Positions 1 to 64,000 of a DNA stretch of 64,000 nucleotides are shown one piece after another. Origin of the DNA: Pseudidiomarina planktonica (GTDB lineage Bacteria > Pseudomonadota > Gammaproteobacteria > Enterobacterales > Alteromonadaceae). The notes under the pieces were generated by a model, which was given only the letters and a program-made list of their open reading frames with translations, was not told the origin of the DNA and did not search any database. The DNA is taken from the NCBI RefSeq assembly GCF_900177775.1, contig NZ_FXWH01000003.1, positions 186,001 to 250,000 on the forward strand, read 5' to 3'. The number at the start of each line of letters is the position of its first letter. The first letter of the stretch is position 1. The translations under genes and the position numbers were made by a program.

Positions 1-468
1 CTTTGTCAGGTTCCGCTGTTTTCGTTTACGGCGGAAGAAACTGCGCAGTAACTCGGCGCTTTCGGCTTCCAGCACGCCGCCAATAACCTCTACCTGATGA
101 TTCATACTGGCGTGGTTCACTACCTGAATGGCGGTGCCAGTGGCGCCGGTGCGCGGGTCGGGCGCGCCGTATACTAAAGTCTTTACGCGGGCGTGAGTAA
201 TCAGGCCGGCGCACATGGCGCAGGGCTCGAGAGTGACATACAAAGTGGTATCAACTAAACGATAATTTTGCAGTTGTTGCCCGGCAGCTCGAATGGCCAC
301 GGCTTCAGCGTGCGCGGAAGGGTCGCTTAAGGCTATAACCTGATTAAAGCCCTCGCCAATAATGACGCCGTTGTGAACTACCACAGCGCCAACCGGAACT
401 TCGTCGTTTTGTTCAGCAAGCTGCGCTAATTCCAGCGCCCGTTGCATATAATCTTCATGCGTCATCAT
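1..468 (-). CDS. tadA: tRNA-specific adenosine deaminase TadA (C-terminus cut by window edge)
   Basis: Deaminates A34 to inosine in the tRNA-Arg anticodon, allowing wobble decoding in the cytoplasm. The minus-strand frame is open from the ATG at 468 to base 1 (156 codons, no stop inside the window). It shows the zinc-dependent cytidine/deoxycytidylate deaminase signature: a PSAHAEA segment with the catalytic His and Glu, then the LEPCAMCAG motif with two zinc-binding Cys. The N-terminus begins MMTHEDYMQRALELA, typical of TadA. A second ATG at 465 is an alternative start. The last visible residues are Arg/Lys rich, so the true end is probably only a few codons beyond the window. Confidence 0.95.
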   Translation of the reverse strand, partial: MMTHEDYMQRALELAQLAEQNDEVPVGAVVVHNGVIIGEGFNQVIALSDPSAHAEAVAIRAAGQQLQNYRLVDTTLYVTLEPCAMCAGLITHARVKTLVYGAPDPRTGATGTAIQVVNHASMNHQVEVIGGVLEAESAELLRSFFRRKRKQRNLTK

Positions 469-502
469 GGGCGGGAATTATAGCGTGCCAAACCGGTAGC
501 GC

Positions 503-718
503 CTAGCCGGTTCTTTTCAAGGCGTCGAATTCACGCTTCAAGTTGTACTTTTCGTCGGTTACGATTTCTTCCAGCACTTGCACGCGTTCTTTTAAACGAG
601 CCAGCTCGTCGGCAAGCTTAGGATCTTCTTTTTCTTTTTTGGTTTTTTTATTCCAGCCGAAAACTTCAACGATGCCCCAAACAATAATGGCGACAATGGC
701 AATTGCAGTAATATCCAT
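503..718 (-). CDS. Small PspB-like membrane protein
   Basis: 71 residues: one N-terminal membrane segment (about residues 4-20), a basic/acidic linker, then a predicted coiled coil (about 36-68) containing LKERVQVLEEIV. This layout and the coiled-coil pattern resemble phage shock protein B, which with PspC senses envelope stress and frees PspA/PspF. A strong ribosome site (AGGAG) lies just upstream of the ATG. No pspA or pspC neighbours are present, so it is an orphan copy. The sigma-54-type promoter found upstream (759-774) fits the sigma-54 control known for psp genes. The Psp assignment is an inference; it could also be an unrelated small coiled-coil membrane protein. Confidence 0.65.
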   Translation of the reverse strand: MDITAIAIVAIIVWGIVEVFGWNKKTKKEKEDPKLADELARLKERVQVLEEIVTDEKYNLKREFDALKRTG

Positions 719-758
719 GGTGTTCTCCTGATGCGTTAGTTTTTATTGTAGTTGGTAA

Positions 759-774
759 AGCAAAGCATGTGCCA
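759..774 (-). promoter_or_regulatory. Sigma-54 (RpoN) -24/-12 promoter of the PspB-like gene
   Basis: Read on the minus strand the 16 bases are TGGCACATGCTTTGCT, matching the RpoN consensus TGGCACG-N4-TTGCW at all positions except the weakly conserved G at position 7. The spacing between GG (-24) and GC (-12) is canonical. The predicted transcript start lies near 748, giving a leader of about 30 nt before the ATG at 718. Confidence 0.7.
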
Positions 775-860
775 GATTATTTTTATAATTGAAACATACA
801 CTTACAAATATACTTTCAAATCGCCTTTGTGAATTAGGCAACAAAATAGTCGATTTAACC

Positions 861-893
861 AAAAAAAAGCCCCCGCACAAGGCGAGGGCTTTT
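861..893 (-). terminator. Rho-independent terminator of the Oar-like TonB receptor gene
   Basis: Stem AAAAGCCC-CGC / GCG-GGGCTTTT with one mismatch and a 5-nt loop, followed on the minus strand by a run of eight T. It lies just past the receptor stop codon at 908. Confidence 0.8.
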
Positions 894-907
894 GGCTAAT
901 TCTAAAG

Positions 908-3900
908 TTAGAATTTGTATTCAACACCTACACGAACTTCCCATAATGAAGCACCGGTTACACGTGACTGGCCTCCAGGCTGGAAGAATTCGTTGAACTG
1001 GAACTGAGTACCATCAGCAGTTAGACCACCATCAACGATATCGCTGATTTGTGGGAAACCTGGTTGATAGAATACACCCCAGTCGTCATTCAGCATGTTG
1101 CCAAGGTTCTCAATAACAAAGAACGCTTTAGCTTTATGACCGTCGGTGAAGCCAGGGATTTCCTGAGAAATCTTGAAATCAACCTTGGTCCACCACTTGC
1201 CTTCGAATTCGTTACGTGGCGCAATACCACCAGCGAATTTGTCCAGGCCTGACTGTTCAACAAAGTCAAAGAACGCATCAGTGTCAAAGTCCGGACCGAA
1301 TACTACGTTAGTGTCATCAGCACCAGTTGGTACGTACAGTAACTGACGGCCAAAGGCGTAGTCACCGAACGGAGATTCAACAAACGCGTAGCTAAACGGA
1401 CGGCCTTTGTTACGTGAACCGAACAGGCTAAAGGTTGTGGTATAGCCATCTACGAAGTCTTTCTGATACAGCGCACGTAAGGTAAAGCGGTGCGGGATTT
1501 CGTAGTTAGAAGTAGCAATTGGTGAATTCTGAATGTCAGAGGTAGCTGTTTGCGTGTAGTTAGAGTACGCAACCGAGCTGCCCATCAGATATGCGTCTTC
1601 TGCTTCTGTGTAGGCATAGGCCAAGCTCAGGTCTAAACCAAAGTCGAAGTTTTTGCTAACTGAGGTTGAGAACGAGAACTGACTACCAGCATTGTCGGTA
1701 TTAGTCAGCATGAAGTCTTCAGTACGGCCGTCGTCAAACGCGCTGGCGTAAATCGGGCGTCCGTCTGGTGCAGTACCAGTTTGCTCTAATGCTAGGTCAA
1801 CAATAGTTGCTGCTTCCTGGCGATCGGTATAAAGCAAGTCAGCCATCACCACATAACCGCTATCGAAGGTGTAAGTTGCGCCTAAGGCGTACTTCCATTC
1901 GCTCGGAATGTCGAAGTTAGGGTCAAGCACGTTTACTTCACTATCACCTGATGCATTAGCAACGCCATCGAACAAATTCTGCGGGATGTCGTAAATTGGT
2001 TGGCCATCGCCAGATAATGGAATATCGAACAGATCCGGACGTGTACGGTCCTGTAACTGAATCTGAGAGATACCATTTCTTTGATAGTTATTCGCTAACC
2101 ATACGTTCGGGTTACCACCAGAGTACAAGCCAACACCACCACGTACTTCTAACTCAGGAGTTGGCATCCAGTTAAAGCCAAAGCGCGGCTGTAACAGACC
2201 TTTGCCGTCTAAGTTTTGCGCGTTGGTGAAACCATAACGCTCAACAAAGTTTTCGTTTTCACGCGGTAAATCGCTGCTGGTGTACCAGTCATAACGTAAA
2301 CCGAAAGTCAGGGTTAGGTCATGCTCATACATGTAGTATTCGTCTTGCAGGTACGCAGTGTGGATTGCATAACCGAAAGCGCCAGCTGCGTCGTCAGGGT
2401 TGTTGGTGCCAGCGCCGCTACCGTAGTAGATGCGTGCCGGAGTACCAGCTTCGAAATCATCAATTGAATCGAAACGGTATTCACCAATAGCGTGCTGTAC
2501 GAACTTGTTGAATACGTCATAGCTTTCGTATTCGTAACCACCATAAATTACGTGGTCGCCAACAAAGTAAGTACCAGCTAACTTGAAGAATGAAGTGTCA
2601 TAGTACAGGTCGTTCGCCTGACGAGAGTCATCAACGCCCATGTAAACGGTGGCGCGTGAATCTTCGCCGTTACCGTCGTGGTCGTTAAAGGTAGTGATTT
2701 GCACTTCACCGAAAGGCGTAGGGCTTAAGCTTTGCTGAGTGTTATCTAACTCAGTGTAACCAGCACGCATTTCAGTTGAGAAGTTATCAGTCCAGTCAGA
2801 GTAAAGCTCACCAACGTATGAAGTCAGTTCAGCACCACGATTATAATAGTGGTTAGAGAACTCGTACTCATCGTTGTCGCCGTCCGACTGAGAAACTGAG
2901 CCACCGTCATTGTAGTTATAAGTGAAGGCAGCACGGTGAAGATTGTTAATCTGCCAATCTAATTTCACCAATAATTTTTCATCTTCAACAGGTGAAGAAG
3001 CAATTGGGTTACCTGGCTCATAACCATACTGGTCACGCGCGATTGCTGCAATGCGGTCAAGCTGTGCTTGTGAAACACCAAATACTGGCGTACCGGCGTT
3101 TGAACCACCAGGACCACGAGTGAAGTTGCTTACACCTTCATATTTTTCGTAGGCTGCGAAGAAGAACAATGTGTCTTCAATTAACGCGCCGCCTAAGTTG
3201 ATGCCGTAGCGCTTTTCAGAGTAGTCGCCGTTATCAATTGGCGTTCCTTCCAGCTCATCGCCACGTAATGAATCGTTGGTGTAGTCATAGAATACGCCAC
3301 CGAACATTTCGTTCTGGCCAGATTTAGTAACAGCGTTAATGTTACAGGCAGTGAAGCCACCATATTTTACATCGAAAGGTGCTAATTCAACGGCAACCTG
3401 CTCAATCGCGTCATAAGAGAATGGCATACGCTCAGTAGGGTAACCATTGCTGTTCAGACCGAAGTTATCGTTTAAGCGCACACCGTCAACAGTCAGGCTG
3501 TTGAAACGTGGGTTAGCACCGGCACACTGAATGCCGTCGCCGAAGCTTTCATCAACATAAACGCGTGGGTCAATACGCACAACGTCTTTGATGTCGCGGT
3601 TAATTGCAGGCGCAGTTTCCAGCGTCTGTAAACCGAAAGTTGAAGCCGGGCCAGTACCGCCATAGTTTGAGTTCATCATTGAACTACCGGTAACAGCGAT
3701 ACGCTCAACGCTTTGCGATTCAAACGTCATGTTCACGTTTGACGTGTCACCCAGGGTTAGAAATACTTCTTCAACCGTGGTTACACCCGTTGTAGGGTCG
3801 GTTGCTTCAATGCGGTATGGACCGCCAACCTGAAGACCACGAGCTGAGAAAGTACCAGAATCATTCGTAGTTAGGGTACGAGTGGTGCCAGTACGTTGGT

Positions 3901-4057
3901 CGGTTACGACAACGTTAGCGTTCGCAACGGTAGAACCAGCTTCAGTGGTGATAACACCACGCAGGCTGGAAGCCGTGTCTTGCGCGTACGCAGAAGCAGA
4001 GATGCCGATGGCCAGGGCTACCGCTGCTGCAATGCGAGAGGGTTTCGATGTAAACAT
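908..4057 (-). CDS. Oar-like TonB-dependent outer-membrane receptor
   Basis: 1049-residue outer-membrane receptor that would import a ligand with TonB-ExbBD energy. A signal peptide (cleavage after AYA, about residue 25) is followed by a carboxypeptidase-regulatory-like beta-sandwich (about 30-115), a plug domain (about 130-260) and a long beta-barrel ending in an aromatic residue (YKF). The N-terminal extra domain and length are typical of Oar-type receptors. The ribosome site AGGATAGAG precedes the ATG. A minus-strand Pho-box-like site lies 76-93 bases upstream of the start. The receptor is divergent from a secreted phosphatase-fold enzyme and next to phoBR/pst, so a phosphate-starvation role is likely but inferred. 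The ligand is unknown. Confidence 0.9.
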   Translation of the reverse strand: MFTSKPSRIAAAVALAIGISASAYAQDTASSLRGVITTEAGSTVANANVVVTDQRTGTTRTLTTNDSGTFSARGLQVGGPYRIEATDPTTGVTTVEEVFLTLGDTSNVNMTFESQSVERIAVTGSSMMNSNYGGTGPASTFGLQTLETAPAINRDIKDVVRIDPRVYVDESFGDGIQCAGANPRFNSLTVDGVRLNDNFGLNSNGYPTERMPFSYDAIEQVAVELAPFDVKYGGFTACNINAVTKSGQNEMFGGVFYDYTNDSLRGDELEGTPIDNGDYSEKRYGINLGGALIEDTLFFFAAYEKYEGVSNFTRGPGGSNAGTPVFGVSQAQLDRIAAIARDQYGYEPGNPIASSPVEDEKLLVKLDWQINNLHRAAFTYNYNDGGSVSQSDGDNDEYEFSNHYYNRGAELTSYVGELYSDWTDNFSTEMRAGYTELDNTQQSLSPTPFGEVQITTFNDHDGNGEDSRATVYMGVDDSRQANDLYYDTSFFKLAGTYFVGDHVIYGGYEYESYDVFNKFVQHAIGEYRFDSIDDFEAGTPARIYYGSGAGTNNPDDAAGAFGYAIHTAYLQDEYYMYEHDLTLTFGLRYDWYTSSDLPRENENFVERYGFTNAQNLDGKGLLQPRFGFNWMPTPELEVRGGVGLYSGGNPNVWLANNYQRNGISQIQLQDRTRPDLFDIPLSGDGQPIYDIPQNLFDGVANASGDSEVNVLDPNFDIPSEWKYALGATYTFDSGYVVMADLLYTDRQEAATIVDLALEQTGTAPDGRPIYASAFDDGRTEDFMLTNTDNAGSQFSFSTSVSKNFDFGLDLSLAYAYTEAEDAYLMGSSVAYSNYTQTATSDIQNSPIATSNYEIPHRFTLRALYQKDFVDGYTTTFSLFGSRNKGRPFSYAFVESPFGDYAFGRQLLYVPTGADDTNVVFGPDFDTDAFFDFVEQSGLDKFAGGIAPRNEFEGKWWTKVDFKISQEIPGFTDGHKAKAFFVIENLGNMLNDDWGVFYQPGFPQISDIVDGGLTADGTQFQFNEFFQPGGQSRVTGASLWEVRVGVEYKF

Positions 4058-4360
4058 GATTGCTCTATCCTAGGGTTGTTGTTTTAAAATCTGAGTCTGG
4101 TTAAACCAGTGTGTACACATTAATCGATTTGTATGTCACTTTTATGAAGCTGATACCACTAACCTCAACTTCTTTTCAAACTTTGTGTACATTATCGAAC
4201 GCACATTATCTGGGTCGAATGTTGCAGTAAGATGACAGTATTTTAAGCGATCTCTGACTAAATTGCATAGTTAAGATTGAGATAAGCTCGAATTAATCGG
4301 AACCTTTTTCATGAGCCGTTGTCAGTCAACTGCTCCAGCCCTTTGTACCAGAGGTCGTCA
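4058..4360. promoter_or_regulatory. Divergent regulatory region between the TonB receptor and the secreted EEP-family enzyme
   Basis: A 303-base gap without a gene. It holds a Pho-box-like site on the minus strand (4133-4150), two copies of TGTGTACA (4110-4117 and 4184-4191; the first lies in the perfect palindrome TGTGTACACA, 4110-4119), each followed by an ATTATCGA-like sequence, and a half Pho site on the minus strand at 4231-4238 (CTGTCATC). I could not define a convincing sigma-70 promoter for the plus-strand gene. Confidence 0.5.
4133..4150 (-). promoter_or_regulatory. Candidate Pho box upstream of the Oar-like receptor
   Basis: Read on the minus strand as GCTTCATAAAAGTGACAT, it matches about 13 of 18 positions of the PhoB consensus (two CTGTCA-type repeats 11 bases apart). 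It is nearly the same as the site before phoB (5600-5617). The downstream -10 is weak: ATTAAT is at 8 nt, while the strong sites in this window use a 10-nt gap. Confidence 0.5.
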
Positions 4361-5575
4361 ATGCCAAATAAGTTTTTTAGTGCATTTTTTATAGTGGGAA
4401 TCTTTTTTATGAATGCAGCGGCCAATAGCACCGAAGCGAATCGGGCAGACCCGAGTAAAAGCAGCGGCATTCGGGTTGCGGCCTTTAATGTGAGCATGGA
4501 TGCGACTAACTATTTACCTGCAGAGTTGTGGGCGGAACAAGGCGCTGACGCCTTAAAAAATGCGCTGGCCGACGGGCATCCTCAGCTACGCGGGGTGGCC
4601 GAAGTTATTCAACGTACCCGGCCAGATATTCTGGTGTTAAACGAATTCGACTATTTGCCAGCAGACGTTGGTATTCAGGTTTTTCTGGAAAAGTATTTGG
4701 CGCAATCGCAGCAGGGCGCTGAACCTATTAGTTACCCGTATTTCTATTTGGCGCCGGTGAACACCGGGGTTCCCTCTGGCTTTGATTTAAATCGCGACGG
4801 CAAAAAAGATGCCCGCCAAAATGATGCCTGGGGATTTGGTTTTTACGAAGGCCACTATGCCATGGTGGTATTGTCTCGTTATCCGATTGTGACGGATCAA
4901 GTACGAACTTTTCAGCACTTTCTTTGGCAAGACATGCCCGGCGCATTGCTACCCGAAGTTCCGGAAACTGGCGAAGCCTGGTACTCCGATGAAATACTGG
5001 CAAGCATGCCGCTTAGTTCGAAAAGCCATTGGGATGTACCGGTACAAGTAGGTGACAAGCAATTACATGTATTGGTTAGCCATCCAACCCCACCGGTATT
5101 TGACGGACCTGAAGACCGGAACGGCAAGCGCAACCACGACGAAGTTCGGTTTTGGGCAGATTACGTAACGCCGGGGCAGAGCGAGTATATTTACGATGAC
5201 GCTAACACTAGCGGTGGCTTAGCCCAGCACCAACGATTTGTGATTGCGGGCGACTTAAATGCGTCTGTTGAAGGCGATGAAAATGTTACCGGAACTATTG
5301 AGCAATTGCTCAATAGCCCGTTGATTCAGGCCGAACCAATACCGGCTAGCGAAGGCGGGGCTGCGCATAGCCCGGAATCAGCTTACGCTAAGTATCATAC
5401 CGCCGGGTGGCGTAAACGGGCTGACTACGTGCTGCCCTCCAAGTTTGGTATAGAAGTAAAAGATGCCGGTGTATTCTGGCCTACCGAAGAAAGTGACTTG
5501 GCTCGTTTAGTTGAAAATCGTGAAGCAACATCCGATCATCGACTGGTTTGGATCGACATAAAGTTAACGGATTAA
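4361..5575 (+). CDS. Secreted endonuclease/exonuclease/phosphatase (EEP) family enzyme
   Basis: 404 residues from the ATG at 4361, chosen because AGAGGT precedes it and a good signal peptide (ending about residue 22) begins there; an in-frame ATG at 4319 would bury that signal. The EEP/DNase I fold metal-phosphoesterase residues are visible: Asn43 in AFNVS, Glu95 in LNEFD, GDLNAS, and the C-terminal SDHR with Asp392 and His393. The family cleaves phosphodiesters or phosphomonoesters in DNA, lipids or sugars, and the substrate cannot be read here. Its position between an Oar-like receptor and phoB suggests extracellular phosphate release (inference). Confidence 0.85.
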   Translation: MPNKFFSAFFIVGIFFMNAAANSTEANRADPSKSSGIRVAAFNVSMDATNYLPAELWAEQGADALKNALADGHPQLRGVAEVIQRTRPDILVLNEFDYLPADVGIQVFLEKYLAQSQQGAEPISYPYFYLAPVNTGVPSGFDLNRDGKKDARQNDAWGFGFYEGHYAMVVLSRYPIVTDQVRTFQHFLWQDMPGALLPEVPETGEAWYSDEILASMPLSSKSHWDVPVQVGDKQLHVLVSHPTPPVFDGPEDRNGKRNHDEVRFWADYVTPGQSEYIYDDANTSGGLAQHQRFVIAGDLNASVEGDENVTGTIEQLLNSPLIQAEPIPASEGGAAHSPESAYAKYHTAGWRKRADYVLPSKFGIEVKDAGVFWPTEESDLARLVENREATSDHRLVWIDIKLTD

Positions 5576-5599
5576 AGATAGTTTAACAAAAGTGTATCA

Positions 5600-5633
5600 A
5601 TTTCATAAAAGTGTCATATAGTTACTCCATAAT
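5600..5633 (+). promoter_or_regulatory. Pho box and -10 of the phoBR promoter
   Basis: ATTTCATAAAAGTGTCAT (5600-5617) matches the PhoB-box consensus at about 14 of 18 positions. A -10-like CATAAT follows at 5628-5633 after exactly 10 nt, the same geometry as the pstS and pstC promoters below. This predicts PhoB autoactivation. Confidence 0.75.
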
Positions 5634-5666
5634 TGGCGGTGCTAACAGGACCCTAGGTGGATGCAC

Positions 5667-6353
5667 ATGTCGAGAAAAATACTGATCGTAGAAGATGAAG
5701 CGCCAATTCGAGAAATGCTGAGTTTCGTAATGGAGCAGCATGGTTATCAGGCGATAGAAGCTGGTGATTTTCAGACTGCACTGGGAAAAATTGTTGAACC
5801 TTTTCCGGATATGATTTTGCTGGATTGGATGCTGCCAGGTGGTTCAGGCATCCAATTGGCCAAGAAAGTAAAAGGCGATGACTTCACTCGCAACATTCCA
5901 ATTATTATGCTGACCGCACGCGGCGAAGAAGAAGACAAAATTCGCGGCCTTGAAGTTGGTGCTGATGATTACATTACCAAACCTTTCTCTCCAAAAGAGC
6001 TGATGGCTCGTATGCGCGCTGTATTCCGTCGCGTAGCGCCAACAGTGTTAGATGAGCCATTAGAAGTTGAAGGCTTAAAGCTGGATCCGGTGTCACATCG
6101 AATTTCGGGTAACGGCCAGTCCATTGACATGGGCCCAACCGAATTTAAATTGCTACACTTCTTTATGACTCACCCAGAGCGCGTTTATAGTCGTGAGCAG
6201 TTACTTGATCACGTGTGGGGAACCAACGTTTACGTTGAAGACCGCACCGTAGATGTACACATTCGCCGCTTACGGAAAGCACTGACAGAACATGGTTTCG
6301 ACCGTTTTGTTCAGACCGTACGTGGTGTAGGCTATCGTTTCTCCAGTCGTTAA
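5667..6353 (+). CDS. phoB: Phosphate regulon response regulator PhoB
   Basis: 228-residue OmpR-family response regulator that activates phosphate-starvation genes by binding Pho boxes. The receiver domain (1-120) has the acidic pocket VEDEA, phospho-acceptor Asp53 in LLDWMLPGG, and TKPFSPKEL. The winged-helix DNA-binding domain (about 130-228) includes [20 protein letters not shown] and [17 protein letters not shown], nearly identical to E. coli PhoB. The start at 5667 is preferred over 5661: AGGTGG (5655-5660) is well spaced from it and [13 protein letters not shown] aligns with E. coli. It is followed after 15 nt by phoR. Confidence 0.97.
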
Positions 6354-6368
6354 AGAATTTGTCGGGCT

Positions 6369-7706
6369 ATGGATAAAAAATACTCGGTGCTATTTATATT
6401 ACGGAGCTTCATTATTTTTCTGGCTCCGTTTTTGGTGCTGGGGCTACTAACCGGCGCGTTCTGGTTATGTCTGGCATTAGGTTTAATTGTACTAATGGCC
6501 TGGCATTACCATCACCAGCTGAAGCTTATTCGCTGGTTGTGGCAAAGCCGCACCTTATTACCTCCTTCTGCGCCCGGTAGTTGGAGTTATATTTTTGATG
6601 GTATTTACCGCACTCAACGGCGTAGTCAAAAACGTCGCCGTGATCTGGCTCGCTTATTAAGACGCTTTCGTGAGGCTTCAGAAGCCATTCCCGATGCCGC
6701 TATTGTATTCAAAAGTGACGGTTCATTGTTGTGGTGTAATAAGCTGGCGCAATTTTACTTTGGTTTGAAGTGGCCGGGCGACAGCGGTATTCGCCTGTCT
6801 AACCTGGTTCGTGATCCTGATTTTGTCAGGTACATACAGCAAGCCGAGTTTGGCGACGACATTACCATTGAATCGCCGGTGCGCGACGACTTGGAGCTAG
6901 AAATTCGGGTAATGCCATACAGTGAAGACCAGTACCTTCTGATTGCCCGCGACGTGACCCAGTTGAAGCAACTGGAACAAATGCGTAAAGACTTTGTGGC
7001 CAATGTTTCACATGAATTGAAAACTCCGTTAACGGTTATTCAGGGCTACCTGGAAATGCTTGAAGACCCAGCCAATGTGCCGGCACCTATGCTGCAAAAA
7101 GCCGTCGCAGACATGGGTGCGCAAAGTCAGCGCATGCGCAATCTGGTTGATCAGCTATTAGCGCTATCACGCATGGAATCGCCTGCACAGGACTTATTTG
7201 AACTGACCATTAACGTGCCGCACTTGTTGAGCAACATTGAAACCGAAATGCAGCAGTTAAATCAGGACAAGCAACACGAGCTTACATTCTCAGTGGCACC
7301 TATTTCTATGCATGGCCGCGAGAGCGAAATTCGCAGCGCTATGATTAATTTGGTGGCGAATGCCATTGACTACACAGCACCGGGTGGAAAGATACAAGTA
7401 ACCTGGCGTCCGGTTGGTGATCAAATGGAATTCAGTGTGAAAGACAACGGGCCGGGCATCGCAAACGAGCATCAACATCGATTAACGGAACGGTTTTATC
7501 GGGTTGACGACGACCGTAACAGTGCGAAAGGTGGAACCGGCTTAGGGCTGGCAATTGTGAAGCAAGCGCTGGACCACCACCACTGCCACTTACATATAGA
7601 CTCTGTTTACGGCCGCGGTAGTCACTTCTATTTCCGGGTACCTGGCGAGTTGGTTGTGCAGCAACCGGGATCGGCTCGGCAGCGTATGCGCCATTCTAAC
7701 GTTTAA
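6369..7706 (+). CDS. phoR: Phosphate regulon sensor histidine kinase PhoR
   Basis: 445-residue inner-membrane kinase that phosphorylates PhoB when phosphate is low, under control of Pst/PhoU. Two N-terminal membrane segments (about 8-45) are followed by a basic linker, a PAS-like domain (about 98-200), a HisKA domain with His215 in NVSHELKTP, and a HATPase domain with N box (NLVANAIDYTAPGG), DNGPGI, and GGTGLGLAIV. The absence of a large periplasmic loop is typical of PhoR. It is transcribed with phoB. Confidence 0.96.
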   Translation: MDKKYSVLFILRSFIIFLAPFLVLGLLTGAFWLCLALGLIVLMAWHYHHQLKLIRWLWQSRTLLPPSAPGSWSYIFDGIYRTQRRSQKRRRDLARLLRRFREASEAIPDAAIVFKSDGSLLWCNKLAQFYFGLKWPGDSGIRLSNLVRDPDFVRYIQQAEFGDDITIESPVRDDLELEIRVMPYSEDQYLLIARDVTQLKQLEQMRKDFVANVSHELKTPLTVIQGYLEMLEDPANVPAPMLQKAVADMGAQSQRMRNLVDQLLALSRMESPAQDLFELTINVPHLLSNIETEMQQLNQDKQHELTFSVAPISMHGRESEIRSAMINLVANAIDYTAPGGKIQVTWRPVGDQMEFSVKDNGPGIANEHQHRLTERFYRVDDDRNSAKGGTGLGLAIVKQALDHHHCHLHIDSVYGRGSHFYFRVPGELVVQQPGSARQRMRHSNV

Positions 7707-7759
7707 GTGTTTTTGTCGGTTTACTAGTTTTTTACTGAAATATGACAATTTAAAGTTAT

Positions 7760-7793
7760 TTGTCATTAAACTGTCACATTGACCTCCTATACT
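7760..7793 (+). promoter_or_regulatory. Pho box and -10 of the pstS promoter
   Basis: TTGTCATTAAACTGTCAC (7760-7777) matches about 15 of 18 Pho-box positions. TATACT (7788-7793) follows after 10 nt. A further reverse half site lies at 7741-7750. Confidence 0.85.
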
Positions 7794-7849
7794 TGCCCTC
7801 GTTGACTGTTAAAACGCTGAATTACAGTGTTGACGAACTGGAGCTTAAA

Positions 7850-8812
7850 ATGAAACTAAAAAATGTATTAGTTGCAATGGGTTTAGCTGGTGCCATGTTT
7901 ACTGCAAATGCGGCAACCGACGACTTACCTGAATATGAAAAAGTTAGCGGATTATCCGGAAATCTTTCTTCTGTTGGTTCTGACACTTTGGCCAACATGA
8001 TGACCTTTTGGTCGGAAGAATTTAAGCGTTTGTACCCTAGCGTAAATATTCAGGTGCAAGCTGCCGGTTCTTCAACCGCACCACCTGCGTTAACTGAAGG
8101 TACTTCAAGCCTGGGCCCAATGAGCCGCGCTATGAAGTCGAAAGAAATTGAAGCTTTTGAAAAGCGTCATGGCTACAAGCCTACCGCAGTTCGCGTTGCT
8201 ATTGATGCGCTGGCTGTGTTCGCACATAAAGACAACCCAATTGAAGGTTTGACCATTCCGCAGGTTGATGCAATTTTCTCATCTACCCGTAAATGTGGCG
8301 CAAACATGGAAGTAAAACGTTGGGGTGATTTAGGCTTAGAAGGCGCCTGGGACAACCGCGATTTACAAATTTATGGCCGTAACTCTGTTTCTGGTACCTA
8401 CGGTTACTTTAAAGAAGTAGCACTGTGTGACGGCGACTTCCGTAACGGTGTGAACGAGCAACCAGGTTCGGCTTCGGTAGTTCAGTCAATCTCTACCTCA
8501 GTAAACGCGATTGGTTACTCAGGTATCGGTTACATTACTTCTGGTGTGAAAGCGGTTCCTATCGCGCCGGCTGAAGGTGCTGAATTTATTGAAGCATCTA
8601 CCGAGAACGCACTGGCAGGTAAATATCCGCTGGCTCGCTTCCTGTATGTTTATGTAAATAAGCATCCGAACGACCCGTTGGACCCGGCCACTGCTGAGTT
8701 CCTGAAAATGATTCTGTCTAAAACTGGTCAGCAAATCGTTGATAAAGACGGTTACATTCCAGTTCCAAAAGCAGTAGTTGAGCAAGAACTTGAACGTCTT
8801 GGCTTAAACTAA
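7850..8812 (+). CDS. pstS: Phosphate ABC transporter periplasmic binding protein PstS
   Basis: 320 residues. Binds inorganic phosphate in the periplasm and delivers it to PstC/PstA. The start at 7850 is preceded by GGAG and begins a clear signal peptide (cleaved near ANA-A, residue 21); the longer frame from 7760 would start inside the Pho box. The mature part shows the binding-protein signatures [22 protein letters not shown], and [14 protein letters not shown], which supply phosphate ligands in this family. It is separated from pstC by a terminator (8829-8857) and a second Pho promoter, so it can be made in excess. Confidence 0.95.
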
Positions 8813-8828
8813 AATCATGCTTAATAGA

Positions 8829-8857
8829 AGCCGGGAGCTAACGCTTCCGGCTTTTTT
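8829..8857 (+). terminator. Terminator after pstS
   Basis: AGCCGGGAGC / GCTTCCGGCT stem of 10 pairs (one G-T) with TAAC loop and a T tract. It separates pstS from the pstCAB-phoU unit. Confidence 0.9.
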
Positions 8858-8899
8858 GTGTTTTAAGCATGTGCTTATAGTTGGAAATATGACAGAAAA

Positions 8900-8917
8900 A
8901 GTGCAGAAATATGACAG
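8900..8917 (-). promoter_or_regulatory. Minus-strand Pho box upstream of the pstC promoter
   Basis: Read on the minus strand: CTGTCATATTTCTGCACT, a strong first repeat and a partial second one. It lies back-to-back with the plus-strand site at 8920-8937; another GACAG half site is at 8891-8895. No minus-strand gene starts here, so it may be an auxiliary PhoB site. Confidence 0.55.
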
Positions 8918-8919
8918 CA

Positions 8920-8953
8920 CTGTAACAATACTGTCATGATTGCAGTTTATACT
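8920..8953 (+). promoter_or_regulatory. Pho box and -10 of the pstC promoter
   Basis: CTGTAACAATACTGTCAT (8920-8937) followed after 10 nt by TATACT (8948-8953), the same spacing and -10 sequence as at pstS. It drives pstC-pstA-pstB-phoU. Confidence 0.8.
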
Positions 8954-8963
8954 GTGCACAGTA
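8950..8963. promoter_or_regulatory. 14-bp perfect palindrome over the pstC -10 and start region
   Basis: TACTGTGCACAGTA reads the same on both strands and overlaps the -10 hexamer. The position suits a repressor operator; the binding protein is unknown. Confidence 0.4.
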
Positions 8964-9017
8964 AAATTTACCCTCAGTGAAATTGCACTGAATTTCGAAC
9001 TGGAGTTGAGGTTGTCG

Positions 9018-11267
9018 ATGACCACCAACACAAAACAAAGTCAGTTAGCAGCAAACCGCGGACGATTATTTAAAGATCGCGCTACGCGGTGGGGCGTCAC
9101 TTTTGGTGGCGGCATGGTGCTAATTGCACTGTTGCTGATATTTTTCTATCTACTTTACGTGGTTGAGCCAATATTCCGCTCAGTTGATGTTGAAAAGCAA
9201 TACGATTTCGATATCCCTGGTGGTGGTTCTACTTTGGCCATGGGTGTTGAGGAACAAAGTGAAATTGGCTATCGCTTCAACGACCTTGGTGAACTGATAT
9301 TTTTTGCAACCGAGGCCAGTGAGCGCCTGAATCGCAATATTGGCGATGTGTTGTTGAGCGAACTGGTGACTGATTCCGCGCCAACAGCTTTTGCTATGAC
9401 AGCGCCACAAAATAACAGATACGCACTTGCTCATTCGCAAGGCTTCGTTACCGTGGTACAGCCGAAGTTCCGGGTAAGCTTCCCGAACGACTTACGCACT
9501 ATTGTGCCTGTGGTTGATATTATTTCCGGTTCTGAACCACTGCAGGTAGACGAAGCTGGTCAGGCTATTCGTAAGTTGGCGTATGACTACGACGGCGAGT
9601 CTATGCTGTTTGCGGCCGTAACTGACGACAACCGCTTTATTGTGAATAAGTTCGTTGGTTCTGAGAACTTTATGACAGGTGCCGTAGAGCTGAAATCAAA
9701 CTTCACCGAAGTTGAATTTAATGGCACTGTTGACGAGCTTGAAGTAACACCAGATTTGCGCCAGGTATTTGCGCGCCGGGGGAATCGGGTTTACGTGTTC
9801 GACGTAGCCATAGACGGCAGCGTAAGTGAATCGCAACTGCTGAACGTGAATGCCAAGGAGCTTGGTAATGTAACCACTATGGAGCTGCTAGCTGGTGCCA
9901 GTTCACTAGTGTTAGGCCATGACAGTGGTGCTATTAGTCAGTGGTTCCAGGTACCTTCCGATGATGGCCGCCAATATGAATATATTCGCAAGTTTCAGGC
10001 TGCTAAAGCAGCTATTACTGAAATTGTGGTGGAGTATTACCGCCGTACTTTCTATGCCATAGATGCGAACGGCGAGCTGGGTGTATTCCACACCACCTCG
10101 GAAGCAAACTTGTATCAGGAACGGCCAGCCGATATCGCGGCAGAGCGTGCAGTTATTGACCCTCGCGCCAACAGCCTGATGGTGCAAGCAAATAATAAGA
10201 TGCACTTCTATGATCTGGATAACGAGCATCCGGAAGTAAGCTGGAGCGGTATCTGGCAGGAAGTTTGGTACGAAGGTTATCCGGAACCAACTTATACCTG
10301 GCAGTCTACCTCTGGCTCCGATGATTTTGAGCCTAAGTTCTCCCTGGTGCCAATTTCATTCGGTACTATTAAAGCAGCGGCTTACGCTATGTTAGTGGCG
10401 GTGCCCTTAGGTTTGGCGGCGGCAGTGTATACTGCTTACTTCATGTCACCGTCGGTGCGCAAAGTGGTGAAGCCCACGGTCGAGCTCATGGAGGCGTTAC
10501 CAACGGTTATCCTTGGTTTCCTGGCCGGGCTATGGCTGGCGCCGATTATTGAGCAGTATTTGCCCGGTATAGTGTCGGTGCTGATACTGATTCCGCTGAC
10601 CATTGTGTTGCTGGCCTTTATTAGTACTAAGCTGCCGCAAAAAATACGGCAACAGCTGACCGACGGTCGCGCTGCGTTAATTTTGCTGCCATTTATTCTA
10701 TTCGTTGGCTGGGCCTCGTTTGCGGCAAGCCCACTGGTGGAAGAGTTGTTATTCGGCGGCAATGTGCGTGGTTTCATTACTAATGAACTGGGCGTTACTT
10801 TCGACCAACGCAACTCGATTGTGGTTGGTGTGGCCATGGGCTTTGCGGTTATTCCGACCATTTTCTCGATTGCCGAAGACGCGGTATTCAGCGTACCTAA
10901 GCACTTATCCAATGGCTCATTGGCGCTAGGTGCAACTACCTGGCAAACCCTGACCAAGGTAGTGTTGCTAACTGCCAGCCCGGGTATTTTCTCGGCGGTG
11001 ATGATGGGCTTAGGCCGTGCGGTTGGTGAAACCATGATTGTATTGATGGCAACCGGCAACACGCCGATTATGGATTGGAACATTTTTGAGGGTATGCGTA
11101 CCTTGTCTGCCAATATCGCGGTAGAAATGCCGGAGTCGGAAGTAGGGGGTACTCACTACCGTATCCTGTTCCTGGCGGCATTCGTACTCTTTATCTTTAC
11201 GTTCATGTTTAACACGGTGGCAGAGCTTGTGCGCCAGCGGTTACGTGAAAAATACAGCTCAATGTAA
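9018..11267 (+). CDS. pstC: Phosphate ABC transporter permease PstC, long form with periplasmic domain
   Basis: 749 residues, more than twice the usual PstC. Start at 9018 (MTTNTKQSQ) chosen because GGAGTTGAGG precedes it; the in-frame start at 8940 lies inside the promoter. One membrane helix (about 31-49) leads to a roughly 390-residue extracytoplasmic region (about 50-440) with beta-rich propeller-like sequence, then the normal permease core (about 445-749) with the EAA loop region SLALGATTWQTLTKVVLLTASPG in two parts around residue 640. It forms the inner-membrane phosphate channel with PstA. Long PstC forms are known in marine gammaproteobacteria; the role of the extra domain is unknown to me. 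Confidence 0.9.
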   Translation: MTTNTKQSQLAANRGRLFKDRATRWGVTFGGGMVLIALLLIFFYLLYVVEPIFRSVDVEKQYDFDIPGGGSTLAMGVEEQSEIGYRFNDLGELIFFATEASERLNRNIGDVLLSELVTDSAPTAFAMTAPQNNRYALAHSQGFVTVVQPKFRVSFPNDLRTIVPVVDIISGSEPLQVDEAGQAIRKLAYDYDGESMLFAAVTDDNRFIVNKFVGSENFMTGAVELKSNFTEVEFNGTVDELEVTPDLRQVFARRGNRVYVFDVAIDGSVSESQLLNVNAKELGNVTTMELLAGASSLVLGHDSGAISQWFQVPSDDGRQYEYIRKFQAAKAAITEIVVEYYRRTFYAIDANGELGVFHTTSEANLYQERPADIAAERAVIDPRANSLMVQANNKMHFYDLDNEHPEVSWSGIWQEVWYEGYPEPTYTWQSTSGSDDFEPKFSLVPISFGTIKAAAYAMLVAVPLGLAAAVYTAYFMSPSVRKVVKPTVELMEALPTVILGFLAGLWLAPIIEQYLPGIVSVLILIPLTIVLLAFISTKLPQKIRQQLTDGRAALILLPFILFVGWASFAASPLVEELLFGGNVRGFITNELGVTFDQRNSIVVGVAMGFAVIPTIFSIAEDAVFSVPKHLSNGSLALGATTWQTLTKVVLLTASPGIFSAVMMGLGRAVGETMIVLMATGNTPIMDWNIFEGMRTLSANIAVEMPESEVGGTHYRILFLAAFVLFIFTFMFNTVAELVRQRLREKYSSM

Positions 11268-11282
11268 GCGAGAGGATTAACC

Positions 11283-12941
11283 ATGAATCACTGGTTTAAA
11301 TCAGGCAAGCCCTGGATCTGGCTTACCGCCGGGGCAGTTAGTATCAGCTTGATTGCGGTTATTGGCCTCTTGCTGATGATCGCCTGGCGCGGCTTAAGTT
11401 TCTTTTGGCCTGCACCCATTCATGAGATGCAAGTGCAAACGCCAACTGGGGCTACCACAGTACTGATTGGCGAGCGTTACGAAACGGAAGAAATTCCGGT
11501 TAGTCGGCTGAATGAATCAGGCGTGTTTCTGGAGGACTATGATTCGCCGGTGCTGCAGCGCTACCTGATTAAGGTTGGTAACCGCGAATATGTACCGCTG
11601 GATTTCACCTGGGTACTTGAGCCTTCCATAGTAAGTGATACCACGCCGAAAGATTTGGCGGTCATTGAACGCTCAAAAGACGGTAATTTCTACGGTTATC
11701 CGGTAGATGTTCTGGAGAACGGCGAATCTGTGCTGACGTCGCAAAGCAACTTGCGCGACGTGTTATTCGAGCGCATTGAGCGGGCGGTAGAATTTAACGA
11801 GCAGGCCATGGACCTGCAGAACGATGAAATCAGCACTATTAACTACCAGATCGAGCAACTACGACTGGAACGTCGTGGACTGCAACTGGAAGGTAAGTTA
11901 ACGCCTGCTGAAGAAGATCGTATTGCGTCTGAGCAAGCGGCGCTGCGTGAAGACTACATGGAAATTGAGAAAGAGCTGTTTGCGCTGCGTGACCAGGCAG
12001 GTCGTGACGCTGTAGTTATGCGCGACATGCGTGGCGAAGAAGTAACGCTGCCCATGTATCGGGTGTTGGATGTTACCTTCCCGAACGACATGAATATTCT
12101 CCAGAAATGGGGCCACTTTTTCGTTCAGGTAGCGAAGTTCGTGAGTGAAGACCCACGTGAAGCCAATACCGAGGGTGGTGTGTTCCCAGCTATTTTCGGC
12201 ACCGTATTTATGGTGCTGTTAATGTCAGTTCTGGTGACGCCGTTTGGTGTTATTGCGGCAGTTTATTTGCACGAATACGCCGGCAAAAACATTGTTACCC
12301 GGGTTATTCGCATTGCGGTCATTAACTTAGCCGGGGTACCGTCCATTGTTTACGGTGTGTTCGGTTTGGGCTTCTTTGTTTATATGGTGGGTGGCACCCT
12401 GGATCAGATTTTCTATCCAGAGTCATTGCCAACCCCAACCTTTGGTACGCCAGGGGTGCTGTGGTCAGCCATTACGCTGGCAATACTCACGCTGCCGGTG
12501 GTGATTGTATCTACCGAGGAAGGCTTATCGCGCATTCCAAGTACGCTGCGTGAAGGTAGCCTGGCGCTGGGTGCCACCAAGGCTGAAACCATTTGGCGGA
12601 TTATTTTGCCAATGGCATCGCCAGCTATTATGACGGGCTTAATTCTGGCCGTTGCTCGAGCTGCAGGTGAGGTTGCTCCGCTCATGCTGGTTGGTGTGGT
12701 GAAGTCGGCACCGATGTTGCCGGTTGACGGTAACTTCCCGTACTTACACGTTGACCGCAAATTTATGCACCTGGGTTTCCACATTTATGATGTGGGCTTC
12801 CAGAGTCCGAATGTTGAGGCTGCGCGACCACTGGTTTACGCCACGTCGTTCCTGTTGGTAACCGTGATTGTTGGGCTTAACCTGACAGCCATTGGTGTGC
12901 GCAACCATTTACGTGAAAAATACCGCTCGTTAGAGCACTAA
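11283..12941 (+). CDS. pstA: Phosphate ABC transporter permease PstA, long form with periplasmic coiled coil
   Basis: 552 residues. N-terminal membrane helix (about 13-38), a periplasmic insertion of about 250 residues that includes a strongly charged predicted coiled coil (about 165-240), then the standard permease core (about 300-550) with an EAA-type loop (SLALGATKAETIWRIILP). Starts 15 nt after pstC with GAGAGGA before the ATG. Pairs with long PstC; the two insertions presumably face each other in the periplasm (inference). The C-terminal REKYRSLEH resembles PstC's REKYSSM. Confidence 0.92.
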   Translation: MNHWFKSGKPWIWLTAGAVSISLIAVIGLLLMIAWRGLSFFWPAPIHEMQVQTPTGATTVLIGERYETEEIPVSRLNESGVFLEDYDSPVLQRYLIKVGNREYVPLDFTWVLEPSIVSDTTPKDLAVIERSKDGNFYGYPVDVLENGESVLTSQSNLRDVLFERIERAVEFNEQAMDLQNDEISTINYQIEQLRLERRGLQLEGKLTPAEEDRIASEQAALREDYMEIEKELFALRDQAGRDAVVMRDMRGEEVTLPMYRVLDVTFPNDMNILQKWGHFFVQVAKFVSEDPREANTEGGVFPAIFGTVFMVLLMSVLVTPFGVIAAVYLHEYAGKNIVTRVIRIAVINLAGVPSIVYGVFGLGFFVYMVGGTLDQIFYPESLPTPTFGTPGVLWSAITLAILTLPVVIVSTEEGLSRIPSTLREGSLALGATKAETIWRIILPMASPAIMTGLILAVARAAGEVAPLMLVGVVKSAPMLPVDGNFPYLHVDRKFMHLGFHIYDVGFQSPNVEAARPLVYATSFLLVTVIVGLNLTAIGVRNHLREKYRSLEH

Positions 12942-12964
12942 TATTGTAGCTAAGGGTCTTAATT

Positions 12965-13783
12965 ATGATTTCGGTAACCCCGACAAGCTCAACTGCTGAA
13001 GCGTTAGATTTAGAAAATCTGACCAGTGAACAAACCGCCATGGAAATTCGCGATTTGAATTTACATTATGGTGACGTGCAGGCGCTGTTTGATGTGTCTA
13101 TGAAAATCCCAAAAAACCGGGTAACAGCTTTCATCGGTCCATCAGGTTGTGGTAAATCCACACTGTTGCGCTGCATTAACCGCATGAACGATCTGGTGGA
13201 AATTTGCCGGACTAGCGGTGAAATTATCCTGCATGACAAAAACATCTATGACAAAGACGTAGATGCTGCGGCCTTGCGCCGTAAGGTTGGCATGGTATTC
13301 CAGCGTCCTAATCCATTTCCTAAGTCCATTTACGAGAACGTGGTTTACGGTATGCGCCTGCAAGGCGTGAACGACCGCCGCGTGCTTGACGAAGTAGTGG
13401 AGCGCTCGTTAAAAGGCGCTGCACTTTGGGAAGAAGTAAAAGACCGACTGGGCGACACCGCATTTAGCTTGTCCGGTGGTCAGCAGCAGCGTTTGGTTAT
13501 TGCCCGCGCTATTGCAGTTGAACCAGAGGTGCTATTGTTGGATGAACCAACCTCGGCATTGGATCCAATTTCGACGTTAACTATCGAAGAACTAATTACC
13601 GAACTAAAGTCAAAGTATACGGTGGTGATTGTTACCCATAACATGCAACAGGCGGCCCGAGTGTCTGACCAAACTGCGTTTATGTATATGGGTAAGTTAA
13701 TTGAGTATGCAGATACCAATACCTTGTTCACCACGCCAGAAAAGAAACAGACAGAAGACTACATTACCGGTCGCTACGGTTAA
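12965..13783 (+). CDS. pstB: Phosphate ABC transporter ATPase PstB
   Basis: 272-residue ATPase that powers phosphate import. Walker [10 protein letters not shown] (58-66), Q loop [11 protein letters not shown], signature LSGGQQQR, Walker [14 protein letters not shown] and H-loop VTHNMQQA are all intact. [16 protein letters not shown] is a PstB-specific segment. An N-terminal extension of about 25 residues precedes the ABC domain; an internal ATG (MEIRDLN, residue 26) is an alternative start. Follows pstA by 23 nt and precedes phoU by 17 nt. Confidence 0.96.
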
Positions 13784-13800
13784 TTTAAGGAGCATGCAGC

Positions 13801-14520
13801 ATGGATAAAATGAATGTAAGCAAGCACATTTCCGGCAAGTTTAACGACGAGCTGGAGTCGGTGCGTAATAAAGTGCTGAGCATGGGCGGTTTAGTTGAAA
13901 AGCAACTGCGCGATGCGTTAATTGCTATTGAAACTTCCGATCAGGAACTGGCCGAGCACGTGCTGCGCAGCGATCACAAAATCAATGCCATGGAAGTGCA
14001 AATTGACGAAGCCTGTGTGCAGATTATTGCCAAGCGTCAGCCTGCTGCAAGCGACTTACGGTTAGTTATTGCCATTTTAAAAACCATTGCCGATTTAGAG
14101 CGCATTGGTGACGAAGGTGAGCGTATTGCCAAAGTAGCGCTGGAAAGCTTCAACAACGATCAGCAGGAGTTTCTGGTTAGCCTGGAAAATCTGGGCCAGC
14201 AGGTGCTGAGCATGCTGCATCGCGTACTAGATGCGTTCGCACGTATGGACTTAGATGCGGCTTATGAAGTACACCAGCAAGATGCTCAGGCCGATCGCCA
14301 GTACGAAGCCCTGACGCGTCAATTAATGACCTACATGATGGAAGACCCGCGTGGCATTCCAAAGGTAATGAATGTGCTGTGGTCAGCACGCTCGCTGGAA
14401 CGTATTGGCGACCGTTGTCAGAATATTGCCGAATACATTATCTTCTTTGTGAAAGGCAAAGACGTACGCCATGTTTCTCCGGAGTCTATGGAGCAAACGG
14501 TAAGAGGCCGTACTTCCTAA
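13801..14520 (+). CDS. phoU: Phosphate signalling protein PhoU
   Basis: 239 residues, all helical, with the duplicated PhoU motif (LRLVIAILKTIADLERIGDE and WSARSLERIGDRCQNIAEY). PhoU couples the Pst transporter to PhoR, repressing the Pho regulon when phosphate is plentiful. AAGGAG precedes the ATG. Its stop overlaps the serA stop on the opposite strand by 4 nt, and no terminator hairpin is visible between the two genes. Confidence 0.96.
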   Translation: MDKMNVSKHISGKFNDELESVRNKVLSMGGLVEKQLRDALIAIETSDQELAEHVLRSDHKINAMEVQIDEACVQIIAKRQPAASDLRLVIAILKTIADLERIGDEGERIAKVALESFNNDQQEFLVSLENLGQQVLSMLHRVLDAFARMDLDAAYEVHQQDAQADRQYEALTRQLMTYMMEDPRGIPKVMNVLWSARSLERIGDRCQNIAEYIIFFVKGKDVRHVSPESMEQTVRGRTS

Positions 14521-15758
14521 TACAATACCCGGGCGCGAATCGTGCCCGGTATTTCCCGCATTTCAGCCAGCACAGTATCTGCTAAGTTACTCTCCGCCGG
14601 CGTATCAATATCTACCACCACATAGCCTACCTTGGCATCTGTTTGTAAATACTGGCCCGACACGTTGATGTTATGATCCGCCATAATTTGGTTAATGCGG
14701 GTTAGCATGCCCGGACGGTTTTCGTGAATATGCAGCAAGCGTCTGGAACCGGCATGGGTGGGTAGTGCCACTTCCGGGAAATTCACCGCCGACAGGGTAG
14801 AGCCGTTATCGGAATAACGCACCAGCTTACCGGCTACTTCAATTCCAATGTTTTCCTGAGCTTCTTGAGTAGACCCGCCTACGTGCGGGGTCAAAATGCA
14901 GTTCGCAATACCACGCAAGGGTGACTCAAATTCTTCGTCGTTGCCTTTCGGCTCCACCGGGAATACGTCTATGGCAGCGCCACCTAAGTGCTTACTGCGC
15001 AGTGCGTCAGCTAATGCCTCAATGGCCACCACAGTGCCGCGCGAGGCGTTAATAAGAATACTCCCGGGGCGCATTTTCTGTAATTCTTCAGCGCCAATAA
15101 GCCATTGGGTTTGCGGGGTTTCCGGCACGTGCAAAGTCACTACGTCGGCAATGCTCAGCAGCTCGTCCAGAGTGGCTACCTGCAGGGCATTACCCAGTGA
15201 CAGTTTGTCTTCGGTGTCGTAAAAGCGCACTTGCATGCCGATTTGCTCGGCCAGTACGCTGAGCTGGCTGCCAATGTGGCCGTAGCCAATAATGCCCAGT
15301 ATTTTGCCGCGCGCTTCAAAGGAGCCTGCGGCAGACTTGTCCCAGCCACCCTGGTGCGCCGCTGTGCTTTTTTCAGGGATGCGGCGCAGCAACATAATAA
15401 TTTCAGCCAGTACCAGCTCGGCCACACTGCGGGTGTTCGAAAAGGGTGCGTTAAACACCACCACACCATGTTCCCGCGCGGCGGTTAAATCAACCTGATT
15501 GGTACCAATACAGAAGCAGCCCACCGCCGCCAGCTTATTGGCCGCCTGGAATACCTTAGCGGTAAGCTGGGTGCGGGAACGAATACCAATAAAGTGCACG
15601 TCTTTCACTTTTTCACATAGCTCGGCTTCGCTCAGCGAGGTTTTCAGAAACTCAATATTGCTGTAACCGTGCTGCTGTAAAATGCGCACTGCACTGTCAT
15701 GTACGCCCTCCAGTAATAAAATCTGGATTTTGTCTTTGGCGAGCGAAACCTGACTCAT
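14517..15758 (-). CDS. serA: D-3-phosphoglycerate dehydrogenase SerA
   Basis: 413 residues. Oxidises 3-phosphoglycerate with NAD, the first step of serine synthesis. Contains the substrate-binding domain, Rossmann motif GIIGYGHIGSQ, catalytic Arg/Glu/His regions (NASRGTVV; LTPHVGGSTQEAQENIG), and a C-terminal ACT domain (about 340-413) that binds serine for feedback inhibition (HENRPGMLTRINQI). Same domain plan and length as E. coli SerA. Downstream of rpiA on the same strand with a 36-nt gap. Confidence 0.97.
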   Translation of the reverse strand: MSQVSLAKDKIQILLLEGVHDSAVRILQQHGYSNIEFLKTSLSEAELCEKVKDVHFIGIRSRTQLTAKVFQAANKLAAVGCFCIGTNQVDLTAAREHGVVVFNAPFSNTRSVAELVLAEIIMLLRRIPEKSTAAHQGGWDKSAAGSFEARGKILGIIGYGHIGSQLSVLAEQIGMQVRFYDTEDKLSLGNALQVATLDELLSIADVVTLHVPETPQTQWLIGAEELQKMRPGSILINASRGTVVAIEALADALRSKHLGGAAIDVFPVEPKGNDEEFESPLRGIANCILTPHVGGSTQEAQENIGIEVAGKLVRYSDNGSTLSAVNFPEVALPTHAGSRRLLHIHENRPGMLTRINQIMADHNINVSGQYLQTDAKVGYVVVDIDTPAESNLADTVLAEMREIPGTIRARVLY

Positions 15759-15794
15759 GCGGTATCCTTTCCTAACTTTAATGGTGTGTTTATG

Positions 15795-16460
15795 CTAACG
15801 GGTCTTTTTGGTAATGCCATCAGGCCCGGCTAATAAAGCAATATCGGCACCGCGGTCAGCAAACAGACCATTGGTGACTACACCCACAATACTATTCAAT
15901 TCTTCTTCCAGTTGCACCGGGTTCAGGATATCAAAGTTGTGAATATCCAATATGACGTTGCCATTGTCGGTAGTGAAGCCTTGTCGCCACACGGGGTCGC
16001 CACCTAATTTCACGATTTGGCGGGCCACATAAGAACGCGCCATTGGAATAACTTCAACCGGAATCGGGAAGCCGCCCAGGCGTTTTACCAGCTTGCTGTC
16101 ATCAGCAATGCACACAAATTTCTTGGCTACTGCGGCAATAATTTTTTCACGGGTTAAGGCACCGCCACCGCCTTTTACCATACGCAGGTGATGGTCAATT
16201 TCGTCAGCGCCATCTACATACACCGGTAAGTCGGCCACGTTGTTCAGTTCAATTACTTCAATACCGTGCTGTTTTAATCGCGCAGTAGAGGCTTCGGAGC
16301 TGGAAACGGCGGCATCGATATCATTTTTCATAGCGGCTAAGGCATCAATAAAAAAGTTCACCGTAGAGCCGGTACCAACGCCTATCACAGCGCCACGCTC
16401 AACGTATTCGATGGCGGCTTCGGCGGCTTGCTGTTTTTGTTTATCTTGAGCAGATGTCAT
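15795..16460 (-). CDS. rpiA: Ribose-5-phosphate isomerase A
   Basis: 221 residues. Interconverts ribose-5-phosphate and ribulose-5-phosphate in the pentose phosphate pathway. Signature motifs: [32 protein letters not shown], and [12 protein letters not shown] with the catalytic Asp/Glu/Lys set. Lies between fau and serA on the same strand, as part of a probable fau-rpiA-serA transcription unit. Confidence 0.97.
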
Positions 16461-16505
16461 AGGGGGAACTCATGCTGTTGAATGAATAGTAATGATACAC
16501 CCAAA

Positions 16506-17117
16506 TTAGTCGCTAAAGTGCCATATTTTGTAAGGGGTAATTATCATTGGTAAAGGCACATCCCAACCCTCGGTTGGAATATGCTCTGCCTGCTGTACGT
16601 TGTGCGCTAACCCTATAGGTAGCAAATTCGGGTAGCGGCCTTGCTGCCAGCCACTAAGCGTGCGGTCATAAAAGCCACCGCCCATGCCCATACGATTCCC
16701 CTTGGCATCAAAGCCTACCAGAGGTACCAGCAGTACCTGCAACTGCGCTAACGGCACTATGTGCTGACAGTTTAGTTCGGGCTCAGGTATCTGGTAGCGA
16801 TTGGGAACAAAGCGGGTGTTGTTATCGTAGCTTAAAAACAGCAAGTGACCTTTACAAAACGGGTGTAATACCGGCAGTGCGAGTTGTTTTTGTTGTGCTA
16901 GCAAACTGGCAAGTGCCGGGCCGGTAGCCAGCTCGTTTTTAACACTGAAGTAGCCACCAATAGTAGTGGCCTGTTGAACTTGCGGTAAACTAAGTAAGTG
17001 TTCGCTAACCTGCTGACCCGCACGCTCCAGGTCGAGTTCGCTTAGCGCTAGCCGCCGTTGTTGCAGTTCACGGCGTAATTGCTGGCGCTCATTTTGGGGC
17101 GATTGCTGTGCGGGCAT
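16506..17117 (-). CDS. fau: 5-formyltetrahydrofolate cyclo-ligase
   Basis: 203 residues. Converts 5-formyl-THF to 5,10-methenyl-THF with ATP, returning storage folate to one-carbon metabolism. Conserved family motif DAKGNRMGMGGGFYDRTL and the ending IITPYKIW are visible, and the length is normal for YgfA/Fau. In E. coli this gene follows ssrS directly; here a plus-strand amidohydrolase sits between them. A function near gcv and serA (one-carbon supply) is consistent. Confidence 0.93.
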   Translation of the reverse strand: MPAQQSPQNERQQLRRELQQRRLALSELDLERAGQQVSEHLLSLPQVQQATTIGGYFSVKNELATGPALASLLAQQKQLALPVLHPFCKGHLLFLSYDNNTRFVPNRYQIPEPELNCQHIVPLAQLQVLLVPLVGFDAKGNRMGMGGGFYDRTLSGWQQGRYPNLLPIGLAHNVQQAEHIPTEGWDVPLPMIITPYKIWHFSD

Positions 17118-17157
17118 TCCGTTGTTATCCTTAGTTCACCTAAATTCCTGAAAAGTG

Positions 17158-18747
17158 ATGTTAACCATGCCACGAATGATCGGTAAAACGCTAGCGCAAT
17201 CCTTCTTCGCCCTGCTATTTTTTAGCTTTACGGCTGCTCAGGCAGCACCACCGAAAGCTCCGCCTCGCGGCGACCAGGGTGACGGCCCTTATGAACGCCT
17301 GATTTTACGCGGCGGTACTTTAGTGAGCGGTGAAGGTGCTCCGCCATTAGGTCCGGTTGATATCGTGATTGAAAACGATCGCATCACCCGGGTGGTGAAT
17401 GTGGGCTATCCGGGCGTACCGATTAAATCGGAAGGGCGACCCAAAGCACAGCCAGGCGATCAGGAACTGGACGTGAGCGGCAAGTTTATTCTGCCGGGTT
17501 TTGTTGACATGCATGGGCACATTGGTGGCTCTGCTGAGAATATTCCAGCCGAGTATGTGTTTAAGTTGTGGCTTGGCCACGGTATTACCACTATTCGTGA
17601 GCCGGGCAGCTTTAATGGCTTTGACTGGGTGCAGTGGCACCAGGAACGCGCCGAGAAGAACACTATTGTAGCGCCACGAATTGTGCCTTACGTAGGTTTT
17701 GGACAGGGCTTTGAAGATCCTATTTTCAGTGCCGATGACGCCCGCGACTGGGTGCGTCATATTGCTAAAAAAGGTGCTGCTGGTATTAAGTTCTTTGGTG
17801 CGCCTCCACGCATTATGAATGCCGCGCTGGATGAAGCGAACAAGCAAAATCTTGGCACCATGATGCACCACGCGCAGTTAAATGTGATGCAAACCAATGT
17901 GGTTGATTCGGCGCGTCAGGGCCTGACTACCATGGAACACTGGTATGGTTTGCCGGAAGCTCTGTTCACCGACCAAACCATTCAGGATTATTCGCCTGAG
18001 TATAACTACAACAACGAGCAAGACCGTTTTGGTGCTGCCGGTGAGTTGTGGGAGCAAGCTGCTGAGCCTGGCAGCGAAAAGTGGAATGAAGTTCGCGATG
18101 AGTTGATTGAACTGGACTTCACCATTAACCCAACCCTGACTATTTATGAAGCCAGCCGTGACTTAATGCGCGAGCGTCAGGCCATTTGGCATGAAGATTA
18201 TACCTTGCCGCAATTGTGGGATTTCTTTGAACCTAGCCGTTATGCGCATGGCTCTTACTGGTTCGACTGGACTACTGACCATGAAATTGCGTGGAAGAAG
18301 AATTATCAAAAATGGATGACCTTCCTAAACGACTATAAAAATAACGGTGGCCGGGTAACTACTGGTTCTGACTCAGGCTACATTTACAAAATTTATGGTT
18401 TTGGTTACGTGCGGGAACTGGAATTACTACGTGAAGCCGGTTTCAATGCGCTGGAAGTAATTCAGGCAGCCACGTTAAATGGTGCTGAAGCGCTAGGGTT
18501 AGATCAGGATATTGGCAGCGTTATTCCGGGTAAAAAAGCCGACTTAGTGATTGTGGACGAAAACCCGCTGCGTAACTTCAAAGTGCTTTACGGTACTGGT
18601 CACTTCCAGTTAAGCGAAGACAATAAGCCAATGCGTACCGACGGCATTAAGTACACCATTAAAGACGGTATTGTTTACGATTCGCAAGAATTGCTGGAAG
18701 ACGTTCGCCGTTTGGTTGCTGAAGCGAAAGCCGAAGCTAACAAGTAA
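17158..18747 (+). CDS. Secreted amidohydrolase-family protein
   Basis: 529 residues if started at the ATG 17158; GTG at 17155 and ATG at 17167 are alternatives, and no strong ribosome site decides. Signal peptide ending AAQA-AP. Metal-dependent amidohydrolase superfamily: entry strand GGTLVSGEGAPPLGP, metal-binding HxH in MHGHIGG (about residue 117), a later metal Asp in TTGSDSG, and the closing GSVIPGKKADLVIVDENPL typical of imidazolonepropionase/prolidase-like members. Periplasmic or secreted hydrolysis of an amide, cyclic imide or dipeptide is plausible; the substrate is unknown. It is a plus-strand insertion between fau and ssrS compared with E. coli order. Confidence 0.82.
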   Translation: MLTMPRMIGKTLAQSFFALLFFSFTAAQAAPPKAPPRGDQGDGPYERLILRGGTLVSGEGAPPLGPVDIVIENDRITRVVNVGYPGVPIKSEGRPKAQPGDQELDVSGKFILPGFVDMHGHIGGSAENIPAEYVFKLWLGHGITTIREPGSFNGFDWVQWHQERAEKNTIVAPRIVPYVGFGQGFEDPIFSADDARDWVRHIAKKGAAGIKFFGAPPRIMNAALDEANKQNLGTMMHHAQLNVMQTNVVDSARQGLTTMEHWYGLPEALFTDQTIQDYSPEYNYNNEQDRFGAAGELWEQAAEPGSEKWNEVRDELIELDFTINPTLTIYEASRDLMRERQAIWHEDYTLPQLWDFFEPSRYAHGSYWFDWTTDHEIAWKKNYQKWMTFLNDYKNNGGRVTTGSDSGYIYKIYGFGYVRELELLREAGFNALEVIQAATLNGAEALGLDQDIGSVIPGKKADLVIVDENPLRNFKVLYGTGHFQLSEDNKPMRTDGIKYTIKDGIVYDSQELLEDVRRLVAEAKAEANK

Positions 18748-18756
18748 TAGAAGAGA

Positions 18757-18943
18757 GGGTGATCACCCAGGATGCCGCTGCTGGCTGTAGCCCTTGAACC
18801 CATTGGTTCAAGGCGGGGCGCAAATAGTGACCGTAGGCTTCTCAGTACAAGCTGAGCTTGCGCAATAGTCATTCAGTGAACCCCTTAGTAAAAAGCATCG
18901 GCTCAGGGACATAAGCCTGCTGGCAAACATCCCAGGCGATCAT
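18757..18943 (-). ncRNA. ssrS: 6S RNA (SsrS)
   Basis: About 185 nt on the minus strand. It carries hallmark blocks of gammaproteobacterial 6S RNA: GTCCCTGAGCCGAT near the 5' side, GAGAAGCCT in the middle, CCTTGAACCAATGGGTTCAA and GGGCTACAGCC near the 3' side, then GCGGCATCC. The two ends pair (GATCGCCTGGGATG with CATCCTGGGTGATC, with wobbles) to close the long hairpin that mimics an open promoter and binds sigma-70 RNA polymerase. It lies immediately downstream of zapA as in E. coli. Ends are estimated to within a few bases. A spurious open frame at 18675-18872 covers it. Confidence 0.92.
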
Positions 18944-18949
18944 AACTGG

Positions 18950-19258
18950 TTACTTACGGCCGGGCCTTTGCTCGGCCATAACTTGTTCAAGGGTTTCTTG
19001 TAACAAACTAATTTTTTCTTCCAACGCTTTAATACGTTTGGTCTGTTCTGATTCTTGCTGCATCCATTCATGACACAAATTCAATGACGTCATCACCGCT
19101 ATTTGTTCCGGGTTGGTGAGCTTGGTCACTGTTTTGGTTTGCTGTAAGCGCTCGTTCAGCTTGTCGGCTGCTTGCTGCAGAGCAACTTCCTGCCCCGCCG
19201 GGCAACTGACCCGATACGAGCGTTCCATTAATGTAATATCCATGGCTCGCGCAGACAT
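18950..19258 (-). CDS. zapA: Cell division protein ZapA
   Basis: 102 residues. ZapA tetramers bind and bundle FtsZ at mid-cell. The N-terminal globular part (MDITLMERSYRVSCPAGQE) and C-terminal coiled coil (about 55-95, ending in basic residues) fit the family. The ATG at 19258 begins MSARAMDITL; an ATG five codons later is an alternative. Located directly upstream of ssrS and divergent from ygfB, the classic gammaproteobacterial arrangement. Confidence 0.94.
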   Translation of the reverse strand: MSARAMDITLMERSYRVSCPAGQEVALQQAADKLNERLQQTKTVTKLTNPEQIAVMTSLNLCHEWMQQESEQTKRIKALEEKISLLQETLEQVMAEQRPGRK

Positions 19259-19382
19259 AACCGCTTCCTTTTAATGAATCATTATGGGCTATTATGGCAT
19301 GGCACAACCCCACTTGTCAGCTAGCGCCATTGCAAAGTGGGTGTTAGGATTACCTATATAACGCATAAAGAGATCAGTGGGC

Positions 19383-19955
19383 ATGACCAGCAATAATTTA
19401 CGTAATTACGATCGCTTGAACGAATTTTTCGAACAACAGGGCTTGTTGCCGAGCGCTGCCGAGCTGCAGGGCATGCTTACCGGCATGATAGCCAGTGGTG
19501 CTGCCACCGAAGGCGAAGAGTGGCTATTGTTGATGAGTGATTTAGCCAATGAAGGACAAAAGTTTCAGCCCCAGGTGAAAGACAAACTCAGTGCTATGTA
19601 TGACGACGTTTGTGGATCATTGGCTGATCCCGATATGGGTTATCAGCCGTTATTACCCGGTGATCACGAGCCACTGTACGAGCGTTTACAAGCGCTAACT
19701 GGCTGGGTGCAATCCTTTTTAGTTGGCTTTGGGGTGAATCAGGTTAATTTAGCCAGCATGTCGCAAGACTTGCGAGAAGCTATTGAAGACATGGTTGAAA
19801 TTGCCAAGCTCGACTTTGAAATTGAAGAAGAAGAGGAAGCCGAAAAAGCTTACTTTGAAATCTTAGAATACCTGCGGGTATCGGCTATTTTGTGTTTCAA
19901 CGAACTGGGCCAGACCTCTGGTAATCCTTGCCGAACCTCGAAAACTCTACACTAA
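19383..19955 (+). CDS. ygfB: UPF0149 family protein YgfB
   Basis: 190 residues from ATG 19383; a GTG at 19377 is closer to the AAAGAGA ribosome site (19367-19373) and also possible. Helical UPF0149 family with LQGMLTGMIASG near the N-terminus and an acidic helix EIEEEEEAEKAY near the C-terminus. Conserved beside pepP-ubiH-ubiI in gammaproteobacteria. In Pseudomonas the family has a reported regulatory role; the function here is not defined. Confidence 0.9.
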   Translation: MTSNNLRNYDRLNEFFEQQGLLPSAAELQGMLTGMIASGAATEGEEWLLLMSDLANEGQKFQPQVKDKLSAMYDDVCGSLADPDMGYQPLLPGDHEPLYERLQALTGWVQSFLVGFGVNQVNLASMSQDLREAIEDMVEIAKLDFEIEEEEEAEKAYFEILEYLRVSAILCFNELGQTSGNPCRTSKTLH

Positions 19956-19980
19956 ACAAAGCGTGGACACGTACTAATCT

Positions 19981-21336
19981 ATGAATTCTAAAGCCAGGCA
20001 CAGCAATGGTCATGAAACCGTGAGCGCTGCTACCTTTAAAGCGCGCCGCACGGCATTAATGAAGCAACTGCAGAAACACGCGCCCGAGGGCGCTATTGCG
20101 ATTATTCCGGCAGCACCGGAGCTAACCCGCAGTCGTGATACCGAGTATCCCTTTCGCCAGGACAGTGACTTTTACTATCTAACCGGCTTTAACGAACCCA
20201 ACGCGCTGCTGGTACTAGCGCCAGACGCCGACGTGCAGGAACAGCTATTTTGCCAGCCAAGCGATGCCCATGCAGAAATCTGGCATGGCCAGCGGCTGGG
20301 TGTGGCTGCTGCTGAGGCAAAAATTAATGTGGATGCAGCCTGGTCAATTGAAGAGCTGGACAAGCGGATGCCGCGGTTGCTGAATCAAATGGACACGGTG
20401 TTTTATGCGCAGGGTACATATGCTGACTTCGATCAGCGGGTGCTGGGCTGGTTTAATTTGCTACGCGAAACGCCTAAAAAAGGCGATGCGCCACCTCGTG
20501 CCTTAGTTGATTTACGCCCGTTGGTGCATGCTCAGCGTTTAATTAAGCAACCGGAAGAACTGGCTCTAATGCGCCGCAGCGCTGAAATCAGTGTGGCTGC
20601 CCATAAGCGTGCCATGTTGTTTGCGCAACCCGGCAAATTTGAATATCAGGTTGCTGCCGAGCTGCATCACGAATTCGCTATGCAGGGTGCTTTGCATCCG
20701 GCTTACGGCACTATTTGTGGTGGTGGCGAGAACGCCTGCATTTTGCACTACACCGACAATAGTTCGGAATTAAAAGACGGCGACCTGATTCTTATTGATG
20801 CCGGTTCTGAATATCAGGGCTATGCGGCCGATATTACCCGAACCTTTCCAGTCAACGGTCGTTTTAGCGATACGCAAAAAGCGCTTTACGAAGTGGTGTT
20901 AGCCGCGCAGGATGCGGCGCTGGCGGAAGCCAAACCTGGTGGTAACTTGCCGGCAGCGCATGAGGCTGCGGCCCGAACTATTACCCAGGGTTTAATTGAG
21001 CTGGATATTTTGTCCGGCAGCTTCAGCAAAAACTGGGAAAATGCCAGCTATCGACAGTTCTTCATTCATGGACTTGGCCATTGGTTAGGCCTGGATGTGC
21101 ACGATGTTGGTAATTATACCGAAAACGGTAAACCAATTCGGTTTAAGCCGGGTATGGTATTAACCATAGAGCCAGGTATTTACATACCACCAGATGCCGA
21201 CGTAGCCCAACGCTGGCGCGGCATAGGCATTCGCATTGAGGACGACATAGTGATTACCGAACAGGGTCACGACAACCTAACCGCAGCAGTGCCCAAAACT
21301 GTTGCCGAGATAGAAGCATGGCTGCAACAGCGGTAG
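19981..21336 (+). CDS. pepP: Xaa-Pro aminopeptidase P
   Basis: 451 residues. Removes N-terminal residues before proline. N-terminal creatinase-like domain (about 15-180) and C-terminal pita-bread metallopeptidase domain with dimetal ligands: LILIDAGSEYQGYAADITRT (two Asp), the HGLGHWLGLDVHD His, TIEPGIY Glu and GIRIEDD Glu. First gene of the pepP-ubiH-ubiI run; its end overlaps ubiH by 19 nt, implying coupled translation. Confidence 0.96.
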   Translation: MNSKARHSNGHETVSAATFKARRTALMKQLQKHAPEGAIAIIPAAPELTRSRDTEYPFRQDSDFYYLTGFNEPNALLVLAPDADVQEQLFCQPSDAHAEIWHGQRLGVAAAEAKINVDAAWSIEELDKRMPRLLNQMDTVFYAQGTYADFDQRVLGWFNLLRETPKKGDAPPRALVDLRPLVHAQRLIKQPEELALMRRSAEISVAAHKRAMLFAQPGKFEYQVAAELHHEFAMQGALHPAYGTICGGGENACILHYTDNSSELKDGDLILIDAGSEYQGYAADITRTFPVNGRFSDTQKALYEVVLAAQDAALAEAKPGGNLPAAHEAAARTITQGLIELDILSGSFSKNWENASYRQFFIHGLGHWLGLDVHDVGNYTENGKPIRFKPGMVLTIEPGIYIPPDADVAQRWRGIGIRIEDDIVITEQGHDNLTAAVPKTVAEIEAWLQQR

Positions 21337-22508
21337 CATCCGCGCCAACCGCGCACATAGGCATTGCCGGCGGCGGTTTAGTGGGCGCGCTGGCGGCTGT
21401 GTTGCTGGCGCGTAGCCGCCCCGACTGGCAAATACTGGTGATTGAGCCGCAAGCGGCTGGCCCGGCGCGCGACAAGCGCACTATTGCGCTGGCAGCTGGA
21501 ACTGTGGAAATTCTGGCGCGGGAACAGCTATGGCCAGCGCTGGCCGAGCATGCTTGCGCCATTGAACATATTCATGTGAGTGACCGCGGCCACGCCGGCA
21601 TGGTGCGGTTGCACGCTGCCGACGAAGGGGTAGCGGCACTGGGGCAGGTAGTAGCCGCCGCACAGTTAAATCAGGTGCTGTTTGATGCCTGCCAGCAACA
21701 ACCTAATATTCAATGGCTAGGTGGCCAGGCGGTAACTGGAGTAACTCAGCAGCAAGACACTGTTGTGCTTGAATTAAGCGACGCTGACCCAGTGCAGGTG
21801 CAATTACTGATTGGTGCCGACGGCCAGAAGTCGCAGGTGCGGCAGCAACTCGGCATTGCTATGCAAGCTACCGATTATCAGCAGGTGGGTATTATTGGCC
21901 GGTTGCAACTAGCGCAAAGCCTAAAAGGCTGGGCTTATGAGCGCTTTACTGACAGCGGCCCTATGGCCTTGTTGCCGGTGCAACCGGGGCCACAAGAAAC
22001 CGCAGTGGCTAGCTTAGTATGGAGTGTGACACCGGATCGTGCCGATGCCTTATTAACCTGCCCGGAAGCCGAATTTATTGAGCAGTGCCAAACCGAGTTT
22101 GGTTTTCGCGCCGGGCGTTTTACCGGTGTGAGTGAGCGCGTGGCATTTCCGCTGCAACTGCAGTTAGCCGAGCGCAGTGTCAGCCACCGCTGTGTGTTGG
22201 TTGGTAATGCCAGCCATGCCTTGCACCCTATTGCCGGGCAGGGCTTTAACCTGGGTGTGCGCGATGTGCTGGCCTTAGTTACAGCGCTAAAACAAGTTGA
22301 TGATGCGGGTGCCTACCAAAGCCTGCGCCACTACTGGCAACGCCGGGAACAGGATTATCAGGTGACTATTGGCTTAACCGAATGGCTGGTGCACGGGTTC
22401 TCAAATAACTATTCAGCCTTAACCGGACCGCGGAACATGGCGTTGCTGGCGTTAGACAAAGTCGGGCCATTACGGCATGCCTTCGCGCGCAAGGCCATGG
22501 GCAAATGA
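21318..22508 (+). CDS. ubiH: 2-octaprenyl-6-methoxyphenol hydroxylase UbiH
   Basis: 396 residues. FAD monooxygenase of aerobic ubiquinone synthesis. FAD-binding IAGGGLVGALAAVLLA near the N-terminus, the DG motif GADGQKSQVRQ, and the second FAD motif NASHALHPIAGQGFNLGVRD. Overlaps pepP and is followed after 22 nt by a paralogue, ubiI. Paralogue order and neighbours match E. coli, supporting the UbiH call over other UbiH/UbiI/UbiF members. Confidence 0.92.
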   Translation: MAATAVASAPTAHIGIAGGGLVGALAAVLLARSRPDWQILVIEPQAAGPARDKRTIALAAGTVEILAREQLWPALAEHACAIEHIHVSDRGHAGMVRLHAADEGVAALGQVVAAAQLNQVLFDACQQQPNIQWLGGQAVTGVTQQQDTVVLELSDADPVQVQLLIGADGQKSQVRQQLGIAMQATDYQQVGIIGRLQLAQSLKGWAYERFTDSGPMALLPVQPGPQETAVASLVWSVTPDRADALLTCPEAEFIEQCQTEFGFRAGRFTGVSERVAFPLQLQLAERSVSHRCVLVGNASHALHPIAGQGFNLGVRDVLALVTALKQVDDAGAYQSLRHYWQRREQDYQVTIGLTEWLVHGFSNNYSALTGPRNMALLALDKVGPLRHAFARKAMGK

Positions 22509-22530
22509 CACTAACAGTGCGGATACAATT

Positions 22531-23700
22531 ATGAGCGCAAGCAAACACATAGTCGTTGTTGGGGCCGGTTTAATTGGCCTTAGCTGTGCGCTTGGGCTGC
22601 GTCAGCGTGGTTGCCGCGTAACTCTGGTTGAGCAGGGTTCGCGACCAGAAGTGACCGCTGAACCCGGACTGCGGGTTAGTGCGTTAAATCATGCCAGCCG
22701 AACATTGTTGCAGGAACTGGGCGTATGGCAACAGTTACCGCTGCAGCGGCTTGGCCCTTACACCGGCATGCAGGTGTGGGAAAACAATAGCTTTGCCGAT
22801 ATTGCCTTTCATGCCGAACAGATTGGCACAGATGATCTTGGTGCTATTGTTGAGAATCAGGTGCTGGAGCAAGCGCTGTGGGATGCGGCCGAACAAGCTG
22901 GCGTAACCATCATTGCCAATACCAAAGTGCAGCAATGGCAACAGGACCACCAAGGCGCCACATTGCAACTGGCCGATCAGCAACTGCAGGGTGACTATGT
23001 GATTGCCGCCGACGGCGTGCGCTCGCAACTGCGCAGCTGGGCTGAACTGCCGGTAACATTCTGGGACTACGAACAACGCGGGCTGGTAGCTGTTATTGCC
23101 AGTGAATTGCCGCATCAGGGCGTGGCACGCCAAGCTTTTTTACCCACCGGGCCGTTGGCATTGTTACCGCTGGCCGATCCCCATTTGTGTTCCATGGTGT
23201 GGTCTTGTGACGAAGATCTCGCGCAGGAATTATTACAGCTGCAGCAAACCCAGCCAGAGCAGTTTCAGCGTCGTTTGCAGGTAGCCAGCAACGGCATACT
23301 GGGTAACCTGACAGTAGATTCAGCCGTGGCGAGTTTTCCGCTGCAAATGCAATATGCCCAGCAATGGGTGCATGAACGTTTGATTCTGGTTGGCGACGCT
23401 GCGCACAGTATTCACCCGCTGGCCGGGCAGGGCGCTAATTTAGGCTTTGCCGACGTAGCCGTGTTAATTGAAGCTTTTACCGCCACCGAGCAGCGCCAAC
23501 TCAATCGTGCCTTGCAAGCCTATCAGCGCGAGCGCAAGGCCGCCGCGCTAACTATGATTGCTGCCATGGAGGCATTTAAGCGTGGGTTCGGAACCAGTCA
23601 GCCGCTATTGCAGTTGTTGCGTGGCGTTGGTTTTACCCTGGCCAATAAAACCCCACCGCTGAAACGCTGGCTTACCAAAGTAGCCTTAGGCGAAGTTTAA
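22531..23700 (+). CDS. ubiI: UbiI-type FAD-dependent ubiquinone hydroxylase
   Basis: 389 residues from ATG 22531 (MSASKHIVVVGAGLIGL); the longer in-frame start at 22477 lies inside ubiH and adds an unsupported extension. Same family as UbiH: FAD motif GAGLIGLSCALGLRQRG, DG motif AADGVRSQLR, and GDAAHSIHPLAGQGANLGFAD. UbiI performs C5 hydroxylation in E. coli. Its stop overlaps the stop of the convergent LysR gene by 4 nt. Confidence 0.9.
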   Translation: MSASKHIVVVGAGLIGLSCALGLRQRGCRVTLVEQGSRPEVTAEPGLRVSALNHASRTLLQELGVWQQLPLQRLGPYTGMQVWENNSFADIAFHAEQIGTDDLGAIVENQVLEQALWDAAEQAGVTIIANTKVQQWQQDHQGATLQLADQQLQGDYVIAADGVRSQLRSWAELPVTFWDYEQRGLVAVIASELPHQGVARQAFLPTGPLALLPLADPHLCSMVWSCDEDLAQELLQLQQTQPEQFQRRLQVASNGILGNLTVDSAVASFPLQMQYAQQWVHERLILVGDAAHSIHPLAGQGANLGFADVAVLIEAFTATEQRQLNRALQAYQRERKAAALTMIAAMEAFKRGFGTSQPLLQLLRGVGFTLANKTPPLKRWLTKVALGEV

Positions 23701-24533
23701 GCCGACTGCAGGTAATCGGTAAGGTAGCTGGCCAAATAATCAGCCGCTGCGTTATCGCTGGAATGCTGCTGCAACACTATGTTTACCGCACCTAATGTTG
23801 GCAGGCTGGTTAACTTCAGCAAATGTTCCGGCACTGTGCTTTGCGCCAGTACGGTTAAACCAAGCCCGCCTTCAATAGCCGCCGTTAACCCGGAAAAGTC
23901 CGCGTTGGTGTAGGTAATGCGCTGAGCCATTTGCTGGCGCGTCAGTACCTGCAAGGCGCGCCGACGGTAAATACAGCCCTCGGGTGCAAACACCAGTGGC
24001 ACTGGCTCACTAAAGTCAGTTTGACGCCCCACCCACACCAATTCTTCTTGCTTTAACACATGCCCGGCAGGCTTTTCGGTTGGCTCCTGCAGCGCAATAA
24101 CCAGGTCAAACTTCTGTGTAGTGCGCTCGGCAAGTAAGTCTTTACTTAGCGCCGAAGTCACCTCTAAAGCCACGTTGGGGTAGGACTGCGTATATTGCCC
24201 AAGTAACTGAGGTAGCAGTTTACTGGCAAATTCACTGGGAATACCGAGCCGAACGCGGCCGCTTAACGCATGTTGTTCAAAGCGCGCTAACAGCTGGTCG
24301 TTCAGGCCAAGTAACTGCCGCGCAACATCCAGTACGTCTTGCCCCGCCTGGGTGAGCTGAATACGGCCGCGCTGACGGTTTAGCAGGCTGGCGCCCAGTT
24401 GTTCTTCCAGGCGCCTAAGCTGCAAGCTAATAGCGGGTTGCGATCGGCCCAGCAATTGCCCAGCAGCTGTGTAGCTTTGCAGCTCAATAACGCTAACAAA
24501 AGCACGCAATTCATCCAGCGAAAGTTGCTTCAT
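23697..24533 (-). CDS. LysR-family transcriptional regulator
   Basis: 278 residues. N-terminal winged helix-turn-helix (about 4-62: LDELRAFVSVIELQSYTAAG, then SQPAISLQLRRLEEQLGASL), followed by a periplasmic-binding-protein-like effector domain (about 88-275). Divergent from gcvT, with a 239-base shared region. That makes control of the glycine cleavage operon a reasonable guess, but its sequence does not mark it as GcvA. It is an insertion between ubiI and gcvT relative to E. coli. Confidence 0.88.
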   Translation of the reverse strand: MKQLSLDELRAFVSVIELQSYTAAGQLLGRSQPAISLQLRRLEEQLGASLLNRQRGRIQLTQAGQDVLDVARQLLGLNDQLLARFEQHALSGRVRLGIPSEFASKLLPQLLGQYTQSYPNVALEVTSALSKDLLAERTTQKFDLVIALQEPTEKPAGHVLKQEELVWVGRQTDFSEPVPLVFAPEGCIYRRRALQVLTRQQMAQRITYTNADFSGLTAAIEGGLGLTVLAQSTVPEHLLKLTSLPTLGAVNIVLQQHSSDNAAADYLASYLTDYLQSA

Positions 24534-24630
24534 GCTAAACTATGCCCCGAGACCTAAGAAACGTATAAGATATTGTAATAGAATATTATCAATTATTAAT
24601 TATTTAAATGTAATTATTAGTATTATTCAT

Positions 24631-24668
24631 TTGTTGACCCGCCACGAGAGTTCTATAATTCGGGTCAA
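24631..24668 (+). promoter_or_regulatory. gcvT promoter inside an inverted repeat
   Basis: TTGTTG (24631-24636), 17-nt spacer, TATAAT (24654-24659). The arms TTGACCCG (24634-24641) and CGGGTCAA (24661-24668) form a perfect 8-bp inverted repeat that brackets the spacer and -10, so the start site lies near or just after the right arm. It could be an operator for the adjacent LysR protein or another regulator. Confidence 0.6.
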
Positions 24669-24678
24669 TTTTTCGTAA

Positions 24679-24747
24679 CCACTTTCACTGCAAAAATAAT
24701 GGCTATAATAGCCATGCCGCAGTTTTAGCGGCATCCGCTGAAAGTGG
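24679..24747 (+). promoter_or_regulatory. Structured 5' leader of the gcvT-gcvH-gcvP operon
   Basis: Three nested perfect pairings within 69 nt: outer stem CCACTTTCA (24679-24687) with TGAAAGTGG (24739-24747); hairpin ATGGCTA/TAGCCAT (24699-24715); hairpin GCCGC/GCGGC (24716-24732). Together they fold as a three-way junction just before the ribosome site AGGAAA (24760-24765). It lacks glycine-riboswitch consensus blocks. The first hairpin also contains TATAAT (24704-24709), so an alternative promoter or operator reading is possible. Confidence 0.5.
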
Positions 24748-24772
24748 CACAGAAACAACAGGAAACTGATAC

Positions 24773-25852
24773 ATGGCGAACAAAACTCCGCTTTATGAAG
24801 CACATTTGCAAGCTGGCGCAAAGATGGTTGATTTTCACGGCTGGGACATGCCGTTGAACTATGGCTCGCAAATTGAAGAGCATAATGCGGTTCGCACTGA
24901 CTCTGGCGTATTTGACGTGTCGCACATGACCATTGTGGATGTTGCTGGTCGTGAAGCCAAAGCGTTTTTGCGTTATTTGTTAGCCAACGACGTCGCCAAG
25001 CTTTCCATTGAAGGCAAAGCGCAGTACAGCAGCATGCTGAACGAGAAAGGCGGCGTTATTGACGACCTGATCGTGTACTACTTTAACGATGAGTCGTATC
25101 GTTTAGTGGTGAACTCAGCCACGCGTGATAAAGACATGAACTGGATCAACTCTGTTGCTTCCAGTTTTCAGGTTGATATTACCGAACAGTCTGAGCTGGC
25201 CATGATTGCCCTGCAGGGGCCAAAAGCCGAAGACAAGCTGAAACTTATTTTAAGCGAAGACGACTTTGCCTTAGTGAAAGGCATGAAGCCGTTTTTATCG
25301 CAGCAAGTAAATGATCTTTTTATTGCTACCACGGGTTATACCGGTGAGAAAGGCTATGAAATTGTGGTTGCCGCCGACAAAGTAGAAGCCTTGTGGAACG
25401 ACTTGCTGCACGTTGGCGTGCAACCTTCAGGCTTAGCCGCACGCGACACTTTGCGTCTGGAAGCTGGCATGAACTTGTACGGTCAGGATATGGACGAAAG
25501 CATCACTCCGCTGTCTGCAAACATGGAGTGGAGCGTGGCGTTTGAACCGCAAGAGCGTGATTTTGTGGGTCGTTCTGCGCTGGAAGCCAAAAAAGAAGCC
25601 GGTTATGAAAAGCTGGTTGGTCTGGTAATGAAAGACAAAGGCGTATTGCGCCACGGACAAAAAGTGATTGTTGAAGGCGGTGAGGGTATCATTACCTCAG
25701 GTACGTTCTCACCAACACTTGGCTTTTCAATTGCCATGGCGCGAGTACCTAAACCTTTCGGCGAAACTGCTGAAGTGGAAATGCGCAAGAAATTAGTTAA
25801 AGTGTCGGTAGTAAAACCAGCATTTGTGCGCAACGGGAAGTCGGTACTTTAA
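24773..25852 (+). CDS. gcvT: Glycine cleavage system T protein (aminomethyltransferase)
   Basis: 359 residues. Transfers the methylene group from the aminomethyl-lipoyl H protein to THF, releasing ammonia. Folate-binding family features: [17 protein letters not shown] near the N-terminus, [25 protein letters not shown], and [16 protein letters not shown]. The C-terminal barrel ends near [15 protein letters not shown]-type sequence. First gene of gcvT-gcvH-gcvP; AGGAAA precedes the start. Confidence 0.97.
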
Positions 25853-25918
25853 AGTACTAACCCGAAGCGAACTGATTTGTAACGAATAACCAAAATTAAT
25901 GACCGAGGAATTATCAGC

Positions 25919-26308
25919 ATGAGCAACATCCCTGCAGAACTGAAATACGCAGCAACTCACGAGTGGGTTCGCAATGAAGGCGACGGCACTTTTACTATTG
26001 GTATTAGTGAACACGCACAAGACCTGTTGGGTGACATGGTGTTCGTAGAATTACCTGACGTTGGCGACAAAGTTGCTGCCGGTGACGACATTGCTGTGGC
26101 TGAGTCTGTGAAAGCAGCATCCGACATTTACGCCCCAATTGGCGGCGAAGTAGTTGCTATAAACGAAGAATTAGAAGACGCCCCGGAAACCGTAAACAAC
26201 GACCCTTACGGCGACGGTTGGTTGTTCCGCATCAAAGCGGATGACGCTAGTGAAGTAGACAGCTTACTTGACGCTGACGGCTACCAGGCCGTTATTGACG
26301 AAGAATAA
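25919..26308 (+). CDS. gcvH: Glycine cleavage system H protein (lipoyl carrier)
   Basis: 129 residues. Carries the aminomethyl intermediate on a lipoyl-lysine between P, T and L proteins. Lipoylation site Lys65 in [13 protein letters not shown]; conserved [21 protein letters not shown] and the C-terminal [13 protein letters not shown]-like segment. It is preceded by a 66-nt gap after gcvT with a GAGGAA ribosome site, and followed by a terminator-like hairpin before gcvP. Confidence 0.97.
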
Positions 26309-26328
26309 GGAAGCGCAAGTCAAGGATG

Positions 26329-26355
26329 AACCCCGGTTACTCAAGCCGGGGTTTT
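26329..26355 (+). terminator. Intra-operon hairpin between gcvH and gcvP
   Basis: AACCCCGG / CCGGGGTT 8-bp perfect stem with 9-nt loop and a run of only four T. It probably acts as a partial terminator, so gcvT-gcvH may be made in excess of gcvP. Confidence 0.65.
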
Positions 26356-26407
26356 GCGTTTTACCCCAAACCTGAAATTCAACCCACGATTATGGGATAT
26401 GATGTAC

Positions 26408-29293
26408 ATGACCACAACGACGCTGCAACAGTTAGAAAACCACGATGAATTTATTGGCCGCCACATTGGCCCAAGCCATGACGAAACGGCAGCTATGCTG
26501 GCCGAGCTTGGCGTTGATTCGCTGGAAGCGCTTACCAAAGACACGGTGCCTGGCTCCATTTTACGTGAGCCGTTTTTAGCCGTTGGTGAGCCACAAACTG
26601 AAAGTGAAGCTTTAGCGAAATTGCGCACTATTGCAGCGAAGAACAAAGTCTTTAGTTCGTACATAGGTATGGGGTACTACGACACTGTGGTACCAAACGT
26701 TATTTTACGTAACGTGCTGGAAAACCCGGGTTGGTATACTGCTTACACGCCGTACCAGCCAGAAATCGCCCAGGGCCGTTTGGAATCACTGCTGAACTTC
26801 CAGCAAATGACCATTGATTTAACCGGCTTGCCACTAGCCAGTGCGTCACTGCTTGATGAAGCCACCGCTGCAGCTGAAGCTATGGCTATGGCCAAGCGCG
26901 TTAGCAAGAGCAAATCAAACGCTTACTTTGTAGCTGACAACGTATTCCGTCAAACCATTGATGTACTGAAAACCCGCGCAGAAATGTTCGGTTTTGACGT
27001 AATCGTTGGGCCAGTGGCAGAAGCCAACCAGCATGACGTATTCGGTGCCTTACTGCAGTATCCGGACAACCAGGGCCAGTTACATAACCTGGAACAGACC
27101 ATTGCTGCCATTCAGGATCAAAAAGGCGTAGTAGCTGTTGCTGCCGACATTATGAGCCTGGTGCTACTGAAGTCACCTGGCGAAATGGGTGCTGATATTG
27201 CTTTAGGTTCAGCGCAACGCTTTGGCGTACCTATGGGCTACGGCGGTCCACACGCTGCTTATTTCGCAACCCGTGATAAGTTCAAGCGTTCACTGCCAGG
27301 CCGTATCATTGGTGTGTCAAAAGACAGCCGCGGCAACCAGGCATTGCGCATGGCTATGCAAACGCGTGAGCAACATATTCGTCGCGAAAAAGCCAACTCG
27401 AACATTTGTACCGCGCAGGTACTACTAGCCAACATGGCGTCGTTTTACGCTGTGTATCACGGCCCACAAGGTTTGCGCACCATTGCCTCGCGCATTCACC
27501 GCTTAACCGACATTGTTGCCTTAGGCCTGCAAGACAAAGGCGTGGAGCTGGTGAACTCACACTGGTTTGATACCTTAACCTTTAAGTTTGACGGTAACGC
27601 CGACGCGTTAATTTCTCGTGCTGCTGAAGCCGAAATTAACCTGCGCGTAGACGGCAACGGTGTATTTGGTGTGAGCCTGGACGAAGCCAAAACCCGCGCC
27701 GACATCTTGAGCTTGTTTACTGTTTTATTCGGTGCCGATCACGGCCTTGATATTGAAACTCTGGACAGCCGCGTAGCTGGTGGTGAAGTAGAATCTATTC
27801 CGGCGGAGCTGTTACGCAAGTCAGAAATTCTGACGCACCCGGTATTTAACAGCTACCACTCAGAAACTGAAATGCTGCGTTACATTAAGCAGCTTGAGAA
27901 CAAAGATTTAGCCCTGAACCACAGCATGATCTCGCTGGGTTCATGCACCATGAAGCTGAACGCTACGGCAGAAATGATTCCGGTTACCTGGCCTGAGTTC
28001 GGTCGCTTGCATCCGTTCTGCCCGCTGGAACAAGCAGCAGGTTATCAGGAAATGATTGAAACCTTGTCTACCTGGTTGATTGATATTACTGGTTACGACG
28101 CACTTTCTATGCAGCCAAACTCAGGTGCACAAGGTGAATATGCCGGCTTGCTGGCCATTCACAAATACCACCAGAGCCGCGGCGACGAACACCGCAACAT
28201 TTGCCTAATTCCAAGCTCTGCGCACGGTACCAACCCGGCGTCTGCGCAAATGATGGGCATGAAAGTAGTGGTAGTTGACTGTGATAAGAACGGTAACGTA
28301 GACATGAACGACTTGCGCGCCAAAGCTGAAGAAGCTGGCGACAACCTGTCGTGCATCATGGTTACTTATCCTTCTACGCACGGCGTGTACGAAGAAGGCA
28401 TTAAAGCCATTTGTGAACTGGTGCACGAGCACGGCGGTCAGGTATACCTGGACGGCGCTAACATGAACGCCCAAGTTGGTGTTACCTCGCCTGGTTATAT
28501 TGGCGCTGATGTGTCGCACCTGAACTTGCACAAAACCTTCTGTATTCCGCATGGTGGCGGTGGTCCGGGCATGGGCCCTATAGGTGTGAAAAAGCACCTG
28601 GAGCCGTTTTTACCGAACCACTCCGTAATTCATATTCCGGGTACCGGCTTAGACAACGGCGCCGTTTCTGCAGCGCCATACGGCAGTGCCAGCATTCTGG
28701 CTATTTCATGGATGTACATTGCCATGATGGGCGGCCGCGGCTTACGTGAAGCAACCGAAGTGGCCATTATGAATGCCAACTACGTTGCGAAAAAATTAAG
28801 CCCGCACTTCGACATTCTGTACAAAGGCCGTAACGACCGCGTTGCGCACGAGTGCATTATTGACCTGCGCCCGCTGAAAGACAGCTGTGGCGTAACCGAA
28901 ATGGACGTTGCCAAGCGCCTGCAGGACTACGGCTTCCACTCACCAACCATGAGCTTCCCGGTAGCGGGCACCTTAATGGTTGAACCGACCGAGTCTGAGT
29001 CTAAAGCCGAATTAGACAGATTCATTGAAGCCATGATTTCAATTCGCAAAGAAGCGCAGAAAATTGCCGACGGCGAGTGGAGTGAGTCTGACAACCCACT
29101 GCACAACGCACCGCACACCCTGGTTGATATTATTGATAACAACTGGGAGCGTGGCTACGATCGCCAAACCGCAGCTTACCCGGTACCAGCAGTTGCAGTG
29201 AACAAATTCTGGCCTTCGGTTAATCGTATTGATGATGTGTACGGCGACCGTAATTTGATTTGTAGCTGTCCTGCGGTGGATAGTTATCGGTAG
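26408..29293 (+). CDS. gcvP: Glycine dehydrogenase (decarboxylating), P protein
   Basis: 961 residues. PLP enzyme that decarboxylates glycine and passes the aminomethyl group to GcvH. Start at 26408 ([15 protein letters not shown]) chosen by alignment to E. coli GcvP; in-frame ATGs at 26399 and 26402 and a start at 26354 inside the terminator hairpin are less likely. Key blocks: [46 protein letters not shown], the PLP lysine (about 709) in HLNLHKTF followed by [10 protein letters not shown]. The N- and C-halves are fused as in other Proteobacteria. Length is normal. Confidence 0.97.
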
Positions 29294-29317
29294 CGGCTAA
29301 TAGCCACTGTGCACAGC

Positions 29318-29346
29318 AAAAGCCCTCAAAAATGAGGGCTTTTTTG
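29318..29346 (+). terminator. Terminator of the gcv operon
   Basis: AAAAGCCCTCA / TGAGGGCTTTT stem with a 4-nt A-rich loop and T run. The hairpin is near-symmetric and could also terminate the convergent lipoprotein gene. Confidence 0.9.
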
Positions 29347-29350
29347 TAAG

Positions 29351-30367
29351 TTAATTTGGTAACTGATTTAGGCAGTCATCGTCACCAAAATCGCAGAGTA
29401 CACCTAGGGTTTCAACTTCGCTCTGTAACACTGGCCTTTCAAGTAAATCAGACACGAACTCTGTTAGTAAATTTTGACTGGCTAGTGCAACCATTTCTAT
29501 ATGACCTAACTTCTCGTAAATGCTTACATTGATATTCTTATTATCAATAGTATTTAAAGCAGAATAGTCAGTTACTTTATCTGTATTCGAAGCATAAATA
29601 AAAGTAGGTGATTTCACTCCATTAAGTTTTGCCAGCAAATCAGTGTCTTTTAATGTTGTTCCTGATTCTTCATAAACAATTTGAATTGCGTCCTCAAGCG
29701 TATTTTTAGAGACAAACTTCGCATATAACGTGTCTTGATACAGAATGTCGTAAATAGCTTTGGTTGAATGTTCAAAGTCTGTCATTGGCGCAAATAAATA
29801 CAGTCGAGCGTTGTCAACTTCCTGCTCGACGGCATTGGCTGCTAAAGCCCCCATTGAAAAACCAATAAGGTGTACCTTTTTAGGTTTTAACCGTTGAATT
29901 TCAGCAACAAGAGGGGAGGCATAATCAAGACCGAACTTGAAATTCTCTGAATTGTCAGCGCTTGGTACAACAATGACGTTAGCGCCTGTTATGTGTTGTA
30001 ACCACCTTTGATGCATATAAAGCAGTAGCGTAGGTTGACTATATCCAGCGAAAAGCACTATCAACTGGTTTTCAAGAGGTTTGACCTTTGCAGCACCGTC
30101 ACTTTTGGCCTCGTAGCGCCAAACCTTATGGCCCTCGTTGATTTTAAATGTAAAAGCCAGACTGAGATCACCTGCCTCCAAATCACCCAAGCCCATTGTT
30201 TTAATACAGTAAGGGCTGTTATCACAAATTTGCCTCTCAACAATCAAATCTGCGAGATTCCCTTCTACATTTATATTTTTGGGGCTGGTTATTTTATTTG
30301 CGACAAATGAAGCGCAACCGCTTAGGCCAATGAGCAATAGGGCAATAGTAAATCCTTTTACAACCAT
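29351..30367 (-). CDS. Lipoprotein with alpha/beta-hydrolase fold
   Basis: 338 residues. N-terminal signal with lipobox LSGCAS (Cys about 18) indicates outer- or inner-membrane lipidation. The nucleophile elbow GFSMGA (Ser in G-x-S-x-G) and a later LGHIEM His fit a serine hydrolase; the acid is probably the Asp in ASNTDKV. No specific family recognised. Noticeably more AT-rich than gcvP and the first of three minus-strand genes that look inserted. Four Cys-containing segments near the N- and C-termini may form disulfides outside the cytoplasm. Confidence 0.75.
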   Translation of the reverse strand: MVVKGFTIALLLIGLSGCASFVANKITSPKNINVEGNLADLIVERQICDNSPYCIKTMGLGDLEAGDLSLAFTFKINEGHKVWRYEAKSDGAAKVKPLENQLIVLFAGYSQPTLLLYMHQRWLQHITGANVIVVPSADNSENFKFGLDYASPLVAEIQRLKPKKVHLIGFSMGALAANAVEQEVDNARLYLFAPMTDFEHSTKAIYDILYQDTLYAKFVSKNTLEDAIQIVYEESGTTLKDTDLLAKLNGVKSPTFIYASNTDKVTDYSALNTIDNKNINVSIYEKLGHIEMVALASQNLLTEFVSDLLERPVLQSEVETLGVLCDFGDDDCLNQLPN

Positions 30368-30433
30368 TGTGACGTTCCTTTTAAAAAACTATAAGCATCC
30401 CTTCAAATTTGTGGGCGATTTTTAATTGCTTGG

Positions 30434-30718
30434 TTATGCACTTTCTTTAATCTTAGGCACTTTCAGACGCATGCACAATAGGGCTAATATTCCACACATT
30501 AGACCGGTAGATAAAGAACCGCTTAGACCAGCATTAATAAAAAGCGGCTTGAGCAAAAGAGAGGTTACTACAGCCGGAATAAGCAATATTGCTCCCCACT
30601 TAAGGCTTACATATAGCCTAATAGGATTGCAGCATTTTGGGCAAACCTTAGATTTACCAAATTTGTTCATTTCTTTCGAGAATATGCTCACTGATTCGGA
30701 ACAATGTGGACACTTCAT
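30434..30718 (-). CDS. Small zinc-ribbon membrane protein of unknown function
   Basis: 94 residues. N-terminal CPHC and CPKCC pairs separated by 22 residues form a likely zinc ribbon, followed by two hydrophobic helices (about 42-60 and 68-84) and a basic tail. Ribosome site AAGGAAGTAG upstream. Similar short zinc-ribbon/two-helix proteins occur widely without assigned function. AT-rich like its neighbours. Confidence 0.65.
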   Translation of the reverse strand: MKCPHCSESVSIFSKEMNKFGKSKVCPKCCNPIRLYVSLKWGAILLIPAVVTSLLLKPLFINAGLSGSLSTGLMCGILALLCMRLKVPKIKESA

Positions 30719-30771
30719 GTGCTACTTCCTTGTATGTTCATAACGACTTGCTAATGGTCAACCGAAGTAAA

Positions 30772-32031
30772 TCACTGTTCGGTACTAGTACTTTCTAAAG
30801 GCTCGCCTTCTTCATCCTGCAACTGATAATTATATGCTGCTTGAAGGCCGGTTTCCTCTTCAGGAATATCATCCTCATGTTCAGTATGGCCGGGATAAAA
30901 TGGCGATATCAGTGAGATAAAGACGCCCACAGCCGCAAAAATAGAAAAGCTCTCGGCGTAGCCAAATTCACCGACTAATAAGCCAATAATAGGCGACCCA
31001 GCTGCTTGGCCTAAAGCACAAGCCACAAAGGGCAAAACAGGCCCCATAGAAAGGCGTCCTGGCAATAAACGGATGCCTGTCATTAAATACAGCCCGGTTA
31101 GGCTCATGTAGGCCAAGCCGAAGATCAACGCTGAAAACACGGCAAGGTAAACTTGGCTTGGGCTGGCGGCCAACAGAGTTAAACTGGTTGTCAGCATCAT
31201 GAGCATTAGAGCGTGAGTGATGGCCGGGTTATTTCTGTCGGCCAAATCACTAATAATAGCGCCACCTAAACCTGCAATACCCAGTGCTAACCATAACCAA
31301 CCACTTTGTTTAGACGACAATGAGCCCAAAGTGGTGACTAAATCCGGTCCAAACGTCCAATAAGCTGAAGCAATAAAGCCCATGGCGAAGGCAAATAAAG
31401 ACAGTTTTAACAAACGCCACCATTGTCTAGCTTTGATTTTAGGGGGTGGCGCTGCATTTGAGGGTGTAAGCCTGGAAACCGAAGGAATTAAAAACCAGGC
31501 AAGAAGAACACCGATAATAGCTATTACCGTGAATGATAAATAAGCGTAGCGCCATGCCCCAACTAAAAATAATACAGCTGGAACGGAGAGCGCGACACCA
31601 ATGCTTGTGCCAGCATTCATTACTGAGCTGACACGTCCATGAATGGAGCGGTCGACCAAAGCCTGCATGGCTGAAGTTAAAGCTGGCATCATTAAGCCGG
31701 TGCATATACCACAAGCGAATACCCCCACGGCGAGACTAATAGGACCAGTTGCCTGACTCACTAAAGCTAGACCGAAAACACTAAACAAAGCAGATAGCAC
31801 TGTCGTGTTACGCGCACCAAAATATTTCGTGACTAAAGGAGCCACTAAACTGATAACAACGAAACTTATGAGGGGAAGTGCGGCGATAACACCGATTGTA
31901 TTAGCGCTGATCTCTAGGTCAGCTCGTATTTGAGGGACAAACAAACCAAAGGCGAAACGAGCTAAACCAAAGCTTATAGCAATAAGTATAGCGCCTGTGA
32001 GTGCAAAGCGGATGCCTGAGACTTGTCCCAT
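30772..32031 (-). CDS. MFS transporter
   Basis: 419 residues with about 12 hydrophobic helices, beginning FALTGAILIAISFGLARFAFGLF as in YbfB/CynX-type major facilitator members, and ending in an acidic, Glu-rich cytoplasmic tail (about 385-419). The loop motif RSIHGRVSSVMNAGTSIGVAL fits an MFS. Likely an inner-membrane exporter or organic-anion carrier; the substrate is unknown. A 14-bp hairpin ends three bases before its start codon, and no clear ribosome site is visible. Confidence 0.85.
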   Translation of the reverse strand: MGQVSGIRFALTGAILIAISFGLARFAFGLFVPQIRADLEISANTIGVIAALPLISFVVISLVAPLVTKYFGARNTTVLSALFSVFGLALVSQATGPISLAVGVFACGICTGLMMPALTSAMQALVDRSIHGRVSSVMNAGTSIGVALSVPAVLFLVGAWRYAYLSFTVIAIIGVLLAWFLIPSVSRLTPSNAAPPPKIKARQWWRLLKLSLFAFAMGFIASAYWTFGPDLVTTLGSLSSKQSGWLWLALGIAGLGGAIISDLADRNNPAITHALMLMMLTTSLTLLAASPSQVYLAVFSALIFGLAYMSLTGLYLMTGIRLLPGRLSMGPVLPFVACALGQAAGSPIIGLLVGEFGYAESFSIFAAVGVFISLISPFYPGHTEHEDDIPEEETGLQAAYNYQLQDEEGEPLESTSTEQ

Positions 32032-32034
32032 AAG

Positions 32035-32076
32035 TGCGTCTTAAACTGATGACTTGTGTTACCAGTTTAGGACGCA
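32035..32076. repeat. 14-bp inverted repeat abutting the MFS start codon
   Basis: Arms TGCGTCTTAAACTG (32035-32048) and CAGTTTAGGACGCA (32063-32076) pair over all 14 positions (one wobble) around a 14-nt loop. A T run follows on the plus strand. On the minus strand its stem ends just before the MFS start at 32031, so it may be an operator or a translation-blocking hairpin. Confidence 0.6.
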
Positions 32077-32175
32077 TTTTTGGGTTACGAAACCTTTGAG
32101 TATACTAAATATGAGGCCGTTTAATCTGTATAACACTTATGCATCGCCAAAAAACTGAGTTCTCAACTATGGCTA

Positions 32176-32210
32176 CGAGGTGTCTAATGAATTAGTGGCG
32201 ATTCACCTCG
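32176..32210. repeat. Nested inverted repeat upstream of the APC permease
   Basis: CGAGGTG (32176-32182) pairs with CACCTCG (32204-32210); inside lies CTAATGAATTAG (32184-32195), itself self-complementary. It lies 67 bases before the permease start and may be a regulatory RNA element or operator. Confidence 0.4.
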
Positions 32211-32276
32211 AGGGTTGCCCGCAAAGCTAATCATCATGCACAATACCCAGCAAACCTTGCAACAAGGAACAACCAC

Positions 32277-33533
32277 ATGGCAACACCACAACTAATCCGC
32301 GGCACATCACTTCCCGGTGCTATTTTGCTTGGCTTAGGTGCCATTGTTGGTACCGGTGCTTATGTGAGTATTGCTATGGCAACCAGCATTACCGGCAGCG
32401 GTGTGCTGATTGCTATTTTGATTGCGGCGCTGGTGGCGGCTTGTAACGGGCTTTCCAGTGCGCAGCTGGCGGCGGTGCATCCGGTTAGTGGTGGTACTTA
32501 TGAATACGGCTATAAATTCCTGAATCACTGGTTTGGTTTTAGTGCTGGCTGGCTGTTTGTTGCGGCGAAGAGTGCCTCGGCGGCAACGGCTGCGTTGGCA
32601 CTTAGTTTGTATGTGCTGCCGGCATTGGGCCTTGCGCACGGCTGGCAGGTGCCGTTGGCACTGCTAACCATTGCCATAATGACGCTGCTGGTACTTGCCG
32701 GTGTGCGGCGCTCTAATCAGGCTAATGCGGTTATTGTTACTGTGGCCATTGGTGCGTTGCTGGTGTTTGTGTTTACTACTTTTAGTGCATATGAACCAAC
32801 TCTGGTCGCAGCGCCTACCAACGCAGGTTCTGCGCACGATATCCTCGCCGCCGCCGCGCTAATCTTCGTGGCCTACACAGGCTACGGCCGTATCGCCACT
32901 ATGGGCGAAGAAATTACCTCACCCAAACGTAATATCCCGCTGGCCATAATAGCTACTGTATTGGTCACCACGGCGTTATATCTGTTATTGGGTTGGGCAT
33001 TGCAGTACACCAATTTACAGCAGCAGGGCGTGAATGAGAGCGAGCTGGCGCTGGTTGCACTGGCCAGTAACGACACCGTAGCTACTGTGGTGCTGGTAGG
33101 TGCGGCAGTGGCGTTGCTGGGCGTTATGCTGAATCTTATTTTAGGTGTGTCGCGGGTTATTCTGGCCATGGGGCGTCGTGGTGATTTACCTGCAGTATTT
33201 GGCGGCCTGAATGTAGGCCAGACCTCAGCACCAGCGGCAACCTGGCTAACGGCAGTAGTTATGATGGCGCTGGCTTTATCCGGAAGTGTGGAGCTGGCCT
33301 GGTCATTCAGCGCATTCACGGTACTGGTGTACTACGGCATTACTAATCTGGCGGCCCTGCAGATTCCGGCGCAGCAGCGTTTCGTACCACGCGCAATATC
33401 GGTGTTAGGTTTGATCAGCTGTTTAGCCTTAACGCTGTTTATTGAATGGCGGGTATTAGCGGCGGGCGGGCTACTGATTCTTGCCGGGTTAGTTTGGCAT
33501 CGCTGGCGGTTGCATCTGGTAGCTAACAAATAA
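32277..33533 (+). CDS. APC-family amino acid permease
   Basis: 418 residues with about 12 membrane helices. The helix 1 motif GAILLGLGAIVGTGAYVSI and GEEITSPKRNIPLAI are hallmarks of the amino acid-polyamine-organocation superfamily. Secondary transport of an amino acid or related amine across the inner membrane; the substrate is not evident. AAGGAACAACC ribosome site before the ATG. Transcribed alone. Confidence 0.88.
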   Translation: MATPQLIRGTSLPGAILLGLGAIVGTGAYVSIAMATSITGSGVLIAILIAALVAACNGLSSAQLAAVHPVSGGTYEYGYKFLNHWFGFSAGWLFVAAKSASAATAALALSLYVLPALGLAHGWQVPLALLTIAIMTLLVLAGVRRSNQANAVIVTVAIGALLVFVFTTFSAYEPTLVAAPTNAGSAHDILAAAALIFVAYTGYGRIATMGEEITSPKRNIPLAIIATVLVTTALYLLLGWALQYTNLQQQGVNESELALVALASNDTVATVVLVGAAVALLGVMLNLILGVSRVILAMGRRGDLPAVFGGLNVGQTSAPAATWLTAVVMMALALSGSVELAWSFSAFTVLVYYGITNLAALQIPAQQRFVPRAISVLGLISCLALTLFIEWRVLAAGGLLILAGLVWHRWRLHLVANK

Positions 33534-33633
33534 GCAATAAGTTTTTACGTGATTCATTTGCTATTCACTAAGTGACCTGATAAAAAATCAGGATTGAAAC
33601 ATTTATGCATACTTTCTCGTGATGGCGTAGTTT

Positions 33634-35406
33634 ATGGGTTTAAAAACTGTTGTACCCGTTCATTTTATTTGGTTAATTGCTGCGTTACTGCTGGCAAATG
33701 TAAGCCATGCTAAGACCATTCCCGGCGATTTTAATGGTTATCAAGACGACAACCTTTCGGCTATCAACATTTCTGACCTTAGCTTAATGCCAGTTCGGCA
33801 ACCCGCTGAGTTCTTAATGGCCGATCGCAATGTTTCCATTGACTCGCTTCCCCTATATCGTTTCCGGCCATTGCGTACAGAGAACCTCAATCAGGGGCTA
33901 ACTGATCAAGCGTTTTGGGTTCGTTTCCGAGTGAAGAACGACCGCCTGAATAATTCCAGGCAATGGGTGTTGTATCACGAGCACCCGTACATGGATTACA
34001 TGACGGTTTACGTGCAAAACAAAGATGGCAATCTGATTCAGCACTCGCTGAGTGATCGCCGTCCTTTTACCGATAGACCCATTGATTTCCGTACTCTTGC
34101 CGTTGCCCACCGAACTCCGCCACAAAGCCATACCGATGTATATGTGCGATTGTCGTTCAGCGGCCATGAAACCATGAGCTTAAGTTTATTCTTAGCGTCG
34201 CCGGTTGAGTTCAATAAAATGGCGCAGGACACCATGTTGCAGCAAGGGTTGTACTTTGGCGTCATGCTATTGTTGCTGGTGGTTGCGGTGGTATTTGGCG
34301 TTATGCTGCGGCAGCGGGTGTATTGGTACTATGCGCTCTTTATTGTTTCCAGCGGGTTAATGTGGGCCAAACTAACCGGGCTGTCTTACCAGTACTTATG
34401 GCCGCAGTCGGTGTTTATGCAAAACGAAGGTTTCAATATCATCTTTTTGCTTACTAGTATTACGGCGTTGCAATTCTCCAGAGTATTTCTTGAAACGCCA
34501 AGGCTGCTGCCGCGCTGGGATAAAACCATTAGTGTATTACAGGTCATCATGCTGGCCGGTATTGGTTTGCGGCTGCTGGGTGTGTATGAAGAAGTCTTGG
34601 TATTATCTTATGTCTCTTTGTGTACACTTATTCTGCTTCCTATTTTAGGTTGGCGTGCGTACCGCAAAGGGTTGGTTTACGCGCGCTGGTATTCCATTGC
34701 CTGGTCGTTCTATGCGGTGGGATTATTGCTGAGCGTTATTAGCGCCGGCACCAATGTTTTTGGTTGGGGCATGGCCCCACTGGGTTACGCTCAGCTAGGC
34801 AGTATCATTGAGGCGGTGTTCCTGCTTATTGCGCTGGGTGAACGCCTGGTTAGTTGGGAAAAAGACCGAACCGAGGCCTTAAAAGAAGCCTTGAGTGATG
34901 AAATTACCGGGCTTGGCAACCGCCGTAAGCTGCAAGCCGCTTATCAGGAAGCGCGTAAACGTTTCACTGGCGAAGGCTCACCTGAATTCCTGGCTTTGCT
35001 GGCGATAGATCGCTTTGATGACTTGCTGGAACAGCATGGTCACGAGGCCGCAGATACGGTATTAAAAGACATTGGTGCAACTTTACGTGGTTTAAGTCGT
35101 GACGAAGACGTTAGTGTTAGGTACGCTGGCGAGGAATTTGTATTGTTACTGCAGGCGCCATCCTTGCGGGCAGCTTACGAATTGATTGAGCGGATTCGCG
35201 AGGATTTTGAACAAACGCCGACTCAGTATCGTGGGCTCTTTATTAAACATACCTTTACTGCGGGGCTTACCGAGGTAACCGCAGGAGGTAAGTTTATTTC
35301 TCAGCAGGAAGCTATTGTGCGAGCTGAAACGGCTTTAAAACAAGCGCGTGCTGCGGGTGGTAACCGATGTACTATTTATCGTCCGGGCACGCAAAACCAA
35401 GAATAA
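33634..35406 (+). CDS. 7TMR-DISM membrane sensor with degenerate GGDEF domain
   Basis: 590 residues: signal peptide, periplasmic 7TMR-DISMED2-type jelly-roll (about 45-190), seven membrane helices (about 205-405), then a GGDEF domain (about 425-585). GGDEF is altered to AGEEF (about 497). The usual D-x-D-x-F-K-x-x-N-D metal/guanine segment reads AIDRFDDLLEQHG, so the first metal Asp and the guanine-binding Asn are lost. The inhibitory RxxD site (RDED, five residues before AGEEF) remains. It is therefore probably a c-di-GMP-binding or structural output domain rather than an active cyclase (inference). Followed by a MAPEG gene after 18 nt. Confidence 0.88.
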   Translation: MGLKTVVPVHFIWLIAALLLANVSHAKTIPGDFNGYQDDNLSAINISDLSLMPVRQPAEFLMADRNVSIDSLPLYRFRPLRTENLNQGLTDQAFWVRFRVKNDRLNNSRQWVLYHEHPYMDYMTVYVQNKDGNLIQHSLSDRRPFTDRPIDFRTLAVAHRTPPQSHTDVYVRLSFSGHETMSLSLFLASPVEFNKMAQDTMLQQGLYFGVMLLLLVVAVVFGVMLRQRVYWYYALFIVSSGLMWAKLTGLSYQYLWPQSVFMQNEGFNIIFLLTSITALQFSRVFLETPRLLPRWDKTISVLQVIMLAGIGLRLLGVYEEVLVLSYVSLCTLILLPILGWRAYRKGLVYARWYSIAWSFYAVGLLLSVISAGTNVFGWGMAPLGYAQLGSIIEAVFLLIALGERLVSWEKDRTEALKEALSDEITGLGNRRKLQAAYQEARKRFTGEGSPEFLALLAIDRFDDLLEQHGHEAADTVLKDIGATLRGLSRDEDVSVRYAGEEFVLLLQAPSLRAAYELIERIREDFEQTPTQYRGLFIKHTFTAGLTEVTAGGKFISQQEAIVRAETALKQARAAGGNRCTIYRPGTQNQE

Positions 35407-35424
35407 TAAATACAGGAGCCAGTT

Positions 35425-35850
35425 ATGAATATTGCCAATATTTACCAGGGGGCCTTTCTTTGGATTGCGGTGATTATTGCCACCGTTTTAATTCAGTGGC
35501 TAGTTGCCAGCGGCCGTAAAGCCAAACAAAATGGCGCCATTCCGGGAAAACCACCTACCGACTTAAGTCATCACGATTTTGTGTTCCGTGCCTGGCGTAC
35601 GCACCAGAACTCAGTCGAAAACCTTGGCACTATGCTTGGCGCCAGCTTTTTAGCTATTTTGGTGGGCGTTGACGCGGGTTGGACAACACTGCTAATTGCC
35701 ATTATGGCGCTATCCAGAATTATTCATATGGTGCTTTACTACGCTATTGCCACCGAACAAAACCCAAGCCCACGCAGCTATTTCTTTATGCTGGGTTGGA
35801 TAGCAAATCTGGCGTTATTAGTATTGTCATTTATAACTTTGCTTAGCTAA
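35425..35850 (+). CDS. MAPEG-family membrane protein
   Basis: 141 residues with four hydrophobic helices. The conserved FRAWRTHQNSVENLG stretch is the MAPEG (microsomal glutathione S-transferase-like) signature. Eukaryotic relatives conjugate glutathione to lipids or xenobiotics; bacterial roles are mostly unknown. CAGGAG precedes the ATG. Same strand as and close to the 7TMR-DISM gene, so possibly cotranscribed. Confidence 0.88.
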   Translation: MNIANIYQGAFLWIAVIIATVLIQWLVASGRKAKQNGAIPGKPPTDLSHHDFVFRAWRTHQNSVENLGTMLGASFLAILVGVDAGWTTLLIAIMALSRIIHMVLYYAIATEQNPSPRSYFFMLGWIANLALLVLSFITLLS

Positions 35851-35872
35851 TTTTACCAAGTAACGGTCAGCC

Positions 35873-37486
35873 TTAAATAACCACCACCCGGTTCCGGCCA
35901 GAGTTTTTGGCCTGATACAGGGCTTCATCGGCACCACGCCAAATGTCGATAACGCTGGTGGTGTTTAGGGTTAAACCAATACTAACCGTCATTCGAATAG
36001 GCTCGTCTACATCGGGGTGCATAATCTGCAGCGCCTCGGTGTCTTTTCTGATGCGTTTGGCAATTTTAGTGGCGGTATCAATATCCACCCGCTCAATCAG
36101 AATAGAAAACTCTTCACCGCCAACCCGCGCAACCGTATCGTAGGGGCGGGCCACTGTGGTTAACAGCTCGGCAAAGCGCACCAGTACGTGATCGCCTACC
36201 AGGTGTCCATGCTCGTCATTGATTTTCTTAAAGTGGTCTAAATCCAGCGCCAGAATAGCCAGCTCGGTTCGCTCGCGGGCAGCGCGGCTCATGGCCTTAT
36301 TCACCAACTCGGTAAAACCACGGCGGTTATATAGGTTAGTTAATGGGTCGGTAATGGAAAGCGTTTGTAGTGCTTTATTCGCTTCTTGCAGCTCTTTCTC
36401 GGCTTCGCGGCGTTGCGCAATTTCTTCGGTCAGCAAGCGCGACAGATAAATAAACCGGCACATTATAAACATCACAATCGCCAGTAAAATAAGTGCGCCT
36501 ATCAGGCTGTAAATTATATAGCTGTAGTCAGCTCGCTCCGGCGGGGTGAAAATAAAACCATCCAACGATGCATTCCCGCGGGTCATATTCAAATCCTGAT
36601 AACTTTCAGCAATCATTTGCCAGCGGCCCGGATTCATATGCCCAAGTTGCACTAGTTCCGGCATCACCAGTTGGCGTATTTTCTCGGCTTCGTAGCGCAA
36701 ATGACCGCGGGATTTTTGCGGGGCATAGTTCGCCTGAATTAAATCAATGGTGCTGTCGACATTCTTAAATGCATAATCCCAACCGCGCTCCACTGCTTCT
36801 TTCATGGCGCTCACCAGCTCAGGATCTGAGTTTGCCAAATCTTCGGTGGTAACCAATACGTCGCTGTAAAAGTTAACCCCGTAGTCACGCGGATTAATCA
36901 GGTTGTAGTCAACGCCACGCTGATTCAGGACATAGGGTTCGTTGGAGATATAACCGTCGTAAGCATCTACTTTGCCGTCAATCAGGTCGTCCAGCCGATA
37001 GGTGTTTGGCACTAACTGTACGGTATCAACCGGCAGTCCTTCTTTGCGCAAAATGGTTACCAACTCGGCACTTTCCGGAGGTGGCATCATCATCAATCGC
37101 TTACCAACTAAGTCTTGCGGGGTGGTGATGTTTGATTCTTTTAAGGTAATCCAAACCAGTGGCGAGGTTTGCATTAGTGCTGCAACCGCAACTACCGGCT
37201 TACCCTCTAATCTGCGCATTACCACGCCGGAGGCGGTAATAGCGAAATCAATATCACCGCGCAGTAGTTTATCGGTAGGTTCTAATGCGTCGGGGCCGCC
37301 TTCCAGCAAAGTCACGTCCAGCCCGGCTTCGGCAAAGTAGCCTTGCTCAACGGCCTGGTAGTAACCGGCAAACTGGAACTGGTGTAGCCAGCGCAATTGC
37401 ACTGTCACTGGGGTTGCAGCGTTGGCAAACGGCATTTGCCAAAGCAGCATAGTCACTAAGCTGAATGTGATTAGAAAATAGCGCAT
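35873..37486 (-). CDS. Diguanylate cyclase with NMT1/THI5-like periplasmic sensor domain
   Basis: 537 residues. Signal peptide, then an NMT1/THI5/SsuA-like substrate-binding domain (about 25-310: LRWLHQFQFAGYYQAVEQGY, GGPDALEPTDKL, DFAITASG), one membrane helix (about 325-350), a short coiled coil, and an intact GGDEF domain with DPLTNLYNRRGF, DLDHFKKINDEHGH, GGEEF (about 458) and the product-inhibition RxxD (RPYD) five residues before. Makes c-di-GMP. The sensor resembles thiamine-precursor or sulfonate-binding proteins, so it may respond to a pyrimidine, amine or sulfonate (inference). Confidence 0.92.
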   Translation of the reverse strand: MRYFLITFSLVTMLLWQMPFANAATPVTVQLRWLHQFQFAGYYQAVEQGYFAEAGLDVTLLEGGPDALEPTDKLLRGDIDFAITASGVVMRRLEGKPVVAVAALMQTSPLVWITLKESNITTPQDLVGKRLMMMPPPESAELVTILRKEGLPVDTVQLVPNTYRLDDLIDGKVDAYDGYISNEPYVLNQRGVDYNLINPRDYGVNFYSDVLVTTEDLANSDPELVSAMKEAVERGWDYAFKNVDSTIDLIQANYAPQKSRGHLRYEAEKIRQLVMPELVQLGHMNPGRWQMIAESYQDLNMTRGNASLDGFIFTPPERADYSYIIYSLIGALILLAIVMFIMCRFIYLSRLLTEEIAQRREAEKELQEANKALQTLSITDPLTNLYNRRGFTELVNKAMSRAARERTELAILALDLDHFKKINDEHGHLVGDHVLVRFAELLTTVARPYDTVARVGGEEFSILIERVDIDTATKIAKRIRKDTEALQIMHPDVDEPIRMTVSIGLTLNTTSVIDIWRGADEALYQAKNSGRNRVVVI

Positions 37487-37552
37487 ATACTTATGTTGTT
37501 ATTTTTATTTTTAGTAATGCCGTAGTAGACACGCTTTTGTCTAAAATTTCCA

Positions 37553-37575
37553 CAAAAAACCAACAGAAAGTTGGT
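37553..37575 (-). terminator. Terminator of the DUF1499-msrAB unit
   Basis: ACCAAC / GTTGGT stem with a 5-nt loop, followed on the minus strand by six to seven T. Located 10 bases past the msrAB stop. Confidence 0.75.
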
Positions 37576-37584
37576 ATAAAGTGA

Positions 37585-38766
37585 TTAGTCCTTCACCAAT
37601 GGAATGTATTTTTCGTAACCTTCGGCCGCCATATCTTCCAGTGGAATAAAGCGCATTGCTGCTGAGTTCATGCAATAACGTAGGCCGGTAGGTTTCGGGC
37701 CGTCCTCAAATACATGGCCTAAATGCGAGTCGGCATGGGTGCTGCGCGCCTCAATGCGTTTCATAAACCAGGAGCGGTCAGTTTTTGTCACTACAGCAGA
37801 CTCGGTAATAGGTTTGGTAAAGCTTGGCCAACCTGTGCCTGACTCGAATTTGTCCGCCGATGAAAACAGCGGTTCACCACTTACAACATCAACATAAATA
37901 CCATCGCGTTCTTCGTCCCAGTAGGGGTTATTGAACGCGCGCTCGGTTGAGTCTTTCTGAGTCACGCGGTATTGCACATCGGTCAGCATTTCTTGTAACT
38001 CAGCGTCCGATGGCTTGGTGAAGTTGGCGTACGGATCGTCATTGCTCATGCTGTTCTCCTGGTTGGATACTGCGGAATCAGCGTCACTGTTCAGATAGGC
38101 CGCGTTTGAAAATGAAGTATAGTCAACATCGCTGGTGTCTCCCCAAACCGACTCAACAAACTGAAAACGGCCTGAGTTAAAGGTATAAACGCGATAGCGA
38201 ATTGGATTCTTACGATAATAATCCTGATGGTAGGATTCCGCTTTGTAAAAGGTTTTAAATGGCTCTATCGGAATCACGACCGGATCAGAATAGGTATTTG
38301 AAGCGTCCAGTTCGGCAACCGCTGCCTCAGCAATCTGCTGCTGTTGCGCGTTATGATAGAAAATGGCCGGACGATACTGCTTACCACGGTCAACAAACTG
38401 ACCATCATTGTCGGTTGGGTCCATCATGTGCCACAGCGCTTGCAATAGCCCTGCGTACTCAACCACATCAGGATCGTAATACACCTGCACGGCTTCAGTA
38501 TGACCGGTACGGCCGGAGGCCACTTGCTCATAAGTTGGGTTTTCTTCGGTACCACCGCTGTAGCCCGAAATCACGCGGGCTACACCTGGCACTTCCTCGA
38601 AAGCTTTCTCAACGCACCAGAAGCAGCCACCAGCAAAGGTAGCTACAGCCTCATCCTGATCATCACTTTGGGCCACAGCCGCGCCGATGCTGAGCATACT
38701 TAATGCCGCGCCGAGCAATGCGGTTCGTGCCGAGTGCACAACGAATTTAAGAGACTGTATTTTCAT
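37585..38766 (-). CDS. Exported bifunctional methionine sulfoxide reductase MsrA-MsrB
   Basis: 393 residues. Repairs oxidised methionine in envelope proteins. Signal peptide ending VAQS (about 33), MsrA domain (about 40-205) with catalytic GGCFWC (Cys48) and GYSGG, linker rich in Asp/Ser/Asn (about 215-250), and MsrB domain (about 255-393) with catalytic Cys365 in [11 protein letters not shown]. The two CxxC zinc sites common in MsrB are absent (DVVSGEPLF replaces one). Unlike Neisseria PilB it lacks a thioredoxin-like domain, so a separate reductant is needed. Downstream of a DUF1499 gene by 27 nt. Confidence 0.94.
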
Positions 38767-38793
38767 AAGGCCACCTCTAGTTACTACTTCTAG

Positions 38794-39528
38794 TTACGAA
38801 CTCTGTTTCAAACGTGTTTTTAAGCGATCCAGGAAGGCTTCAATACGTTTGGCATTCACGCCCACATCGCTGCGGCCGACGCGTGATTTACTACGTACGT
38901 CAATCACTGAACCCGTCGCTTCCTGACTAATACGAATCACTACGTCGTCTTTAAAGCCAAACCAACGGGTGGTGTCGGTGGCTTCAATACGACCAGAAAC
39001 GATGTCGCTATCAACCAGCTCCCAACCCATTTCCTGAACTACCATTAGTGCTTCTTCAAATATTTCGTTGGCCGGCAAGTCGTGGCGCATAGGCTCAAGA
39101 TCAGGATAAGCCTCTTGTTGCTGCGCTGCGGTTTCCGGGCCAGCGTATTCAACCGGGTTTGGAGCATCGGCACGCAGTGGTGCAATGGTTATAAACTCAG
39201 GCGGATTTTCAGTGTCGGTGCTAATGTCGTGAATTGGCGGTACGCTTTGCGCCGTTTGCAGTTGCGCGTAAGGCAAGTAGAAGCTAATACCACCTGCTAC
39301 CAGGGAAAGTATTAACAGTACCGACATGCCTGCGCGCGGGCGGGCAAAAATAAAATAAAGAATGATGAGCACGGCGGCGCCAGCACCAACATAAGCGGCA
39401 TAACGCATGGTTAAAAACGCTGCCGACAGGTCAGCAACATTGTATTTGTAGGCTGGCCCGGCTAAAGCCAGTGCCAATAATGCCAGTAAGCCTGCAAAGA
39501 TTAATATCCAGCCGATAATTTTTTTCAT
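38794..39528 (-). CDS. DUF1499 membrane protein
   Basis: 244 residues. Three hydrophobic helices at the N-terminus (about 4-25, 40-62, 68-90) followed by a soluble DUF1499 domain (about 110-240) with GRIEATDTTRWFGFKDDVVIR and a DVRSKSRVGRSDVGVNAKRI tail. The domain is widespread and of unknown function. Cotranscribed with msrAB judging by the 27-nt gap, hinting at an envelope-maintenance role (inference). Confidence 0.85.
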   Translation of the reverse strand: MKKIIGWILIFAGLLALLALALAGPAYKYNVADLSAAFLTMRYAAYVGAGAAVLIILYFIFARPRAGMSVLLILSLVAGGISFYLPYAQLQTAQSVPPIHDISTDTENPPEFITIAPLRADAPNPVEYAGPETAAQQQEAYPDLEPMRHDLPANEIFEEALMVVQEMGWELVDSDIVSGRIEATDTTRWFGFKDDVVIRISQEATGSVIDVRSKSRVGRSDVGVNAKRIEAFLDRLKTRLKQSS

Positions 39529-39737
39529 TGTTGTTAGTCCTTGTGAATCATAAAAAGGGCGGTTTTACTGCAGAAAGCCCTGTGTTTGCTTTACTAGCTA
39601 AGCATGAGTACGTAAAAACGCAACTTTTGTATTTGTTTACTGAATTAATAACAACAAAGTTTGCGTTCTGACTGAACGAATAGGCTTAAAAATCAGTATA
39701 CTGTTGAGCTAAAACTATAATACATAGGAAAAAAATA

Positions 39738-42143
39738 ATGCCATTCAAACGTCGACCGCGCGTCACGCCTGTTAATTACCTTAAAGTAAATACGCTCATT
39801 TTGCTGGCAACACCAGCTTTCGTTATGGCGCAGTCAACTACTGCGGATGTAAAAACAGCTTCAGCTGAGCAGAGGGACGTGGAAGTAATTCAGGTTTTTG
39901 GTGACCGCAAACGTGCGTTAACCTCGCCCAAAGACGCCCAACTGAGTGGTCTGTTTGGTGGCGACAAAAGTATTTTTGAAATTCCACGGGCGGTAACACC
40001 AATCACCTCGGCCATGATGGAAGACAACGCCATTGATGATTTGCACGATATTCTTAAGTTAGCACCTAACACTTATGCTGCCAGTGGCTTTGGTGCGCCA
40101 AGCCTGCCAACCATTCGCGGTCAGTTGGGCGAGCTGTTTGAAGCAGGCATGCGCCGTCAGGCGGGTAATAACGGTTTTGGTATTCCGTTGTCGTTCAACG
40201 GCGTGGAACAAATTGATGTAGTGAAAGGCGTGCCTTCAGTGATTCTGGGCAGCACCCAGCGCGTGGGTGGCTTTGTGAATTTGCAGCCGAAGCAAGCCCC
40301 GTTAACGGGTTCTGAAGCCAGCATGAAAGTAAGTGCCGGGCGCTGGGACAGCTACACGGCGCAGGTAGATGCCGGTACGGCCGTGGAAGAAGGTAAGCAG
40401 GGCGTGCGGGTGAGTGCCGAAGTGCGCCGTCAGGGCAGCTTCTATGACTACGCGCATTTTGATAGTGAGAATCTGATGCTGGCTTACCGGTTGCGACCTA
40501 ACAGCAAGAGCGAATGGCGTCTTAATTTTGAGTTCTTTGATGTTGATTACACCGACAACGCCGGTATTAACCGTCCAACGCAGAACCTGATTGACCATAA
40601 TTTATATATCACTGGCCAGGGTGTGCAGCCAAACGGTTCAACCGTGCCAGGCCCTTTTAGCGTCGTTAGCCCAACCGGTGAAGTAGAAATCCCGCGCTCG
40701 CAAGTGCTGACCGATCCGTTAACCACAAACAATGCGCAAACCTATTTAGTTCACAGTGTGTATCAGCTTGAGCTGAATGACTCGCTGGCGTTAACCAACC
40801 GCACTTATTTCCAGCACCTGCAACGTGACGAAGTAGCGACCAACAGCTTTGTGGAAATTATTGACGGCGCTTCGACCTTTGAAAACCGGCTGGAATTGCA
40901 AAAGTTCTGGAGTGAGACTCAGCAAAGCACCTTTGGTTTTAATGTGCGCTACAACGACGTGCTGGGTTATAGCCAGTTCACCACTGAAGCTGATTTACCA
41001 ACGGATTTAACCGGGCCACTAAGTAATCGCCGTATTCCATTAACCGCTGAGCAACAGGCGCGACTAGTTGAATTACGCCCTGGTGTATATGTGTCACCGG
41101 GTGCGCAGTATGACAACAATGGCGACGGGGTGGGTGACTACAGCTTGTCCGATACCACTGATTCTGAAAGTTTGCAGCTTGGTGTGTTCTGGCAGCAAGA
41201 AAGCCAGTTAACCGAGCGCTTGTTGCTCACCCTGGGTGGGCGTTTGGACTATTACGACGTGACCGCGCGGGACGCCTTGCCACCGGAGGGCTTTGCAGCC
41301 GCTGAAGACAGCATTAGCGAAGTACTGGGAAGTGCTGCGGCAAGCTTGAATTACCGCCTGCAAGACTCAGTGTTGTTGTACGGTACGGTCAGCTATCTGG
41401 AATCTACCTCCAATAGCATGGGCGGCGGTAACGTGCTGGGTGCCAACAACCAAATCAGTGAGCTGAACTTTGCTACTGAGAATGAGTTGGTTGAATTGGG
41501 TATTAAATACGCGCCGGCCACCAGCCCCTGGTATGCCGATGCCGCTATATTTAATCAAACCCGCAGCCTGCGTAACCGTGACGGCAGCAACAGTGGCATT
41601 AAAACCCGCGGCTTTGAAACCCAGGTTGTTTACGACGGTTTAGATGGTTGGTGGGTAAGTGCAGGTTATAGTTATCTGGACGCTCGCTACGACAATAGCG
41701 CCAGCTTTCAGGATTCAGCTCAGGTAGCCGATGCTTTTGATGATTCGCGGCCAGATATTATTGAAGGCACAGGTGTTGGTGCACCAAACTTTGCCGGCTT
41801 CGCACCGTCGAGCGTGCGGGTTCAGGGCTTACCTGATCACAGTGCGTCCTTCGCTGTTGGCTATGAGCTAAGCGAGCAGTGGTCACTTGGCTTAGATGCC
41901 ATTTACACCGGTAACTATAAATTAGACTACCTTAATACAGTGCGTATTCGCGATCAGCACACGTTAAATGCGAACGTTCAATACAGCTTTGCCAACCAAC
42001 GCAGCACCTTACGTTTAGACGTATTTAACCTGACGGATCAGGATAACTGGTCGCCGGTGTTTGAAGGTGGCTACTTTGGCTCAACGCTGGCGTTTCCGTC
42101 GTTACCGCGATACCTTGAGTTAACCTTTAAGCACACATTCTAA
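39738..42143 (+). CDS. TonB-dependent receptor heading the ynj-like operon
   Basis: 801 residues. Signal peptide (cleavage near MAQS, about 32), plug domain (about 75-200: DIPRA-like FEIPRAVTPITSAMM, PTIRGQ, GVEQIDVVKGVPSV), and a 22-strand-type beta-barrel ending in F (TFKHTF). AGGAAA precedes the ATG; a likely -10 TATAAT is at 39716-39721 and the palindrome CAGTATACTG at 39694-39703 could be an operator. The 17-nt gap to the next gene and the overlapping genes after it show a six-gene operon, so the receptor probably supplies the YnjBCD importer. The ligand is unknown; no siderophore-gene neighbours. Confidence 0.9.
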   Translation: MPFKRRPRVTPVNYLKVNTLILLATPAFVMAQSTTADVKTASAEQRDVEVIQVFGDRKRALTSPKDAQLSGLFGGDKSIFEIPRAVTPITSAMMEDNAIDDLHDILKLAPNTYAASGFGAPSLPTIRGQLGELFEAGMRRQAGNNGFGIPLSFNGVEQIDVVKGVPSVILGSTQRVGGFVNLQPKQAPLTGSEASMKVSAGRWDSYTAQVDAGTAVEEGKQGVRVSAEVRRQGSFYDYAHFDSENLMLAYRLRPNSKSEWRLNFEFFDVDYTDNAGINRPTQNLIDHNLYITGQGVQPNGSTVPGPFSVVSPTGEVEIPRSQVLTDPLTTNNAQTYLVHSVYQLELNDSLALTNRTYFQHLQRDEVATNSFVEIIDGASTFENRLELQKFWSETQQSTFGFNVRYNDVLGYSQFTTEADLPTDLTGPLSNRRIPLTAEQQARLVELRPGVYVSPGAQYDNNGDGVGDYSLSDTTDSESLQLGVFWQQESQLTERLLLTLGGRLDYYDVTARDALPPEGFAAAEDSISEVLGSAAASLNYRLQDSVLLYGTVSYLESTSNSMGGGNVLGANNQISELNFATENELVELGIKYAPATSPWYADAAIFNQTRSLRNRDGSNSGIKTRGFETQVVYDGLDGWWVSAGYSYLDARYDNSASFQDSAQVADAFDDSRPDIIEGTGVGAPNFAGFAPSSVRVQGLPDHSASFAVGYELSEQWSLGLDAIYTGNYKLDYLNTVRIRDQHTLNANVQYSFANQRSTLRLDVFNLTDQDNWSPVFEGGYFGSTLAFPSLPRYLELTFKHTF

Positions 42144-42160
42144 ACGCAGGGAGAACAACC

Positions 42161-44302
42161 TTGGATGTTCGAAAACTAGCTCTGGCAGGTGTTTTTGTTG
42201 CGGCACTGGCGATATTTTTTGCCTTTGATCTGGGGCAGTACTTAACCCTGTCGTGGTTTCAGGAACAACAACAGCAGTTGCAGAACTTCCAGCAGGAAAA
42301 CTGGCTGGCGGTGTTTGCGGTCTACTTCGTTATTTACGTAGTGGCAACGGCCCTGTCGCTGCCGGGAGCTGTGGTATTAACTCTTGGTGCTGGCGCCTTA
42401 TTCGGGCTGGGCTGGGGTTTATTACTGGCCTCGTTCGCCTCAACTATAGGTGCAACCCTAGCATTCTTAAGTGCCCGCTTTATTCTTCGAGACTGGGTGC
42501 ACAGCAAGTTCTCCAAGCGCTTAAAAGCTATTAACAAAGGCATGGAGCGTGACGGCGCGTTTTATCTGTTAAGCCTGCGGTTGGTGCCACTGTTTCCGTT
42601 TTTCGTTATCAACCTGGCCATGGGCTTAACTTCCATAAAGGCCTGGACGTTTTATTGGGTCAGTCAGGTGGGTATGTTGTTGGGCACCGCGGTTTATATT
42701 AATGCCGGTACCCAATTGTCACAGTTGGATTCGTTAGGCGGTATTTTCTCGTTCGAGCTGGTGCTGTCGTTTGCGCTGTTAGGTATTTTCCCGCTGATTG
42801 CGAAGTTTATTGTTGGCTATTTGCGCCGCCGTAAAGTTTACCAGGGCTATGAACAGCCGAAGCAGTTCGACTACAACCTGGTGGTTATTGGTGCTGGCTC
42901 TGCAGGGCTAGTGAGTGCTTACATAGCAGCGGCGGTAAAAGCCAAAGTATTGTTGGTTGAGAAGCACAAAATGGGTGGTGACTGCTTAAATACCGGTTGT
43001 GTGCCTTCCAAAGCCTTGTTGCACGCCGGTAAAGTAGCGCAGCAGCAACGCACAGCGCACCACATTGGCATTACCAGCAACGAGCCGCAGGTTGATTTTG
43101 CCAAGGTTATGCAGCGGGTGCAGAACGTTATTCAAAGCATTGAGCCGCATGACTCAGTAGAGCGTTACACTAAGCTTGGCGTTGAGGTGGCTACGGCCAG
43201 TGCCGAAATTATTTCGCCCTGGCGAGTAAAAGTAACCGACGCCAACGGCGAGCGCGAAGTAGCCACCAAAAACATTATTGTTGCAGCCGGTGCCGGTCCT
43301 TTTGTTCCGGATTTACCGGGGTTGTCTGAAAGTGGTTATTTGACGGCTGAAAACCTTTGGCAATTGCGTGAGTTACCTAAACAGTTAGTGGTTATGGGGG
43401 GCGGCCCTATTGGCTGTGAACTGGCGCAGGCATTCTCACGCCTGGGCAGCAAGGTAACTATTGTTGAACAAACCGAGCGCTTGCTTATTAAAGAAGACGG
43501 CGACGTTGCCAGCCTAGTGCAACAGCGCTTTGAAGCCGAAGATATTAACTTGCTGACTAATCACAAAGCGGTAGCTGTGGGAAGTGAAGGTTCGCGCAAA
43601 TACCTTGAAGTTGAAAGTAATGGCCAGCGCAAGCAAGTTGAGTTTGACCAATTACTGGTAGCTGTAGGCCGTAAAGCCAATTTAACCGGTTACGGGCTGG
43701 AAAATATTGGTGTTAAAACCGACCGCACCATAGTAACGAACGAGTTGCTGCAAACCAATTTCCCGAATATATACGCTGCCGGTGACGTAGCCGGGCCTTA
43801 TCAGTTTACCCACACTGCCAGCCATCAGGCCTGGTATGCTGCGGTGAATGCCTTGTTTAGTCCGTTTAAAACCTTTAAAGCCGACTACCGGGTTATTCCC
43901 TGGGCCACTTTTACCGACCCTGAAGTAGCTACCGTTGGATTAACGGAAGCGGCCGCCAAAGAGCAAGATATTGAATACGAAGTAACCCGTTACGATATTG
44001 GCGAGCTGGATCGGGCTTTAACCGAAGATCAGGCTTTTGGTATGGTGAAAGTGCTAACGGCACCGGGCAAAGACAAGATTCTTGGCGCCACTATTGTGGG
44101 TGCGCAGGCGGGAGAGTTAATTGCCGAATTTGTGCTGGCCATGAAACACAATATTGGCCTGAACAAAATCCTGGGCACCATACATATTTATCCAACCATG
44201 GCGGAAGCCAATAAATACCTGGCTGGCAACTGGAAACGGGCGAATGCACCGGAAAAGCTGCTGCAATGGGTAGAGCGCTTCCACAGCTGGCGGCGTAATT
44301 AA
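42161..44302 (+). CDS. TVP38/TMEM64 membrane domain fused to a FAD-dependent disulfide reductase
   Basis: 713 residues from a TTG start (GGGAG seven bases upstream; no in-frame ATG nearby). N-terminal TVP38/TMEM64 (DedA-superfamily) membrane domain, about 1-225 with GAVVLTLGAGALFG and RLVPLFPFFVINLAMG. C-terminal class I pyridine-nucleotide disulfide oxidoreductase, about 240-700: FAD motif VIGAGSAGLVSAY, redox pair C275/C280 in GGDCLNTGCVPSK, NAD motif GGGPIGCELAQAF. The usual catalytic His-Pro is Tyr-Pro (IHIYPTMAE), and no C-terminal Cys pair or metal domain exists, so the common mercuric-reductase label is unlikely. Stop overlaps ynjB by 1 nt. Confidence 0.9.
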   Translation: MDVRKLALAGVFVAALAIFFAFDLGQYLTLSWFQEQQQQLQNFQQENWLAVFAVYFVIYVVATALSLPGAVVLTLGAGALFGLGWGLLLASFASTIGATLAFLSARFILRDWVHSKFSKRLKAINKGMERDGAFYLLSLRLVPLFPFFVINLAMGLTSIKAWTFYWVSQVGMLLGTAVYINAGTQLSQLDSLGGIFSFELVLSFALLGIFPLIAKFIVGYLRRRKVYQGYEQPKQFDYNLVVIGAGSAGLVSAYIAAAVKAKVLLVEKHKMGGDCLNTGCVPSKALLHAGKVAQQQRTAHHIGITSNEPQVDFAKVMQRVQNVIQSIEPHDSVERYTKLGVEVATASAEIISPWRVKVTDANGEREVATKNIIVAAGAGPFVPDLPGLSESGYLTAENLWQLRELPKQLVVMGGGPIGCELAQAFSRLGSKVTIVEQTERLLIKEDGDVASLVQQRFEAEDINLLTNHKAVAVGSEGSRKYLEVESNGQRKQVEFDQLLVAVGRKANLTGYGLENIGVKTDRTIVTNELLQTNFPNIYAAGDVAGPYQFTHTASHQAWYAAVNALFSPFKTFKADYRVIPWATFTDPEVATVGLTEAAAKEQDIEYEVTRYDIGELDRALTEDQAFGMVKVLTAPGKDKILGATIVGAQAGELIAEFVLAMKHNIGLNKILGTIHIYPTMAEANKYLAGNWKRANAPEKLLQWVERFHSWRRN

Positions 44303-45438
44303 TGCGTCGCTGGTTGGTCGCCTTGGTAATGGCCTGCGTGCCGGTTATGGCCGGGGCTGACAGCTCTGACAGTTCGAACAAGGCCTGGCAACAGCAAGTT
44401 ACTGCGGCGCAGGGCAAAACCGTTTACTTTTACGCCTGGGGTGGCTCGCAAGGGGTAAATAATTACCTGCGCTGGGCTGGACGGCAGCTGCGTCAGCAGT
44501 ATGGTATTCGGTTAGAGCATGTGAAAGTAGACGATATTGCCACCGCTGTAACTGTGGTGTTGAATCAATCGAACGCCGCTGGTGCGGTAGATTTACTATG
44601 GATAAACGGCGAGAATTTTCGCACCCTGAAACAAGCAGGTTTGCTGCGCGGCCAGTTAGACTCAAACATTCCCAATGTAAGCGAGCTAGCCTTTGACACC
44701 TTGCCGCTAAGCAGCGATTTTGGTGAGCCTGTTGAAGGCTTTGAAGTGCCCTGGGGCATTGGCCAGTTTCATTTGCTGGCGCGGCCCGACAGCATCAGTG
44801 GCGACCAGTTTAGCCCGAGCCAATTAATGGACTTTGCCAAAGCAAACCACAACAGATTTACTTATCCGGCTCCGCCTGAATTCCACGGCACTACCTTTTT
44901 AAAGTCACTGCTGCTGGTACTTAGCGATAAAGATTCACGTTTATACGAACCTGTTACTGAAGCGGCCGCGGCAGACCTGCTACCTTTATTGTGGGACTAT
45001 TTAGACAGCTTGCATCCGCTGTTATGGCGCCAGGGTGAGGTGTTTGTGCAAAGCGTTAGCGAGCAGCAACGGCTACTGGCCGACGGTGTGTTGGACATAG
45101 CCTTTAGCTTTAACCCCAATGAACTTGAGGTAGCCGCGCAAGCCGGCAGGTTACCTGCTGAATTAACCCGTGCCAGTTTGGGCGTTGAAGCCATAACCAA
45201 TAGCCATTACCTGGCTATTCCGGTAAGCGCCCAAGCGCCTGAAGCCGCTGAAGTGGTAATTCAGTTTTTATTGTCCCGCGAAGCACAGCAGCAAAAAGCG
45301 CAGTTGTCAGGGTGGGGTGATCCTTCGGTGCGTCGTGATATGCTGCAACAACAGCAATTGTTTCCGGCCACTGCAGAACTTCACAGCAGCTGGCAGGATT
45401 ATCTGGAGAGCGCATGGCTCGAGCGTTATCAACATTAA
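44302..45438 (+). CDS. ynjB: ABC transporter substrate-binding protein, YnjB family
   Basis: 378 residues. Signal peptide ending AGADS; mature protein of the extracellular solute-binding superfamily beginning QGKTVYFYAWGGSQGVNNYLRW, diagnostic for the YnjB family. It would capture the ligand in the periplasm for YnjC/YnjD. The true substrate of YnjBCD is not established; relatives carry thiamine, iron or polyamine. Overlaps the upstream reductase by 1 nt and ynjC by 25 nt. Confidence 0.88.
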   Translation: MRRWLVALVMACVPVMAGADSSDSSNKAWQQQVTAAQGKTVYFYAWGGSQGVNNYLRWAGRQLRQQYGIRLEHVKVDDIATAVTVVLNQSNAAGAVDLLWINGENFRTLKQAGLLRGQLDSNIPNVSELAFDTLPLSSDFGEPVEGFEVPWGIGQFHLLARPDSISGDQFSPSQLMDFAKANHNRFTYPAPPEFHGTTFLKSLLLVLSDKDSRLYEPVTEAAAADLLPLLWDYLDSLHPLLWRQGEVFVQSVSEQQRLLADGVLDIAFSFNPNELEVAAQAGRLPAELTRASLGVEAITNSHYLAIPVSAQAPEAAEVVIQFLLSREAQQQKAQLSGWGDPSVRRDMLQQQQLFPATAELHSSWQDYLESAWLERYQH

Positions 45439-47099
45439 CCTGGCCATGGTTACTGGTGTTAGTGGTGCCGGTAGCCATTGGCATACTGCTGGGCCTGAAT
45501 GGGCTCTGGCGGTTTACTGACTGGTTCGAATTTTTTCAGCAGCCGGGCTTGTTTAAAAGCATTGGCTACAGCCTGTTGGTGGCCATAGTTGCGCCGCTAC
45601 TAGCGCTATATTCAGCCTTACTTATTAGCGCCTCCGCGCAACACACCGGCGCCTGGCGCCGCACCCGGCAGTGGCTGGCACCCTTGCTGTCCATGCCGCA
45701 TGTGGCGTTTGCCATTGGCTTACTCTTCCTGTTAAGCCCCAGTGGTTGGCTGGTACGCCTGCTACAGGAGCTATTCTCGTTATTCCCACAACCGCCAACC
45801 AACTGGTGGCCGCAGGAAAAAAGCCTGGGCTTAATGATTCTGGTGCTGGTGCTAAAGGAAATTCCTTTCCTACTCTTTATGATTGCCGCCAGTGCGCAGC
45901 AATTTCCACAGCAGCAATGGCAGCGGTTGGCCGCAACCATGGGTTATGGCAGCTATGTGAGCTGGTGGAAAATCATGCGGCCATTGTTGGTGCGCCGGTT
46001 AAAACTGCCATTCTTTGCGGTGGTGGTTTACAGCCTGGCGGTGGTAGATATTGCTGCTTTGGTTGGCCCGAATACGCCGGCACCACTGGCGGTAGAAGTG
46101 GTGAACTGGCAGCGCAGCTTTGTGCCGGTAGATCAAAGTTTTGCTGCGTTCGGTAGCTTTATTCTGCTAGTGGCGGCGGCATTTATGTATGCGCTGGTGC
46201 ATTGGCATGAAGGCTGGGTATTGAAAGGCGCCCGGCAGCAGTGGTGGTTTATGCGCCGCCCATGGGGCGTGTTAGCTATCGGCTTAGGGCGGTTATGGCA
46301 GCCACTGGCAGTGGTGTTGGTAATTGGCTCGCTGGCGGTGCTCATAAGCTGGTCGCTTGCCTTTGGTTGGTACTACCCCGATTTAAGCCCAGATTCCTGG
46401 CAAGTGAGTTTGTGGGTGCAGGAATGGCCGTTTCTGCAACAGCCTTTATTTCATTCATTGTCACTGGCATTAATTACCGCGGTAGCCGCCTTAAGCTTGA
46501 GCGTATTGCTGCTGGAACATCAGCGCAAGCGTAATCAGCACTGGCCCGACTGGATTGTGTTGCTGCCGCTACTAGTGCCGCAAGTAAGCCTGGTGCTGGG
46601 TTGGGTAAGCCTGCAAAGTATGTTGGGTATTACGCCCAAGGTATGGTCAAGTTACCTGGCGGTTATTATTGGCCACATTATTTTTGCGCTGCCTTACAGC
46701 TATTTAGTTCTGGCCAGCCATTACCGTAGTTTCAATCAGCGCTATATGAGCATTGCCGCTACTTTGGGCTACAGCCGTTGGCAGGCGTGGTGGCAGATTC
46801 AGTGGCCGCTGTTGCGCGCGCCCTTGTTGTTCAGCGGTGCTATGGCCTTTGCGGTCAGCATTGCGCAGTACGTACCTACCTTGTTGTTGGGCAATGGTCG
46901 CATTACCACCCTGACTACCGAAACCGTGGCGCTGGCTAGTGGCGGTGACCGCGCCTTGATCGCGCTCTATTCATTGCTGCAGGCGCTGTTACCTTTACTG
47001 ATTTTCACGGCGGTGCTCTTTACTGGCCGAACAGCAGGACGAACTGCTGGTCGAAAGGCAGGCCAAACCCAGGGAGTGAACTCTGATGCTGGTAATTAA
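45414..47099 (+). CDS. ynjC: ABC transporter fused permease, YnjC family
   Basis: 561 residues with two binding-protein-dependent permease domains in one chain (about 1-280 and 290-545), about 12 helices. Each half has an EAA loop: AATMGYGSYVSWWKIMRPLL and IAATLGYSRWQAWWQIQWPLL. This double-permease form matches YnjC and iron/thiamine-type importers. Ends in an Arg/Gly-rich tail (GRTAGRTAGRKAGQ), an odd repeat with no obvious role. Overlaps ynjB (25 nt) and ynjD (14 nt). Confidence 0.9.
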   Translation: MARALSTLTWPWLLVLVVPVAIGILLGLNGLWRFTDWFEFFQQPGLFKSIGYSLLVAIVAPLLALYSALLISASAQHTGAWRRTRQWLAPLLSMPHVAFAIGLLFLLSPSGWLVRLLQELFSLFPQPPTNWWPQEKSLGLMILVLVLKEIPFLLFMIAASAQQFPQQQWQRLAATMGYGSYVSWWKIMRPLLVRRLKLPFFAVVVYSLAVVDIAALVGPNTPAPLAVEVVNWQRSFVPVDQSFAAFGSFILLVAAAFMYALVHWHEGWVLKGARQQWWFMRRPWGVLAIGLGRLWQPLAVVLVIGSLAVLISWSLAFGWYYPDLSPDSWQVSLWVQEWPFLQQPLFHSLSLALITAVAALSLSVLLLEHQRKRNQHWPDWIVLLPLLVPQVSLVLGWVSLQSMLGITPKVWSSYLAVIIGHIIFALPYSYLVLASHYRSFNQRYMSIAATLGYSRWQAWWQIQWPLLRAPLLFSGAMAFAVSIAQYVPTLLLGNGRITTLTTETVALASGGDRALIALYSLLQALLPLLIFTAVLFTGRTAGRTAGRKAGQTQGVNSDAGN

Positions 47100-47721
47100 C
47101 CAACTGACAATTCGGCTGAAAGACTCGGAAAAGCCGTTATTAACCCTGCCCGAAGTGTGCGTGAAGAAAGGCGAAGTAGGGGTGCTCATGGGCGCTAGCG
47201 GCAGCGGTAAATCTACTGCGCTACGCTGGCTTATTGGTGAGTCGCAGCCTGACTTTGACATTAGTGGCCAGGTGCTGCTGAACGATACTGATATTACTGA
47301 ATTTAACACTCAGGATCGTGACATTGGCTTGCTATTTCAGGACGTGTTGCTGTTTCCACACATGACCGTGGCTGAAAACCTGGCGTTTGCGCTGCCTAAA
47401 CGATTGCGTAAAGCCAAGCCGGAAGAAAAGCGTGAACATGTGCAGGCCATGCTGGCGTCTATGGAAATGGCAGACTTTGGTGACGTGTACCCGGAAACCT
47501 TAAGCGGTGGCCAACAGGCTCGCGTTGGTCTGGCACGGGCACTAATTCATGAACCGGCGGCACTGCTATTGGATGAACCCTTTTCAGCGCTGGACATGGC
47601 CTTGCGTGACAGCATTCGCAGTTGGACCTATAAGCTGCTGCAAGAATGGCAAGTGCCGGCGCTGGTGGTTAGCCATGACATTGCCGACAGCGAGTCGGCG
47701 CAACAGGTGATTTATGTTTGA
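47086..47721 (+). CDS. ynjD: ABC transporter ATPase, YnjD family
   Basis: 211 residues, a minimal ABC domain: Walker A GASGSGKST (about 33-41), Q loop LLFQDVLLFPHMTVAENLAF, signature LSGGQQAR, Walker B ALLLDEPFSALD, H loop VVSHDIADS. No C-terminal regulatory domain, as in YnjD. Overlaps ynjC by 14 nt and ynjF by 8 nt. Confidence 0.92.
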   Translation: MLVINQLTIRLKDSEKPLLTLPEVCVKKGEVGVLMGASGSGKSTALRWLIGESQPDFDISGQVLLNDTDITEFNTQDRDIGLLFQDVLLFPHMTVAENLAFALPKRLRKAKPEEKREHVQAMLASMEMADFGDVYPETLSGGQQARVGLARALIHEPAALLLDEPFSALDMALRDSIRSWTYKLLQEWQVPALVVSHDIADSESAQQVIYV

Positions 47722-48328
47722 TCCCAGACTAAATAGCATCCTTAGACCGGTACTGAAGCAGGTTGCACAACTGCTGGTAAAGGCGGGAGTGAGTGCCAAT
47801 CAGATTACTGTGGTTGGCTTTTTAATAGGTATGCTGGCGCTGCCATTGTTGGCATTTGAAGCCTATTTATGGGCACTGGCGATGATTGCTATTAACCGTA
47901 TCGCTGATGGTTTAGACGGTGCCGTGGCGCGGTTAACGCACACCACAGACGCCGGCGGCTATTTAGATATTACCTTTGATTTTATTTTTTACAGTTCGGT
48001 AGTGTTTGGTTTTTTACTGGCCAATCCGGAACAAAATGCCATTGCGGCAGGGCTGTTGCTGGTTACCTTTATGGGTACCGGTTCCACCTTTCTGGCCTTC
48101 TCAACGCTGGCGGTGAAACACGGCATTGATAACCCCGAGTATCCGAATAAGTCGCTGCACTATATGGGCGGTATTACCGAGGGCTTTGAAACCATTCTGG
48201 CGTTTGTGTTGTTCTGCCTGTGGCCCCAGTATTTTGTGGCGCTGGCACTAGTGTTCTCAGCCTTATGCTGGATAACCGCCTGCAGTCGTTTATGGGCCGG
48301 GTACCAAACCCTTAAACACCGGGCCTAG
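47714..48328 (+). CDS. ynjF: CDP-alcohol phosphatidyltransferase, YnjF family
   Basis: 204-residue integral membrane enzyme. The CDP-alcohol phosphotransferase motif DGLDGAVAR-x7-G-x3-D-x3-D is intact (about 74-98), in the variant spacing seen in YnjF. It would transfer a phosphatidyl or similar group from a CDP-linked donor to an alcohol, in the inner membrane. In E. coli ynjF also lies beside ynjBCD, so its link to this importer is old. The product is unknown. Stop overlaps the next gene's stop by 4 nt on the other strand. Confidence 0.92.
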   Translation: MFDPRLNSILRPVLKQVAQLLVKAGVSANQITVVGFLIGMLALPLLAFEAYLWALAMIAINRIADGLDGAVARLTHTTDAGGYLDITFDFIFYSSVVFGFLLANPEQNAIAAGLLLVTFMGTGSTFLAFSTLAVKHGIDNPEYPNKSLHYMGGITEGFETILAFVLFCLWPQYFVALALVFSALCWITACSRLWAGYQTLKHRA

Positions 48329-49137
48329 TCTTGCTGTTTCGAGGCAGCGGGTTTGGCGAAAGGTAGCCACAACATGCCGCGCAGCCCATTGGTTTGCGTG
48401 CGTTCCCGGAACTCTTTAATGCCTATTCTCAAGTTCGCTTCGCCACCTTTGGCGTTGGCGGTGTAACTGCCGAACACACGATCCCAGCACGACAGGTTAA
48501 AACCGTAGTTACTGTTGGTTTCCTCTGGCCGCTGGCTATGGTGAATGCGGTGCATGGCGGGGGTTACAATAATAGCCCGCACGGGGCGCTCTAACCCTTT
48601 GGGTAAGGTCACGTTGGCGTGATTAAATATCGAGGTAGCGCTCAGTATAATTTCAAATAAAATCACCGCTTCCGCTGGTGCACCCAAGGCAACCACCACG
48701 CCAATTTTAATCAGCATGCTCAGCAGAATTTCCAACGGATGAAAGCGTAGGCCAGTGGTTACATCAATGTCCTGATCAACGTGATGCACGCGGTGCATAC
48801 GCCATAACCAGGGTACCTGGTGAAAAATGCGATGCTGCCAGTAAATGGCGATATCCAGAACCACCACCGCTAGAACAGTGACCAGCCACCAGGGCAGCTC
48901 AAACTGTGCCAGTAAGCCCCATTGTTGTTCCTGCGCCCAAAGTGCGGCGCCCACAGCTCCTGCGGGTATCAGTACCCGCACCAGCAGGGTATTTAGCACC
49001 ACAATACTTAAGTTGGCTGGCCACCGCTGTTTACGCCCCAGCGTGGTTTGCCGGAAGGGTTTGCGCCACTCCCACAGCAACATTAGCAGTAGCACTGCTA
49101 AAAAAGCTGATAATCGAATCAGGGGTTCGCTGGCCAT
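48325..49137 (-). CDS. Sterol desaturase / fatty-acid hydroxylase family protein
   Basis: 270 residues, several membrane helices and the three His clusters of di-iron membrane oxygenases: HRIFH, HRVHH (HRVHHVD), and HRIHHS, plus the intervening FNHAN His. The family hydroxylates or desaturates lipids, or cleaves ether lipids. Bacteria of this type rarely have sterols, so a fatty acid or membrane-lipid substrate is more likely. Convergent with ynjF, stops overlapping by 4 nt. Confidence 0.88.
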   Translation of the reverse strand: MASEPLIRLSAFLAVLLLMLLWEWRKPFRQTTLGRKQRWPANLSIVVLNTLLVRVLIPAGAVGAALWAQEQQWGLLAQFELPWWLVTVLAVVVLDIAIYWQHRIFHQVPWLWRMHRVHHVDQDIDVTTGLRFHPLEILLSMLIKIGVVVALGAPAEAVILFEIILSATSIFNHANVTLPKGLERPVRAIIVTPAMHRIHHSQRPEETNSNYGFNLSCWDRVFGSYTANAKGGEANLRIGIKEFRERTQTNGLRGMLWLPFAKPAASKQQD

Positions 49138-49292
49138 ATGAATTAAATCCGCTGGTTACCGCAGTATTGGTCTGAAATTGTTCTCAATCATACCATTCAA
49201 CGGTTTCTCTGGTTAGTTATCTCAATCACCTTGAGCTTCGTGGTAATCTTCTTTTAAATAGCATTACGAATAAAACAATAAGAGAGTTCTAT

Positions 49293-50822
49293 ATGACAAC
49301 CTTAAAACTAGCAACGGCAGCTTTGCTGCTTAGCGTTGGTCTTAGTCAAAGTGCCCTGGCGTACGACGACGTGGCCGACCATAAACGCACCATCGATATT
49401 GATTCTTCGGTAGTTACCGAGCATCAGGTTACTATTAAAGGTGAACGGGTACGTTATAACGCCACTGCAGGTACCCAACCGGTTTACAATGAAGCTGGTG
49501 ATGCGACCGCAACCTTGCAGTACACCTATTATGAGCGTCAGGGCGTGAAAGATCGCGCTAGTCGTCCATTGCTTATTTCATTCAACGGTGGCCCAGGTTC
49601 TGCATCAGTATGGATGCACATTGCTTACACCGGACCTAAGTCACTACGGGTTGATGATGAAGGCTTTCCAATTCAACCGTACGGCGTGAAAGACAACCCG
49701 TTCTCGGTGCTTGATGTTGCCGATATCGTGTTTGTAAACCCGGTAAACACCGGCTATTCACGCGTGTTGCCAAACGCTGATGGCGAAATGCCGTCACGCG
49801 ACCAGCAAAAAGAGATGTTCTTTGGCGTGAATGCCGACGTGCAGTATTTAGCTGAATGGTTGAACACTTTTGTAACGCGTAAAGAGCGCTGGCGCTCACC
49901 GAAGTTTCTCATTGGTGAAAGCTACGGTACTACCCGCGTATCTGGCCTGGCGCTGGAACTGCAAAACCGCCAGTGGATGTACTTAAACGGCGTTATTCTG
50001 GTGTCTCCTACTGACTTGGGTATAGATCGTAACGGTCCGGTAAAAGCGGCTAACCGCCTGCCTTACTTTGCTGCTGCAGCCTGGTATCACGACGCTTTAG
50101 AAAGCGATTTACAAAGTCAGGAACTGTTAGACATTCTGCCTGAAATTGAAGAGTTCACTATTAATGAATACCTGCCAGCTCTGGCAAAAGGTAACTCTAT
50201 TAGCGCTGAAGATAAAAACCGTATTGCGGAAACAGTTGCCCGTTATTCAGGCCTTTCTAAAGAAGTGGTTATGCGCTCGAACCTGGATGTAGACACCTGG
50301 TTCTTCTGGAAAGAGCTGTTGCGTGATCGTGGTCAAACTATTGGCCGGTTGGATTCACGCTACTTAGGTATCGATAAAAACGATGTTGGTTCTCGTCCAG
50401 ATTTCAACTCTGAGCTAACCTCGTGGTTGCATTCATTTACGCCGGCTATTAACTATTACCTGCGTGAAGAATTAAACTTCAAAACTGATATTAAATACAA
50501 CATGTTTGGTCCTGTTCATCCGTGGGATCGCACTAACAATAATACCGGCGAAAACTTACGTCAGGCGATGGCACAAAACCCATACCTGAATGTGTTAACT
50601 CAGTCGGGCTATTTTGACGGTGCTACCAACTATTTCGATGGCAAATACAACATGTGGCAGTTGGACCCAAGCGGTAAGATGAAAGATCGACTAGACTTTA
50701 AGGGTTATATGAGTGGCCATATGATGTATTTACGTCGCGATGATCTGCGCCAGTCTAATGAGGACCTGCGTGAGTTCATCCAAAAGAGTCTGCCAGCTGC
50801 TGGCGAACCGGCTAAATACTAA
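49293..50822 (+). CDS. S10-family serine carboxypeptidase
   Basis: 509 residues. Signal peptide (ending SALA), then an alpha/beta-hydrolase fold peptidase: oxyanion-loop NGGPGSASVWMH, nucleophile Ser (about 209) in GESYGTTR, acid Asp near GYFDGATNYFD, and His in GYMSGHMMYL. Periplasmic or secreted carboxypeptidase acting on peptides; matches the marine-bacterial peptide-degrading lifestyle. Transcribed alone and ends at the terminator 50851-50887. Confidence 0.92.
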   Translation: MTTLKLATAALLLSVGLSQSALAYDDVADHKRTIDIDSSVVTEHQVTIKGERVRYNATAGTQPVYNEAGDATATLQYTYYERQGVKDRASRPLLISFNGGPGSASVWMHIAYTGPKSLRVDDEGFPIQPYGVKDNPFSVLDVADIVFVNPVNTGYSRVLPNADGEMPSRDQQKEMFFGVNADVQYLAEWLNTFVTRKERWRSPKFLIGESYGTTRVSGLALELQNRQWMYLNGVILVSPTDLGIDRNGPVKAANRLPYFAAAAWYHDALESDLQSQELLDILPEIEEFTINEYLPALAKGNSISAEDKNRIAETVARYSGLSKEVVMRSNLDVDTWFFWKELLRDRGQTIGRLDSRYLGIDKNDVGSRPDFNSELTSWLHSFTPAINYYLREELNFKTDIKYNMFGPVHPWDRTNNNTGENLRQAMAQNPYLNVLTQSGYFDGATNYFDGKYNMWQLDPSGKMKDRLDFKGYMSGHMMYLRRDDLRQSNEDLREFIQKSLPAAGEPAKY

Positions 50823-50850
50823 CCGCGACTAAGTCGCTTTAGTTAGCTTG

Positions 50851-50887
50851 AAAAAGGTCGTCAGTGTCGCAACTGGCGACCTTTTTT
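50851..50887 (+). terminator. Terminator of the S10 peptidase gene
   Basis: AAAGGTCGTCAGT / ACTGGCGACCTTT 13-pair stem (one wobble), 6-nt loop, T run. Confidence 0.88.
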
Positions 50888-50946
50888 ATGGCCTTTACAG
50901 AAGTTTTTCAATGCCACTATGCATTGTCTTAAATCAAGGAACTAAA

Positions 50947-51105
50947 ATGGACTTACTACGTATAATACTATCGATTCTGCTGCCACCTGTTGGCGTGTTT
51001 TTACAAGTTGGTTTTGGCGGCCATTTTTGGCTAAACATATTACTAACTTTGCTAGGTTACATTCCGGGTGTTGTTCATGCGGTTTGGATAATTGCACGCC
51101 GCTAA
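50947..51105 (+). CDS. YqaE/Pmp3-family small membrane protein
   Basis: 52 residues from ATG 50947 (CAAGGAACTAAA before it); the in-frame start at 50848 lies inside the terminator and is rejected. Two membrane helices: LLRIILSILLPPVGVFLQVG and a second of the pattern HFWLNILLTLLGYIPGVVHA, the UPF0057/Pmp3 signature. Linked in other organisms to membrane potential and stress tolerance. Confidence 0.9.
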   Translation: MDLLRIILSILLPPVGVFLQVGFGGHFWLNILLTLLGYIPGVVHAVWIIARR

Positions 51106-51141
51106 ACTACCTGACAGGCAACCTAAACTTTTCAGGTGGTT
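51105..51141. terminator. Possible terminator after yqaE-like gene
   Basis: AACTACCTGA (51105-51114) pairs with TCAGGTGGTT (51132-51141) over 10 positions with a 17-nt loop, but only a weak T tract follows. Confidence 0.35.
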
Positions 51142-51198
51142 TGTACGTATATTGAGGCGTAGAAAAAAGCGGTTTTATTCTTTTACAAGGAGATTTTT

Positions 51199-51651
51199 AT
51201 GCGATTATTATCGATATCATTAGCAGGTATTGCATTGTTATTTGGTTCAGCGTCAGCGCAGGCAAACGAGTGCGAACTGACTATATCTGGTAACGACGCT
51301 ATGCAGTTCGACAAAAAAGAACTGTCAGTACCAGCTAGCTGTGAAGAAGTTACGTTGAACCTGGAGCACAGCGGCAAGTTAGCGGCCAAAGTTATGGGTC
51401 ACAACTGGGTGCTGAGCAAAGCCAGCGACAAAAATGCCATTACCGGCGCTGCTGTTGCAGCAGGTATGGACAATCAGTATGTACCTGACAGTGACAAAGT
51501 TATTGCCGCAACTGATGTTATTGGTGGTGGCGAATCAACCAGTATCACGTTTTCAGTAGCTGACCTTGATGCCGACGAAGATTATGTATTCTTCTGCTCG
51601 TTCCCAGGTCACTGGAACATTATGACTGGTAGCTTTAAGATTAAAGCCTAA
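51199..51651 (+). CDS. Azurin (type 1 copper protein)
   Basis: 150 residues. Signal peptide ending SAQA-NE; mature azurin of normal length. Copper ligands are all present: His68 (MGHNW), Cys133, His138, Met142 in the C-terminal FFCSFPGHWNIMTGSF loop. N-terminal disulfide Cys25-Cys48 likely. Periplasmic electron carrier, usually serving cytochrome c peroxidase, denitrification or redox stress. AAGGAG ribosome site before ATG. Transcribed alone. Confidence 0.95.
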   Translation: MRLLSISLAGIALLFGSASAQANECELTISGNDAMQFDKKELSVPASCEEVTLNLEHSGKLAAKVMGHNWVLSKASDKNAITGAAVAAGMDNQYVPDSDKVIAATDVIGGGESTSITFSVADLDADEDYVFFCSFPGHWNIMTGSFKIKA

Positions 51652-51673
51652 CGCTAAGTTAAGCTTATGAACG

Positions 51674-51703
51674 AAAACGGTCCCAGTTGGGGCCGTTTTT
51701 TTT
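51674..51703 (+). terminator. Terminator of the azurin gene
   Basis: AAAACGGTCCC / GGGGCCGTTTT 11-pair stem (one G-T wobble), AGTT loop, eight T. Confidence 0.9.
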
Positions 51704-51810
51704 GCCTTCAATTTACCTACAACACAGTAAATCTATGTAAATAACTTTGCTTAAATACCCGCCAGCGACTTTGCTTAGTAGTACATTCCAACCAACCCGA
51801 GGATATTTTT

Positions 51811-52068
51811 ATGAATACGAATCAAGCAAGAGCAGAAGAAGCAGTAGACAAGTCAGCGCATAAAGCACATGACACTATCGACAAAGTTGCTGACGCGGCT
51901 AAGCGCACATCTGACAGCTTAGGCGAGAAAGGTCATGACCTGAAAGAAGCTCAGGAAAAATGGCTGGCATCTGCCACCGACTATGTGAAAGCAAATCCGG
52001 TTAAAGCGTTAGGCATTGCAGCTGCTGGCGGCTACTTATTAAGCCGGTTGTTCAGTGACCGTTCATAA
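51811..52068 (+). CDS. yqjD: DUF883/ElaB-YqjD family protein
   Basis: 85 residues. Amphipathic charged helix (about 5-60) followed by a glycine-rich membrane anchor (VKALGIAAAGGYLLSRLF). In E. coli YqjD binds ribosomes and holds them at the membrane in stationary phase. GAGGAT ribosome site. First gene of a yqjD-yqjE-yqjK-like run and followed by the yqjE-like gene, which may overlap its stop. Confidence 0.85.
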   Translation: MNTNQARAEEAVDKSAHKAHDTIDKVADAAKRTSDSLGEKGHDLKEAQEKWLASATDYVKANPVKALGIAAAGGYLLSRLFSDRS

Positions 52069-52072
52069 ACAA

Positions 52073-52426
52073 ATGAACACAGCTGAAACCGAAAGCTTGC
52101 TCAAGCAAGTTCAGGTACTGGGAACTGAAGTTCGTGAGGTGGTGAAAGCGCACCTCGAACTGGCGGGCATGGAAGCCCGCCGAGCCGGTGAAAGCTTTGT
52201 CCGAATGATTGCCCTTAGCATTATTGCCGCTGGTTTAACGCTTACGGCATGGGCGTTGTTCGTGACAGCTGCTGTTATTGCTGTGGTAAGCGGTGGCTAT
52301 TTGTCGCTTACCTTAGCGCTGGTTATTGTGGCAGTTGTTCACCTGGGCGCGGCTTTTTATATTGTCAGAGATATAAAACGGCGCAGTCGCAACCTGATGT
52401 TTGCAATAACCAACAGTAATTTGTAG
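52073..52426 (+). CDS. yqjE: Phage-holin-family (YqjE-like) membrane protein
   Basis: 117 residues from ATG 52073; a GTG at 52055 that overlaps the yqjD stop is an alternative and neither has a strong ribosome site. A soluble helix of about 45 residues, then two adjacent membrane helices (SIIAAGLTLTAWALFVTAAV and LTLALVIVAVVHLGAAFYIV) and a basic tail. Holin superfamily III/YqjE pattern; here a chromosomal housekeeping protein, no phage context. Confidence 0.82.
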   Translation: MNTAETESLLKQVQVLGTEVREVVKAHLELAGMEARRAGESFVRMIALSIIAAGLTLTAWALFVTAAVIAVVSGGYLSLTLALVIVAVVHLGAAFYIVRDIKRRSRNLMFAITNSNL

Positions 52427-52436
52427 CGGAGGGTTT

Positions 52437-52730
52437 ATGGCATCACGGCTGGACAGTCAAATAACCCAACTTGAGGAAAACCTGAAACTGCATAAGTTGG
52501 CAGTAAGGTTTCACTCACAAAAGGTTGTTTCGATAACGCACAAGAATTTGTCTTCTCCAACAGCGCTGTGGTGTGCTGCAGGAACAGGATTTTTAGTTGG
52601 AAAAATAACGGATAGGCCGAAACGGACGAAGGCCGCCGGTAAAGAAGGATCCCGCACTAAACTAGTGGTCAACGTGTTAAGAGTCATTGCAGGAGTGCAA
52701 ACTGCCAACAGCTTTGCAAAACATCTGTAA
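52437..52730 (+). CDS. Small hypothetical protein, YqjK-like position
   Basis: 97 residues, basic, with one hydrophobic stretch (ALWCAAGTGFLVGKITD) and a second weak one at the C-terminus. GGAGGG ribosome site before ATG. Its place after the yqjD-yqjE pair suggests the YqjK role, but sequence identity is not evident by eye. Function unknown. Confidence 0.6.
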   Translation: MASRLDSQITQLEENLKLHKLAVRFHSQKVVSITHKNLSSPTALWCAAGTGFLVGKITDRPKRTKAAGKEGSRTKLVVNVLRVIAGVQTANSFAKHL

Positions 52731-52804
52731 AGATGACGATACACTTACACGAATGGCGCTATAGTGATTGTCGGAATGATATTTCAATAACAGGAGGTTA
52801 CCCC

Positions 52805-53215
52805 ATGAAGAATTTTAAAATGGCATTACCAACAAGTTTAATCGCACTTTCAATGCTTACCGTTGCGGGCTGCAGTGAAGCAGAAACCGAACGCGCGGAA
52901 TACGAAGCTGAAAATGCGGCGCAACAAACCGAAAATAAAGCTGAAAAAGCAGGAACCTACGCTGAGCGCAAAGCTGAAGACGCTGGTGAATATATTGATG
53001 ACGCTGTTATCACCACCAAAGTTAAAGCCATTATTTTCGAAGACGACAATTTAAGCAGCATGGATATTAATGTCGAAACGAGCAATGGAATTGTTCAATT
53101 ATCAGGCTTTGTTGAAGATTCAGCTGATATCGACACTGCTGAGAACCTGGCGGAAACTGTTGAAGGCGTTAAAGATATCGAAAATGATATCCAGGTGCGT
53201 AAAGACGATTACTAA
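52805..53215 (+). CDS. BON-domain lipoprotein
   Basis: 136 residues from ATG 52805, preceded by AGGAGGT; the in-frame start at 52733 is rejected. Lipobox LTVAGCSE (Cys about 19), a charged Glu/Ala/Lys-rich linker (about 22-60) and a single BON domain (about 60-130: DDAVITTKVKAIIFEDDNL, VQLSGFV). BON lipoproteins (OsmY, DolP-like) bind phospholipid and support outer-membrane integrity. Probably part of the same stress set as the yqj-like genes. Confidence 0.85.
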   Translation: MKNFKMALPTSLIALSMLTVAGCSEAETERAEYEAENAAQQTENKAEKAGTYAERKAEDAGEYIDDAVITTKVKAIIFEDDNLSSMDINVETSNGIVQLSGFVEDSADIDTAENLAETVEGVKDIENDIQVRKDDY

Positions 53216-53246
53216 TTGTTTTTAGGTACGTGTAAGGAAGTTTGTG

Positions 53247-53292
53247 AATGGCATTCTGAAATACTCTGGTGAGTAGGCAGGAATGCCATTTT
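53247..53292 (+). terminator. Long-loop hairpin after the BON lipoprotein gene
   Basis: AATGGCATTC (53247-53256) pairs perfectly with GAATGCCATT (53281-53290) over a 24-nt loop, followed by a short T stretch. A probable but weak terminator. Confidence 0.5.
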
Positions 53293-53350
53293 CATATTCG
53301 GTTTATGAAAAACTCCCGCGAAAATTAAGCCCCACGTTAACTATCCCATT

Positions 53351-54421
53351 TTAACTATTTAATTCGCTGAACAGCGTCAGCACATCGCTATGCACGCCCG
53401 AAGCGGTTAATGCCGCACCTACGCCAGGCCCTTGCACGGTAAGCGGTCCTTCGCAGTAGTGGTCACTATAAATCTGAAACGCGCTATCACCGGTTCGCAC
53501 TGTGGCGAATAAACTGTCAGCAGCAAAGCTGGTGAGCTCTGCATTTGCCGTTAACTGCCCGTTAGTTAGTGCAACTGTACCTAAGTAATCCATGGGTTTT
53601 GCTGAATCGGTTTCCAGCCAGGGCTGCAGATAAGCGTCAAGCTTATTTATTTGCTGCCAGAATTGACTGAGGTCAACCTGTCGTAACTCCGGTGGCACCA
53701 AAGACTGCAGCTGAACATCGTTCGGATCAATAGTCCAACCGGCTTCACGCGCCAGAATAGTTAGTTTACGGGCAACGTCGTGACCACCTAAATCTTGTCT
53801 CGGATCCGGCTCGGTGTAACCAAGTTCAGCTGCTTGTTTTACCCAGTACGAAAACGCTTTGTCGCTGGCCTGAAACTGGCGCAGTATCCACGACAGCGAA
53901 CCAGAACAAAGCCCCGAAATTTTATGAATAGTGTCATTGCCGCGCAGCCGTTCCTGAATAGCTGCCTGAATAGGCAAACCGGCGCCCACCGTAGTGTTTG
54001 CCAGCCAGTGGCGCTGGTGTTGCTGTAACGCCGCACGGAGCTTCTGGTAGTCCTGATTACTGCTGGCACCGGCGTATTTGTTGGCGCTAATAATATGCGC
54101 ACCGGCAGCAATCCAGTCGGTGTAGTGGTGACGGATACGCTCGTCGGCGGTTAAGTCCAGCACTACCTTATGCGGATGGCTACAGGCTTCAAGCTGTTGC
54201 AGAATCACTGCCAGCGCGTCAGCAGGGCTGTGCTGTGTGGTATTGCTAAAGTCTTCACGCCAGTTGCTGACATTACCTTGGCAGTTTGTCAGGTAGCGCG
54301 TTGAGCGCACTATGGCAACAATTTCGGCCCCAACTGGTAGCTCAGGTGCAAAATTATCCAGCCAGTAACCGCCAACGTTACCGGCACCAACCACAATAAT
54401 TCCTAAATTGGTTTGCGACAA
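53351..54421 (-). CDS. Homoserine dehydrogenase (stand-alone)
   Basis: 356 residues. Reduces aspartate semialdehyde to homoserine. NADP-binding VVGAGNVGGYWL, ISANKYAG, the SGLCSGSLSWIL loop and the conserved GYTEPDPRQDLGGHDVARKL substrate/catalytic region match the dehydrogenase half of ThrA/MetL. There is no aspartokinase domain and no ACT domain. It follows the acyltransferase gene by 12 nt, so the pair likely supplies O-acylhomoserine for methionine. Confidence 0.9.
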   Translation of the reverse strand: MSQTNLGIIVVGAGNVGGYWLDNFAPELPVGAEIVAIVRSTRYLTNCQGNVSNWREDFSNTTQHSPADALAVILQQLEACSHPHKVVLDLTADERIRHHYTDWIAAGAHIISANKYAGASSNQDYQKLRAALQQHQRHWLANTTVGAGLPIQAAIQERLRGNDTIHKISGLCSGSLSWILRQFQASDKAFSYWVKQAAELGYTEPDPRQDLGGHDVARKLTILAREAGWTIDPNDVQLQSLVPPELRQVDLSQFWQQINKLDAYLQPWLETDSAKPMDYLGTVALTNGQLTANAELTSFAADSLFATVRTGDSAFQIYSDHYCEGPLTVQGPGVGAALTASGVHSDVLTLFSELNS

Positions 54422-54433
54422 AGCATGCTCCCG

Positions 54434-55342
54434 TTAGGTTTTGTTGGAAAGAGTTAAGAACTCACGTACCAGCGACGCATAGTTTGCGGTGTCTTTAATA
54501 AAGCCATCGTGGCCGTAACTGGATTCAAACAAATGTATTCCGGCACAGTTACTTAGTTGTTCGGCAAATTCGGTCATTAAATGCGGCGGTGCTAACTGAT
54601 CGCTGGTGAAACCAATAACTAAGGTTGGCTGACCAATGCCTTGCGGGTCAAGCCTGAAGTTGTCCAGCGCCGGACCAAATTGCTCAAATAGTTGTGCGGT
54701 ACGGCGTGGATTGCTAGCCACCAGCTGAGCCGCGCGTGAACGCAGGTAGTTGTACGCTTGTTTTGGCTCGGGGTGATAATAGTCCAGCGCCTGTGAGCTG
54801 CGATAACTAAACATGGCCAGCGCCCGGGCAAGTTCGGCTCCCAAATCCGCATTGCCTGCGGTTTGTGCTAACTGCAACAGGTCGCGCTGAAAGTTGCGCA
54901 GAATCACCGCACTGGCATGGGGCCGGTGAGCCGCCGCAACTATCACCAGTTGCTTGATAGTTATTTTGCCTTGTTCAGCCAGCGCCAGAGCTACGGTGCC
55001 ACCAAAAGAACCACCAATAACGGCAGCTACACTGTTGATACCAGCGGCTATAAGGGCTTCGGCAATTAACCTGGCATGTTCGCTAAGGTCAGCCACCGGG
55101 CTGTTTTGCTCCAGTTCAGACTCGCCAATACCACCGGCATAATCCACTCCCACAATGCAGTAATCAGCAAGGGGTATGGCTGGCTCCAGCCCTTGCCACC
55201 AACCATCACCGGTGGGCGTAATGGCATGCCGGGTGCCGCTAATACCGCCCAGCACCAGAAGTTTGGGTAGCTCGGGGTTTCCAAACAGCGAAATGGCAAT
55301 GGTACCGCCGGCAATAGCGCTATGTTTCAGTTGGTAGGTCAC
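54434..55342 (-). CDS. Homoserine O-acyltransferase, MetX-type alpha/beta hydrolase
   Basis: 302 residues. Nucleophile elbow GGSFGG (Ser about 112), aspartate near FTSDQL, and the C-terminal YGHDGFIKD His-Asp motif diagnostic for the MetX family. Acylates homoserine to O-acetyl- or O-succinylhomoserine, first committed step to methionine. Shorter than typical MetX (about 350-380). Acetyl versus succinyl donor cannot be read by eye. First gene of a two-gene unit with homoserine dehydrogenase. Confidence 0.85.
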   Translation of the reverse strand: MTYQLKHSAIAGGTIAISLFGNPELPKLLVLGGISGTRHAITPTGDGWWQGLEPAIPLADYCIVGVDYAGGIGESELEQNSPVADLSEHARLIAEALIAAGINSVAAVIGGSFGGTVALALAEQGKITIKQLVIVAAAHRPHASAVILRNFQRDLLQLAQTAGNADLGAELARALAMFSYRSSQALDYYHPEPKQAYNYLRSRAAQLVASNPRRTAQLFEQFGPALDNFRLDPQGIGQPTLVIGFTSDQLAPPHLMTEFAEQLSNCAGIHLFESSYGHDGFIKDTANYASLVREFLTLSNKT

Positions 55343-55377
55343 GTATCACCTTAATGAAGTAATTTTCGGATACTCAG

Positions 55378-55407
55378 AAAACACAAAGGGCACCTGCTGT
55401 GCCCTTT
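55378..55407 (-). terminator. Terminator of the lipoprotein gene upstream of metX
   Basis: AAAGGGCAC / GTGCCCTTT 9-bp perfect stem with a 5-nt loop and T-rich end on the minus strand. Confidence 0.82.
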
Positions 55408-55439
55408 GATAGTTTAGCTTAAGCTTTATGAACTATAGC

Positions 55440-56618
55440 TTACCAGTCACCGGTTCGAATGGTAGCAATAAGTTCCTGAGCTACATTGCGCGCCAATACG
55501 TTACGGATTTGGTCTTGCTGAGTTGCAGTTCGTTCTTCGGCATCACAGCTGGCGCCACCTACATTCATAGGGCCTACCAGTTCAGTGGTAAACCGCGCTT
55601 GCGGTAATGGCGGGTTATCAACACGGTATTCGCGTACATGCGGCTGGTTCTGATAGTTTACCGCTTGTTGAATTTCGCGCAGGTTTGCTACGTAGCGGCG
55701 ATACTCTAAGGCTAACTCAAGTTGTGAATCAGCACCGTGGAACTCACTGGCACTGTGGTTACCAATCCACACCACATCACCGGTTTTAACATTAATGAGC
55801 TTGGCGTTTAATGCGGCAACCAGAGTTTCGCACTGGAACCATTGCTTTTCATTTATGGCCGGGCGCAAGGCTGGATGCTTCGACATAAAGGCACGCACTT
55901 CATCAACCTGCATCAGGTTAATGTTTTCAGTTTTTACATCGTCGGTTACAAACTCGTTTATTTGCAGAATGTAATCGGCCTGAATATCACTGGCACTGGC
56001 GGCGCGAATAACTTCTGAAATATCCGTTAATTCCTGAGCACCGGCTTCACGTGAGCTGCCAGCAGAGCCAACTTTAAACTCAGCCTGTACTTCTTTAATG
56101 CGCTTGCTGTAATCAGAAACTGAGATATCGCCTTTCTTCATTTGCTCTTCAAGCTGCTCAAGAATTTTACTGGCTTGCGGATCAATTTCGCGACACTCGC
56201 GCCAACTGTTGATGTTACAGGCACTCTGGTCACGTAAATCACGCAAAATAGCTTCAAACTTGGAGCGGTCTTTCACTTGAAAGCCTGCACGTAGCAGTTC
56301 TTTTTCAATTTGCTGCTCAGCAATGTTGAAGTAACCAAGTGAGCGATATTCGCTGTCGGTACGCTGTGGATTCGCGCGGTACTGGTTATAAACATCAGGT
56401 ACTGAAATAACCACCGAGCTACCAATTGGAATCGGGTAAGCGCGGGATTGCACCACGTTATTTTCAAGCTCCGCTGAATTCGAGCGGGACACTTTAAAGG
56501 TTGTTTTGTCTGATTCAGGAGCTGGAAGGTTTGGCATGGAAACTAGTGCAGCCTGAGAACTACAACCAGCCAAAAAAGCCACCAAAACACTGGCGATTAT
56601 AGGATTGAGAAACTTCAT
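55440..56618 (-). CDS. Lipoprotein of unknown function
   Basis: 392 residues. Lipobox FLAGCSS (Cys about 19). Contains an N-terminal region with VVISVPDVYNQYRANPQRTDSEYRSLGYFNIAEQ in parts, Arg/Lys/Glu-rich helical middle (about 150-200) and Cys pairs (NINSWRECRE) that may form disulfides. The AYRSLGYFNIAEQQIEKEL-type segment followed by a GDVVWIGNHSASEF strand is loosely like periplasmic assembly lipoproteins of the CsgG/FlgO group, but I do not recognise the family. Own terminator downstream. Confidence 0.7.
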   Translation of the reverse strand: MKFLNPIIASVLVAFLAGCSSQAALVSMPNLPAPESDKTTFKVSRSNSAELENNVVQSRAYPIPIGSSVVISVPDVYNQYRANPQRTDSEYRSLGYFNIAEQQIEKELLRAGFQVKDRSKFEAILRDLRDQSACNINSWRECREIDPQASKILEQLEEQMKKGDISVSDYSKRIKEVQAEFKVGSAGSSREAGAQELTDISEVIRAASASDIQADYILQINEFVTDDVKTENINLMQVDEVRAFMSKHPALRPAINEKQWFQCETLVAALNAKLINVKTGDVVWIGNHSASEFHGADSQLELALEYRRYVANLREIQQAVNYQNQPHVREYRVDNPPLPQARFTTELVGPMNVGGASCDAEERTATQQDQIRNVLARNVAQELIATIRTGDW

Positions 56619-56729
56619 AAAGATGACCCTGTCTTGTTAACTATTATTATTTGAAAGGAATTGCGTAAAAAAACAGCATTCATACTTTGCTGATTATAGT
56701 GAAGATTTCGTAAAAGTAATCCTAAATTT

Positions 56730-58106
56730 TTACAATTGTTGATTTAGATCGGGTAAATGCAGGGTGAATTGAGTGCCTTGTTGGGGAGCTGTGGTGACGC
56801 TAATGCTTCCATTCAGTTTTTGCGTTACCAGATTATAAACAATATACAGGCCTAAACCTGACCCGCCGTTATGCCGGGCGGTCGTATAAAATGGGTCGAA
56901 TATTTGTTTACGAGTGTTTTTGTCCATGCCCGAACCATTGTCGGTAAAGGTAAGGGTAATACCGGTATCGGTTTCGCTACCCGTTATAGTAACAGTGTTC
57001 CTACCTCCGGGATCGGTAAAGGCGTGGGTGCAACTATTACTGAGCAGGTTGGTCACAATTTGGGCGATAGCTCCCTGATAGGTTTTTATAAAAACTTCTT
57101 CATTGCAGTCAATAATCACATCTACTTGTTGTTCTTTAATCAGCGGCCGCAAGCTAAACATGAGTGCTTCCAGGTAGTTGCAAATATAGCAATCTACCAA
57201 CTCAAAACTGGATTGATCGACGGCGGTACGTTTGAAGTTTTGTATCAGTAAAGCTGCGCGCTCAATATTTGAATACAGTAAATCGTACGCCTGTTGGGTT
57301 TCATCCATAAAAGAAGCCATGCCTTTGCGTGACAAATTACCTTCGTTAATGCGTTCTCTTAATTTATTTAATTGATGCTGACTGTGGCTGATAGCGGTAA
57401 CGGCAATTCCTAACGGGGTATTTACTTCGTGCGCAACGCCAGCCACCAGTTTACCTAATGCGGCCATTTTTTCGGTTTCTATCAAACGTTCCTGGGCATA
57501 CTCGAAGTTTGCCAGAGCTTTTTCCAGTGACTCAGTTCGTTCCGCTACTATTTGCTCAAGTTTGTCATTTTGCTGTTGCAGTTGTTGCTGAAAGCGAGCG
57601 CGCTCGGCAGCACTAAGAACCCGGCCATACAAATCTGCCATGGCTGAAGCGAAGGTTACTTCGTCTGCCTGCCACAACCGGGTGTGATCGCAATGTTCGC
57701 AACACAAAATACCCACCATAACGCCGCGGTGCCGCAGTGGTGCGTCTAACATGGCTTGTATATTTAAGGGTCTGCAGTAGGGCTCGCCAAATTCAGCGGT
57801 ATCGGGGTGACTGTAAACATCGTGGGCAACAATGGCTCTGTCTTCCAGCAGTGCTTCAAAATAACTGGGGAATTCGCGGTGGGTAATGACTAAACCGGAG
57901 CTGCTTTTGCCCGTGCGTTGGTCAATGAGCAGTTCACAGGTAATTGCCATGCTATCGTTACTCAATACCCACACGCTGGCGCGATCAACCTGCAGCCCTT
58001 CAAGCACGGCTTCCAACATAACTTGTATGGCAGAGTGCAACTCACCGCTATCAATAACTGGTGATTTGGAAACCTCTAAAAGGATATTCTCAAGATCCTT
58101 TCGCAT
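56730..58106 (-). CDS. GAF-domain sensor histidine kinase (orphan)
   Basis: 458 residues, no membrane segment. GAF domain (about 20-170), coiled coil with QQQLQQQNDKLEQIVAERTES (about 172-210), HisKA-like region with phospho-acceptor His in AGVAHEVNTPLG (about 225), and HATPase domain with QIVTNLLSNSCTHAF, FTDNGSGM, DPFYTTARHNGGSGLGLYIV. Cytoplasmic kinase likely sensing a small molecule via GAF. No response regulator is adjacent, so the partner is elsewhere. Confidence 0.9.
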   Translation of the reverse strand: MRKDLENILLEVSKSPVIDSGELHSAIQVMLEAVLEGLQVDRASVWVLSNDSMAITCELLIDQRTGKSSSGLVITHREFPSYFEALLEDRAIVAHDVYSHPDTAEFGEPYCRPLNIQAMLDAPLRHRGVMVGILCCEHCDHTRLWQADEVTFASAMADLYGRVLSAAERARFQQQLQQQNDKLEQIVAERTESLEKALANFEYAQERLIETEKMAALGKLVAGVAHEVNTPLGIAVTAISHSQHQLNKLRERINEGNLSRKGMASFMDETQQAYDLLYSNIERAALLIQNFKRTAVDQSSFELVDCYICNYLEALMFSLRPLIKEQQVDVIIDCNEEVFIKTYQGAIAQIVTNLLSNSCTHAFTDPGGRNTVTITGSETDTGITLTFTDNGSGMDKNTRKQIFDPFYTTARHNGGSGLGLYIVYNLVTQKLNGSISVTTAPQQGTQFTLHLPDLNQQL

Positions 58107-58283
58107 GCTGACCTATTACCCAAAATGTTGAAATTTAAGAATAAGCAAGATTTCGACAAGATGCTAGCATGACCTGACAGTCATTGAACCTGTCTTGGTG
58201 CGTGTTCATCGGGCGAAGGCTGGACAAAGCTCGCCAACAGCGATAGAACAGGGCTACACGAACAATAAATCCAAGGAATAATT

Positions 58284-61200
58284 ATGAAGAAGCTAACGCC
58301 AATTGCGCTTGCTTTAGCCACGAGTCTGGCTGCATTTACCGCACCTTTTACGCTGAGTGCGCAGGAACAACCTGCACAGTGGGAAGTAAATGATCCCTCG
58401 GGCGAATTTAAAGATGTTTCAATTAACGTATCCGAAGGTACCTGGATGAACGTTGATTTGAGCCCGGATGGCAAAACCATAGTGTTTGATTTGCTGGGTG
58501 ACATTTACCAGATGCCGGCCAAGGGTGGCGATGCGAAGTTGTTGCGCGGTGGTATTGCCTGGCAAATGCAGGCGGTGTACTCGCCTGATGGCAAATCTAT
58601 TGCCTTTACCACCGACGAAGGTGGTGGCGACAACATTTGGGTAATGGATGCCGACGGCAGCAATGCCCGCGCAGTTACCGATGAAACTTTCCGGTTGTTA
58701 AACAGCCCGGCCTGGAGCCCTGACAGCAACTATATAGTGGCACGTAAGCACTATACTGCAGGTCGTTCGCTGGGCGCAGGTGAAGTGTGGATGTACCATG
58801 TGAATGGTGGCTCTGGGGTGCAGCTAACGGCACGACCAAATGATCAGAAAGATCTGGGTGAACCGGCATTTTCAGCTGATGGTCGCTACATTTATTTTTC
58901 CCAGGACGATACTCCGGGCAAAACTTTCCATTACAGCAAAGACTCCATTGAAGGTATTTACACCATCAAGCAATACGATCGTGAAACCGGCGAAATTGAT
59001 GTTCTATTAAGTGGAACCGGTGGCGCTATTCGGCCAACGCCATCACCAGATGGTAACTACCTGGCTTATATTCGCCGCGAAGATTTTAAAAGTGTGCTCT
59101 ACACCTACAACCTGAAAACTGGTGAGAAAACTCGTTTGTATGACGGGCTGGACCGTGACATGCAGGAAACCTGGGCCATTCACGGTGTTTATCCGACTAT
59201 GGACTGGACGCCCGACAGTGAAGAACTAGTATTCTGGGCTGGCGGTAAAATCATGCGGTTAGACGTTGAAAGTCGTTCTGCCCGCGTGATTCCATTCAGT
59301 GTTGAAACCACCAAGAAAGTGCAGACCGCTGTGCGTTATCAGCAGAATATTGACCAGGACCAGTTCCCGGTAAAAATGCTACGTATGGTGCAAGTGTCTC
59401 CTGACGGTGAACAAGTGGTGTACGAAGCTATGGGGCATTTGTATACCCGTGCCTTACCAGATGGCAAACCACAACGACTGACCAGTCAAAACGAGACGTT
59501 TGAGTTGTATCCGCAGTTTTCCCGCGACGGTAAGTCACTGGTTTATGCAACCTGGGACGACCAGCAGCAGGGGCAACTTATTGTTCGCAATGTAAGTTCC
59601 GGCAAAGAGCAGGTGCTAAACACCGGTGGCGGTAAGTTTGTGGAACCTACCTTTACGCCAGACGGCAAAACTGTGGTGTATCGCAAAATTAGCGGTGGCT
59701 ACATTACGCCAACCTCACATGGATTAAATCCAGGCGTTTATCAGGTGGCTGCGAACGGTTCCGGGGAAGCCAAACTGGTAAGTGAACGTGGCAGTCAGCC
59801 GCAATTCGGCAAACGTAGCGACCGGGTATATTTGCTTGGTTATGGTGAAACCCCTGAGCTTATAAGCGTTGACATGGTAACTGGCGAAGCACGTACGCTT
59901 TACACCGCCGAGCATGCCACCGAGTTCAGAGTGTCACCAGACGGCCAGCAACTGGCCTTTGCTGAGCGCTTTAAAGTATTTGTAACGCCGTTCGTAGAAC
60001 GCGGCAAGCCAATTAGCATTAGCCCAACTGACAAGCAGTTCCCGGTTGAACAGTTGTCTGTGCGTGCCGGTGAAAATATTTCCTGGACTGCTGATGGCAA
60101 GCAGTTGTACTGGTCGCTTGGGCCGGAGCTTTATCATGCCGATGTAAGTGACGTGTTTGCACAGCCTAAGACTGACGACGATGCTGCCCTGGCCAGTGTT
60201 GAGAACGGCATTAATATTTCGTTCACTGCCGATGCCGCCATACCTGATGGCAGCGTGGCTTTTGTTGGCGGCCGGGTGATTACCATGGAAGGTGCTAAAG
60301 TGATTGAAAACGGTACTGTGGTAGTAACCGGTAACAAAATAGTTGCGGTGGGTGAATCAGACAGTGTTGATGTACCTGCTGGCGCCAAAGTTATTGATGT
60401 CTCAGGCAAAACGGTAATGCCGGGTCTGTTTGACGGACACGCGCACGGCCCGCAGGGTGACAACGAAATCATTCCGCAGCAAAACTGGAAAATGTACGCC
60501 ACGCTGGCGTTCGGGGTGACTTCTATTCACGATCCGTCAAATGACACCACTGAGATTTTTGCGGCCAGTGAAATGCAAAAAGCTGGTGAAATTGCCGCGC
60601 CGCGAATCTTCTCTACCGGAACCATTTTGTATGGTGCCAATGGCCCGGGCTATACCTCTCATGTGGATACCCTGGACGACGCCAAGTTTCATTTAGAGCG
60701 TTTGAAGAAAGTGGGTGCGTTCTCGGTGAAGAGCTACAACCAACCACGCCGTAATCAGCGTCAGCAAATTATTGCGGCTGCGCGTGAGCTGGAAATGATG
60801 GTAGTGCCTGAAGGCGGCTCCTTGCTGCAGCACAACCTGAGCATGATTGCCGACGGCCATACCACGGTGGAGCACTCTATTCCGGTAGCGAACATGTATA
60901 AAGACATCGAGCAGTTCTGGAGCCAGAGCGAAACCGACTACACGCCAACTCTGGGTGTCGCCTACGGTGGTATCTGGGGCGAGAACTACTGGTATGCAGA
61001 AACTGACGTGTGGGAGCATCCGCGCCTGAGTGCCTTTGTTCCGCAAGATATTCTGGCACCAGCGTCAATGCGTCGGGAAAAAGCGCCGCATAACCATTAC
61101 AACCACTTTAACAATGCCCATGTGGCGAAGCAGTTAAATGACCTGGGTGTGAATGTAACCTCGGGTGCGCATGGCCAACGTGAAGGTTTGGCACAGCATT

Positions 61201-61481
61201 GGGAAATCTGGATGATGGAGCAAGGTGGTATGACACCACTTGAAGCTTTGGCTACTGGTACCATTAATCCGGCCAAAGAGTTCGGTATGGATCATCAGCT
61301 GGGTACTCTGACCGAGGGCAAACTGGCTGACATTATTGTGATTGACGGCAACCCGCTGGAAGACATTCGGGTAACCGACAAAGTGACCCATACTATGGTG
61401 AATGGCCGCTTATATGATGCCGCTACCATGAACTTGTTGCACCCTCAGCAGCAAGACCGGGAAACCTTTTACTGGGAATAA
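58284..61481 (+). CDS. Secreted amidohydrolase with N-terminal beta-propeller
   Basis: 1065 residues. Signal peptide (ending SAQEQ). N-terminal TolB/PD40-type WD40-like propeller repeats (about 50-640; repeated DLSPDGKTIVFDLLGD-like, YSPDGKSIAFT, VSPDGEQVVYE, FTPDGKTVVYR). C-terminal amidohydrolase domain (about 660-1060) with metal HxH in LFDGHAHG (about 718-720), later His residues in TTVEHSI, and closing LGTLTEGKLADIIVIDGNPL. This propeller-amidohydrolase family is common in marine Proteobacteria and Bacteroidetes; the substrate is unknown. AAGGAATAA ribosome site. Confidence 0.9.
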   Translation: MKKLTPIALALATSLAAFTAPFTLSAQEQPAQWEVNDPSGEFKDVSINVSEGTWMNVDLSPDGKTIVFDLLGDIYQMPAKGGDAKLLRGGIAWQMQAVYSPDGKSIAFTTDEGGGDNIWVMDADGSNARAVTDETFRLLNSPAWSPDSNYIVARKHYTAGRSLGAGEVWMYHVNGGSGVQLTARPNDQKDLGEPAFSADGRYIYFSQDDTPGKTFHYSKDSIEGIYTIKQYDRETGEIDVLLSGTGGAIRPTPSPDGNYLAYIRREDFKSVLYTYNLKTGEKTRLYDGLDRDMQETWAIHGVYPTMDWTPDSEELVFWAGGKIMRLDVESRSARVIPFSVETTKKVQTAVRYQQNIDQDQFPVKMLRMVQVSPDGEQVVYEAMGHLYTRALPDGKPQRLTSQNETFELYPQFSRDGKSLVYATWDDQQQGQLIVRNVSSGKEQVLNTGGGKFVEPTFTPDGKTVVYRKISGGYITPTSHGLNPGVYQVAANGSGEAKLVSERGSQPQFGKRSDRVYLLGYGETPELISVDMVTGEARTLYTAEHATEFRVSPDGQQLAFAERFKVFVTPFVERGKPISISPTDKQFPVEQLSVRAGENISWTADGKQLYWSLGPELYHADVSDVFAQPKTDDDAALASVENGINISFTADAAIPDGSVAFVGGRVITMEGAKVIENGTVVVTGNKIVAVGESDSVDVPAGAKVIDVSGKTVMPGLFDGHAHGPQGDNEIIPQQNWKMYATLAFGVTSIHDPSNDTTEIFAASEMQKAGEIAAPRIFSTGTILYGANGPGYTSHVDTLDDAKFHLERLKKVGAFSVKSYNQPRRNQRQQIIAAARELEMMVVPEGGSLLQHNLSMIADGHTTVEHSIPVANMYKDIEQFWSQSETDYTPTLGVAYGGIWGENYWYAETDVWEHPRLSAFVPQDILAPASMRREKAPHNHYNHFNNAHVAKQLNDLGVNVTSGAHGQREGLAQHWEIWMMEQGGMTPLEALATGTINPAKEFGMDHQLGTLTEGKLADIIVIDGNPLEDIRVTDKVTHTMVNGRLYDAATMNLLHPQQQDRETFYWE

Positions 61482-61522
61482 TCAGACCAAGGTCTGATGC
61501 AGGTTAGGCAAAAGCCAGTTAT

Positions 61523-61559
61523 AATCCCGCTATATTCGTATAGCGGGATTTATTTTTTT
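61523..61559 (+). terminator. Terminator abutting the downstream LysR start codon
   Basis: AATCCCGCTATA / TATAGCGGGATT 12-bp perfect stem with a TTCG loop and TATTTTTTT tract; the LysR ATG is at 61561, one base after the tract. Confidence 0.92.
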
Positions 61560-61560
61560 C

Positions 61561-62496
61561 ATGAATAACATAAAAGACATCGATCTGAACTTGCTGGTGT
61601 ATTTGGACGTGTTGCTGCGTGAGCGCAACGTGACCAAAGCCGCGGCCCAACTCAACATTACTCAGCCAGCTATGAGTAACGGCCTGAAGCGCTTACGAAC
61701 GCTATTAAACGATCCTATTTTAGTGCGTACCAGTGAAGGTATGATTCCAACCGAATGGGCGTTGGCCATGCAGGAGCAGGTTCGCCACATTCTGTATTCC
61801 GTTGAAGAAATGGTACAACCGGCACGGGAGTTTGAATCCCAAAGCAGTGACCGGGTGTTCCGTATCATGGCCTCCGACTACGCCGCCTCTACCTTAATGC
61901 CACGGCTATTAACGGCGTTAAAGCAGCAAGCACCGCGGGTTACTTTAGACATTATGACGCCCAGCGACATTAGCTTTCATGATGTTGAAAACGGCAAAGT
62001 AGACATTGCCATTAACCGGTTTGATAAATTACCTCAGTCGTTTCACCAGAAATCTATTTGGGAAGATGACTTTTCCTGTTTGATTCGCCGTGATCACCCG
62101 CTACTGGAAAACTTTACGCTGGAAAATTATTTAAAAGCGGAGCACGTGTGGGTAAGCAAAACCGGTTTTGGTGTGGGTGTGGGTATGGACCCGCACGACG
62201 TGCAGAAGTTGGGTTGGGTTGATGAAGCTTTAGGTAAAATTGGCCATAAACGCGAAATCCGGGTGTTTACCCGGAACTATCACGTAGCTATGTATTTAGC
62301 GCGGCAGGGGTTAATTGCAACGCTACCAACCCGCGCTGCGTCGCTGTATCAAAATGATAGCGAACTAACAGTAAAAGCCCCGCCGTTTGCTATTCCGCCG
62401 CTGGCGCTAACCATGATCTGGAGCCCGCTGCTGCAGCACGATGCTGGTCACCGTTGGTTTCGTCAACTGGTGGCAACAACGGCTGCAGAAGAATAA
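61561..62496 (+). CDS. LysR-family transcriptional regulator (NodD/PcpR-like)
   Basis: 311 residues. N-terminal winged helix (about 8-66: DLNLLVYLDVLLRERNVTKA, QPAMSNGLKRLRTLL), effector-binding domain (about 90-300) with FRIMASDYAASTLMPRLL. It resembles the NodD/PcpR/LeuO branch. The start at 61561 is fixed because the helix-turn-helix begins there; there is no ribosome site, since the terminator hairpin ends one base before. Target genes unknown, candidates being the propeller-amidohydrolase or itself. Confidence 0.88.
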   Translation: MNNIKDIDLNLLVYLDVLLRERNVTKAAAQLNITQPAMSNGLKRLRTLLNDPILVRTSEGMIPTEWALAMQEQVRHILYSVEEMVQPAREFESQSSDRVFRIMASDYAASTLMPRLLTALKQQAPRVTLDIMTPSDISFHDVENGKVDIAINRFDKLPQSFHQKSIWEDDFSCLIRRDHPLLENFTLENYLKAEHVWVSKTGFGVGVGMDPHDVQKLGWVDEALGKIGHKREIRVFTRNYHVAMYLARQGLIATLPTRAASLYQNDSELTVKAPPFAIPPLALTMIWSPLLQHDAGHRWFRQLVATTAAEE

Positions 62497-62516
62497 GCTC
62501 GCTCTTAAACCAAAGC

Positions 62517-63734
62517 TTAGGCACTGCGCGTTGCCAGCGCCGGTGAAATGGCTGCGGCTCGGCGAGCCGGGCCAAGCACCGCTAACTGGCCCACTACCAG
62601 CAGCACTGCCATGGCTATCGGCAGGTAATGCCAGCCAACCCGTGGCAAGCTAAACACATCCACCAGCCAGATATTCAGCGCAATACTTGAGCCTACGCCT
62701 AAAATCAGACCACAACTGGTAACCAGTGCGTTTTCCACTAAAAAGTGACGGATAATTTGCCAGCGGGTAGCACCTAATGCCCGGCGCGTACCAATTTGCT
62801 TACGTCGACGGTTCACACTGAAAGTAACCATGCCGACAATGCCTAACGCCGTAATAATGGTGAGTACCGTTACTATTACCCACAGAATAGTCTGCAGTGC
62901 CTGATGGCCGCGATAGCTGTCGTCACGGGTTTCTTCCATAGTGCGAACATTCCGAATTAACCGGCCAACATCACGATCCAGCAATAGTTTCTCGGTGGCT
63001 TTAATCATGGCATCACGCTGGCCTGGCTCGGTGCGAATAAAGTAACGTGACGAGCCAAACAGGGTGCGTTGTGGCACCAGCATCACTCGTTCAACCGCAC
63101 TCCAGCCCACCCAGGGCGCTTGCAACTGGTCCATGATGCCAATAATAGTCATAGGCTCATCGTTGTTGATATACACGGTTTTACCCACGGCTTCGCTCAC
63201 GCTAAGATCCGGGAATAATTCTTTCGCGGCCGCTTCGGTAATAATAATATTTTGTGGCCACTCAGTGGCATTACGCCCGCGGTAACCGATTTCCGAAGCA
63301 CTGAAATTACGCCCCGCAATCAGTTCTACGTCCAAGGTATTCATGCCATTGTCGTCAACAAAGTACACGGCAATACCAGAGCCGCGTGCTTCAGCGCCGG
63401 GTTCAACTGACAAGCCCATTGACCAGCCACCACCACTAAGTGGAATGGCATTAATCTGGGTGGCATCCACAATACCCGGCAACTGGCGAATTAAGCGCAA
63501 ATCTTCTTCTACTACCAGTTGCTCGTTGAAGTCCTGCGCATAACCGGTGCTGGACAGATAAAACTGGTTTGCTTCGTCGAGCCCCGAAGGGCGCGCCATT
63601 AAAGAGCTGCGGTTCTCAATCATGTGAATAGCGTTCACCATAATGGTCATAGTGACCGCTATTTGCAGTGCCAGTAACAAAGCACCAACCTTATTGCGCA
63701 GTAGTGCGCGAAAAATAGGTCCTAGTTCGCTCAT
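62517..63734 (-). CDS. ABC transporter permease, MacB/FtsX family
   Basis: 405 residues. N-terminal membrane helix (about 15-37), MacB-type periplasmic core domain (about 40-265), and a C-terminal FtsX domain with three helices (about 280-400), including RRRKQIGTRRALGATRWQIIRHFL. Part of an export or lipoprotein/peptide-type ABC system; the ATPase and adaptor are expected outside the window to the right. Followed by (in transcription order preceded by) a second permease with a 23-nt gap. Confidence 0.88.
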   Translation of the reverse strand: MSELGPIFRALLRNKVGALLLALQIAVTMTIMVNAIHMIENRSSLMARPSGLDEANQFYLSSTGYAQDFNEQLVVEEDLRLIRQLPGIVDATQINAIPLSGGGWSMGLSVEPGAEARGSGIAVYFVDDNGMNTLDVELIAGRNFSASEIGYRGRNATEWPQNIIITEAAAKELFPDLSVSEAVGKTVYINNDEPMTIIGIMDQLQAPWVGWSAVERVMLVPQRTLFGSSRYFIRTEPGQRDAMIKATEKLLLDRDVGRLIRNVRTMEETRDDSYRGHQALQTILWVIVTVLTIITALGIVGMVTFSVNRRRKQIGTRRALGATRWQIIRHFLVENALVTSCGLILGVGSSIALNIWLVDVFSLPRVGWHYLPIAMAVLLVVGQLAVLGPARRAAAISPALATRSA

Positions 63735-63757
63735 TGTTATAATCCTTAATAGTGTTG

Positions 63758-64000
63758 CTACTGGGTTTTAAGCTGACCGGCAGGAGCTACGCTGCAGGTA
63801 CGCCAGGTTGGATAAATACCAGCTAATACGGTGCTGACAATGGCCAGAACTACGGCAAGTGCCGCCATGGTTAAATCCAGTTCGGCTAACCCTCTGGTGT
63901 CTTCGCCATACAAACCGGAAACCCCTTGTAAACCCAGCCAGGCAATAGCTAAGCCCAAAATACCGCCGGCAACACCCAACATGGCGGACTCAATAATGTG
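63758..64000 (-). CDS. ABC transporter permease, MacB/FtsX family (5' part outside window)
   Basis: Only the last 80 codons are inside. The frame stays open through the right edge (reads HIIESAMLGV at the start of the visible part), so it does not begin at the internal ATG 63982. The fragment is the last FtsX helices: GILGLAIAWLGLQGVSGLYG and a second helix before a short cytoplasmic tail. Tandem with the other permease, likely one MacB-like export unit. Confidence 0.75.
   Translation of the reverse strand, partial: HIIESAMLGVAGGILGLAIAWLGLQGVSGLYGEDTRGLAELDLTMAALAVVLAIVSTVLAGIYPTWRTCSVAPAGQLKTQ

Follow-up and report, generated by a model that had tools for sequence, protein, structure and literature searches.

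This locus raises the question of what a TonB-dependent receptor, a TVP38/DedA-oxidoreductase fusion, the YnjBCD importer, and the predicted CDP-alcohol phosphatidyltransferase YnjF do together in one operon of Pseudidiomarina planktonica. The window analyzed here, i.e., the whole stretch of 64,000 nucleotides, contains their six ORFs between positions 39738 and 48328 (Table 1), all on the + strand and with inter-ORF gaps of 17, -1, -25, -14, and -8 nt in this order. The ORF coordinates and the recomputed gaps bear out the compact one-strand cluster described in an earlier sequence-only reading, and the family names given there for YnjB, the VTT and Pyr_redox_2 fusion, and YnjF hold as well. 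That reading had also proposed that uptake, import, a redox step, and head-group transfer onto lipid constitute a single pathway.

Table 1. Features of the operon and its immediate surroundings (positions in the window).
Feature	Position	Strand	Basis and remarks
DUF1499 gene	38794..39528	-	PF07386; divergent from receptor gene
Intergenic region 5' of operon	39529..39737		No confident promoter or regulator site
TonB-dependent receptor	39738..42143	+	801 aa; plug and barrel Pfam matches
TVP38/DedA-oxidoreductase fusion	42161..44302	+	713 aa, TTG start; VTT and Pyr_redox_2 matches
YnjB, periplasmic solute-binding protein	44302..45438	+	NF008633/PRK11622 match; AF2 model
YnjC, fused two-part ABC permease	45414..47099	+	ThiP/ModB-type models (sub-cut-off); BPD_transp_1
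YnjD, ABC ATPase	47086..47721	+	ABC_tran, 108 bits
YnjF, putative CDP-alcohol phosphatidyltransferase	47714..48328	+	CDP-OH_P_transf; motif Asp residues; predicted inositol-phosphate-synthase-like fold
Fatty-acid hydroxylase superfamily gene	48325..49137	-	PF04116, 115 bits; convergent with ynjF, 4 nt overlap

The same order, TonB receptor-fusion-YnjB-C-D-F, was found again in other genera, and thus the arrangement goes beyond chance. The fatty-acid hydroxylase superfamily gene is a conserved neighbor that has the same direction as ynjF in other genera (e.g., L103, L104, L109, and L111-L113); its match to the OlsE model (107 bits) is under the cut-off of 475. DUF1499-like genes, recognized by similarity, are also located beside the cluster in Aeromonas loci and adjoin YnjF in L135 and L140. 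No Rfam RNA or riboswitch was detected 5' of the operon at the gathering threshold, a 6S RNA elsewhere being the sole match in the window. Sigma-70-like sites numbered 5, compared with 10.2 in shuffles, and a search with consensus sequences for Fur, Zur, and BaeR gave nothing convincing.

YnjB reaches 411 bits against the NF008633/PRK11622 cut-off of 203, and this match together with the ynjB-C-D order identifies the YnjBCD (COG4134-4136) importer, called an "uncharacterized transport system" in an open-access paper. YnjC is the counterpart of E. coli ynjC, and all the ThiP/ModB-type permease models stay under their cut-offs on it. The AF2 model of YnjB (pLDDT 93.4) has a solute-binding-protein fold, and its invariant residues are rich in Trp, Phe, and Asn. 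The top Foldseek rows are putative 2-aminoethylphosphonate-binding, hexose-phosphate-binding, and ferric-binding proteins, whereas the VIA rows are mostly glycoside-binding proteins with Z values of 25-27. Because Foldseek ranks other binders first and the VIA rows are nearly tied, the ligand class is weakly defined; when the sequences of YnjB and the receptor were compared with those of solved structures, the matches were weak as well.

An argument for joining import and lipid synthesis comes from the distribution of the genes. YnjF is present in 49 of the 51 YnjB-positive genomes and in 5 of 109 YnjB-negative genomes, the latter hand-picked for this comparison instead of drawn at random; the Fisher and hypergeometric values for this co-occurrence and for the ArsS comparisons below ignore shared ancestry. 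These counts, and a gene order that recurs across genera, exclude a co-occurrence confined to one genome. YnjF was not found in any of the 71 tested genomes lacking both YnjB and the fusion, and the five YnjB-negative genomes that do have it all carry the fusion, at a distance of at most about 6 kb (L133, L135, L140, L160, and L166). The ynjF gene is close to ynjB in 35 of the 49 genomes with both, and in the other 14 it is at least 66 kb away or on another contig, so that linkage alone is insufficient to explain the pairing. Judged by eye, the unlinked ynjF genes have no telling neighbors in common. Presence and absence of the two proteins move together inside families f1 and f3, and mostly so in f11 and f16.

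This distribution bears on the proposal that YnjBCD is a thiamine-type importer with ThiBPQ-like parts and that its link with YnjF is historical, resulting from co-transfer of neighboring genes. The frequent proximity of ynjF to ynjB agrees with co-transfer, and the ThiP and ThiQ models do match YnjC (45 bits) and YnjD (139 bits), but under their cut-offs of 395 and 245; at the gathering threshold, the window contains no TPP riboswitch, and the 14 unlinked pairs and the joint presence and absence within families argue against co-transfer. We consider this explanation highly unlikely. The comparison of genomes supports a coupling of import to the transfer of a lipid head group, and this is the part of the single-pathway proposal that stands as a unit, whereas the fusion and the TonB receptor turned out to be optional.

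YnjF scores 38 bits with CDP-OH_P_transf (cut-off 22). CDP-alcohol phosphatidyltransferases have the motif D-x2-D-G-x2-A-R-x8-G-x3-D-x3-D, and YnjF contains its four Asp residues (D65, D68, D85, and D89). In an alignment of 27 sequences, these four together with G69, A72, and G81 are invariant, and R73 is present in at least 90%; the spacing after the AR pair is 7 in this YnjF and 8 in some aligned rows. Its AF2 model (pLDDT 89.1) shows the membrane fold of the family and is nearest to the phosphatidylinositol-phosphate synthase 5d92 (Z 20.8, rmsd 2.4 A, 189 residues), followed by DIPPS 4mnd (Z 18.4), PgsA 7drj (14.7), and the phosphatidylserine synthase 7b1k (12.7). YnjF resembles the phosphatidylinositol- and archaetidylinositol-phosphate synthases in sequence, but it falls outside their curated families (69 bits versus 180 for NF040950 and 43 versus 170 for NF045883). 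It is modeled as a CDP-alcohol phosphatidyltransferase closest to the enzymes that use inositol phosphate. A search for ynjF in the open-access literature returned unrelated titles.

The fusion combines in one protein a VTT domain (82 bits, match 71-184) and a pyridine-nucleotide-disulphide oxidoreductase part (Pyr_redox_2, 208 bits) that extends over residues about 236-690. It keeps the CxxxxC motif, and the catalytic His of lipoamide dehydrogenase is replaced by Tyr, as in the mercuric reductase 5x1y. In dihydrolipoyl dehydrogenases the catalytic His lies in an HPT-x2-E motif, and although the fusion scores slightly above the TIGR01350 cut-off (410.7 versus 408.8), it reads YPTMAE in place of HPTLSE and does not qualify as such an enzyme. 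MerA proteins have a C-terminal Cys pair; the fusion has a C-terminal tail without Cys and reaches 388 of the 454 bits required by TIGR02053. The domain formerly labeled flavin reductase belongs to the mercuric-reductase/lipoamide-dehydrogenase superfamily, with a His to Tyr change. The earlier reading would be refuted by unlinked distributions of the fusion and YnjF, and this is partly the case: no full-length fusion was found, at the search threshold used, in 29 YnjF-positive genomes, and YnjF is missing from 34 of the 59 genomes counted as having the fusion. For the matches to the fusion with an internal stop, the idea of a selenoprotein was discarded, since TVP38 and reductase are separate adjacent ORFs there (L163 and L169-L175).

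The TonB receptor is confined to a subset of the relatives, and a similar receptor always occurs with the fusion (17 of 17 loci, L114 and L179 belonging to one genome). Its best model is the TonB-siderophore model TIGR01783, with 123.4 bits. This match, the ferric-binding Foldseek rows of YnjB (E about 1e-15), and the mercuric-reductase-like domain would fit metal or siderophore uptake, in which an FbpA/Thi-type importer works with a membrane reductase that frees the metal, YnjF being a mere membrane adaptation. However, the receptor is under the TIGR01783 cut-off of 223.5, and ferric-binding proteins are recognized by an adjacent Tyr pair that is not among the invariant residues of YnjB. The best Fur-like site in the window matches at 14 of 19 positions and overlaps the start of the DUF1499 gene, and the constancy with which YnjF accompanies YnjB does not suit a mere adaptation. 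Metal uptake appears improbable to us.

The remaining neighbors admit another explanation, namely that the fusion and YnjF belong to a set of genes for envelope stress or oxidative repair (nearby are AhpD-like YnjA, rhodanese YnjE, MsrAB, and SelD-type oxidoreductases) and that the transporter takes a thiol or selenium compound. TIGR03169 "Nterm_to_SelD" proteins are indeed found beside YnjBCD or YnjF in L219, L237, and L247 (NCBIfam) and just under the cut-off in L108, with similar proteins in L073, L107, L135, and L140, and ynjE adjoins the cluster in enterics. The BaeR regulon table also lists a weak increase of ynjA (1.6-fold) and ynjB (1.4-fold), and not of ynjC and ynjD (PMC2731931). Nevertheless, YnjA, YnjE, and the SelD-type genes are each present in part of the loci only, and such a set leaves unexplained why a phosphatidyltransferase is the most faithful partner; we regard it as doubtful, about as much as metal uptake.

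Other neighbors suggest an alcohol that resembles ribose or a sugar. L135 and L140 have a gene for a CNT-family nucleoside transporter in the place of YnjBCD, flanked by the fusion and YnjF, and TIGR04283/TIGR04282-type genes adjoin YnjBCD in four loci (L068, L069, L073, and L239 of Azospirillum soli). However, TIGR04283 occurs in 7 of 51 YnjB-positive genomes and is rarer there than in the other genomes (149 of 347). The arsenosugar gene ArsS is within 6 kb of the fusion in 12 of the 26 genomes with both, and it is found in 0 of the 51 YnjB-positive genomes versus 116 of 347 others, the ArsS-positive set being dominated by family f39. Such mutual absence would follow if a related molecule were synthesized by some lineages and taken up by others. 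In the fusion tree, a genome with ArsS, YnjF, and the fusion but without YnjB (G366) groups with two that have YnjB, YnjF, and the fusion but not ArsS (G019 and G246; SH-aLRT 100). A more specific version is that YnjBCD-YnjF scavenges arsenosugars or a closely related ribofuranoside: bacteria without ArsS would import an algal glycoside that YnjF joins to CDP-diacylglycerol, giving arsenosugar-type phospholipids, and ArsS bearers would make the same building block, so that the ArsS and YnjB sets exclude each other and share the fusion. This version is unlikely, though less so than the metal and stress explanations; if true, it would provide a candidate bacterial route of arsenosugar uptake and a candidate step toward arsenosugar phospholipids. 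In the open-access literature searched, no paper turned up on arsenosugars together with TVP38 or on arsenosugar gene clusters.

Altogether, we propose, at roughly even odds, that the operon encodes a pathway for head-group salvage, in which an imported alcohol is built into phospholipid. The TonB receptor would carry the alcohol, a small polyhydroxylated sugar- or ribose-like compound, across the outer membrane in this lineage; periplasmic YnjB would bind it, YnjC and YnjD would move it inward, and YnjF, at the inner membrane, would react it with CDP-diacylglycerol, so that the alcohol becomes the head group of a phospholipid. The fusion may be an accessory that oxidizes or reduces either the head group or the lipid, or that flips the lipid, and may also serve bacteria whose own ArsS makes a related ribose-type molecule. 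The analysis itself shows the gene order, the YnjB/YnjF co-occurrence in the genomes examined, the motif and predicted fold of YnjF, the fold of YnjB, and the ArsS exclusion in the sample; which class of substrate is taken up, which way it is transported, which reaction follows, and what the fusion does are inferred. The receptor counts against the model, suggesting a ligand bigger or scarcer than a simple glycoside, and so do the rarity of TIGR04283 in YnjB-positive genomes and the absence of telling neighbors around the unlinked ynjF genes. E. coli, Vibrio, Aeromonas, and many other bacteria possess YnjBCD and YnjF, annotated there as putative only, and their near-perfect co-occurrence makes of these orphan annotations a single pathway open to test, in which the compound imported by YnjBCD should reappear as the head group of a phospholipid made by YnjF.

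The known relative of this operon is the ydjXYZ-ynjABCDE/ynjF region of E. coli K-12, which shares the ynjB-C-D order, has DedA/TVP38-type genes upstream (ydjX and ydjZ), and carries ynjF 1.4 kb past ynjD. Unlike the present locus, it lacks a TonB receptor and has the TVP38 and redox parts as separate genes (YdjX, YdjY, YdjZ, YnjA, and YnjE). The adjacency of ynjF and ynjBCD assumed earlier for E. coli is correct as to proximity only: ynjF comes after ynjE, on the opposite strand and outside the ynjBCD operon, which is a point against the salvage model. The Aeromonas and Photobacterium loci (ynjA-fusion-ynjB-C-D-F) are intermediates between both layouts. With the arsenosugar clusters (ArsM, ArsS, TIGR04282, and TIGR04283), the YnjBCD/YnjF clusters share the fusion as well as DUF547 and, in some cases, TIGR04282/83-type genes; at the thresholds used, the P. 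planktonica genome (99.63% complete) gave no match to ArsS (TIGR04167) or TIGR04283, and its operon is not an arsenosugar biosynthesis cluster, and ArsM was rejected there because only weak methyltransferase matches appeared (63 bits versus 263). In choline uptake followed by phosphatidylcholine synthase (Pcs), a CDP-alcohol phosphotransferase links an imported alcohol to CDP-diacylglycerol, as proposed here; the difference is that YnjF is nearer to the inositol-phosphate enzymes, reaching about 20-23 bits only with the Pcs models. Finally, the oxidoreductase has been described as the commonest domain fusion of COG0398 DedA proteins, in passages that name no gene neighbors, from a text where "ynj" and "ydjX" do not appear (PMC10127716). 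Those fusions are the same two-domain protein as the one encoded here, which in our genomes divides between YnjBCD and ArsS contexts, as an optional partner common to both kinds of cluster.

All six genes share a strand, and they encode, in order, a TonB-dependent receptor, a protein that joins a TVP38/DedA domain to a pyridine-nucleotide-disulphide oxidoreductase (the fusion), YnjB, YnjC, and YnjD (binding protein, permease, and ATPase of an ABC importer), and YnjF, a CDP-alcohol phosphatidyltransferase. The coordinates and gaps, which we have computed, confirm the operon as it was first noted from the sequence. The genome of P. planktonica comprises 5 contigs (2.57 Mb). A fatty-acid-hydroxylase gene is convergent to ynjF, overlapping it by 4 nt, and a DUF1499 gene is divergent from the receptor gene; both flanking genes are common to Idiomarina rhizosphaerae (locus L220) and two Pseudidiomarina (L208, L229). 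MsrAB-like genes, one of which lies next to the DUF1499 gene, are also found near the YnjBCD/YnjF cluster in L108, L119, L208, and L229.

Coordinates of features in the window and in two mapped loci
Feature	Location	Coordinates	Strand	Remarks
Six-gene operon	window	39738-48328	+	gaps 17, -1, -25, -14, -8 nt
6S/SsrS RNA	window	18760-18941	-	116.9 bits
Periplasmic NMT1-like binding domain, transmembrane helix, and GGDEF domain in one protein	window	35873-37486	-	by eye
MsrA/MsrB fusion gene	window	37585-38766	-	adjoins DUF1499 gene
DUF3047 protein in arsenosugar/fusion cluster	L125	11753-12496	+	PF11249, 241 bits
DUF3047 protein in arsenosugar/fusion cluster	L147	6878-7618	-	by similarity

A sample of 398 genomes from the phylum contained 51, P. 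planktonica among them, with a YnjB that scores above its curated cut-off. YnjF was searched, with a profile built from 27 YnjF proteins, in 160 of these genomes, i.e., all 51 YnjB carriers and 109 genomes lacking YnjB that were chosen and not random (38 counted as fusion carriers, 30 with the arsenosugar gene ArsS and no full-length fusion, and 41 with none of YnjB, fusion, and ArsS). It was present in 49 of the 51 YnjB carriers (absent from G086 and G280) and in 5 of the 109 others; these five (G366, G087, G353, G380, and G012) are all among the 38 fusion carriers, and YnjF was found in 0 of the remaining 71, where no fusion was counted. The association has a Fisher P of about 8e-33, ancestry ignored. 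In 14 of the 49 genomes having both genes (G142, G158, G385, G050, G395, G314, G016, G262, G321, G247, G357, G361, G008, and G392), ynjB and ynjF are at least 66 kb apart or on separate contigs. Genomes of families f1 and f3 have either both genes or neither; the same applies to most genomes of f11 and f16, the exceptions being G366 and G086. This co-occurrence is the strongest evidence for one pathway, and it supports, far beyond the P. planktonica genome, the proposal of the sequence-only reading that import is coupled to lipid head-group transfer. We infer the direction of transport, the reaction, and the substrate of this YnjBCD-YnjF pathway.

Gene order was compared in 60 maps, each spanning 20 kb or less, from the 50 remaining YnjB carriers and from 10 YnjF carriers. 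A YnjB alignment gave a second set of 80 named loci, which are the best 80 of at least 591. Both sets repeatedly show receptor, fusion, (DUF547), ynjB, ynjC, ynjD, and ynjF in this order, e.g., in L104, L108, L109, L111-L113, L115-L118, L121, L178, and L220. The fusion is present in 17/17 receptor-bearing loci among the 60 maps and the best 80 of at least 591, L114 and L179 being one genome. Loci from many Vibrio and from Pseudidiomarina (L208, L229) have the ynjB-C-D-F core but neither receptor nor fusion. Of the single pathway first drawn from all six genes, the coupling of importer and YnjF is supported, and receptor and fusion are optional parts of the system.

The four aspartates of the CDP-alcohol phosphatidyltransferase motif are all present in YnjF. 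The AF2 model of YnjF (pLDDT 89.1) most closely resembles phosphatidylinositol-phosphate synthases (best Z 20.8), AF2299 (18.7), and DIPPS (18.4), with PgsA (14.7), choline phosphotransferases (11.9-14.7), and phosphatidylserine synthase (12.7) more distant; eight named synthases match the protein, each below its curated cut-off. The open-access literature searched yielded no functional study of YnjF. For the YnjB model (pLDDT 93.4), the top Foldseek match is a putative 2-aminoethylphosphonate-binding protein (4r6y), followed, among others, by AfuA and ferric-binding proteins, and the VIA second look returned mostly glycoside-binding proteins in near ties (Z 25-27). Trp, Phe, and Asn are frequent among the invariant YnjB residues, which include three Lys and no Arg; this composition would argue, by inference, against a phosphate or ferric ligand.

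The reductase domain of the fusion keeps the CxxxxC pair and passes the lipoamide dehydrogenase model TIGR01350 by 2 bits, yet it has Tyr in place of the catalytic His of that enzyme. Mercuric reductase 5x1y has the same Tyr. Cys is absent from the C-terminal tail of the domain. Since the catalytic residue is missing despite the TIGR01350 pass, we have assigned the domain to neither enzyme.

The fusion was counted in 59 of the 398 genomes, including G018, whose match starts at residue 199 (its L168 map shows the reductase part alone), and G122 (L163), where TVP38 and reductase read as two adjacent ORFs. Of these, 21 have YnjB (7.6 expected), 26 have ArsS (G018 and G122 among them), 12 have neither, and none has both. 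Measured start to start, fusion and YnjB are at most about 8 kb apart in 16/21 genomes, and fusion and ArsS at most 6 kb apart in 12/26; two of the latter ArsS proteins, those of L145 and L147, scored 442 and 462 bits. ArsS and YnjB are mutually exclusive in the sample, ArsS occurring in 0/51 YnjB carriers vs 116/347 other genomes (E <= 1e-40; 114 over cut-off). Within the class, the 35 fusion carriers divide into 19 with YnjB, 10 with ArsS, 6 with neither, and 0 with both (naive P 4e-5), and families f11 and f21 contain fusion carriers of both types. In a tree of 65 fusion proteins, made by a quick method, with some long branches and with 7 relatives outside the 398 under the YnjB label, both types are interleaved, the starred branches forcing at least 5 changes, and either label clusters more tightly than it does after shuffling. 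Such a distribution is what a shared accessory step would give if its input came either from synthesis or from import. G366 (L133, L274) has ArsS and no YnjB, with YnjF about 6 kb from the fusion and DUF547, TIGR04283, and a SelD-type oxidoreductase nearby; it is a natural swap, with synthesis in place of the importer.

In L154, L158, L159, and L162 the fusion adjoins another radical SAM protein, possibly a third pathway using it; the L159 protein best matches a Rv1681-like model (102 bits vs a cut-off of 380), and L162 further has ArsM-like and TIGR04283-like genes. Near YnjBCD, YnjF, or the fusion, several loci have an oxidoreductase resembling TIGR03169 'Nterm_to_SelD': L108, L219 (a full fusion with SelD), L237, and L247 by scan, and L073, L107, L133, L135, L137, L140, and L146 by similarity.

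As for the substrate, in L135 and L140 (both f45, no YnjB) a gene for a CNT-family nucleoside transporter separates the fusion from ynjF; it scores over the Pfam cut-off and, at 272 and 286 bits, under the nupC cut-off of 442. NCBI names TIGR04283 and TIGR04282 arsenosugar glycosyltransferases. Both lie 3' of ynjBCD in L073 (273 and 167 bits) and, judged by similarity, also in L068 and L069; the same pair is upstream of ynjB in Azospirillum soli (L239), at 195 bits over cut-off and 128 just under 134. The distance between TIGR04283 and YnjB is about 3 kb in G086 and about 10 kb in G246. Counter to this hint, TIGR04283 is rarer in YnjB carriers (7/51) than in other genomes (149/347). Arsenosugars are ribofuranosides carrying a 5-dimethylarsinoyl group, and algae are known to contain lipids that bear them (PMC10456119); the initial steps are performed by ArsM and ArsS (PMC8552651). 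ArsS is absent from the P. planktonica genome, as is TIGR04283 at E <= 1e-30, and no ArsM there is convincing; therefore, judging by gene content, this bacterium should not make arsenosugars. A ribose- or sugar-like alcohol fits as the substrate; that it contains arsenic is a guess.

The known relative is the E. coli gene order, where the ynjB-C-D-F core is accompanied by ydjX, ydjY, ydjZ, ynjA, and ynjE, and where ynjF is on the strand opposite to ynjB-C-D. Aeromonas and Photobacterium loci (e.g., L184, L185, and L231) are intermediate, having the order ynjA, fusion, ynjB-C-D-F.
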